Positions 1-32,364 of a DNA stretch of 32,364 nt are shown piece after piece. The notes under the pieces are model-generated. The model worked only from the letters and a program-made list of their open reading frames with translations, was not told the origin of the DNA and made no database searches. The stretch is from a virus. The DNA lies in the IMG/VR virus record IMGVR_UViG_3300008952_000180, positions 1 to 32,364 of that record. One strand, written 5' to 3'. Made by a program: the position numbers and the translations under genes. Position 1 is the stretch's first letter. Each line of letters begins with the position of its first letter.

Positions 1-2
1 TC

Positions 3-134
3 AATAAAGAATATGGGTACGATATTGCTCAAGAATTGTTACAAGAAAGCAGAAAGACAGCTAAGTTTTCAAATGATGAGCTGGTTTCGTTAATAAATAG
101 ATATAAAGAGTTTATAGATTTAATGAAAAATTAA
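3..134 (+). CDS. ninG: NinG-like recombination protein, C-terminal part (gene continues across the window ends)
   Basis: This is an open frame without a start that ends at a TAA at 132-134 and encodes about 43 residues rich in charged helix. It is the tail of the NinG-like gene that starts at 32088. The last nine bases of the window (TCAATAAAG) equal the first nine, and merging them continues the frame exactly (Asn-Leu-Asn-Lys, then Glu-Tyr-Gly-Tyr-Asp). The joined protein is about 133 residues. The C-terminal helices resemble the region after the zinc-binding core of NinG proteins. A terminator follows at 172. Confidence 0.8.
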   Translation, partial: NKEYGYDIAQELLQESRKTAKFSNDELVSLINRYKEFIDLMKN

Positions 135-171
135 TTAATTTTATAATAGTTCTGTTCATTTTGTCTTTGGT

Positions 172-207
172 AAAAAGGGGTTAATTAATTTTAATCCTTT
201 TTTTTTT
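172..207 (+). terminator. Rho-independent terminator after the NinG-like gene
   Basis: AAAAAGGGGTTAA (172-184) can pair with TTAATCCTTTTT (191-202) with one bulged G and one G-T pair around a 6-nt loop. The T run extends to 207. It separates the NinG gene from the early promoter at 218. Confidence 0.7.
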
Positions 208-217
208 GCCCTGCCTA

Positions 218-247
218 TTGTTTTTCACAAAAAATTTAATATCTTTA
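218..247 (+). promoter_or_regulatory. Early promoter of Bacteroidota type
   Basis: TTG at 218-220, 19 nt, then TATCTTTA at 240-247. This fits the known flavobacterial consensus TTG-N17-23-TAnnTTTG except for the last base. It lies just upstream of the start at 275, directly after a terminator. It should be read by the host main sigma factor (inference). Confidence 0.6.
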
Positions 248-274
248 TAAAAATTATAATTAAACTTTAGATAT

Positions 275-580
275 ATGAATAATCCATTTTTAAATCCTGA
301 AGATATAATATCAGGTACAGAAAGTGCTTATGTTTTGAATGAGCCTCTTCCTGTTTTAAATTTATATGACAGATTAAAATCTAAATATAAATTATCATTA
401 AATAAGAATATTGAGAATTATTCTTCAGCCTCCACGATTAAATCCACGCTTAAAAACTTAATAATTTATGAAGATCTAACTTTACAGGATCTTAAATTGT
501 TATATGCAATGATTGATGTGTGGATTCACGAGGCCTCAACAACTGATTTAATATTTGGAGAAAATCTTTTTGAAAGATGA
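275..580 (+). CDS. Early protein of unknown function (101 aa)
   Basis: I do not recognise this family. The protein is 101 residues, mostly polar, with a predicted helical C-terminal half and no membrane segment or signal peptide. It is the first gene behind the early promoter at 218-247, about 20 nt from the expected transcription start, so it is probably made at once on infection. Its TGA overlaps the next start as ATGA. Early first genes in phages often act on the host, but nothing in this sequence shows that. Confidence 0.75.
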   Translation: MNNPFLNPEDIISGTESAYVLNEPLPVLNLYDRLKSKYKLSLNKNIENYSSASTIKSTLKNLIIYEDLTLQDLKLLYAMIDVWIHEASTTDLIFGENLFER

Positions 581-729
581 AACATAAAGATTGGCCCTAT
601 ATTAAAGGAGATAAGCAAATTTTAGCATTAGCTAAGGCTTATGAATTTAATAAAAAAGAATTAGACAAGTGTAAAAAAGAAAATAATAAATTAAAAAAAA
701 GATATGAAACAGAAATTAAAAACGATTAA
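577..729 (+). CDS. Small basic coiled-coil-like protein (50 aa)
   Basis: The ATG at 577 overlaps the previous stop as ATGA, and the frame runs 50 codons to TAA at 727-729, overlapping the next gene by 26 nt. The second half is a Lys/Glu-rich helix likely to form a coiled coil. The overlaps at both ends fit the gene style seen throughout this phage. Function unknown. Confidence 0.6.
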   Translation: MKHKDWPYIKGDKQILALAKAYEFNKKELDKCKKENNKLKKRYETEIKND

Positions 730-1192
730 AATTAAAGGCAAAGATTATGTAGAGGTTAATGAAAGGTTAAAATATTTTAGAAATAATTATCCTGGATTTT
801 CCCTTACTTCAGAAGTAATAGAAAAAACTCCTGATTCCATATTAATACTTACTACAATAAGGAATGATAGTGGAGTAGCAGTTTCTACAGGACTAGCTGA
901 AGAAATAAAAGGATCTACATTTATAAACAAAACAAGTTATGTAGAGAATTGTGAAACCTCATCTTGGGGTAGAGCTTTAGGTAATTTAGGAATAGGTTTA
1001 GATACATCAGTTGCATCAGCAGAGGAGGTACAAAATGCTATAGCTAATCAATTACCTCCTTTAAAATTCAATTCTGATAAATATAAGAAAGTAGCTAAAA
1101 GATTAAAAGAGCAAACTACAAGTATTGATGAGATTGAAAACTATTATATGTTAGATAAATTCACTAAATTAGAGTTACAAAAATTAAATTAA
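704..1192 (+). CDS. Probable single-strand annealing / ssDNA-binding protein (ERF/Rad52-like)
   Basis: The protein is 162 aa. Residues 22-110 carry a pattern I associate with phage annealing or ERF-like proteins: YFRNNYPGFSL near 24-34, then SYVENCETSSWGRALGNLG at 78-96, followed by Ala-Ser-Ala-Glu-Glu-Val. Such proteins coat or anneal single strands during phage replication and recombination. The next gene encodes an SSB-like protein, and an exonuclease and a NinG-like protein occur elsewhere in the genome, which supports a recombination role. The family assignment is from motif memory, so the exact class (ERF, Sak3 or only ssDNA-binding) is open. Confidence 0.55.
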   Translation: MKQKLKTIKIKGKDYVEVNERLKYFRNNYPGFSLTSEVIEKTPDSILILTTIRNDSGVAVSTGLAEEIKGSTFINKTSYVENCETSSWGRALGNLGIGLDTSVASAEEVQNAIANQLPPLKFNSDKYKKVAKRLKEQTTSIDEIENYYMLDKFTKLELQKLN

Positions 1193-1202
1193 AATTAAAA
1201 TT

Positions 1203-1589
1203 ATGGCAAGAAAAATTATTTATAGCAAATTAGCTATCAATGTAGAAAAACTACCAAAACAGTATTTTGTTAAAACTAAAACAGGTACATATTTAAACCT
1301 AGATCTAAAAATAAGTTTAGATGATCCTAAAGTTTGGGATAATGATAATGGAAAGGTTTTACAATTTGGATCTTTTTCTAAACCTCAAACTAAGGAAGAG
1401 AGAGAAGATTCTGATATTCAAACTGAATACTTCAAAGGAATGTATTTAACTGTAAATGCTATTGGAGAGTTTAAACAAGATGGAGATAATTGGAAATGGG
1501 ATGGAGATGAAAAGTGGAAACAAGCAATGACTGCTTTAAAAGGAGAGGTTGTTAATAAAGAAGAAGAATCAGGGGATTTACCATTCTAA
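1203..1589 (+). CDS. SSB-like single-stranded DNA-binding protein
   Basis: The 128-residue length, a beta-rich body and especially the acidic C-terminal tail ending EEESGDLPF (120-128) resemble single-stranded DNA-binding proteins, whose DDIPF-like tip recruits partner enzymes. The body would be one OB fold, although I cannot point to diagnostic core residues. It starts 10 nt after the annealing-type gene and is followed by a strong terminator at 1615, so the two probably close the first early transcript. Alternative: an unrelated phage protein with an acidic tail. Confidence 0.6.
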   Translation: MARKIIYSKLAINVEKLPKQYFVKTKTGTYLNLDLKISLDDPKVWDNDNGKVLQFGSFSKPQTKEEREDSDIQTEYFKGMYLTVNAIGEFKQDGDNWKWDGDEKWKQAMTALKGEVVNKEEESGDLPF

Positions 1590-1614
1590 GATAAAGGGTT
1601 ATAACTAACAATTT

Positions 1615-1653
1615 AGAGGGTAAAGGTATAAGTATCTTACCCTCTTTTTTTTT
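1615..1653 (+). terminator. Rho-independent terminator after the SSB-like gene
   Basis: AGAGGGTAA (1615-1623) pairs perfectly with TTACCCTCT (1637-1645) around a 13-nt loop, followed by a T run to 1653. One of the clearest terminators in the genome. Confidence 0.85.
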
Positions 1654-1664
1654 ATATTTACTAA

Positions 1665-2477
1665 ATGCTAGACAAACAAAACTTAATGAAACAACTTGAA
1701 AAAGAATGTTTCATAGATACATCAGAGCAATTATCTTATCCTCCTGTAGCCATATCATTAGGAGAAAAACTTATTAAATCTAGTAAAGGAGATCTGCTTT
1801 TACCTGTGCCAATTTGCACTTATTCTAATCTATCCTGTGTAACTGCTCCTCCAAAAAGCAAAAAAACATTTTTTATATCTTTGTTAGCGAGTGTTTATTT
1901 AAGTGGTACGAATAGATTTGGAGGTAAACTAAAAGGCCATAGAAATGGTAGATGTCTTTTACATATAGATACAGAGCAGGGAGCTTGGCATACTCAGCGT
2001 GTGGCAAAGAGGATCGTAGATATGAGTAATGAATCTCCTGGATGTTATTCTATATACTCTTTAAGAGCTGAGTTTCCAAAAACCAGGATAGAATTTATAG
2101 AGTACTGCTTAAAGACAAAAGAAAATATAGGAATGGTGGTAATTGATGGCGTAGCTGATCTATGTATGGATGTAAATTCATTAGAGGAGGCAAATTATAC
2201 AGTACAGAAATTAATGGAGTTTTCAGCTAAATATTGCTGCCATATAATAACAGTAATACATTCTAACTATGGATCTGATAAGGCCACTGGCCATCTTGGA
2301 TCTGCATTAATCAAGAAGGTAGAATGTGAAATACAGATTGAACAAAACACAATTAACAAAGAATGGGTTACAGTTAAATGCAAAAGGAGTAGGAATTATT
2401 CCTTTGAAACCTTTAGCTTTACAATAAATGAAATAGGACTACCTTATGTAAATGATCTCTATGATCCTTTAGCATAA
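1665..2477 (+). CDS. RecA-fold ATPase, RepA/AAA_25-like helicase
   Basis: The protein is 270 aa. A Walker A-like loop TAPPKSKKTF spans residues 60-69 (variant of GxxxxGKT, with Lys-Lys-Thr in place of Gly-Lys-Thr). A Walker B strand MVVIDG lies at 157-162, and VIHSNYGSDKATGHLGS at 198-213 matches the sensor and DNA-loop region seen in RepA-type hexameric helicases and AAA_25 proteins of Bacteroidota mobile elements. It is the only helicase-like enzyme seen here, so it is the best candidate for replication initiation or unwinding. A TATATTTA box at 1653-1660, just after the terminator, might serve as a promoter, but no TTG lies at the right distance. Confidence 0.65.
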   Translation: MLDKQNLMKQLEKECFIDTSEQLSYPPVAISLGEKLIKSSKGDLLLPVPICTYSNLSCVTAPPKSKKTFFISLLASVYLSGTNRFGGKLKGHRNGRCLLHIDTEQGAWHTQRVAKRIVDMSNESPGCYSIYSLRAEFPKTRIEFIEYCLKTKENIGMVVIDGVADLCMDVNSLEEANYTVQKLMEFSAKYCCHIITVIHSNYGSDKATGHLGSALIKKVECEIQIEQNTINKEWVTVKCKRSRNYSFETFSFTINEIGLPYVNDLYDPLA

Positions 2478-2482
2478 AGCCT

Positions 2483-2962
2483 ATGAAAAAAAAATATATG
2501 AAAATGCTATCCAACAAGCATAATGATTGGATAGATATTTGTAAATCTTTTGGTTTAGATACAGAAACAGCAAAGGATCTGGTGCAGGAAATGTATATAA
2601 AAATTTATCTTAAAATAGAAAATGATAAACTAGATATATCTTATAATGATGAAATTAATTATTATTATATATTTAAGTGTTTGAGAAGTATGTTTATAGA
2701 TTTATATAGAAAGAAAAAAAGAGTTACAATAGTTAGACATTTAACTGAATATAAAAAAGCAGATGACTATATAGATTATGAAACTAAATATAAAGAGATC
2801 CAAAAAGAATTAGATAAAATGTATTGGTATAATAAAAAAGTATTTGAGCTGGTAAATTCAGGTACATCAATAGCAGAATTATCTAGAAAATCAGGGATAC
2901 CCTATTACTCTCTTTATAATACTTATAAAAAGGTAAAAGAAATATTAAAGAAGAAGTTATGA
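2483..2962 (+). CDS. Phage-encoded sigma-70 family (ECF-like) sigma factor
   Basis: The protein is 159 aa. Residues 28-45 (TETAKDLVQEMYIKIYLK) match sigma region 2.1-2.2, and residues 64-79 (FKCLRSMFIDLYRKKK) match region 2.3-2.4, which opens and reads the -10 element. A C-terminal helix-turn-helix at about 125-157 (SIAELSRKSGIPYYSLYN) fits region 4, which reads the -35 element. The two-domain layout without region 3 is that of ECF sigma factors. It would redirect host RNA polymerase to phage promoters. The repeated CAAAWTA-N12-TCGTTAWA motif before the structural genes is a good candidate target. It starts 6 nt after the ATPase gene, and its stop overlaps the next start. Confidence 0.8.
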   Translation: MKKKYMKMLSNKHNDWIDICKSFGLDTETAKDLVQEMYIKIYLKIENDKLDISYNDEINYYYIFKCLRSMFIDLYRKKKRVTIVRHLTEYKKADDYIDYETKYKEIQKELDKMYWYNKKVFELVNSGTSIAELSRKSGIPYYSLYNTYKKVKEILKKKL

Positions 2963-3447
2963 ATGAGTATAACAGAAAATTAGCACAGGAATTAATTAAA
3001 AAGTACAGCCCAATAGAAGAACAAGATTTAAAGGATTTAGGCTTTGAACCTGCTACACTCAACGAAAACAAATACAACCATATAGATGGCAAAGCTGCAT
3101 TTACTACACAAATAATCCAAACCAATATAACAGTAGATATCAAAGACAGAAAAAGCCTTAGAAGGGGTGAGCCTGAAAATGATGATTATTTATGGGTTGA
3201 AATTAGAAACTGTTATGGCTATAATGGGTGGGCTTTTGGTAAGGCACACTATATAGCTTTTAAGCAGGTTAATGAATGGCTGTTTGTTTGGCGAGAGGAT
3301 TTGGTGCAGTTAATTAAAGATAAAGTTGAAAAGGTTTATGTAAATGATTTTCCATTATACAAACTTTACAACAGAAAAGGGAGTAAAGATATTTTGACAT
3401 TAATAAAAAAAGAAGATTTAAAATCAATTAAAATACCAAGAAAATAA
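2959..3447 (+). CDS. Unknown protein, possibly a nuclease-like fold (162 aa)
   Basis: The start overlaps the sigma factor stop by ATGA. The middle of the protein (about 76-104) has alternating strands with DDYLWVEIRNCYGYNGWAFG followed by a hydrophobic strand (HYIAF). This looks like the core of some restriction-endonuclease-like or Vsr-like proteins, but the usual Glu-x-Lys is not present in clear form, so I leave the function open. Gly/Trp/Tyr-rich turns suggest a compact globular protein. It sits among replication and regulation genes. Confidence 0.7.
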   Translation: MNEYNRKLAQELIKKYSPIEEQDLKDLGFEPATLNENKYNHIDGKAAFTTQIIQTNITVDIKDRKSLRRGEPENDDYLWVEIRNCYGYNGWAFGKAHYIAFKQVNEWLFVWREDLVQLIKDKVEKVYVNDFPLYKLYNRKGSKDILTLIKKEDLKSIKIPRK

Positions 3448-3605
3448 TGAAACTAGGAAATTTAATAGAAAAAACAATAAATATAATTACAATAGGACAG
3501 GGCAAAAGATTCGCTACTTGGGTAGCCAAAAAAATGGGATATGAAAGATGTGATTGTGATAAAAGAAAAAAATCCCTAAATAAAATAAAAATAAAAAGAT
3601 GGTAA
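3447..3605 (+). CDS. Small basic protein with a Cys-x-Cys pair (52 aa)
   Basis: The ATG at 3447 overlaps the preceding stop as TAATG; 52 codons end at TAA 3603-3605. An N-terminal helix is followed by GKRFATWVAKKMGYERCDCD and a Lys-rich tail. The Cys-Asp-Cys-Asp pair after a Gly-Tyr turn resembles small proteins I have seen near replication or tail genes of Bacteroidota phages. Function unknown; metal binding is possible. Confidence 0.65.
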   Translation: MKLGNLIEKTINIITIGQGKRFATWVAKKMGYERCDCDKRKKSLNKIKIKRW

Positions 3606-3811
3606 CAAAATTTAATAAAGATGAAAGAAAACAATGGAGAAAATTTCGTATGGGTAAAAAATCATTCCTTACTAGAGCAGAATTTGAAATGGTTTCAAAA
3701 CTCCACGCTGCAAAACACAAACATTCGTATTATTTACCTTGTACCTGTAATCCAAAAGTAATTAAACAATGGATAAAAGATCTCAATAAGATATGGGATA
3801 ATGGAAATTAA
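3599..3811 (+). CDS. Small basic protein with paired cysteines (70 aa)
   Basis: It overlaps the previous gene by 7 nt and the next by 11 nt. The 70-residue product is strongly basic in the first 25 residues and carries HAAKHKHSYYLPCTCNP (about 36-52), a His/Cys cluster that could bind a metal ion, followed by a short amphipathic helix. No family is recognised beyond a general likeness to small phage proteins. The tight overlaps support real translation. Confidence 0.65.
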   Translation: MVTKFNKDERKQWRKFRMGKKSFLTRAEFEMVSKLHAAKHKHSYYLPCTCNPKVIKQWIKDLNKIWDNGN

Positions 3812-4217
3812 AGAAGTCCATAAATGGGAAAGGGCAGTAACTATGATTCTTAATGTGTTTGGATGGGATCTCAAATGGGTAGGAGATCAAAATAATAGCT
3901 GGGATGCTGAGGGCCTTTCTCCAAAAAATAGAAGAGTGGTTATTGAGATGAAATTCAGAGATAAATATTATAATGAAAAACTCCTGGAGAAATCTAAATA
4001 TGATTATTTAATGAGCCTCCCTAAAGATATAGTAAAACTATATTTTGTAAATGATCCTAAAGGCAATTATATGTATTGGTTAGATGGAATGGAGATGCCA
4101 GATCCTACTGAATTATATTGCCCTTCTACTACAATCTGGGAAAAGAAGAAGATAAAAAAACAAGTATATCTTCTAACTGAAAATATGGCATCTATTATAA
4201 ACCTAAATAGTAATTAA
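3801..4217 (+). CDS. Putative PD-(D/E)XK-type nuclease (138 aa)
   Basis: The protein begins with a helix carrying Glu5 and a Trp, then NNSWDAEG (about 31-38) and a strand RRVVIEMKFRD (about 44-54). The Asp, about 15 residues, Glu-x-Lys spacing is the hallmark of the PD-(D/E)XK nuclease fold, as in Holliday-junction resolvases and phage exonuclease-like proteins. A helix with YNEKLLEKSKYDYLM follows, as expected after the catalytic strand. A resolvase or other DNA-processing role would fit the surrounding replication genes. The call rests on this motif alone. Confidence 0.5.
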   Translation: MEIKEVHKWERAVTMILNVFGWDLKWVGDQNNSWDAEGLSPKNRRVVIEMKFRDKYYNEKLLEKSKYDYLMSLPKDIVKLYFVNDPKGNYMYWLDGMEMPDPTELYCPSTTIWEKKKIKKQVYLLTENMASIINLNSN

Positions 4218-4229
4218 ATTATTTGTTAA

Positions 4230-4237
4230 TAATTTTG
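4230..4237 (+). promoter_or_regulatory. Possible promoter -7 box (TAATTTTG)
   Basis: TAATTTTG fits TAnnTTTG and lies 12 nt before the start at 4250, in the only short gap in this gene block. No TTG is found 17-23 nt upstream, so this is weak. Confidence 0.3.
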
Positions 4238-4249
4238 TATATTGCATTT

Positions 4250-4384
4250 ATGAAAAATCCAATACCAAAATCCGAAAGGAGAGAATTTTCAAAACTACCA
4301 GATTATTTTTTAAAATGGGAGGGAAGAAAAATAAGAATAAAACCAACTGATCCTTTATATAAATTGATGAGGGAAAGTAACTGA
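4250..4384 (+). CDS. Small unknown protein (44 aa)
   Basis: ATG at 4250, TGA at 4382-4384. The peptide is basic, with a Trp-Glu-Gly turn and a second Lys/Arg-rich half; no cysteine and no membrane segment. It follows a 32-nt gap holding a possible promoter box. Coding status rests on frame length, position and genome-typical codons, so it is less certain than its neighbours. Confidence 0.5.
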   Translation: MKNPIPKSERREFSKLPDYFLKWEGRKIRIKPTDPLYKLMRESN

Positions 4385-4397
4385 TAATCAAGAGGTT

Positions 4398-4532
4398 ATG
4401 AAAAAGAGGCAATACAGGTCAAGGCAGGGAAGGTCTGACAAAAAATATAGGGAAACTATGAAGGTTACTTGTATATCAATCATAGGGTTATTATTAACAT
4501 TATTATATATTTTATATGACAATTCTTTTTGA
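4398..4532 (+). CDS. Small single-pass membrane protein (44 aa)
   Basis: ATG at 4398 to TGA at 4530-4532, overlapping the exonuclease gene by 17 nt. The first 20 residues are strongly basic (MKKRQYRSRQGRSDKKYRE), and residues 24-40 form one hydrophobic helix (CISIIGLLLTLLYILY). A positive N-terminus and one helix predict an inner-membrane protein with the N-terminus inside. Small early membrane proteins can block superinfection or disturb the host membrane; no such role is shown here. Confidence 0.55.
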   Translation: MKKRQYRSRQGRSDKKYRETMKVTCISIIGLLLTLLYILYDNSF

Positions 4533-5226
4533 TGCTGATTCTTTAATTTTTGCTAGTTGTTATAGAACTAGAATAAATGGAGAGAAACCTGATGATATAT
4601 ATTATAGAGATATTAGAGATGCTCAAGATAAATACTCAGAACAATTTATGAAAATGATTAATGATCTTGATGAGCATTTTGATATTCAAAACATTTTAAC
4701 ATTCTCAGGATCTTCAGGAAATTTCAGAAAGATGATCACTCCTACTTATAAAGCAAATAGAAAGAAACAAGAAAAACCTCCTTTATTATATGAGATGCAC
4801 AGCTTTGTTAAACAAACTTATAATAGTATATATACAAGAGGATTAGAAACAGATGATCTTGTAGCTGCGAATTGGAATAGAATAAAAAATGATGTAGGTA
4901 GAGATCAGGTTTTAATTGTATCAATAGATAAAGATTATAAACAATTTCCAGCAATGATATATAATTATGTAAAAAAAGAAATATATGATATAACAGAAGA
5001 TCAGGCTTTATATAATTTTTATTCTCAATGTATAATCGGAGATTCTTCTGATAATGTTAATTACTTCAAGGGGCGAGGTGTTAAGTTTGCAGAGAAATAT
5101 TACAAAGGATGTAAAACAAAATACCAATATACTAGGAAATTATATGAGTTATTTAAGAAAGAATATAAAAGCAAAGCCAAAGAAAAATACTCAGAATGTT
5201 ATCACTTACTAAAATTAAGAATATGA
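4516..5226 (+). CDS. 5'-3' exonuclease / flap nuclease (FEN-like)
   Basis: The protein is 236 aa. Metal-binding acidic residues of the PIN/FEN superfamily appear in order: LFDADSL (4-10), GLETDDLVA (109-117), SIDKDYKQ (136-143), and IIGDSSDNV (173-181) followed by GRG, the start of the helix-hairpin-helix DNA grip. This is the arrangement of T5/T7-type 5' exonucleases and the Pol I N-terminal domain. It would remove primers or resect ends for recombination, working with the annealing-type and SSB-like proteins. No DNA polymerase gene is visible here, so the host enzyme is presumably used. Confidence 0.88.
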   Translation: MTILFDADSLIFASCYRTRINGEKPDDIYYRDIRDAQDKYSEQFMKMINDLDEHFDIQNILTFSGSSGNFRKMITPTYKANRKKQEKPPLLYEMHSFVKQTYNSIYTRGLETDDLVAANWNRIKNDVGRDQVLIVSIDKDYKQFPAMIYNYVKKEIYDITEDQALYNFYSQCIIGDSSDNVNYFKGRGVKFAEKYYKGCKTKYQYTRKLYELFKKEYKSKAKEKYSECYHLLKLRI

Positions 5227-5681
5227 AAGCAATAGATATAGCAAATAAAATTACTGAAATATCAGGAATAAATCTTTTTGAAAAAACTAGAAAAAGAAAT
5301 GTAATAGAGCATAGAGGATTACTATGTTATATACTTAGAGAAAAATTAAAAATGAGATGGCAAAAAATGGAGAAGTTTTACACTTCTCAAGGTTGGCCTG
5401 TAAACCACGCTACTTTAATGAATAGTTATAAAAAATGGTATATATATAAAACAAATGAAGATATAATTAAGATCTTAAATGAGTTTGATTTTATAGAAGA
5501 GGATCAAGATGAAATAAATAAAGTAGATGTGTTAGAAACTAAATGTAATAATCTAAAAAAGAAATTAGAAGATCCTTTAGTAAAGTTAGTTGCTAATATC
5601 CCTGAAAGTAAAAAGCCTCAAGTAATAGAAAAAATAGATCTGATGAAGAGAGAATGGGCCTGGAAAGAAAAGGTTTTATGA
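5223..5681 (+). CDS. DnaA domain IV-like DNA-binding protein without ATPase domain
   Basis: I choose the ATG at 5223, which overlaps the exonuclease stop as ATGA, over an in-frame ATG at 5196. The 152-aa product contains, at about residues 20-75, KTRKRNVIEHRGLLCYILRE and then GWPVNHATLMNSYKK. This matches the DnaA C-terminal domain, where a basic helix (KR..IV..R....YL) is followed by the DH(S/A)TV signature that reads the DnaA box; here the signature is NHATL. The AAA+ domain of DnaA is absent; the rest is coiled coil. It may bind the phage origin or compete with host DnaA (inference). Confidence 0.65.
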   Translation: MKAIDIANKITEISGINLFEKTRKRNVIEHRGLLCYILREKLKMRWQKMEKFYTSQGWPVNHATLMNSYKKWYIYKTNEDIIKILNEFDFIEEDQDEINKVDVLETKCNNLKKKLEDPLVKLVANIPESKKPQVIEKIDLMKREWAWKEKVL

Positions 5682-6352
5682 TAAACCTATATAACAAAGA
5701 CTGTATGGAAGTTATGAAAGATATGTCAGATAATCAGTTTGACCTAGCTATTGTTGATCCTCCTTATGGTATTGGAGCTGATGTTGCACAAAATAAAGCT
5801 GCCGAAAACAGAAAAAAGGCAAAAGGTAAAAACAAATCAGGTAGGGGATGGAAAGAGTACAAAAAAACTAATTGGGATAACGCTATACCTACAAACGAAT
5901 TTTTTATTGAATTATTGCGAGTTTCTAAAAGACAAATTATATGGGGTGGTAATTATTTTTCTTACTTATGGCAATTTAGTAATTCTTTTATTATTTGGAA
6001 CAAACAACAAAGGGAATTTAGCTTAGCCGATGGGGAGTTAGCTTGGTATTCAAAAACCAATAAAGCTATGAGGATATTTGATTTTAGTAGAGGAGGTGCT
6101 TTAGCAAACAATAAAAATAATGGAGGCAGGTTACATCCAACACAAAAACCTGTAAAACTTTATGAATGGTTGCTTATGAAATATGCTAAAGAGGGAGATA
6201 CAATACTTGATACACATTTAGGTAGTGGATCAATAGGCATAGCTTGTCATAATTTAGGGTTTGATCTGACAGGATATGAAATAGACAAAGAATACTTTGA
6301 AGCAGCAAACAAACGAATAGAAGAACATAAGGCACAAACAAGATTATTTTAA
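5678..6352 (+). CDS. DNA methyltransferase (N6-adenine/N4-cytosine, beta-class order)
   Basis: The ATG at 5678 overlaps the previous stop as ATGA, giving 224 residues. Catalytic motif DPPY is at 27-30, the N-terminal side, and the SAM-binding motif is near the C-terminus (ILDTHLGSGSIGIA, about 176-189, in place of the usual DPFxGSG). This order (IV before I) defines the beta group, with members such as HinfI/CcrM-type enzymes. HPTQKP at about 152-157 is the typical link before the SAM fold. No restriction partner is nearby, so it is a solitary phage enzyme, probably shielding phage DNA. The Asp-Thr-His variant in motif I is mildly unusual. The target site cannot be read from the sequence. Confidence 0.88.
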   Translation: MINLYNKDCMEVMKDMSDNQFDLAIVDPPYGIGADVAQNKAAENRKKAKGKNKSGRGWKEYKKTNWDNAIPTNEFFIELLRVSKRQIIWGGNYFSYLWQFSNSFIIWNKQQREFSLADGELAWYSKTNKAMRIFDFSRGGALANNKNNGGRLHPTQKPVKLYEWLLMKYAKEGDTILDTHLGSGSIGIACHNLGFDLTGYEIDKEYFEAANKRIEEHKAQTRLF

Positions 6353-6703
6353 ATGGAAACCAATAAAGACAAAAGAAAACAGATCCCTATATATACAGGA
6401 TTAATAAAATACTTTCCTAAAGCTCTAGCTGAAGTAGCTAAGGTTTCATATATAGGAAATCAACAGCATCATCCAGATAAACCTCTACATTGGGATAGAT
6501 CTAAAAGTACAGATGAATTAGATGCTCTTACCAGGCATTTATTTGAAGCAGGTAAAATAGATACTGATGGTATTAGACATAGTGCAAAAATCTGCTGGAG
6601 ATCCTTAGCTAATTTAGAAAAAGAACTTGAAAAATCAAGGGATGATAAGTGGTATAAACAACAGTATAATAGAAATAGAGATCCTGAAGATCAAATTAAG
6701 TAG
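6353..6703 (+). CDS. DUF5664-like (dATP/dGTP diphosphohydrolase N-terminal type) protein
   Basis: It begins one base after the methyltransferase stop. Residues 14-93 fit the DUF5664 / dGTP_diPhyd_N pattern: YTGLIKYFPKALAEVAKVS, HHPDKPLHWDRSKSTDELDA, LTRHLFEAGKIDTDG, then His and a helix with KICWRSLANLE. The scattered His/Asp/Glu residues are those expected to bind metal in MazG-like all-helical nucleotide hydrolases. In phages such proteins tune the dNTP pool or support modified DNA. Whether this one is catalytic is not shown. It is the last gene before the first TCGTTAT-type promoter. Confidence 0.65.
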   Translation: METNKDKRKQIPIYTGLIKYFPKALAEVAKVSYIGNQQHHPDKPLHWDRSKSTDELDALTRHLFEAGKIDTDGIRHSAKICWRSLANLEKELEKSRDDKWYKQQYNRNRDPEDQIK

Positions 6704-6716
6704 TTTTTTTCGTTAT
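6692..6716 (+). promoter_or_regulatory. Putative phage-sigma promoter (site a), before the terminase genes
   Basis: CAAATTA (6692-6698), 12 nt, CGTTAT (6711-6716). Same two-part motif and spacing as at 18216, 19339 and 21541. Start codon 29 nt downstream, so a leader of about 20 nt is expected. Confidence 0.55.
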
Positions 6717-6745
6717 ATTTTTGATTAATCAAAGTTTTTCAAAAT

Positions 6746-6985
6746 ATGAAAGTAGAAAATAGAGGAGGCAAAAGAAAAGGTGCTGGTAGAAAACCTAAAT
6801 CAGAAGAGCTAAATCTTATAGAGAAATTAACTCCTTTAGAACCTTTAGCATTTGAAGCATTAGAGGCAGGATTAAAAAAAGGAGATTATAAGTATGTTCA
6901 GCTCTTTTATAATTATTATGCAGGTAGGCCTAAAGAAACTAAAGACATACATATAAACGAAGATCTGCCTATATTTATTGATTAA
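6746..6985 (+). CDS. Terminase small subunit-like DNA-binding protein (79 aa)
   Basis: The N-terminus GGKRKGAGRKPK (residues 7-18) is typical of phage small terminases and related DNA-binding proteins; the remainder is a helical stretch (about 35-60). The TAA shares its last base with the large terminase start (TAATG), a usual link between small and large terminase genes. At 79 residues it is shorter than most small terminases (about 100-180), so it may hold only the DNA-recognition and oligomer core. It is the first gene after putative promoter site a. Confidence 0.65.
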   Translation: MKVENRGGKRKGAGRKPKSEELNLIEKLTPLEPLAFEALEAGLKKGDYKYVQLFYNYYAGRPKETKDIHINEDLPIFID

Positions 6986-8154
6986 TGCAAATACAAAAAA
7001 CCTTAGCATTAGATAAACTAAGAAATCTAGATAAGAGAATAAAGATAATTAGGGGAGGATCTTCAGCAGGTAAAACAATAGCAATACTTATTATATTAAT
7101 TGACTATGCAATAAGGAATCCAGGATCTGAGATTAGTGTGGTATCTGAGAGTGTACCTCATTTGCGTAGAGGAGCTTTAAAGGACTTTCTAAACATCCTT
7201 AAAGCCTTGAATAGATATGATGAGAGAAAGTACAATAGAAGTACCTTAAAATACGAATTTCATAATGGTAGTTACTTAGAGTTCTTTAGTACAGATCAGC
7301 CTGATAAACTCAGAGGAGCTAGGAGATCTGATCTATTCTTAAATGAGTGTAACAATGTAAACTTTGATAGTTATCAGCAATTAGCTATAAGAACATCTAA
7401 TAATATTTGGTTAGATTATAATCCAACTAATTTATTCTGGGTAGATAAAGAATTAATAGGCCAAGAAGATACAGATTTCCTTACTCTTACTTATAAGGAT
7501 AATGATAGCCTCCCTGAAACAATAGTAAGAGAAATAGAGAAGGCTAAGTATAAAGCTAATACTTCTACATATTGGTCTAATTGGTGGAAGGTATATGGAC
7601 TTGGAGAGATAGGTAGTTTAGAAGGAGCTTGTATTCCTGATTGGAAATCAATAGATAAAATACCAACTGATGCTAGAATACTTTGTGCTGGATTAGATCT
7701 AGGCTATTCTGTAGATCCTTCTGTTATTATAAACCTTTACAAATGGAATGATGCTTATATCTTTGATGAGATCCTATATCGTAAAGGAATGTTAAATAGA
7801 GATCTAAGTTATTTCATTAGACAAAACAATATAAGCTATAATATATATGCTGATTCTGCTGAACCTAAATCTATCCAGGAGCTGAGAAACTATGGGCATA
7901 AAGTATTTCCTGTTACTAAGGGTAGAGATTCAGTTGTATATGGTCTTAACCTAATAAACCAAAATGAGATCTATATTACTTCAAGATCTAAGAATCTAAT
8001 AAGAGAGCTACAAGGATATGTATGGGATAAAGATAAAGAAGGCAATAACCTCCAGAAACCTACAGGCCTTCATCCTGATTGTATTGATGCTTGTAGGTAT
8101 GCTTTAATGATGGAATTAAAAAATCCAAACAGAGGTAGATACATAATAAATTAA
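6985..8154 (+). CDS. terL: Terminase large subunit (packaging ATPase and nuclease)
   Basis: The protein is 389 aa, normal for a Terminase_3/PBSX-type large subunit. Walker A is RGGSSAGKT (23-31), Walker B is LFLNE (117-121) with catalytic Glu121. The RNase H-like nuclease domain shows AGLDLGYSVDPS (235-246), Asp290 in YADSAEP, and HPDCIDACRYA (363-373) with the late metal-binding Asp. It cuts concatemers and drives DNA into the prohead through the portal (22013). Unusually, the portal gene is about 14 kb away, with the tail genes between. A promoter and a structured non-coding stretch follow directly. Confidence 0.95.
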   Translation: MQIQKTLALDKLRNLDKRIKIIRGGSSAGKTIAILIILIDYAIRNPGSEISVVSESVPHLRRGALKDFLNILKALNRYDERKYNRSTLKYEFHNGSYLEFFSTDQPDKLRGARRSDLFLNECNNVNFDSYQQLAIRTSNNIWLDYNPTNLFWVDKELIGQEDTDFLTLTYKDNDSLPETIVREIEKAKYKANTSTYWSNWWKVYGLGEIGSLEGACIPDWKSIDKIPTDARILCAGLDLGYSVDPSVIINLYKWNDAYIFDEILYRKGMLNRDLSYFIRQNNISYNIYADSAEPKSIQELRNYGHKVFPVTKGRDSVVYGLNLINQNEIYITSRSKNLIRELQGYVWDKDKEGNNLQKPTGLHPDCIDACRYALMMELKNPNRGRYIIN

Positions 8155-8172
8155 AAGTTTTCAAGTTTTTTG

Positions 8173-8203
8173 TTGATATATCCAATATTTAATTATATCT
8201 TTA
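8173..8203 (+). promoter_or_regulatory. Bacteroidota-type promoter before the structured non-coding stretch
   Basis: TTG at 8173-8175, 20 nt, TATCTTTA at 8196-8203. The downstream box is identical to that of the early promoter at 240-247. Transcription should start near 8210. Confidence 0.6.
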
Positions 8204-8375
8204 TGGCGTTGTTAAAGTCAGATCCCATTTAATATCGGATCGGTTGAGTGAGCAAAGGTCAAAGCAAGATACCTAACGAGGCAACAAAGGAGTTATCCTT
8301 AAATAGCAAAATGCTGCAAAAAGGTCGTAGCTACTCTAAGACAAATTAAAAGGCCTCTAATTTAAAACCAAACAA
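8204..8375 (+). ncRNA. Candidate structured RNA or long structured leader beside the large terminase
   Basis: This 172-nt stretch has no ORF longer than ten codons and is richer in G, C and CG steps than the genes around it. It follows a promoter of its own. Possible helices: GTTGTT (8208-8213) with GGCAAC (8280-8285); GATCC (8221-8225) with GGATC (8237-8241); AGGT (8256-8259) with ACCT (8271-8274); AAGGA (8287-8291) with TCCTT (8296-8300) closing a 4-nt loop; TAGCA (8304-8308) with TGCTG (8312-8316); the palindrome GTAGCTAC (8327-8334); and AAATTA (8343-8348) with TAATTT (8358-8363). No T run follows, so it may be either a separate RNA with a processed end or the 5' leader of the gene at 8376. 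I could not match it to a known RNA family. Confidence 0.55.
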
Positions 8376-8744
8376 ATGAAAATAATTGATGTTTATTCTA
8401 AAATGAGTGATTCTCTTAAAGAAGATAATCCATTAAAAACAATATGTAATAAAGATACAACAGAAATCTTTGATGCAGTATATAGCCCATATTCCAGGAG
8501 AGGCCAACATTATGTTGAATATAAGTTTATTTCTCCTGAATGGAATAGAACAATGTTCTTTGATCTATCAAAAATTTGTAGTACTGAAATAATATTTACT
8601 AGGAAATCAAATGCTCTTAGATTTGTAAAATTAGTAAATGCAGAAGGAGAATATATTGATACTGAAAAAAGAATAGTAGATTCACACAAATGGGATATTT
8701 TCTACACTCAAAAGCAATTAAATTTTATACAGAATGGGAATTAA
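8376..8744 (+). CDS. Unknown protein downstream of the structured RNA (122 aa)
   Basis: The start at 8376 comes directly after the structured stretch, so its translation could depend on that RNA. The protein is soluble, mixed alpha/beta, with no cysteine motif, membrane segment or known signature; a YSPYSRRGQHYVEYKF stretch (about 36-51) and a second strand-rich part (70-92) stand out. It overlaps the next gene by 11 nt. Function unknown. Confidence 0.75.
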   Translation: MKIIDVYSKMSDSLKEDNPLKTICNKDTTEIFDAVYSPYSRRGQHYVEYKFISPEWNRTMFFDLSKICSTEIIFTRKSNALRFVKLVNAEGEYIDTEKRIVDSHKWDIFYTQKQLNFIQNGN

Positions 8745-8898
8745 AGCTACATTAGTATTTAGGAATAGACAGGCTAAGCCTGTTTATGTAAATAGAGAGT
8801 TTAATAATAAAAAGCATATAGATAATTTTATTAATTATGCCCTCACTAATTGGGATAATATAACAGTATTAGATGAAGTGTTTTATGAAAAAGATTAA
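8734..8898 (+). CDS. Small unknown protein (54 aa)
   Basis: ATG at 8734 inside the end of the previous gene, TAA at 8896-8898. The peptide starts with strands rich in basic residues (ATLVFRNRQAKPVYVNRE) followed by a helix with Asn/Trp (NFINYALTNWDN). Overlaps on both sides support expression. Function unknown. Confidence 0.6.
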   Translation: MGIKATLVFRNRQAKPVYVNREFNNKKHIDNFINYALTNWDNITVLDEVFYEKD

Positions 8899-8986
8899 AT
8901 TTATATCAAAAATGATTGGAGAGTTCTTGTTTGTTCTCTCCATCTTTTTTCTATATTGGATAACTATGGTTATCTACTATGGATAA
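8885..8986 (+). CDS. Very small membrane protein (33 aa)
   Basis: ATG at 8885, overlapping the previous gene by 14 nt, TAA at 8984-8986. After a basic start (MKKIKFISK) almost the whole peptide is hydrophobic (residues 11-31), predicting one transmembrane helix. Many phage membrane effectors are of this size, but no role can be assigned. Confidence 0.5.
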   Translation: MKKIKFISKMIGEFLFVLSIFFLYWITMVIYYG

Positions 8987-9004
8987 AATTTATTAACTTT
9001 AAGT

Positions 9005-9322
9005 ATGCCAATAGACAAAGTAACCAACTTAAAGGATCTTGAGTATTATAATAATATGCAGCTCTGCTCAAGCCTGGTTAAAAAATGGAGAAAGCTAAAG
9101 CCTAATAATAAAGAGCTTAAAAGTTTTGATCAGAACTTATTAGAGGTTACCCTTTATGTAGTAGAGATCCAAAGAGATATAGCTTTCCATAAAGAGGCTA
9201 TAAGTGATTATAGACAAAGAGCTAATCAGGCCCAGCTAGATCTAAGAGAACTAAAAGATAAACATCAAGAACTAAAAGATAAATATGAAAAACTATTAAA
9301 AGATTATAAGCAAAATTTCTAA
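9005..9322 (+). CDS. Coiled-coil protein of unknown function (105 aa)
   Basis: The protein is almost entirely helical. Residues 55-103 form a regular heptad pattern (LDLRELKDKHQELKDKYEKL near 80-99), so it should form a parallel or antiparallel coiled coil. There is no membrane segment. It is the last gene before the structured terminator at 9365-9423, and its stop codon overlaps the first arm of a possible competing helix (9321-9328). It might be a virion assembly factor; nothing specific supports this. Confidence 0.7.
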   Translation: MPIDKVTNLKDLEYYNNMQLCSSLVKKWRKLKPNNKELKSFDQNLLEVTLYVVEIQRDIAFHKEAISDYRQRANQAQLDLRELKDKHQELKDKYEKLLKDYKQNF

Positions 9323-9395
9323 ACCACTTTTATTCATAGTTTGTTTAGGTTAGTTTGTTTGGTTAGTAGGCAGAGGTACAATTTCTGAGTGGTTT
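9321..9395 (+). promoter_or_regulatory. Possible anti-terminator helix or pseudoknot partner
   Basis: AAACCACT (9321-9328) is a perfect 8-nt complement of AGTGGTTT (9388-9395). This helix interlocks with the terminator helix at 9365-9371 / 9407-9413 (order A-B-A'-B'), so the two form either a pseudoknot or alternative structures. Between them is an imperfect direct repeat, TTTGTTTAGGTTAG (9340-9353) and TTTGTTTGGTTAG (9354-9366). Confidence 0.5.
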
Positions 9396-9423
9396 ATGTA
9401 TCTTTAGCCTACTTTTTTTTTTT
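9365..9423 (+). terminator. Terminator with a long internal loop
   Basis: AGTAGGC (9365-9371) pairs with GCCTACT (9407-9413), followed by a T run to 9423 (11 T). The 35-nt internal part is unusually long and contains one arm of the competing helix. It isolates the upstream small genes from the tail operon that starts with promoter site b. Confidence 0.65.
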
Positions 9424-9426
9424 AAG

Positions 9427-9452
9427 TAAAATGTTCAATTAAATTCGTTATA
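9427..9452 (+). promoter_or_regulatory. Putative phage-sigma promoter (site b), tail operon
   Basis: TAAAATG (9427-9433), 12 nt, CGTTATA (9446-9452). The upstream box is the weakest match of the set, but the spacing is the same. The ATG at 9458 is only 6 nt after the box, so the mRNA would be leaderless. Confidence 0.5.
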
Positions 9453-9457
9453 ATAAT

Positions 9458-10111
9458 ATGAAAATAAAATTAGATATTCCTGGAAGTATGGATGATGTTT
9501 CTCTAAGAGATTATAAACACTTTTTAAAGATCCAGGAAAAGAATGATGATCCTAAATTTATAAGAGCTAAAATGCTTGAGATCTTTTGTAAGGTATCATT
9601 AAAAGAAGTATATAGAATGAAGTATAAAGATTCAGAAGAGGTAGCCTCCATATTAGATAAAACCTTTAATGATAAGCCTTCTTTAGTAAGGAAATTTAAA
9701 CTAGGAGAAACTCAATATGGTTTCCATCCTTCGTTAGATGATATGACATTAGGAGAGTATATAGATCTAGATACATATATTGGAGATTGGGATAATATTG
9801 AAAAAGCAATGAATGTACTATACAGGCCCATCCTTACAAGTATAGGAGAGAAGTATGCTATTGATGAGTACAATGTAGAGAATGATAAGTATTTATTAGA
9901 TATGCCTATGAGTGCTGTTACTTCATCAATTTTTTTTTTGATGAAACTAGGTCTGGATTTATCAAATCATATCCTGAAATCTTTGGAGGAGGGGGATCAG
10001 AGGGAGATTTATCAGCAGTATCTAACTTTGGAAAAAAATGGGGATGGTATAATGCGATTTGGGAATTATGTGGATCAGACATTACAAAAATTGAACATAT
10101 CACTAAATTAA
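9458..10111 (+). CDS. Tail assembly chaperone-like protein (short, unshifted product)
   Basis: This 217-aa protein has strand-helix units such as DDMTLGEYIDLDTYIGDWDN (about 94-113) and a helical part (ILKSLEEGDQREIYQQYL, about 173-190). This resembles the first tail assembly chaperone of Bacteroidota siphophages. Near residue 158 it passes a run of nine T (9931-9939) containing the canonical slippery heptamer T TTT TTG in frame (9934-9940). A second open frame, shifted by -1, continues to 10197, as in lambda gpG/gpGT. The unshifted C-terminus (LEKNGDGIMRFGNYVDQTLQ) also looks like real protein. The tape measure gene lies further downstream at 16195. Function by analogy and position. Confidence 0.6.
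   Translation: MKIKLDIPGSMDDVSLRDYKHFLKIQEKNDDPKFIRAKMLEIFCKVSLKEVYRMKYKDSEEVASILDKTFNDKPSLVRKFKLGETQYGFHPSLDDMTLGEYIDLDTYIGDWDNIEKAMNVLYRPILTSIGEKYAIDEYNVENDKYLLDMPMSAVTSSIFFLMKLGLDLSNHILKSLEEGDQREIYQQYLTLEKNGDGIMRFGNYVDQTLQKLNISLN
9931..9940 (+). other. Candidate -1 ribosomal frameshift site (T9G)
   Basis: The unshifted reading is ATT TTT TTT TTG, so T TTT TTG at 9934-9940 is a canonical X XXY YYZ heptamer. A second candidate, A AAA AAT, lies at 10033-10039 in the same frame. Slippage by -1 at either opens the frame ending at 10197. Polymerase slippage on the T run is an alternative. Confidence 0.55.
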
Positions 10112-10197
10112 ATGTTCATAAATGTTTTACCTGGTTATCTTATATGAAGGATAAAAATGAGTTGGAGGCAAAAGAAATTAAAAAGAAAATTAAATGA
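9940..10197 (+). CDS. Frameshifted C-terminal extension of the tail assembly chaperone
   Basis: In the -1 frame relative to 9458, reading is open from 9889 to the TGA at 10195-10197, overlapping the next start as ATGA. The shifted sequence has a Gly-rich linker (IFGGGGSEGD) and then a folded-looking domain with FGKKWGWYNAIWELCGSD and ITKIEHITKLNVHKCFTWLS, ending in a Lys-rich helix. No good start codon precedes it, so it should be made only as a fusion. With a shift at 9934-9940 the fusion is 246 residues. The exact shift point is uncertain. Confidence 0.6.
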   Translation, partial: DETRSGFIKSYPEIFGGGGSEGDLSAVSNFGKKWGWYNAIWELCGSDITKIEHITKLNVHKCFTWLSYMKDKNELEAKEIKKKIK

Positions 10198-10664
10198 GTA
10201 ATCAGGGAATAAGAGGATTTTACCAAATAACAAATACTTTAAAGGAGCAACTCCTTAAAGATCAAAGTATTAATACTGTTACTACAGGAGATATATCAGA
10301 TGTTAATTTAAGAAAGCAAGATATGTTTCCTATGGCTCATATTATAGTAAATAGTGTAGTAGTAGGAGAACAAACTCTGAGCTTTAATGTTAGTGTACTT
10401 GCTATGGATATTGTAAATGAATCTAAAGATTTACCAGTAGATATATTTACAGGAAATAATAATCTTCAAGATATACTAAATACTCAATTAGGAGTATTAA
10501 ATAAACTAATACAATTATTAAGAAGAGGATCATTACATACTGAGCAATATCAGTTAGATTCAGATCCAACTCTAGAACCTTTTTATGATAGGTTTGAAAA
10601 TCAATTAGCTGGATTTACAGCTACAATGGATATTACTATTTATAACGATATAACTATATGCTAA
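10194..10664 (+). CDS. Probable tail completion / tail terminator-like protein (156 aa)
   Basis: The start overlaps the frameshifted stop as ATGA. The protein opens with RGFYQITNTLKEQLLKDQ, has a beta-rich middle (MAHIIVNSVVVGEQTLSFNV, about 46-65), then VLNKLIQLLRRGSL and LEPFYDRFENQLAGFTATMD. I have seen this pattern in tail-region proteins of Bacteroidota phages, and the helix plus beta-sheet plan fits tail terminators that cap the tail tube. Function is inferred from position and fold-like pattern only. Confidence 0.45.
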   Translation: MSNQGIRGFYQITNTLKEQLLKDQSINTVTTGDISDVNLRKQDMFPMAHIIVNSVVVGEQTLSFNVSVLAMDIVNESKDLPVDIFTGNNNLQDILNTQLGVLNKLIQLLRRGSLHTEQYQLDSDPTLEPFYDRFENQLAGFTATMDITIYNDITIC

Positions 10665-10665
10665 A

Positions 10666-10974
10666 ATGAATGTAAGCGAGAATACAAAATTAACACTTGA
10701 TTTAAAAACAATAGGAGTAATTGTATTTTTTACAATATCTCTTGCAGCCACTTATTTTACTTTATCATCTTCAGTTGCTCAAAATTCAGAAGATGTAGAG
10801 GACTTAAAAACAAACTCTGTAAATCCTGTTGAGTTTCAATATAAAGATGAGTTGGTTCGTTCAACTGTGCAAAGATTAGAAGAAAAACAAGATGTATTGT
10901 CAAAGGACATACACGAAATAAAAGAAAACTTACAGAAAATAGATGATAGATTATATGAATTAAGTAGAAAGTAA
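10666..10974 (+). CDS. Membrane-anchored coiled-coil protein (102 aa)
   Basis: One hydrophobic helix at about 15-37 (IGVIVFFTISLAATYFTL within it) is followed by a long charged helix (about 43-101) with heptads ending LQKIDDRLYELSRK. The layout (short N-terminus, one membrane span, long coiled coil) resembles some spanin-like, haemolysin XhlA-like or holin-associated proteins. The location among tail genes instead of the lysis cassette at 30288-31522 argues against a simple lysis role. It starts 2 nt after the previous stop. Confidence 0.65.
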   Translation: MNVSENTKLTLDLKTIGVIVFFTISLAATYFTLSSSVAQNSEDVEDLKTNSVNPVEFQYKDELVRSTVQRLEEKQDVLSKDIHEIKENLQKIDDRLYELSRK

Positions 10975-10975
10975 A

Positions 10976-11317
10976 ATGAAAAAAATAATACTTATAATAT
11001 CAATCTTAATAAGTGGCTATTCTTATAGTCAAGATTTTAAAGATGATATTAGTATAGTACAATTCTCAGCAGGATTTGTAAAAGATTCTGAAATAAAATT
11101 AACTCCTTTTAAAGTATATAATATATACTATTTTAAAATGGAGGATAAAGGAGTAATATTTAAAGAAGAAAAGATTAAGTATTTACCTACTATAATACTG
11201 TATCATAATGGTAAAGAAATAACAAGAGTAGAAAGTGGTATTGATCTTAAACTTCCTGAAAATTGCATAGAAGTAATTAACAAACATATAGACAAACTAA
11301 TAGAGGACAAATTTTGA
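10976..11317 (+). CDS. Exported thioredoxin-like protein (113 aa)
   Basis: The first 18-19 residues (MKKIILIISILISGYSYSQ) form a clear signal peptide, here ending Ser-Gln as often seen in Bacteroidota. The mature part has VQFSAGFV (about 28-35), a strand-helix arrangement and YLPTIILYHNGKEI (about 69-82), where the cis-Pro before a strand and the following Gly-Lys are typical of thioredoxin folds. The CxxC motif expected at the active site is missing, so it is unlikely to be a redox enzyme. It is encoded back-to-back with another exported protein. Confidence 0.6.
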   Translation: MKKIILIISILISGYSYSQDFKDDISIVQFSAGFVKDSEIKLTPFKVYNIYYFKMEDKGVIFKEEKIKYLPTIILYHNGKEITRVESGIDLKLPENCIEVINKHIDKLIEDKF

Positions 11318-11319
11318 TT

Positions 11320-12498
11320 ATGAAAAAACTAATAACAATATTATTAATATTATTAACAACAAATGTTAATGGCCAAGTATTTAAGAAAATATATGATGAG
11401 GTATTTAAGTATTCTACTATTTATGTAGCTGGAGATATTAAGGAGGCCTATGAAAGTAAATATCCTGATTATTTTATAAGAACTAATCCTGATGATTTAT
11501 ATGCAGTTCCAGAAGTTATAGATGAAACAGTATATCATCCTTTTGATTATAGATTAGGATTTGGTATAAGAAGATTAGCCAGATATGATTATGAGGTTAA
11601 ACAAAACTATATAGATGGATCTGAAAATATGGTAGGTATATCAGCTCCTACAGGAGCAGTAAAAGGGTTTGAGTATTTATTCCACTTTGAGAAAGAAAGA
11701 GAAAGATCTCAAGAGTTTGAAAATTCAAGATACTTTTTAAGACATACAGGGAAATATCATATCGTAAAAATAGAACAAAGAAAGCAGGGTAATGTAGATT
11801 TTGAATATCAATCTGCTGAGGTAAGATTTAAACTGCCAATAGGGAAAAAACTAAGTATATCTGTTGGAGCTATTGCTAGATCTCATCAAAAAGCCTATGG
11901 ATACAATCCTATAGAGCTTTGGTTAAATGAATTAGATGATCAAGGCAATCCAGAAAACTATTGGTACACTCTAGGCTTTGAATATGGATATACTGATCAT
12001 TATACATCTTATACTGATTATAGTACAGGAGATGTTTTCTATGATTGGATATGGAGAGATCCTGATGGAGAGATAGTAGCCTATGGAGATAGAGATTTTA
12101 GAGATAGAGTATTTGGAGATCTAATGAATAGATTTAATAAGGAGAAATGGGCAGAGTTAGATCCATTTATGGAGGTAGCTCCAATAGTAGGTGCTGATTT
12201 CTATCATTATAGATCTAAGTTTTGGTTACACGCTTACGCTAATTGGATTTTACCTTATCATCATTATATAAAAGGCAATGAAGATTTCTCTTATTTACAT
12301 AGAAATGGATGGGGATTACAAGGACATAATCAGATGCACTCTGAAGGATCTGGGGATCAATGGAGTGATTATCAGGGAGGTTTAATATTTGGATGGAAAA
12401 TTAGCAAATCATTATCCTTATTTTTTGAAGGAGAATATGTTAAATTTTGGGATAGTGAGATTTTGAATAGTAGTGTTGGAATTAATTATAAATTATGA
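11320..12498 (+). CDS. Exported, probably outer-membrane beta-barrel-like protein (392 aa)
   Basis: I use the ATG at 11320, which places the signal peptide (MKKLITILLILLTTNVNGQ) at the N-terminus. The mature protein is rich in Tyr, Trp, Gly and Asp. In the second half, alternating polar/hydrophobic strands are bounded by turns, for example KLSISVGAIARSHQ, WLHAYANWILPYHHY and GLIFGWKISKSLSLFFEG, ending in an amphipathic strand SSVGINYKL. That is the look of an outer-membrane barrel or a beta-sandwich on the surface. It sits inside the tail operon with the exported thioredoxin-like gene. It could be a conversion or superinfection-exclusion protein, or a virion part; the sequence does not decide. 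Confidence 0.6.
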   Translation: MKKLITILLILLTTNVNGQVFKKIYDEVFKYSTIYVAGDIKEAYESKYPDYFIRTNPDDLYAVPEVIDETVYHPFDYRLGFGIRRLARYDYEVKQNYIDGSENMVGISAPTGAVKGFEYLFHFEKERERSQEFENSRYFLRHTGKYHIVKIEQRKQGNVDFEYQSAEVRFKLPIGKKLSISVGAIARSHQKAYGYNPIELWLNELDDQGNPENYWYTLGFEYGYTDHYTSYTDYSTGDVFYDWIWRDPDGEIVAYGDRDFRDRVFGDLMNRFNKEKWAELDPFMEVAPIVGADFYHYRSKFWLHAYANWILPYHHYIKGNEDFSYLHRNGWGLQGHNQMHSEGSGDQWSDYQGGLIFGWKISKSLSLFFEGEYVKFWDSEILNSSVGINYKL

Positions 12499-13028
12499 AA
12501 CTAGCTGAATTAGAAATAGTAGTAAATAAGTTTGCTAAATATGTAGTACAACAGGCTAAATCTAATCTTAGTAAAAAAGGAAAGAGAGCATCAGGTAAGC
12601 TATATAATTCTATAAAACCTAAAATAGATGTAAGGCCTGAAGGATTTTATGTTTATTTTGATATGGAAGATTATGGAGTATTCCAGGATAAGGGTGTGAG
12701 AGGTACTCAAGGACATTATGCAGATCAGAATACAGCAGGTAGCCCTTTTAAATTTGGATCAGGATCTGGGCCAAAAGGAGGGCTTACAACAGGTATTGAA
12801 AATTGGATAAAGTTAAAGAAATTTCAATTTAGAGATAAGAAAGGAAGATTTATGAGTTATCAATCTATGAGATATATAATAGTAAACAGTATATGGAGAA
12901 CTGGATTAAGAGCTACTATGTTTTTTTCTAATCCTTTTGATAAAGGTATTCAAAGATTTGGAGATGAATTTCTAAATGCTTTTTTGTTAGATACTGAGAA
13001 ACAAGTAATACTAGGTATAAAAAAATAA
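12495..13028 (+). CDS. HK97 gp10-like head-tail or tail component (177 aa)
   Basis: The start overlaps the previous stop as ATGA. The protein opens with a basic helix, then SGKLYNSIKPKI (about 34-45), a strand FYVYFDMEDYGVFQDKGVRG (about 51-70) and a glycine-rich loop (SGSGPKGG). The YGVFQDKGVRG turn is a feature of HK97 gp10-like proteins that join head and tail. The C-terminal half is helical and basic. The call rests on this motif and on the structural-gene context. Confidence 0.5.
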   Translation: MKLAELEIVVNKFAKYVVQQAKSNLSKKGKRASGKLYNSIKPKIDVRPEGFYVYFDMEDYGVFQDKGVRGTQGHYADQNTAGSPFKFGSGSGPKGGLTTGIENWIKLKKFQFRDKKGRFMSYQSMRYIIVNSIWRTGLRATMFFSNPFDKGIQRFGDEFLNAFLLDTEKQVILGIKK

Positions 13029-13031
13029 GAT

Positions 13032-14024
13032 ATGGCTACAATACTTTTAAGAAGTCCAAGATATGAAACACTAACAGCTCCATCAGGAGCAGTTTCAGCT
13101 AAGTTAGAATTAACTTTAGCAGGTGCAGGTAGTCCTCAATATATTATTATTAAAGATTGTACAGCAGGTAGCCCTGTATTATTTGAGATAGCTGAATTAT
13201 GTAGAGATTATTTAACTCCAGCAGTTAAGTTATCTCCTCCTGATTATCCACTAAACTCAATCACAATATCAAGAGATATAAAATTTTATCCAGAAACAAA
13301 TGCTGGAGGTACTCAAATAGGCAGTACTGATACAGTAGCCCATATAGGTTTAGATGGGTATGGTACTTTTAATCAAGGATCTAATCCAACAGTTGGTACT
13401 AGAACAGTATTATTTACTCCTAATTATGCAACAAGTCCAGATACTTATGAGGTGTTCGTTCCTACAGGTGCTGAGGGAGCTGTTCAATATACTGATTCAA
13501 ATGGTGCAATACAAACTCAAGATTTTTCAGGAGGAGATACTTCAGATTCAATAGAATCAACAACAGTTACTTTTAACAGAATAGATTGTACTAAATATGG
13601 AGAAGGTAGAAAGATTATATTTATAAATAGATATGGAGCATTACAGGAGCTTTGGTTTTTCTTAAAAGAAGTTAATAGAACAAATGTAAAATCAACTAAT
13701 TATCAAAGAAATATAATTAGTACAACAGGTACTTATTCTAATCTTAATCATCCTATAGCAACAGTAGATAAACAAGGCCAGGTATCACACTCTTTATCAT
13801 CAGGTTATTATCCTGAATATGCCAATGCTTGGTTTGAAGAATTGCTATTATCTGAGTATGTGTGGATGGTAAGGCCTCAATTTACTAATCCAGGTAGTGA
13901 TGAGATAGTTCCTTTAACAGTTAAAACAAGTAATATTACTCACAAAACCTCAGTAAATGATAAACTAATACAATATACAATACAATTTGAAGAATCATTT
14001 GATTATATAAACAATGTTAGATAA
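13032..14024 (+). CDS. Tail or baseplate structural protein, function unknown (330 aa)
   Basis: This is a beta-rich protein with many Thr/Ser/Gly and few charged clusters, typical of virion proteins. Features include LTPAVKLSPPDYP (about 61-73), FFLKEVNRTNVKSTNYQRNI near 208-227, and a C-terminal part with ANAWFEELLLSEYVWM (about 264-279). The pattern LFEIAELCRDYL followed by beta modules recurs in tail-tip genes of Bacteroidota phages in my memory, usually next to a hub protein like the one that follows. Stop and next start abut exactly at 14024/14025. Confidence 0.5.
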   Translation: MATILLRSPRYETLTAPSGAVSAKLELTLAGAGSPQYIIIKDCTAGSPVLFEIAELCRDYLTPAVKLSPPDYPLNSITISRDIKFYPETNAGGTQIGSTDTVAHIGLDGYGTFNQGSNPTVGTRTVLFTPNYATSPDTYEVFVPTGAEGAVQYTDSNGAIQTQDFSGGDTSDSIESTTVTFNRIDCTKYGEGRKIIFINRYGALQELWFFLKEVNRTNVKSTNYQRNIISTTGTYSNLNHPIATVDKQGQVSHSLSSGYYPEYANAWFEELLLSEYVWMVRPQFTNPGSDEIVPLTVKTSNITHKTSVNDKLIQYTIQFEESFDYINNVR

Positions 14025-16067
14025 ATGCAAAAACTACAATTATTTATAAGTGGTACTAGAGTAGATCTCTTTAAGGATGAGAGTGTTTCTATAACTCAAA
14101 CAATTCAAAACATAAAAGATATAGCTAAGATCTTTACAGAGTTTACTCAAACTTTTACAGTACCCTCATCTAAAACAAATAATAAATTATTTAAGCATTA
14201 TTATAATTATGAAATTGATAATACTTTTGATGCAAGAAATAAAGTAGCAGGAGAAATTCAATTAAATAATATACCATTTAAAAAAGGATTTGTAAGGTTA
14301 GAAGGAGTAGATCTTAAAAAAAATAAACCTACAGGATATAGAATTACATTCTTTGGAGAAACAGTAAACTTAAAAGATTTACTTGGAGATGATCAATTAT
14401 CTGCCTTAGATTTAAGTGCGAGTGATACTGATTATGATCATACTAATATTAGAGCTAATCTTATATCATCTTCAGGCCCTCTTATTACTCCCTTAATAAC
14501 TCATACAAGACAATTATACTATGATACCTCTAAAACAGGTAATGGTAATTTAGTTTATGTAAACTCTTCAAATGCTAATGGTGTTTTCTGGTCTGATCTT
14601 AAATTTGCTCTAAGATTACACGAAATAATACTAGCAATACAAACTAAATATAGTATTACTTTTTCTAATGACTTTTTTAATACTTCTAATGCTACTTGGT
14701 ATAATTTATATTTATGGTTACATAGAAAAAAAGGAGATGTAGAACCAGCTCAACAGGTTTCTATGCAATTTAGTACAGTAACAGGTTTTTCTTTAGTTAG
14801 TACTCCTCCAGCAAAAACTACTAATCCTGGAAATGGAGTTAATATATCATCTACTTATGTTACTTGGCCTAATACTATAACAGGCTTTACCATTAGTTTT
14901 ATTCCATCAACTGCCTCTACAGATTATACTTTAAAGGTATTTAGAAATGGATCTTTAATTCATCAAAGGCAAGATGTGCAAGATACTCAATTAATTACTG
15001 AAAGTAATTTTACTTTATCATCAGGTACTTATACTTTTTCGGTAGGATCTGTAGATACAGTAACTTTTCCATCAGCTAGTGTAAGATTCGCAATAGCAGG
15101 TAATTTAGGAGGTGCTGATGATGGTAGTGTAACATCCTGGAGTGATGAATGGAGATCTACAAGCCAAACACAAACAGGAACTACATTTGAATTTGTAATA
15201 GATGAGCAAATTCCTAAAATGAAAGTAATAGATTTTCTTACAGGTATTTTTAAAATGTTTAATCTAACTGCCTATGTAAATGAAGTAGGAACTATTGTAG
15301 TACAAAAATTAGATGAGTATTATGCAGCAAGTACTACAACTTGGAATATAGATGAGTATGTAAATATAAAAACAAGTAAGGTAGATGTAGCTTTACCTTT
15401 TAAAGAGATAAAATTTGGATATAAAGGTTTAGGAACTTTTTTAGCAAAACAATTTGAGCAATTAGAGATTACAGGATGGGGTACTATAGAATATCAAGGA
15501 GATTCATCTTTTGATGGGCCAACAGAAACTTATAAAGTAGAATTACCATTTGAACATCTCCAATATCAAAGATTAGTAAATCCAGCCCTAGTAGCAAATA
15601 CAGATATACAATGGGGATGGTTTGTTAATGATAATCAGGAGGCTTATTATGGATCTCCATTAATATTTTATGCTATTTTTCAATCTAGTGCAACTGCAAT
15701 AGCACTTAAAGCTACTGATACATTAAACACTTCTAATACTTCATATTGGATTCCTAGTAATAGTAGAGCAATAGCCTCTTCTACTTCAACTGATAATATT
15801 AATTTTCAATTAGAGGTAAATGAATTTACAGGAGGATCTACTTTTACAGGTACATTATTTGAGAACTGTTATAAGACATATATTCAAGATGTATTCAATA
15901 CTTCTAGAAGATTAACTAAAGTAAAAGCGAAACTTCCTTTAAAAATTATATATAATTTAAAATTGAATGATAAAATTTCGTTAGATAATAGAAACTATAG
16001 AATTAATAGTATAAAGACAAACTTAATAACAGGAGATAGTAATTTAGAATTATTAAATATAGTATGA
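14025..16067 (+). CDS. Tail tip / hub-like protein (680 aa)
   Basis: The N-terminus (GTRVDLFKDESVSITQTIQN, 10-29, then a region ending FTVPSSKTNNKLFKHYYN) begins a beta-rich domain with GYRITFFGETVNLKDLLGDD (about 104-123). This arrangement is known in conserved Bacteroidota phage tail proteins resembling tail hubs. Middle modules are Thr/Ser-rich beta repeats that may contact the cell surface. The C-terminal part (LKIIYNLKLNDKISLDNRNY) again has OB-like strands, as in hub proteins of the gp27 type. It precedes the tape measure, as hub or distal-tail genes sometimes do here; the exact role is inferred. Confidence 0.5.
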   Translation: MQKLQLFISGTRVDLFKDESVSITQTIQNIKDIAKIFTEFTQTFTVPSSKTNNKLFKHYYNYEIDNTFDARNKVAGEIQLNNIPFKKGFVRLEGVDLKKNKPTGYRITFFGETVNLKDLLGDDQLSALDLSASDTDYDHTNIRANLISSSGPLITPLITHTRQLYYDTSKTGNGNLVYVNSSNANGVFWSDLKFALRLHEIILAIQTKYSITFSNDFFNTSNATWYNLYLWLHRKKGDVEPAQQVSMQFSTVTGFSLVSTPPAKTTNPGNGVNISSTYVTWPNTITGFTISFIPSTASTDYTLKVFRNGSLIHQRQDVQDTQLITESNFTLSSGTYTFSVGSVDTVTFPSASVRFAIAGNLGGADDGSVTSWSDEWRSTSQTQTGTTFEFVIDEQIPKMKVIDFLTGIFKMFNLTAYVNEVGTIVVQKLDEYYAASTTTWNIDEYVNIKTSKVDVALPFKEIKFGYKGLGTFLAKQFEQLEITGWGTIEYQGDSSFDGPTETYKVELPFEHLQYQRLVNPALVANTDIQWGWFVNDNQEAYYGSPLIFYAIFQSSATAIALKATDTLNTSNTSYWIPSNSRAIASSTSTDNINFQLEVNEFTGGSTFTGTLFENCYKTYIQDVFNTSRRLTKVKAKLPLKIIYNLKLNDKISLDNRNYRINSIKTNLITGDSNLELLNIV

Positions 16068-16204
16068 TAAAAAACATTATAGATTTATTACAAGTATGCG
16101 AAGGAGTAACTGAAAATATAAGAATTGCTCAGGGTAAGTATGCTTTACCTACATCTTTTAAACAAGCATATAAACAAGTTAAAAATGAACTTAAATGGCA
16201 GTAG
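16064..16204 (+). CDS. Small helical protein between hub and tape measure (46 aa)
   Basis: ATG at 16064 overlaps the hub stop as ATGA, and the TAG at 16202-16204 overlaps the tape measure start by 10 nt. The peptide (DLLQVCEGVTENIRIAQGKY and a basic second helix) is helical throughout. Small genes at this place may help tape measure folding. Unknown family. Confidence 0.6.
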   Translation: MIKNIIDLLQVCEGVTENIRIAQGKYALPTSFKQAYKQVKNELKWQ

Positions 16205-18213
16205 TATCTAAAACATACGAATTAAAAGTATCTACTAAAGATGCTCAAGCTAATGTAGATGAGCTTAATAAATCCTTTGAGGCTCAGGAAGATTTAGTAT
16301 CAGGTCTAGAGAAAGAACTTGCAGGATATAATAAAAAACTTTCTGAAACAGAGGGGATGTCTGGGAAGGCAATGCAAAGAAGAGATGCCTTAAACAAAAA
16401 AATAAAAGAAACTAAAAACAGATTAATAGAAGAAAAACAAGGCCTTAAAGATGTAAACAAAGATAGAAAAAGAGCCAATGATACACTTAAAAAATCTAAA
16501 AAAGATGCTGCTGATTATACTGGAGTATTAGGTATTTTAGATAGTCAAACAGGTGGCTTAATTAGTTCTACAAAAAACTTTACAGGAAGTGTTGGAGGAG
16601 CTGCTAAAGGTTTAAAATTAGCTAGATTAGCAGCAGTTGCTTTTGTAGCAGTACCTATTATTGCAGCAATAGCTGGTATAGCAAGTGCATTAACTTCATC
16701 AGAAGAGGGCCAAAATAAAATGAGTAGATGGTTTACTCAAATTAAAGTAGTAATTGGAAATGTTACTGATATACTTTCAGATTTTGGATTTGCAGTAATC
16801 AAAGTATTTTCAGGAGATTTTAAAGGAGCTAGAGAATCAATAAATGCAGTAACAGAAGGTATTAAAAACTTTGGAGAAGAAACTTCAAAAGAAATTAAAA
16901 AGGCTGGAGAACTTGCTGATGCTAGAGCAAAGGCTGATAAATTAGAAAGGCAATTACAAATAGATAGAGCTGAGGCTACTAGAAAATTTAATGAGCTTAG
17001 AGAAATAGCTGCTGATAAAGAAAATGTTTCTATTGGAGATAGAATAGCAGCATTAAAAGAGGCAGGTAGAATAGAAGAAGAAATTACACTTAAAGAAATT
17101 GAAGCAGCTAAATTAAGAGCTGATGCTAAGACATTAGAAAATTCATTAAGTAAATCTACAAAAGAAGATCTAGATGAAGAGGCTGCATTAAGAGCTAAGG
17201 TTATTGAATTAGAGGCATCAAGATTAAAGAAACAAAAAACACTTACTGCTGAGATTACTACAAATTTAAGAGAGGCTAAAGCAGAAAGAAAAGCTGAAGA
17301 GGCTGCTGAAAAGGCAGCACAAAAAGAGGCTGATGCTAAAGAAGTAGAAAATGCTAAAAAACTAGCTGAGCTTAAAAAACAAATAAGAGATGCTGAGGCT
17401 GTTTCAAAAGAAGAAAAAAGAGCTTTAGAATTAATTAAGATTGAAGAACATTTCCAAAATCTTTTACTTCAAGCAGAAGAACAAAACCTAGTAACTGATG
17501 AATTAGATGCAGCCAGAAGAGAGGCTTTAGTTGCTAAACAAGCTGAGTATGATGCTGAAGATGATGCTAAAGAAAAAGAATTAGCAGATAAAAAAACTGC
17601 TGATAGAGAAAAAGAATTAGCTGAAGCTCAAAAAATAGAAGATGAAAAAAGAGCTATGAAGTTACAATCTCTTCATATTATTACTCAAATTTTTGGAGCA
17701 GAATCAGCATTAGGTAAGGCTGCTTTAGTAGCTAAACAATTAATGGCAGCTCAAGAATTATTAATAGAGCTAGGCGTGATAAAACAAAAGGCAACTATGA
17801 TGATGGTAGATGGTCAAATGAAAGCAGTTAAAAGTGGTACTGATACTGCATCAGGATTAAATGCAACTCTTGCTTTAGGGTTTCCAGCAGCTATACCAGG
17901 CCTTATAGCTTATGCTGGAACAGCTATAGGTATAGTAACAGGTATTATGTCTGCTATCAAAAAACAGAAAACAGTAGCCTCATCTTTAGGAGGAAGTTCA
18001 AGAGGATCTGAATCTACTCCTCCATCAATTCCTACAATTAGCCCTTCAGTAGAATCTACTCCTCCTGAAGTAACAGGAGTTGGAGGATCTGGTATAAGTC
18101 AGATAGCAAGTGCTTTAGGAAATCAAGATCCTGTTCAAGCCTTTGTAGTTAGTAATGATGTAACTACTGCTCAGGGATTAGAAAGAAATATAATAGATGG
18201 AGCATCATTATAA
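16195..18213 (+). CDS. Tape measure protein (672 aa)
   Basis: The protein is dominated by long coiled coils (10-105 and 235-490, rich in Ala/Glu/Lys) with two hydrophobic segments: LARLAAVAFVAVPIIAAIAG (142-161) and a C-terminal one around TLALGFPAAIPGLIAYAGTA. A Ser/Pro/Gly-rich tail follows. This is the usual build of siphophage tape measures, which set tail length and help DNA delivery. By the common rule of about 0.15 nm per residue the tail would be near 100 nm (inference). No lysozyme or peptidase domain is seen. Confidence 0.85.
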   Translation: MAVVSKTYELKVSTKDAQANVDELNKSFEAQEDLVSGLEKELAGYNKKLSETEGMSGKAMQRRDALNKKIKETKNRLIEEKQGLKDVNKDRKRANDTLKKSKKDAADYTGVLGILDSQTGGLISSTKNFTGSVGGAAKGLKLARLAAVAFVAVPIIAAIAGIASALTSSEEGQNKMSRWFTQIKVVIGNVTDILSDFGFAVIKVFSGDFKGARESINAVTEGIKNFGEETSKEIKKAGELADARAKADKLERQLQIDRAEATRKFNELREIAADKENVSIGDRIAALKEAGRIEEEITLKEIEAAKLRADAKTLENSLSKSTKEDLDEEAALRAKVIELEASRLKKQKTLTAEITTNLREAKAERKAEEAAEKAAQKEADAKEVENAKKLAELKKQIRDAEAVSKEEKRALELIKIEEHFQNLLLQAEEQNLVTDELDAARREALVAKQAEYDAEDDAKEKELADKKTADREKELAEAQKIEDEKRAMKLQSLHIITQIFGAESALGKAALVAKQLMAAQELLIELGVIKQKATMMMVDGQMKAVKSGTDTASGLNATLALGFPAAIPGLIAYAGTAIGIVTGIMSAIKKQKTVASSLGGSSRGSESTPPSIPTISPSVESTPPEVTGVGGSGISQIASALGNQDPVQAFVVSNDVTTAQGLERNIIDGASL

Positions 18214-18215
18214 TA

Positions 18216-18240
18216 CAAAATATAATATAAAAATCGTTAT
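18216..18240 (+). promoter_or_regulatory. Putative phage-sigma promoter (site c), head gene block
   Basis: CAAAATA (18216-18222), 12 nt, CGTTAT (18235-18240). The ATG at 18247 lies 6 nt after the box, so the transcript would begin at or very near the start codon. Confidence 0.6.
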
Positions 18241-18246
18241 TAAGTT

Positions 18247-19191
18247 ATGAAGATAGTAGAATTAATATTAGATGAAGATCAAGAGATAACAGGAGTTGAA
18301 GCAATTTCAATAGTAGAAAATCCAGCAATAGAAGAAGATTTTATTGCCCTTAAAGATCAAGAAATAAAATTAGCTGAAATTGATAAGAAAAAGAAGATCC
18401 TATTAGGCCCTCTTCTTGTTCCTAATCGGCCCATATATAGAAAAAACCTAAATGGAGAGTATTATATTTACTTTTCAAAAGATACTATAGCAAAAGCATC
18501 TCAGCTTTATCTTAGAAATGGCAATCAAAATAATTCTACTTTAGAACATAGCCACGAAATTAATGGCCTTACTTTAGTTGAAAGCTGGTTAGTAGATGAT
18601 GAGAAATTAGATAAGTCCAGGAAATATGGTTTTGATGTACCTGTTGGAACTTGGATGGGTGCTGTTAAAGTAAACAATGATGAGGTTTGGAATGAGTATG
18701 TTAAATCAGGTAAAGTAAAAGGCTTTAGTATTGAAGGATTTTTTGCTGATCGTATGGAAATGCCTAAATCAAACAAAGATGAGCTTACAAAGATAGAAGA
18801 AGAAGAGGCAAAATATATGCTTAATATGATTACAGGAATTATTAAGGAGGATGCTAGATATAAAGAAGGTAAAAATTTAATTTTAGAAACCTATAAAGAT
18901 TATCCTATTGCAGTAAAAAACAATGCAAAAAAAGGTATTGAACTTAATAAAAAATTAAAGAATAAGTGTGCTACAGAAGTCAGTAAAATTAGAGCATCTC
19001 AATTAGCTCAAGGAAAGCCTATAAGTGAACAAGCAATCAAAAGGATGTATTCTTATTTATCAAAAGCAGAGGAGTACTATAATGCAGAGGATAGAGAGGC
19101 CTGTGGCACAATATCTTATTTATTATGGGGAGGCTTAGCAGCTAAGAAATGGGCAGAAACTAAACTCAAGCAATTAAGTGAGAAAAAATAA
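18247..19191 (+). CDS. Prohead protease, XkdF-type, with a conserved C-terminal helical domain
   Basis: The protein is 314 aa. Residues 1-165 fit the XkdF / Peptidase_S78_2 family: VEAISIVENPAIEEDF (17-32), YIYFSKDTIAKAS (74-86), catalytic-type STLEHSHEINGLTLVESW (97-114, with His101 and His103), VPVGTWMGAVKV (131-142) and VKGFSIEGFF (157-166) with Ser161 as probable nucleophile. It trims scaffold and capsid during prohead maturation. The C-terminal part (about 215-312: AVKNNAKKGIELNKKLKNKC and YLSKAEEYYNAEDREACGTI) is a helical domain I have seen attached to phage proteases, with unknown job. It precedes scaffold and capsid genes. Confidence 0.8.
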   Translation: MKIVELILDEDQEITGVEAISIVENPAIEEDFIALKDQEIKLAEIDKKKKILLGPLLVPNRPIYRKNLNGEYYIYFSKDTIAKASQLYLRNGNQNNSTLEHSHEINGLTLVESWLVDDEKLDKSRKYGFDVPVGTWMGAVKVNNDEVWNEYVKSGKVKGFSIEGFFADRMEMPKSNKDELTKIEEEEAKYMLNMITGIIKEDARYKEGKNLILETYKDYPIAVKNNAKKGIELNKKLKNKCATEVSKIRASQLAQGKPISEQAIKRMYSYLSKAEEYYNAEDREACGTISYLLWGGLAAKKWAETKLKQLSEKK

Positions 19192-19333
19192 AAATTATTA
19201 TCCAAGTCGTACAAGCCCTATAGGAAATAGAAGAGCTTGTTATTGTAAAGATAAAAATACATATTCTATAGAGTGTTGTGATGGATCAATATTTGCTCAA
19301 GGAATAGGTGTAATTAATAGGGTAGCATCCTGA
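19178..19333 (+). CDS. Small cysteine-rich protein with GTG start (51 aa)
   Basis: GTG at 19178 overlaps the protease gene by 14 nt; TGA at 19331-19333. The peptide contains RACYCKDKNTYSIECCDGSI (19-38), four cysteines arranged as CxC ... CC, suggesting metal binding. Small proteins of this pattern occur beside structural genes in Bacteroidota phages as far as I recall. It ends 5 nt before promoter site d. Confidence 0.65.
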   Translation: MRKNKNYYPSRTSPIGNRRACYCKDKNTYSIECCDGSIFAQGIGVINRVAS

Positions 19334-19338
19334 AAATG

Positions 19339-19363
19339 CAAAATTAAATTTATAAATCGTTAA
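19339..19363 (+). promoter_or_regulatory. Putative phage-sigma promoter (site d), scaffold and capsid
   Basis: CAAAATT (19339-19345), 12 nt, CGTTAA (19358-19363). The start at 19374 is 10 nt downstream, so only a few leader bases are expected. It would serve the most heavily expressed genes. Confidence 0.6.
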
Positions 19364-19373
19364 TATAGTAATT

Positions 19374-19946
19374 ATGAAAAGTAGTGATATGCTTAATAAA
19401 ATTAAAACAATCCTAGATATTCAAGTAGATCTTGAAGATAGGAAATTAGAAAATGGTACAGTAATAACTGCTGAGGCTTTTTCTAAAGGTAAAGAAGTTT
19501 TCATCAAAACAGATGAGGATAAAGTAAAAATGCCAATCGGATCTTACGAACTAGAATCAGGAGAGGTTTTAGTAGTAAAAGAAGAGGGCTTAATTGATGA
19601 TCTTACTCAAGCTAAATTAGAAGAAGAAGAAGATCGTAAAGAAGAGGCTGATGTAGCTGATTGGAAAGGTATGGAAAAAAGAATCCAAAATCTTGAAGAT
19701 GCTATAGCAGATCTTAAAAAAGATAAAGAACCAAATTCTGAAAAAGTTGAAGAAGTAGATACTGAAGCAGAATTGGCTAAAGTTGAAGTAAAAGCTGAAA
19801 AAGTAGAAGAACTTTCTAAACCAGCTACTGATCCTATTAAACATAGCCCTGAAACTAAATCAGGAGAAAAAGCATCAGGATTTCAATTTTCACAAAACAG
19901 AAGAATGACTATTAAAGATAGAATCTTTGAAAAATTAAATAACTAA
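19374..19946 (+). CDS. Capsid scaffold-like protein (190 aa)
   Basis: The protein is acidic, with a beta-rich N-terminal part (1-75: ENGTVITAEAFSKGKEVFIK and VKMPIGSYELESGEVLVVKE) and a coiled-coil second half (about 97-150, very rich in Glu/Lys/Val). The C-terminus is basic (QNRRMTIKDRIFEKLNN). An acidic helical rod ending in a basic helix that binds capsid protein is the plan of phage scaffolds, and it lies between protease and major capsid genes as expected. The scaffold should be removed by the protease during maturation. Confidence 0.65.
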   Translation: MKSSDMLNKIKTILDIQVDLEDRKLENGTVITAEAFSKGKEVFIKTDEDKVKMPIGSYELESGEVLVVKEEGLIDDLTQAKLEEEEDRKEEADVADWKGMEKRIQNLEDAIADLKKDKEPNSEKVEEVDTEAELAKVEVKAEKVEELSKPATDPIKHSPETKSGEKASGFQFSQNRRMTIKDRIFEKLNN

Positions 19947-19960
19947 TAAATATAAATAAA

Positions 19961-20887
19961 ATGGCTTTAAGTGTAACTAGCAATTATGAGGGTACTTGGG
20001 CAGGGCGATATATCGCTGCTGCATTACTTTCAGGCGATACAATCGCAAAAGGTGGTATTGAAGTAATGCCCAATATTAAATATAAATCTAACATCAGCAA
20101 GATGGCAGTATCAGGTTTGATAGCTAATGCGAGTTGTGATTTTACTTCAGCAGGAAATATAACTCTAACTGAGAAAGTTCTCCAGCCAGAGGAATTTCAA
20201 ATAAATAATGAATTTTGTTTGACTCCATTTGTGAGTTCTTGGGAGGCAGCAGAAATGGGTTACTCAGCCTACGATACAATCCCTAAGAAATTTAGTGATT
20301 TCTTGATTGCAGAAGTAGCTGCTCAAGTTGCTCAACAAACTGAGCAGACAATTTGGAATGGTGCTAATGCAACAGCAGGAGAATTTGATGGATTAGTAAC
20401 TCTATTCAAAGCAGATACAGATGTTTCTGATATTACAGGTACAACTGTTACTCACGCTAATGTTGTAGCTGAAATGGGTAAAGTGGTAGATGCGTGTGCA
20501 TCAGCAGTTTATTCTAAACCAGATCTAAACCTTTATGTTTCTCAAAATGTAGCTAAGGCTTATGTAAGAGCTTTAGGAGGTTATTCAATCGGAGTTGGTG
20601 CAAATGGTCTTAATGATCAAGGCCAAATGTGGTATTCAGGGCAAGATTTATCTTTTGATGGAGTAAATATATTCTTAGCTCCTGGATTAACTGATAATCA
20701 AATGGTATTAGCTCAAAAATCTAATCTATTTTTTGGAACTGGCCTTATGAACGAGCATAATCTTTGTAAAACTTTATCAATGGCTGATTTAGATGGATCG
20801 CAAAATGTTAGAGTAATAATGAGATTTACTTCAGGAGTTCAGTATGGATATGGAACTGAAGTTGTTTTATACGATCCAACAGTATAA
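19961..20887 (+). CDS. Major capsid protein (308 aa)
   Basis: This 308-residue beta/alpha protein follows the scaffold gene by 14 nt and is followed by a strong terminator. It contains EFQINNEFCLTPFVSSWEAA (about 79-98), a helical stretch VAAQVAQQTEQTIWNGA (about 119-135) resembling the spine helix and P-loop region of HK97-fold capsids, and a C-terminal strand with VRVIMRFTSGVQYGYG. Glycine and alanine content is high, with few lysines. Position, length and this layout make the assignment firm, although no single short motif defines the family. Confidence 0.88.
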   Translation: MALSVTSNYEGTWAGRYIAAALLSGDTIAKGGIEVMPNIKYKSNISKMAVSGLIANASCDFTSAGNITLTEKVLQPEEFQINNEFCLTPFVSSWEAAEMGYSAYDTIPKKFSDFLIAEVAAQVAQQTEQTIWNGANATAGEFDGLVTLFKADTDVSDITGTTVTHANVVAEMGKVVDACASAVYSKPDLNLYVSQNVAKAYVRALGGYSIGVGANGLNDQGQMWYSGQDLSFDGVNIFLAPGLTDNQMVLAQKSNLFFGTGLMNEHNLCKTLSMADLDGSQNVRVIMRFTSGVQYGYGTEVVLYDPTV

Positions 20888-20896
20888 TATAATAAG

Positions 20897-20926
20897 AAGG
20901 GGTAGATTTAATACCCTACCCTTTTT
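20897..20926 (+). terminator. Rho-independent terminator after the major capsid gene
   Basis: AAGGGGTAG (20897-20905) pairs with CTACCCTTT (20916-20924), one G-T pair, 10-nt loop, then T residues. It may be partly leaky, because no clear promoter is seen before the next gene at 20952. Confidence 0.75.
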
Positions 20927-20951
20927 GTTTAACTTTTAAAAAAATAATAAT

Positions 20952-21479
20952 ATGGCTTGTGTATTAACGACAGGAAGAAAATTACCTTGTAAAACAGGAT
21001 TTGGAGGAATAAAAAAAGTTTATTTCGCAGATTATGGCACTTTAGGAGCTGTTACTGTAGATGCTGATGGTACTATATCTGCTATTGCAGGATCTGAAGC
21101 CTGGTTTGAATTTGATGTAAAGGGTAATTCTAGTTTAGAAACAACAGTAAATAGTTCTAGAGAGAATGGAACGACATTCTACGCTCAAACTTTGAATCTT
21201 ACTTTACCATTTTTAGATAATGCTACTCAGCAAGAATTACAATTAATTATAGTTGCTAGGCCTCATATTGTAGTAGAAGATTACTTAGGAAATCAATTCC
21301 TTTGTGGTTTAGAGAATGGATGTGAAGTAACAGGAGGAACAATAGTAACAGGAGCAGCATCAGGGGATCTTTATGGATTCACTCTAACATTAGAGGGCCA
21401 AGAAGAAAAAGCTCCAGCATTTATAGATTCAGGTGTTATTACATCTGCTATCTCAGCAACTCAAATAACTCCAAATTAA
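20952..21479 (+). CDS. Probable major tail (tube) protein (175 aa)
   Basis: The protein is beta-rich with a conserved-looking start (ACVLTTGRKLPCKTGFGGIK, 2-21), a strand pair ENGTTFYAQTLNLTLPFLDN (about 71-90) and a C-terminal part LYGFTLTLEGQEEKAPAF. The order short N-terminal Cys loop, beta-sandwich, GFTLTL(E/S)GQE is what I associate with tube or major structural proteins of Bacteroidota siphophages. The gene is framed by two terminators (20897 and 21508), which would set its own transcript level, as expected for an abundant protein. It is oddly placed between capsid and portal genes. Confidence 0.55.
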   Translation: MACVLTTGRKLPCKTGFGGIKKVYFADYGTLGAVTVDADGTISAIAGSEAWFEFDVKGNSSLETTVNSSRENGTTFYAQTLNLTLPFLDNATQQELQLIIVARPHIVVEDYLGNQFLCGLENGCEVTGGTIVTGAASGDLYGFTLTLEGQEEKAPAFIDSGVITSAISATQITPN

Positions 21480-21507
21480 AATATATCTAATTTTAGTTTA
21501 ATTTAAG

Positions 21508-21534
21508 AAAGCACTCTTTATAGGGTGCTTTTTT
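21508..21534 (+). terminator. Rho-independent terminator
   Basis: AAAGCACTC (21508-21516) pairs with GGGTGCTTT (21523-21531), one G-T pair, 6-nt loop, with T residues to 21534. Promoter site e follows 7 nt later. Confidence 0.8.
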
Positions 21535-21540
21535 ATTTTA

Positions 21541-21566
21541 CAAATTAATTTAATTAATTCGTTATA
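21541..21566 (+). promoter_or_regulatory. Putative phage-sigma promoter (site e), portal block
   Basis: CAAATTA (21541-21547), 12 nt, CGTTATA (21560-21566). It sits between a terminator and the ATG at 21573, which is 6 nt after the box, so a leaderless mRNA is expected. Confidence 0.65.
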
Positions 21567-21572
21567 TAAGCA

Positions 21573-22016
21573 ATGATTGTAATTACTACCTCAGCATCTC
21601 AAACTTTAAGCGTAATACCAAGAGATTTTCTTGGATCATTTACTATTGATGTAAGGGATAATTGGTTAAATAAGAACTATGATTATTTTGAAGATACAGT
21701 TACTACAAGTGGAGATTTTATGGTATTCACTAATAGTTATGTTGATTCTTTAAGTGCATCTATTTTTAAAGAAAACAGATTTTATGATTTAGATTTATAT
21801 GCTGATTTTAATTATTGGAATATGAATTTGAGTTATTGGGAACTATATGATGAAGTATGGCAAACAGATTCCAATCAAAAAGAAAGAATTTATAAAGACA
21901 GAATTTTTGTAACAGATCAAGATATAGATCAATTAAATGATAATGATCATTATAATATTAATAAGGATCAGTACAAAACAAATGATTCTTACAATAATGA
22001 GTATATTGTAATATGA
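21573..22016 (+). CDS. Structural-region protein, unknown (147 aa)
   Basis: The protein has an N-terminal strand-rich part (1-75) and a Tyr/Trp/Asp-rich second half (LYADFNYWNMNLSYWELYDE near 77-96, then KDRIFVTDQDIDQLNDNDHY near 108-127). The last part, IYKDRIFVTDQDID, recurs in a small protein often placed next to portal genes in Bacteroidota phages, by memory. Its stop overlaps the portal start (ATGA). It may be a head-tail joining or stability protein. Confidence 0.6.
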   Translation: MIVITTSASQTLSVIPRDFLGSFTIDVRDNWLNKNYDYFEDTVTTSGDFMVFTNSYVDSLSASIFKENRFYDLDLYADFNYWNMNLSYWELYDEVWQTDSNQKERIYKDRIFVTDQDIDQLNDNDHYNINKDQYKTNDSYNNEYIVI

Positions 22017-23902
22017 AAAAAAGATTAAGAAACAGTTTAGGACAATACACAAAACATTCTAAATCAGAAGTTAGTTTTGTTAATTTAAGTAGTTATACTG
22101 CTCCTCAAATTAAAGAAGTAGTTAATAAAGATTGGGTAGAGTATGGAGATGATAATAATTATTTTCAATATCTGATAGAAAGATATAATGGATCTCCAAC
22201 AAATTCGGCTGCAATAAATGGGATCTCACAACAAATTTATGGTAAAGGTTTAAATGCTACTGATGCAAATAAAAAGCCTGAAGAGTATGCACAAATGATT
22301 ACTCTTTTGAAACCTAATACAGTTAGAAAATTATCTTATGATCTAAAATTAATGGGCCAATGTGCCATACAGGTTATCTATTCTAAGGATAGAAAAAGTA
22401 TTGCTCAATTAGAACATTTGCCTATAGAAACATTAAGAGCTGAAAAAGCAAATGATGATGGAGAAGTTCCAGCTTATTATTATTTTAAAGATTGGGCAGA
22501 AATTAAACCTTTAGATAAACCAAGAAGGATTCCAGCTTTTGGTAAAAGTAAAGAATCAATAGAGATTATGTATATCCAACCTTACTCAGCAGGTTTTTAT
22601 TATTATACTCCTGTAGATTATCAAGGTGGTATTCAATATTGTTTACTAGAAGAAGAGATCTCAAATTACCATATCAATAATATTCAACAAGGTCTAAGCC
22701 CTTCAATGTTAATTAATTTCAATAATGGTATTCCTAATGAAGAAGAGAGAAGATTATTAGAGCATAAAATTGCTCAGAAATTTAGTGGATCTAGTAATGC
22801 TGGGAAGTTTATTTTAGCCTTTAATGATAATAGAGAGGCCCAAGCAGAAATAACTCCTGTACAATTATCAGATGCTCATCAGCAGTATCAATTCCTTAGT
22901 GAGGAAAGCACAAAGAAGATTATGTTAGCTCATAGAGTAGTTTCTCCTATGTTATTAGGAATTAAAGATAGTACAGGACTAGGTAACAATGCAGATGAGA
23001 TTAAAACTGCTAGTTTACTTTTTGATAATACAATTATAAGGCCCTTCCAGGAATTATTAATAGAAAACTTTGATAAGTTATTAGCTTATAATAATATAAC
23101 CTTAAACCTTTATTTTATTACTTTACAGCCTCTAGAATTTACTGAAATAGATGAAGAAATACAAGATGATGACACAATAGAAGAAGAAACAGGAATTAAG
23201 CAAGAAGATCTAAGTAAAGATGATAGAGAGATGAGTGATGAAGAGGCAAAAAGAGTATTAGGAATTTTAGCAGAATCAGGAGAGGAGATGAGTGATGATT
23301 ATGTTTTTGTAGATGAGATTGATAATGATGATGATGTAGATAATGAAGATTGGGCTAATTATTTAATTACAGAGAAAAAAAGCACTCTTTCAAAAGTGAG
23401 AAATTTATTAGGATTAAAGGATGAAATTTATTCTAGAAAGAATGGAAATGTTTATAGTGTTTTAGATTCTCCTAATGGAGTTTATAAAATTAGATATAGT
23501 TATGCAGTAGGATCTACTAAAAAAATGAAAGATGGTAATAAATCTAGAGAGTTTTGTGTTAATATGATGAATCTCTCAAAAAAAGGTATAGTATGGACTA
23601 TTGAGGATATTGATAGAGCCTCAGAAGATGGAGTTAATAAGCAATTAGGCCATAAAGGTAAAGCCTTTGATTTATTTAAATTTAAGGGAGGGGTTTATTG
23701 TAGGCATATTTGGAAAAGAAAATTATATAGATTAAGAGCAAATACTGAAGAATCAAATAATTTAGAAGATTATAAAGCAACTAGAACTATTCCTAAAAGA
23801 TATGATAGAAAAACTCCAGGATCTAAATTAGCAATTAAGCCTCCTGTAAGGATGCCTAATGAAGGGCATTATCCTGGATGGAAACCAAAAAAGAAGAAAT
23901 AA
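22013..23902 (+). CDS. Portal protein with an extra C-terminal domain (629 aa)
   Basis: Residues 20-385 read as a portal: GDDNNYFQYLIERYNGSPTN (45-64), GKGLNA, a strand KLMGQCAIQVIYSKD, then SEESTKKIMLAHRVVSPMLL and ADEIKTASLLFDNTIIRPFQ, typical of the stem and wing of SPP1/HK97-like portals. After an acidic linker (about 390-460), residues 475-600 form a separate unit with YKIRYSYAVGSTKKMKDGN, SREFCVNMM and GVYCRHIWKRKLYR, resembling the C-terminal domain of MuF-like minor head proteins. The portal forms the dodecameric ring through which terminase pumps DNA. The fusion would bring a minor head function into the ring. Confidence 0.82.
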   Translation: MKKRLRNSLGQYTKHSKSEVSFVNLSSYTAPQIKEVVNKDWVEYGDDNNYFQYLIERYNGSPTNSAAINGISQQIYGKGLNATDANKKPEEYAQMITLLKPNTVRKLSYDLKLMGQCAIQVIYSKDRKSIAQLEHLPIETLRAEKANDDGEVPAYYYFKDWAEIKPLDKPRRIPAFGKSKESIEIMYIQPYSAGFYYYTPVDYQGGIQYCLLEEEISNYHINNIQQGLSPSMLINFNNGIPNEEERRLLEHKIAQKFSGSSNAGKFILAFNDNREAQAEITPVQLSDAHQQYQFLSEESTKKIMLAHRVVSPMLLGIKDSTGLGNNADEIKTASLLFDNTIIRPFQELLIENFDKLLAYNNITLNLYFITLQPLEFTEIDEEIQDDDTIEEETGIKQEDLSKDDREMSDEEAKRVLGILAESGEEMSDDYVFVDEIDNDDDVDNEDWANYLITEKKSTLSKVRNLLGLKDEIYSRKNGNVYSVLDSPNGVYKIRYSYAVGSTKKMKDGNKSREFCVNMMNLSKKGIVWTIEDIDRASEDGVNKQLGHKGKAFDLFKFKGGVYCRHIWKRKLYRLRANTEESNNLEDYKATRTIPKRYDRKTPGSKLAIKPPVRMPNEGHYPGWKPKKKK

Positions 23903-23903
23903 G

Positions 23904-24416
23904 ATGGCAGTAGCATTATTTATAAAACCAGAAGATGTATTAAGAAACTCCATAATGGATGGAAATATTGATGTAGATAAGTATATTCAATTTATAAAAT
24001 TATCTCAGCAGATAGACATACAAAACATAATAGGTACTTCGTTATATAACAAGATAAGTAGTTTAATTACTTCAGGAGATATAGATCTTAATGATAATGC
24101 TAAATATAAAACATTATTAAATGATTATATAGCTCCAATGCTAATCTGGTTTAGTCAAGTAAATATAATTCCATTTATTGCATACCAAATAAGGGGAGGA
24201 GGGATATTTAAACACTCATCTGATACTGCTGAAACAGTATCAAAAAATGAAGTAGATTATTTAGTAGAGAAAGCGAGAACAAACGCTGAATGGTATCAAA
24301 GGAGATTTCAATCTTATATGGATTTTAATCAAAGTAGTTATCCTGAATTTACCAATAATACAAATGACCAAATATCTCCTACAAATGAATCTACCTTTAA
24401 TGGATGGGTATTATGA
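23904..24416 (+). CDS. DUF6712-like head-tail connector protein (170 aa)
   Basis: I choose the ATG at 23904, one base after the portal stop, over an upstream in-frame ATG at 23859 that would overlap the portal. The protein reads ALFIKPEDVLRNSIMDGNID, QQIDIQNIIGTSLYNKI, LNDYIAPMLIWFSQ, FKHSSDTAETVSKNEVDYLV and ends FNGWVL. This is the pattern of DUF6712 virion proteins of Bacteroidota phages, mainly helical, related in plan to gp6-like connectors. A copy of the phage promoter motif lies inside it at 24021-24046. Confidence 0.72.
   Translation: MAVALFIKPEDVLRNSIMDGNIDVDKYIQFIKLSQQIDIQNIIGTSLYNKISSLITSGDIDLNDNAKYKTLLNDYIAPMLIWFSQVNIIPFIAYQIRGGGIFKHSSDTAETVSKNEVDYLVEKARTNAEWYQRRFQSYMDFNQSSYPEFTNNTNDQISPTNESTFNGWVL
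24021..24046 (+). promoter_or_regulatory. Possible phage-sigma promoter inside the connector gene (site g)
   Basis: CAAAACA (24021-24027), 12 nt, CGTTATA (24040-24046), the same spacing as the intergenic sites. It could give extra transcripts of the fibre at 24498, or be a chance match. Confidence 0.35.
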
Positions 24417-24514
24417 GATATAAACCTAAAAAGAATAATATAGAGAAGTTAAAAACTTTTTTAAATGAAAAAAAAAATAAAAACATAAAGCAAAAAAATG
24501 GCAAGTTTATTTAA
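24413..24514 (+). CDS. Small basic protein (33 aa) overlapping the fibre start
   Basis: ATG at 24413 overlaps the connector stop as ATGA; TAA at 24512-24514 lies 17 nt inside the fibre gene. The peptide is Lys/Asn-rich (MRYKPKKNNIEKLKTFLNEK). It may exist mainly to couple translation across to the fibre gene. Coding status is moderate because of the low-complexity content. Confidence 0.45.
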   Translation: MRYKPKKNNIEKLKTFLNEKKNKNIKQKNGKFI

Positions 24515-27500
24515 CACAAAAATTAGTAACTCTTATGTCGGTTTAATTAAAACGATTGACTCAGCAGTTATTTCAGCCTCTCTAAGAGAATTATCTGATG
24601 GATTGGGTAATGGATCAGGTATTCATATAAACAATGCAGGAGATCTTAAAGTAACTAATATTTTAGAATGGGGTACACTTAAGGATACAGGAGAGAATAT
24701 CTCTATTACTAAATTTGTAGATGAGGCCGATGGAATTGCCTCAAATGATAATGATACTACAATTCCAACAAGTGCAGCAGTAGTTGATTATGTAGCCTCC
24801 AGAATAACTTTAGAGGACTTAGATTTTAGTGGAGATTCAGGAACAGGATCAGTAGATTTAGATAGCCAAACTTTTGCAGTAGTAGGAACAGCAAACGAAA
24901 TAGAAACTTCAGCAGGTAGCCAACAGCTTCAAATAGGATTACCAACAAATATAGTAATAGCAGGTACAACTACTTTTGGAGGAAACTTAATAGGCAACTC
25001 AAATATAATTTTAAAAGATAATTCAGCAAGAACCTTAGCTGCGTTTTATGCAGGAGGAAAATCAGAAATCTACTTTAATGACAGCAAGAAATTTGAAACA
25101 ACTTCAGATGGAGCTACAGTTACAGGAGGACTAACAGCAACAGGTGGCTCAGTATTTACAGGAGCTACATTTAGCTCTAATGTAGATTTTTCAGATAGTG
25201 CTAAGGCAAGATTTGGAACAGACAATGATTTGGAGATTTATAATGATGGTAGTGATGCTTATTATAGTAACACAACAGGGGATATGTATTTTATTAATAA
25301 AGCTGATGATAAAGATATAATATTTCAATCAGATAATGGCTCAGGAGGTTATGAAACTTATTTTAAGTTAGATGGTAGTCATACAACAATATTGGTAAAT
25401 AAAAATATACATTTTGATGATAATGTAAAAGCAGTTTTTGGTAATTATGCAACTCCAGATTTAGAAATCTATCACGATGCCTCAAACTCATATATAGCAG
25501 ACACAGGAACAGGGGAATTAAGAATTAAATCTCAGTCATTAAGATTACAGGGTAGTGATGGTTCAGATTTGATTCAAGCTGATGAAGTAGGAGGAGTTAG
25601 ACTATATGATAATGGTAGTCAAAAGCTAGAGGTAGGAAGTTCAGGTGCTGTAGTAACAGGAACAGTAACAGCAGATGGTTTAGTTTTAGGAGATAATGAT
25701 TCTATTACTATGGGAGATGCAGGGGATTTTAGCTTAAAACACGATGGCTCAAATAGTAAAATAGAAAACAATACAGGGCATTTTAATATTATACAGGAAG
25801 CTGACAATAGCGATATAACTTTTTTCTTGGATGATGGAAGTGGAGGAAGCACTACATATTTACAATTAGATGGAGGAATTGAATCAATATTAACCTATAA
25901 AGATATATTGATGGCTGTTGATGGGGATGGAGGTAAACTTAAATTCGGTGCATCTCAGGATTTACAAATCTATCACGATGGTTCACACTCTTATATTGAA
26001 GATACAGGAACAGGAGATTTAAGAATAAAAACTAATGGTACTGCTATTGCGTTGTTAGGAAATTCTAATGAAGATTCTCTTTTAGCATATCCAAATGGAG
26101 CAATAAAATTATTTTACGATAATTCACTTAAACTTGAAACAACAGCTACAGGTGTTACAATTACAGGAGTTGCAGTTGCTGATGGTTTGGATATGGGCGA
26201 TAATGAAAAAATCAGATTAGGAGATTCACAGGACTTAGAAATCTATCACGATGGCACAGAATCTTTTATTGAAAATTCAACTGGAGATTTATGGATTACA
26301 AGCACAGGGGATGACCTTGTTTTACAGGGTGCTGATGATGTTGATATAAAAGTACAAGGTGGCGAAATGGCTGCTAAATTTGGAGGTAATGGTGGTGTAG
26401 ATTTATACCACGATAATTCAAAGAAATTTGAAACTACAAGTACAGGAATTAGTGTTACAGGAAGTGTCGTTGCAAGTGGTTCTGATACAGCAACTCTTTC
26501 TGAAACTGGTTTGACTTTAAGTAGGAGTAATTCTTATATACAATCAGATGCTGATAATGCTGACACACTTAATATTGGGCAGTCATCAGTAAGATGGGGG
26601 CATTTAAAAGTAGATACTACTACATTTAAAGTTCTTAATGGTGGTAATGAAAGATTAGGCATAGATTCAAGTGGTAATGCTTCATTCGCACAAGATGTTA
26701 CAATTAGTGGCGATTTAACAGTTAATGGAACAACAACAACAGTAAATACAGACCATTTTAATGTAGAAGATCCTTTGATATCAATGGCAAAAGACAATGC
26801 TGCTAATACAGTTGATATTGGTTTTTATGGCAGATATAATGATGGTACTCAAAGATATACAGGATTATTTATGGATGCTTCAAGTGGAACAGAAGTATAT
26901 AGATTATTTAAAGGAGTTACAGCCGAGCCAACGACTACTGTAAATATATCAGGTACAGGATATCAAGCAGCAAGTTTAATAATTGATGGTTTAACTGCTG
27001 TTAATGCTACATTTACAGGTGCTGATACATTAAATATTGCTGATTATATATTACACGATGGAGATGCAGATACAAAATTTGGTTTTCCAAGTGCAAATAC
27101 TTTTAAAATAAGAACAGGTGGTACAGATGCCTTAAATATAGATTCTTCTCAAAATGCAACATTTGCAGGAAGAACACATTTAGCAGATACTAAATATGCT
27201 ACTTATGGAGGTACAAATTCTGCTTGGGAATTAGAAATTGGAGTTACAGGAGATAATGCTTATATAACGAAATCAGCTACTACTTCAGGACATTTATATA
27301 TTAAAAACAATGGTACTGACAAAAATATATATCTTCAAACAGATAATGGCTCAGGTTCTCCAACTACTTATATAAAATGTGATGGTTTATCTAACTACAC
27401 AGAATTTCCAGTTGATGCGAGATTTATGGATGATATAAAGTTACAATTCGGAGATTCAAATGATTCTGACATATATCATAATGGAAATGATATGCTATTT

Positions 27501-30056
27501 AGAAATCATAAAGCTGCAGGAGATATGAGTTTTAATGCCGATAGTACTGGTTCTGGTGGAAGTGCTACTTCATATTTCTGGTTAGATGGTGGTGTAGTAA
27601 AAACAAGATTTGCTAAAGAGGCTACTTTTGGAGATAATGTAAAATTAACATTTGGTAATGTAACAACTCCAGACCTACAAATCTATCACGATGGCAACGA
27701 TAGTTACATCACAGATACAGGAACAGGTCTTTTATTTATAAGGGGAAGTAGTGCTATAAGGCTACAAGGTGCTAATGGAGAAAGCTCTATTGATGCCAAT
27801 GAGGATGGTGCTGTAAACCTTTATTACGATAACTCTAAAAAGTTTGAAACTACTTCGGCAGGAGCAACTTTAACAGGAGCATTATCTATTACAGGAGATG
27901 GCTCAAATGCTGCAACCTTAACAGAAACAGGAGCAGGTCTTTTAACAATAGCAACAGTTGATGATTTAGTATTAGATGCAGACAATGATTTAATATTAGA
28001 TGCAGGTGGAAATGATATAAGGTTAAAAGTTGATGGAGTTGAATATGGTAAATTTAAAGATGATAGTGATGACTTAGCAATATTTGCATCAATACAAGAT
28101 AAAGACATAATATTCAAAGGAAACGATGGTGGTTCTACAATTACTGCTCTAACCTTAGATATGTCTGAAGCTGGTGCTGCAACTTTCAATAGTAATATTA
28201 CTTTATTATCAAGAATAACATTTGATTATAATGGTAGTGGAACAGGAAATAATTATCTTGAAACAGGAACAAATACTTTATCTTTTAAAGCGAGTAGTGG
28301 AACTTCAGTTATAACAACTAATTTTTCAACATTAGCAACAACATTTAGTGGAAGCGTACATTTAGATTCAGATTCAGCACAATTACAACTTGGTGATGAT
28401 AACGATTTACAAATGTATCACAATGGGGCAAATGGATTTATAAATAATGGAACAGGAGATTTTACTATACAATCCTCAGATGAGTTTGTAGTAGATGCAG
28501 CAGGAGAAGTTATTTTAGATTCAGGTTCATCAGAAATTCATTTAAAAGGTAGTGGTACTTTATTTGGTAAATTCTTCAAATCATCAGATAATTTTTACAT
28601 AAACCAACCGATAGATGACAAAGATATTATTTTTAGTGGGCTTGATAATGGAAGTTCTGTAACTGCTTTGACTTTAGATATGTCAAATGCAGGTGCAGCA
28701 ACATTTAATAATAATATTACAGCAGGCGGAATACTTACTACAAATGGTGGTGCAATGTCTATCAATAATGGTGGAAGTTTATCTGCTTATTTTTATGGTA
28801 GTGGTACAAGTTATACGCAAGGAGCAATAGTAATTAGTAGTGATACATCAGATAGTCCAGAAGCAAGAGGGCAAGGGGTGTTTATGTTCAATGAGGGCAA
28901 AGATTCTACTTGGTATATGGGTACTCGTTATAATAATGCTGATGAGTGGCAAATAGGTAGAGTTGCAGGTGCAAGTTTAGATACTGCTGCTGCTACAACA
29001 GGTAATGCTATTGTAAAAGTAAAACAAAATGGTGAAACAGTTATAACAGGTTCAGGAGATGGTAATTCTCCAATACTTTCAGTTACAGATACAACAGATA
29101 CAGAGGTTGCTTGGTTTACTGGAAATAGAGCAGGAGATACAGGAGCGTATATAGCAATTCAACATTTACCTTCAACAGCAGCCGAATCAAACAGGTCTGG
29201 TATTAAATTCCAAGCAAAAGATGATGGAGATAATACAACTACTTATGCTTCACTTATTCAATATATATCTGACTATACAGGAGGTACAGAAGATGGTATT
29301 TTCACAGTTAATACTATGACTAATGGCTCTGTAACAGAGAAAATGAAATTCTTACCAACTGGAGAAATAGTTATTGGTCAAGGTTCAAGTAATGCAGGTT
29401 TCTTAGATTTTGATGGTACTAATTTACAATTCAATACACAAAGAAATCCAAATACAGGGAGTTTTGTAGATTCAAATAAATCTCACGCCCATATAGGTTT
29501 ACAGGGTATAAATGGTGGCTCAAAAATTGTCTTTGGAACAGCAGCAGCAAATAATACAACAGCAACAACAAGGATGGTTATAGATGGGTCTGGACATATC
29601 GTTATTGGAACAACCACTTATAGTACAGGAAGCAAAGGGAAACAATTTGAAAGTAATCCTAATACTGTAGATTTAAAATCAAGTAGTTCAGGCACAGGTA
29701 CAGAATACCATCAAGAGTTTGCAAATCCTAATAGTACAGTTGGCTCTATAACAACAAATGGCTCTGCAACTGCTTTTAATACATCTTCAGATTATAGATT
29801 AAAAGAAGATTTAAAAGATTTTGATGGACTTGATAAAGTTTCTAAAATATCAGTTTATGACTATAAATGGAAGGTAGATGATAGTAGAGGCTATGGTGTT
29901 CTTGCTCACGAACTTGATGAAGTTTTACCTCAAGCAGTAGCAGGAGAAAAAGATGGTAAAAAAATGCAGTCAGTAGATTACTCAAAAATCGTTCCTTTAT
30001 TAGTTAAGTCAATACAAGAATTAAAAGCTGAAATTGAAGAACTTAAAAAGAAATAG
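24498..30056 (+). CDS. Giant tail fibre with S74 intramolecular chaperone (1852 aa)
   Basis: The protein is 1852 aa. The first about 120 residues (ISNSYVGLIKTIDSAVISAS near 8-27) should anchor it to the virion. From about 230 to 1320 a beta-module repeats at least seven times, with core (F/L)GxxxDLxIYHDGxxSYIxDTGTGxLRI, alternating with units ending KKFETTSTGxxVTG. Such shafts form trimers and bind sugars or polymers. The last 89 residues start SDYRLKEDL (1764-1772) and run through GYGVLAHELDEVLPQAV, the Peptidase_S74 chaperone, which trims itself off at the Ser-Asp after helping trimer assembly. Base use changes inside the gene (see findings). It ends with a coiled coil. Confidence 0.92.
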   Translation: MASLFNTKISNSYVGLIKTIDSAVISASLRELSDGLGNGSGIHINNAGDLKVTNILEWGTLKDTGENISITKFVDEADGIASNDNDTTIPTSAAVVDYVASRITLEDLDFSGDSGTGSVDLDSQTFAVVGTANEIETSAGSQQLQIGLPTNIVIAGTTTFGGNLIGNSNIILKDNSARTLAAFYAGGKSEIYFNDSKKFETTSDGATVTGGLTATGGSVFTGATFSSNVDFSDSAKARFGTDNDLEIYNDGSDAYYSNTTGDMYFINKADDKDIIFQSDNGSGGYETYFKLDGSHTTILVNKNIHFDDNVKAVFGNYATPDLEIYHDASNSYIADTGTGELRIKSQSLRLQGSDGSDLIQADEVGGVRLYDNGSQKLEVGSSGAVVTGTVTADGLVLGDNDSITMGDAGDFSLKHDGSNSKIENNTGHFNIIQEADNSDITFFLDDGSGGSTTYLQLDGGIESILTYKDILMAVDGDGGKLKFGASQDLQIYHDGSHSYIEDTGTGDLRIKTNGTAIALLGNSNEDSLLAYPNGAIKLFYDNSLKLETTATGVTITGVAVADGLDMGDNEKIRLGDSQDLEIYHDGTESFIENSTGDLWITSTGDDLVLQGADDVDIKVQGGEMAAKFGGNGGVDLYHDNSKKFETTSTGISVTGSVVASGSDTATLSETGLTLSRSNSYIQSDADNADTLNIGQSSVRWGHLKVDTTTFKVLNGGNERLGIDSSGNASFAQDVTISGDLTVNGTTTTVNTDHFNVEDPLISMAKDNAANTVDIGFYGRYNDGTQRYTGLFMDASSGTEVYRLFKGVTAEPTTTVNISGTGYQAASLIIDGLTAVNATFTGADTLNIADYILHDGDADTKFGFPSANTFKIRTGGTDALNIDSSQNATFAGRTHLADTKYATYGGTNSAWELEIGVTGDNAYITKSATTSGHLYIKNNGTDKNIYLQTDNGSGSPTTYIKCDGLSNYTEFPVDARFMDDIKLQFGDSNDSDIYHNGNDMLFRNHKAAGDMSFNADSTGSGGSATSYFWLDGGVVKTRFAKEATFGDNVKLTFGNVTTPDLQIYHDGNDSYITDTGTGLLFIRGSSAIRLQGANGESSIDANEDGAVNLYYDNSKKFETTSAGATLTGALSITGDGSNAATLTETGAGLLTIATVDDLVLDADNDLILDAGGNDIRLKVDGVEYGKFKDDSDDLAIFASIQDKDIIFKGNDGGSTITALTLDMSEAGAATFNSNITLLSRITFDYNGSGTGNNYLETGTNTLSFKASSGTSVITTNFSTLATTFSGSVHLDSDSAQLQLGDDNDLQMYHNGANGFINNGTGDFTIQSSDEFVVDAAGEVILDSGSSEIHLKGSGTLFGKFFKSSDNFYINQPIDDKDIIFSGLDNGSSVTALTLDMSNAGAATFNNNITAGGILTTNGGAMSINNGGSLSAYFYGSGTSYTQGAIVISSDTSDSPEARGQGVFMFNEGKDSTWYMGTRYNNADEWQIGRVAGASLDTAAATTGNAIVKVKQNGETVITGSGDGNSPILSVTDTTDTEVAWFTGNRAGDTGAYIAIQHLPSTAAESNRSGIKFQAKDDGDNTTTYASLIQYISDYTGGTEDGIFTVNTMTNGSVTEKMKFLPTGEIVIGQGSSNAGFLDFDGTNLQFNTQRNPNTGSFVDSNKSHAHIGLQGINGGSKIVFGTAAANNTTATTRMVIDGSGHIVIGTTTYSTGSKGKQFESNPNTVDLKSSSSGTGTEYHQEFANPNSTVGSITTNGSATAFNTSSDYRLKEDLKDFDGLDKVSKISVYDYKWKVDDSRGYGVLAHELDEVLPQAVAGEKDGKKMQSVDYSKIVPLLVKSIQELKAEIEELKKK
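25204..28450 (+). repeat. Diverged internal repeats of the fibre gene
   Basis: At least seven copies of the IYHDG module are encoded here (near 25210, 25445, 25945, 26220, 27450, 27650, 28390). The 15-mer AAATCTATCACGATG is exact four times: 25465, 25966, 26239 and 27679. Copies are spaced irregularly, from about 270 to over 1200 nt, so this is protein-module duplication and not a tandem satellite. Confidence 0.85.
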
Positions 30057-30064
30057 TATATTTG
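30034..30064 (+). promoter_or_regulatory. Bacteroidota-type promoter before the lysis genes
   Basis: TTG (30034-30036), 20 nt, TATATTTG (30057-30064), an exact TAnnTTTG box. The upstream half lies inside the end of the fibre gene. The start at 30089 is 24 nt downstream. It could let the host sigma factor read the lysis cassette. Confidence 0.55.
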
Positions 30065-30088
30065 TAATTATTAATTAAATTTAAAAAA

Positions 30089-30328
30089 ATGAGTAAAATT
30101 TCAAAAGATGAGTTAAAGACAATCCAAGAACAAGAACAAAAAAAAGGTGCAATACTGCACGACTTAGGATTATTAGAAACTCAAAAACATTCTCTTAATC
30201 ATTTATATGGTCAAGTTGTTAAAGAACAAGAAGATTCAAAAAAAACTTTGGAAAAAAAATATGGTAAAGTAAACATAGATTTAAAAGATGGAAGCTACGA
30301 AGAAATCAAAGACGAAGAAAGTAAGTGA
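30089..30328 (+). CDS. Small coiled-coil protein before the endolysin (79 aa)
   Basis: Residues 5-55 are one long helix with heptads (LGLLETQKHSLNHLYGQVVK near 26-45), followed by YGKVNIDLKDGSYE (59-72), a short strand-turn. A protein with this LHDLG...LNHLYG...KYGKVNI(D/N)L pattern is common in marine phage genomes near fibre or lysis genes, by memory; function unknown. Its end overlaps the endolysin start by 41 nt. Confidence 0.75.
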   Translation: MSKISKDELKTIQEQEQKKGAILHDLGLLETQKHSLNHLYGQVVKEQEDSKKTLEKKYGKVNIDLKDGSYEEIKDEESK

Positions 30329-30788
30329 GAATATAAGCTATAAAGAAGCGACATTTTCTCAGACTGCTAAAAAACTCAAAATTAAGAATGTGCCTACAGA
30401 AGCACACTTAAAAAATATGAGATTGGTAGCTGAGAAGTGTTTTGAGCCTTTAAGAGAGTGGTGTGATCATCCTATTAGAGTTAATAGTATGTACAGATCT
30501 CAAGAGCTTTGTGAGGCAATTCCAAACTCTTCTAAGACATCTCAGCATACTAAAGGCCAAGCTATAGATTTAACAACTTTAGGAGAGAAATCTAATAGAG
30601 AATTATTCTTTTGGATTAAAGATAATTTAGATGTGGATCAGCTCATTTGGGAATTTGGAAAATCTCCTGATAGTGAAGATGGATCTCCAAGATGGATTCA
30701 TTTATCTTATGTAAGTAAAAAGGCTAATAGAAACAATGTTTTAGTAGCAAAGTATAAAGGTAGCCAAGCAACTTACTATAAGATGTGA
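30288..30788 (+). CDS. Endolysin, M15-family peptidase (166 aa)
   Basis: Zinc ligands and catalytic residues of M15 L-Ala-D-Glu or D-Ala-D-Ala peptidases are in order: RVNSMYRSQELCEAI (64-78), TSQHTKGQAIDLT (84-96) with His87 and Asp94, and RWIHLSY (135-141) with His138 as third ligand. It would cut peptide bridges of peptidoglycan at the end of infection. There is no signal peptide, so it needs the holin at 31067 to reach the wall. The ATG at 30288 is the only reasonable start; the next Met is at residue 44. Confidence 0.9.
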   Translation: MEATKKSKTKKVSENISYKEATFSQTAKKLKIKNVPTEAHLKNMRLVAEKCFEPLREWCDHPIRVNSMYRSQELCEAIPNSSKTSQHTKGQAIDLTTLGEKSNRELFFWIKDNLDVDQLIWEFGKSPDSEDGSPRWIHLSYVSKKANRNNVLVAKYKGSQATYYKM

Positions 30789-30934
30789 GATACGAAGTAG
30801 CAATTATAGATAGATCTTTAGATGGTTATTGTTTTTTATTAGGAGCAACAGTACATCCTAAAGATGATCAAGATGATTTTTTAGAAATTAATATTTATTT
30901 TCTTTTTTTAGTGTTACATATAAAAATATATTAA
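30785..30934 (+). CDS. Small protein with GTG start (49 aa)
   Basis: GTG at 30785 overlaps the endolysin stop (ATGTGA); TAA at 30932-30934. Sequence begins RYEVAIIDRSLDGYCFLLGA and ends in a hydrophobic stretch (INIYFLFLVLHIKIY) that may touch the membrane. Position between endolysin and holin suggests a lysis-related or structural helper role; unproven. Confidence 0.55.
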   Translation: MRYEVAIIDRSLDGYCFLLGATVHPKDDQDDFLEINIYFLFLVLHIKIY

Positions 30935-30935
30935 G

Positions 30936-31067
30936 ATGCCAATACCAAAACCAAAACCTGGAGAAGATCAGAAAGATTTTATGATAAGATGTGTACCTGA
31001 GTTATCTCAATACCATACTAAAGAACAAGCTATAGCAATGTGTTATAAAGCCTTTAAAGATAAGTAA
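30936..31067 (+). CDS. Small two-cysteine protein of the MPIPKP type (43 aa)
   Basis: ATG at 30936, one base after the previous stop; the TAA shares its last base with the holin start (TAATG). Sequence starts MPIPKPKPGEDQKDFMIRC and has Cys19 and Cys36. This short family is frequent in tailed phages near head protease or lysis genes, by memory; function unknown, metal binding possible. Confidence 0.7.
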   Translation: MPIPKPKPGEDQKDFMIRCVPELSQYHTKEQAIAMCYKAFKDK

Positions 31068-31522
31068 TGAGTAAAAAACCTTTCAAACAAACTACAGTAG
31101 GGAAACTTTTATTAGGAGCTGCAAGTGTTATTAATCCTACCCTAGCTAATGTGCTACAGGGTGTTACAAGCCCTCAAGAGGCACTATCAGAGATTACTAA
31201 GGCAGATGTATCACAAGAGGATAAAATCAAGCTACAACAGCTTATTTACGAACAGCAAAATAAAGAGATAGAAGAAATAAGCGAAAGATGGAAAGCAGAT
31301 AGTATGTCAGATTCTTGGCTTAGTAAAAATGTAAGGCCTTTAGTTTTAGTTTGGTGTATATGTATTTTTTCTTTAGCAGGTATTTTAGATAGTGTAGAAA
31401 ATATCCCATTTCAAATTAATAGCCTTTGGAACGATACATTTGAAAAAGTAATGATGGCTGTAGTATTAGCTTATTTTGGAGGGAGGACAACAGAAAAAGC
31501 TACAAGTTTATTTAAAAAATAA
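31067..31522 (+). CDS. Holin, 3TM family (151 aa)
   Basis: The N-terminal helix (LLLGAASVINPTLANVLQGV, about 14-33) is weakly hydrophobic. A charged helix (about 45-75) leads to WKADSMSDSWLSKNVRPLVL (75-94), then two membrane spans (about 91-108 and 126-142) ending AYFGGRTTEKA. The WKAD..SDSWLSKNVRPL and YFGGRTTEK signatures belong to the 3TM holin family (GTA_holin_3TM-like). It would open the inner membrane at a set time to release the M15 endolysin. Confidence 0.82.
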   Translation: MSKKPFKQTTVGKLLLGAASVINPTLANVLQGVTSPQEALSEITKADVSQEDKIKLQQLIYEQQNKEIEEISERWKADSMSDSWLSKNVRPLVLVWCICIFSLAGILDSVENIPFQINSLWNDTFEKVMMAVVLAYFGGRTTEKATSLFKK

Positions 31523-31650
31523 TGGCTAGAAAAATTAATATAGCTATTTATAAAAAGCCTAAAAAGAAATCTCATCCTCATAGTAAAAATTTATCCAGGT
31601 TAAAAAGCTCAAAAGGATATAAAAAAAAATATAGAGGGCAGGGTAGATAA
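31522..31650 (+). CDS. Very basic small protein (42 aa)
   Basis: ATG at 31522 overlaps the holin stop (TAATG), TAA at 31648-31650. Composition is dominated by Lys, Arg, Ser and Gly (YKKPKKKSHPH, KKKYRGQGR), with no hydrophobic core, suggesting nucleic acid binding or an unstructured peptide. Last gene of the lysis cluster. Function unknown. Confidence 0.55.
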   Translation: MARKINIAIYKKPKKKSHPHSKNLSRLKSSKGYKKKYRGQGR

Positions 31651-31660
31651 AAAAAAATTA

Positions 31661-31668
31661 TATATTTG
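31661..31668 (+). promoter_or_regulatory. Possible promoter -7 box (TATATTTG)
   Basis: An exact TAnnTTTG match right after the last lysis gene. No TTG lies 17-23 nt upstream, so this is a half match. It would start an RNA at about 31675. Confidence 0.4.
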
Positions 31669-31674
31669 TTAAAC

Positions 31675-31755
31675 TGTTGCAAATCAGAATAAGTTGCTAA
31701 ACTTCAGGTAATCACTCCTGTTGGATCTTGTAAATATTATTGTTTCTTTTTTTTT
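31675..31755 (+). ncRNA. Candidate small RNA or leader, two hairpins and a T run
   Basis: No ORF is seen. AAGTT (31691-31695) pairs with AACTT (31700-31704) over a 4-nt loop, directly followed by CAGG (31705-31708) pairing with CCTG (31717-31720). A T9 run is at 31747-31755. A possible -7 box precedes it. The stems are short, so the call is tentative. Confidence 0.35.
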
Positions 31756-31812
31756 GGGGGGGTTATTTTTCTTTCTTTTTCTTTGTTTACTTTCTTTTTC
31801 TTTCTTTGTTTT
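31756..31812 (+). repeat. G7 run and T/C-only tract with a direct repeat
   Basis: Seven G (31756-31762) are followed by about 50 nt made almost only of T and C. CTTTCTTTTTCTTTG (31771-31785) returns as CTTTCTTTTTCTTTCTTTG (31790-31808). The G7 run is the longest I see in the window. Possible replication or packaging site; unproven. Confidence 0.6.
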
Positions 31813-31840
31813 CAAAATTATAGTTAATAAATCGTTATAT
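31813..31840 (+). promoter_or_regulatory. Putative phage-sigma promoter (site f)
   Basis: CAAAATT (31813-31819), 13 nt, CGTTATAT (31833-31840). The gap is one base longer than at the other sites. The start at 31852 is 11 nt downstream. It would serve the gene at 31852 and the NinG-like gene. Confidence 0.5.
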
Positions 31841-31851
31841 TTATAAACAAT

Positions 31852-32088
31852 ATGAGTTTTAATACAGATACAATAGATAAAATAGTAGGTTATAAAACTA
31901 TTAAAAACAAAGATAAAATAGATAGATTACTAGAAATAAGATCTAATTATATAGCTAATAATATTGGAATAGGTATATCTAAAAAAGATAGAAATAATAT
32001 TAGAAAAAATAGTAGATATATTTATAAAGCTATATCAAAGATTAATGCAGAAGTAGGTAATAAATTCTTACAATCTCAAGATAAATAA
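31852..32088 (+). CDS. Unknown helical protein before NinG (78 aa)
   Basis: A basic, helical protein (IVGYKTIKNKDKIDRLLEIR near 11-30, then NNIRKNSRYIYKAISKINAE) with no cysteine and no membrane segment. The many Lys/Asn residues and the pairing with the NinG-like gene through a TAATG overlap at 32088 suggest a nucleic-acid-related helper, but no family is recognised. It is first after promoter site f. Confidence 0.7.
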   Translation: MSFNTDTIDKIVGYKTIKNKDKIDRLLEIRSNYIANNIGIGISKKDRNNIRKNSRYIYKAISKINAEVGNKFLQSQDK

Positions 32089-32364
32089 TGGCTAAAAAAC
32101 CTAGTAGAAAATATCTAGTAAAAAAATTAGATACTTTATTTTCAATATATATTAGGTTAAAATCAGCAGATAAAAATGGTTTTGTAAAGTGTTATACTTG
32201 TAACACTAAAAGACATTATCAAGATTATATGCAATGTGGCCACTTCATATCCAGGAGGCATTATATTTTGAGGTGGTCAGAACGAAATGCAAAAAGCCAA
32301 TGCTACTCTTGTAATGTAGGAAATCAAGGGATGCAGTATCAGTTTGCCATAAACCTCAATAAAG
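32088..32364 (+). CDS. ninG: NinG-like recombination protein, N-terminal part (continues at position 10)
   Basis: The ATG overlaps the previous stop (TAATG). Residues 35-85 carry the zinc-type pattern of NinG/Rap proteins: KCYTCNT (35-41), MQCGHFISRRHYILRWSERN (51-70), then AKSQCYSCN (71-79) and GMQYQFAI. NinG helps recombination between phage DNAs at branched joints. The frame is cut by the window end after 92 codons and continues in frame at the window start, giving about 133 residues, shorter than the lambda protein of about 200. It belongs with the exonuclease, annealing-type and SSB-like proteins. Confidence 0.88.
   Translation, partial: MAKKPSRKYLVKKLDTLFSIYIRLKSADKNGFVKCYTCNTKRHYQDYMQCGHFISRRHYILRWSERNAKSQCYSCNVGNQGMQYQFAINLNK

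Follow-up and report, generated by a model that had tools for sequence, protein, structure and literature searches.

The phi29 pRNA, a phage RNA similar in size to the element described here, is a component of the packaging motor. Viral IRESs of the intergenic-region and HCV-like types are compact, gene-independent RNAs with pseudoknots, placed a set distance from the start codon. In the T4 gp32 operator, a pseudoknot at the 5′ end precedes a leader that is unstructured and carries UUAAA/UAAA units (PMC535899), and phage HK022 has a leader RNA, putRNA, known to act on RNA polymerase (PMC9378689). In the Bacteroidia, the anti-Shine-Dalgarno tail is sequestered on the 30S platform (PMC9976891), and translation initiation is tuned by leader structure and upstream adenines (PMC6847099).

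Here, we analyzed a 152-nt structured RNA element (about 8205 to 8356, plus strand) in IMG/VR virus record IMGVR_UViG_3300008952_000180. The window, that is, the whole stretch of DNA that was analyzed, spans positions 1 to 32,364 of this record (32,364 nt). The element was identified as such by its nhmmer relatives, an alignment of 25 sequences, covariation, and the lack of any Rfam match.

A promoter-led segment behind terL

The large terminase gene, terL (6985 to 8154), lies directly upstream of a Bacteroidota-type promoter and the element. Read directly from the sequence, this promoter (8173 to 8203, plus strand) consists of a −33 TTG (8173 to 8175), 20 nt, and a −7 TATCTTTA (8196 to 8203), confirming the TTG-N20-TATCTTTA of the original prediction. 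Relatives carry the promoter too, and its version in contig L007, TTG-N20-TATATTTG, is a better fit to the Bacteroidota consensus. Wherever a class A member has a promoter, its −7 box ends 8 nt upstream of the UUAAAGU motif (10 nt in L091 and L092). From this spacing, transcription would be expected to start at the 5′ end of the RNA.

No open reading frame runs across 8205 to 8375 in any frame of the window. The G+C content of the element is 40.1%, compared to 30.4% for the window, a level attained by 1.3% of 152-nt windows, and its 5 CG are a count attained by 0.2% of them. The predicted enrichment in G+C and CG and absence of an ORF thus held up in window-wide checks of composition and frames. 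The element is followed by an unstructured A/U-rich leader of 19 nt (8357 to 8375, plus strand), with UAAUUUAAA at 8358 to 8366, and then by the first gene (8376 to 8744, plus strand), whose 122-aa product has no Pfam or PHROGs match. Further downstream, an inverted TAGGC/GCCTA pair and then a long T run can be read from the sequence at 9340 to 9425, which may terminate the three-gene unit that follows the element.

Relatives of the element

Relatives were gathered from IMG/VR via TerL, the next gene, three DNA patterns, and then two further patterns, and true members were told from chance matches by nhmmer. Counted by the loop 3 motif described below, there are 47 distinct members on IMG/VR contigs of environmental DNA, a number that undercounts members with a diverged loop 3, since a near-exact motif was used in the collection. 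The segment had originally been matched to no known RNA class, and no Rfam 15 family matches the element: the window gave no family match at the curated gathering threshold and only chance-level matches at E values up to 10, and divergent relatives gave tRNA matches only, all outside the element.

Searches beyond IMG/VR were likewise negative. With blastn, cultured phages and plasmids yielded nothing or chance-level matches only. A pattern scan of GTDB genomes returned 15 matches, none with the pseudoknot, and a covariance model run with stricter filters on 395 Bacteroidia genomes, a set holding no positive control, returned none at E values up to 0.01. In Flavobacterium phage FpV9, the nearest cultured relative by TerL, reading by eye revealed no element behind terL. 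The open-access literature, which leaves most subscription papers outside the search, contained no description of the element RNA that we could find.

Tandem pseudoknots supported by compensatory changes

The MFE fold of the element is ordinary (z = −1.0), with 32 of 200 shuffles equally good, and it misses the 3′ half because that half is pseudoknotted. The proof of the element is comparative evidence, not folding energy. The original prediction had proposed a structured RNA and named covariation as its test, and covarying base pairs were indeed found. In the fold revealed by covariation, which is missed by MFE, a 5′ domain (P1 and P2) is followed by two H-type pseudoknots in tandem, PKa and PKb.

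PKb (8313 to 8356, plus strand) pairs 8313 to 8317 with 8327 to 8331 in stem 1 and 8322 to 8326 with 8352 to 8356 in stem 2. We scored its pairs (11 in all) in a gap-free alignment of 41 sequences (A1) restricted to PKb. Of the cells in these pairs, 93.8% were paired, compared to 77.2% in shuffled and 35 to 51% in slid alignments, and 74 cells had both sides changed, compared to 17 in the control. Stem 2, in which the hairpin loop pairs with the bases just 5′ of the leader, takes the form of 20 different helices among the 41 sequences. Loop 3 (8332 to 8351, plus strand; UACUCNNAGACAAAUYAAAA) is nearly invariant in A1, whose members were partly collected by this very motif. Upstream, PKa (8288 to 8307, plus strand) pairs 8288 to 8291 with 8296 to 8299 in stem 1 and 8292 to 8295 with 8304 to 8307 in stem 2; a pseudoknot of this type is present in 37 of 41 members, where mononucleotide shuffles lead one to expect 1.4. 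In a second alignment of 25 class A members (A2), P1 together with stems 1 and 2 of each pseudoknot was 96.7% paired, with 61 double changes compared to 17.5 in the control. These pairing controls allow for relatedness only in part, and the many distinct helix solutions are the stronger argument. Compensatory changes back all main helices except one that is invariant, and on this comparative evidence the element is a conserved structured RNA.

The 5′ domain (8208 to 8285, plus strand) is closed by P1 (8208 to 8211 with 8282 to 8285), which is paired in 100% of the 25 sequences in A2, 7 of them with G-C to A-U double changes. Within it, the P2 hairpin (8221 to 8241, plus strand) joins GAUCC at 8221 to 8225 with GGAUC at 8237 to 8241; this pairing was taken from the sequence and the MFE fold, as our script gave an alternative 8-bp pairing in the window. 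All 24 other class A members have a 5-bp hairpin at this position, in about eight different Watson-Crick sequences. For the GNRA-like GUGA at 8248 to 8251 (plus strand), which is GCGA or GCAA in relatives in A2, we infer a tertiary role. A further possible hairpin (8256 to 8274, plus strand) would pair AGGU at 8256 to 8259 with ACCU at 8271 to 8274; both are invariant in A2, so covariation is silent on it either way. The 5′ domain varies by class (e.g., L098, L103, L106/L282, L125, L139, and L232), and PKb and the leader are retained.

The window also carries the palindrome GTAGCTAC at 8327 to 8334, originally suggested as a site for dimers. A dimer is not supported, because relatives have GCACCTAC or GCAGCTAC in its place and because its bases are used by stem 1 and loop 3 of PKb.

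A fixed distance to the start codons of unrelated genes

An ATG lies behind the element in all 47 distinct members. From the end of loop 3, this ATG is 24 nt away in 23 members, 23 nt in 20, 25 nt in 2, and 26 nt in 2 (standard deviation, 0.74). After subtraction of the 5 nt of stem 2, the distance from PKb to the ATG is 18 to 19 nt in 43 of 47 members and 18 to 21 nt in all 47. At the same loci, promoter-to-ATG distances without the element were much more scattered, with a median of 27 and quartiles of 20 to 43, a rough control in which false promoters are included. The genes that follow are of no common kind: by blastp at 1e-4, the first genes of the 47 members fall into 27 unrelated families, and those that we checked have few Pfam or PHROGs matches, mostly none. 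We saw no ORF or terminator between element and gene, and no Shine-Dalgarno platform. The idea that element-led genes have unfavorable start contexts was unsupported (A at −3, 0.54 compared to 0.47 in the control).

The original prediction included a riboswitch-like leader for the gene at 8376. Its leader part is upheld by the fixed start codon spacing in all 47 relatives. The element is not riboswitch-like in the ordinary meaning of the term, as the downstream genes are unrelated and we saw neither a terminator nor a Shine-Dalgarno platform. We also rejected a metabolite riboswitch, which requires downstream genes with a common pathway, the first genes here being unrelated. Against reading the element as a leader, the UAAUUUAAA motif is also present in element-free leaders of sister phages, and since the motif and the rough leader length are common to element-free genes, the fixed spacing may partly mirror the general leader.

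Among described systems, the T4/RB69 gene 32 operator has a similar order of parts: close to the 5′ end of the mRNA lies a pseudoknot, and after it comes an A/U-rich leader that is unstructured, contains UUAAA-like units, and runs to the start codon. By analogy, a putative phage or host protein would bind the pseudoknot here, spread over the leader, and block initiation until conditions change. The fixed spacing is compatible with such an operator, and the pseudoknot is followed by a UAAUUUAAA leader much as the T4 pseudoknot is followed by its UUAAA/UAAA leader (PMC535899), although this likeness is one of architecture only. The T4/RB69 operator has one small pseudoknot, one gene (ssb), and a leader of over 40 nt, whereas the element joins two tandem pseudoknots to a 5′ domain and is followed by an 18- to 19-nt leader and unrelated genes. 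Moreover, T4's operator is autogenous, preceding gene 32 itself, whereas here the first genes belong to 27 unrelated families and each contig has a single element copy, and UAAUUUAAA is found in element-free leaders as well. We therefore regard a gene 32-like operator as unlikely. Relevant to the gene 32 comparison, the protein encoded at 1203 to 1589 of the window has no Pfam match and ends in an acidic GDLPF tip like those of single-stranded-DNA-binding proteins. The product of 2483 to 2962 has a weak match to sigma-70 region 2 (E value, 1.4e-4; below the Pfam cutoff) and could be a phage sigma-like factor.

HK022 putRNA is, like the element, a structured, cis-acting phage leader RNA just 3′ of a promoter. 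Compared by architecture, the element begins at its promoter and heads polycistronic clusters, as might be expected of a put-like antitermination RNA (PMC9378689) or an mRNA stabilizer that opens an accessory operon at its 5′ end. For neither role, however, need the first start codon lie at a fixed distance, and such AUG spacing is not a feature of put, which acts on RNA polymerase; nor is there a known downstream terminator to be read through. Both roles are in our estimation very unlikely.

Genomic context, gain, and loss

A model of the PKb region (R1) found one copy in each of 25 element contigs and zero in two other contigs. Where the flank was long enough, most members have terL on the same strand upstream of the element, either next to it or as much as about 5 kb away. 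On the maps that we read, the element stands at the head of a series of small accessory ORFs that usually ends at a conserved gene like that at 9458 of the window; two members (L277 and L274) have it in other surroundings.

We asked how closely the element follows the terminase. Of 80 TerL relatives, 6 had too short a flank to be used; among the other 74, the element is present in 9 and absent in 65. On the TerL tree, its presence or absence needs 7 changes, at least 6 of which are forced by supported branches. L002, the nearest to the window (TerL, 99 to 100% identical), has the promoter and leader but no element behind terL, and phages with TerL 98 to 100% identical lack it at the window's place; contigs being fragments, a copy elsewhere in the genome is conceivable, although a second site was seen in 0 members. 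The same-strand terL upstream and the single copy per contig are what a packaging RNA, the original speculation, or a component of the terminase machinery might display, but the presence and absence of the element between near-identical phages argues against it: unlike the phi29 pRNA, the element leads into genes and can be missing from lineages whose TerL is nearly identical, and in some members it lies 2 to 5 kb from terL, before unrelated genes. It is almost certainly not a packaging RNA. For another early suggestion, a decoy of host regulation, we found no evidence.

The slot behind terL holds other RNAs as well. In nine relatives (L028, L033, L034, L038, L042, L043, L045, L046, and L056), promoter-to-terminator units of roughly 180 to 600 nt lie directly behind terL; they have no evident ORFs, share blocks that are gained or lost whole between relatives, and, in the five whose units were searched against Rfam, gave no match. 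Each appears to be an array of undescribed RNAs. In one subclass (L104, L131, L149, L276, and L278), the element itself is preceded not by a promoter but by other ORF-less RNA segments. A tRNA-like RNA with a T-arm, possibly a tRNA mimic, stands directly before the element in L276 (10069 to 10180), L278 (about 1390 to 1462), and upstream in L131; that of L276 scores 33.7 bits against Rfam tRNA yet draws no ARAGORN call. A second common RNA block, AATGTT..CGAAAGC..GTATGAAA, lies between the terL-side promoter and the element in L149, L104, L131, and L278.

In other phages, this slot is filled by ORF-less RNA arrays that end in terminators and gain or lose whole modules. The element could accordingly be a small RNA that acts in trans, an exchangeable module like several others behind terL, and the gene after it would then be incidental. 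Its own rapid gain and loss fits this reading, as does the subclass in which it sits inside such an array, in some cases beside a tRNA-like RNA; that subclass also counts against a leader. The constant spacing of 18 to 21 nt before the start codon in all 47 members does not fit a trans-acting RNA, and no terminator or defined 3′ end was found after PKb; we judge a trans-acting RNA distinctly unlikely. Another point against the leader reading is that L007 and L008 have a homologue of the window's 8376 gene directly behind the promoter, and presumably express it without the element.

Proposed role as a cis-acting leader RNA

On balance, and with confidence only a little better than even, we favor the reading that the element is a gene-independent, cis-acting 5′-leader RNA that tunes translation initiation of the accessory gene that follows. 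Start codon spacing that is fixed whatever the gene would be expected of an element acting at the site where the ribosome starts. Transcription would begin at the first bases of the element or just inside it, and the RNA would fold into the 5′ domain and the tandem PKa and PKb. Ending 18 to 19 nt 5′ of the start codon, PKb would come to lie near the mRNA exit of the 30S subunit when the AUG is in the P site, a geometry that follows from general knowledge of the 30S footprint. There, PKb could tune initiation on whichever accessory gene comes next, regardless of that gene's sequence. The ribosome contact is putative, as is the sign of its effect. Since Shine-Dalgarno pairing is little used by Bacteroidota ribosomes, we lean slightly toward a positive role in which the element docks on the ribosome; an off switch controlled by a protein is nearly as likely.

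The fullest form of this idea, in which the tandem pseudoknots dock on the Bacteroidota 30S subunit at the mRNA exit, position the start codon, and replace Shine-Dalgarno pairing, is one that we put forward as doubtful. With viral IRESs, the element shares pseudoknots and a set, gene-independent distance from structure to start codon. IRESs serve eukaryotic ribosomes, whereas the element comes from a bacterial virus, its ribosome contact is putative, and its place at the mRNA 5′ end means that entry would not be internal. If docking proved true, the element would be a natural gene-independent ribosome-recruiting RNA, a bacterial counterpart of viral IRES-like elements.

The element represents an undescribed, well-supported family of pseudoknot RNAs of uncultured phages, tied to start codons rather than to one gene, and the slot downstream of terL is home to other undescribed RNA modules. 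It is an active question how the ribosomes of the Bacteroidota, without Shine-Dalgarno pairing, select their start sites, and the element offers a compact RNA, with clear mutations to make, for asking whether phages manipulate that choice.
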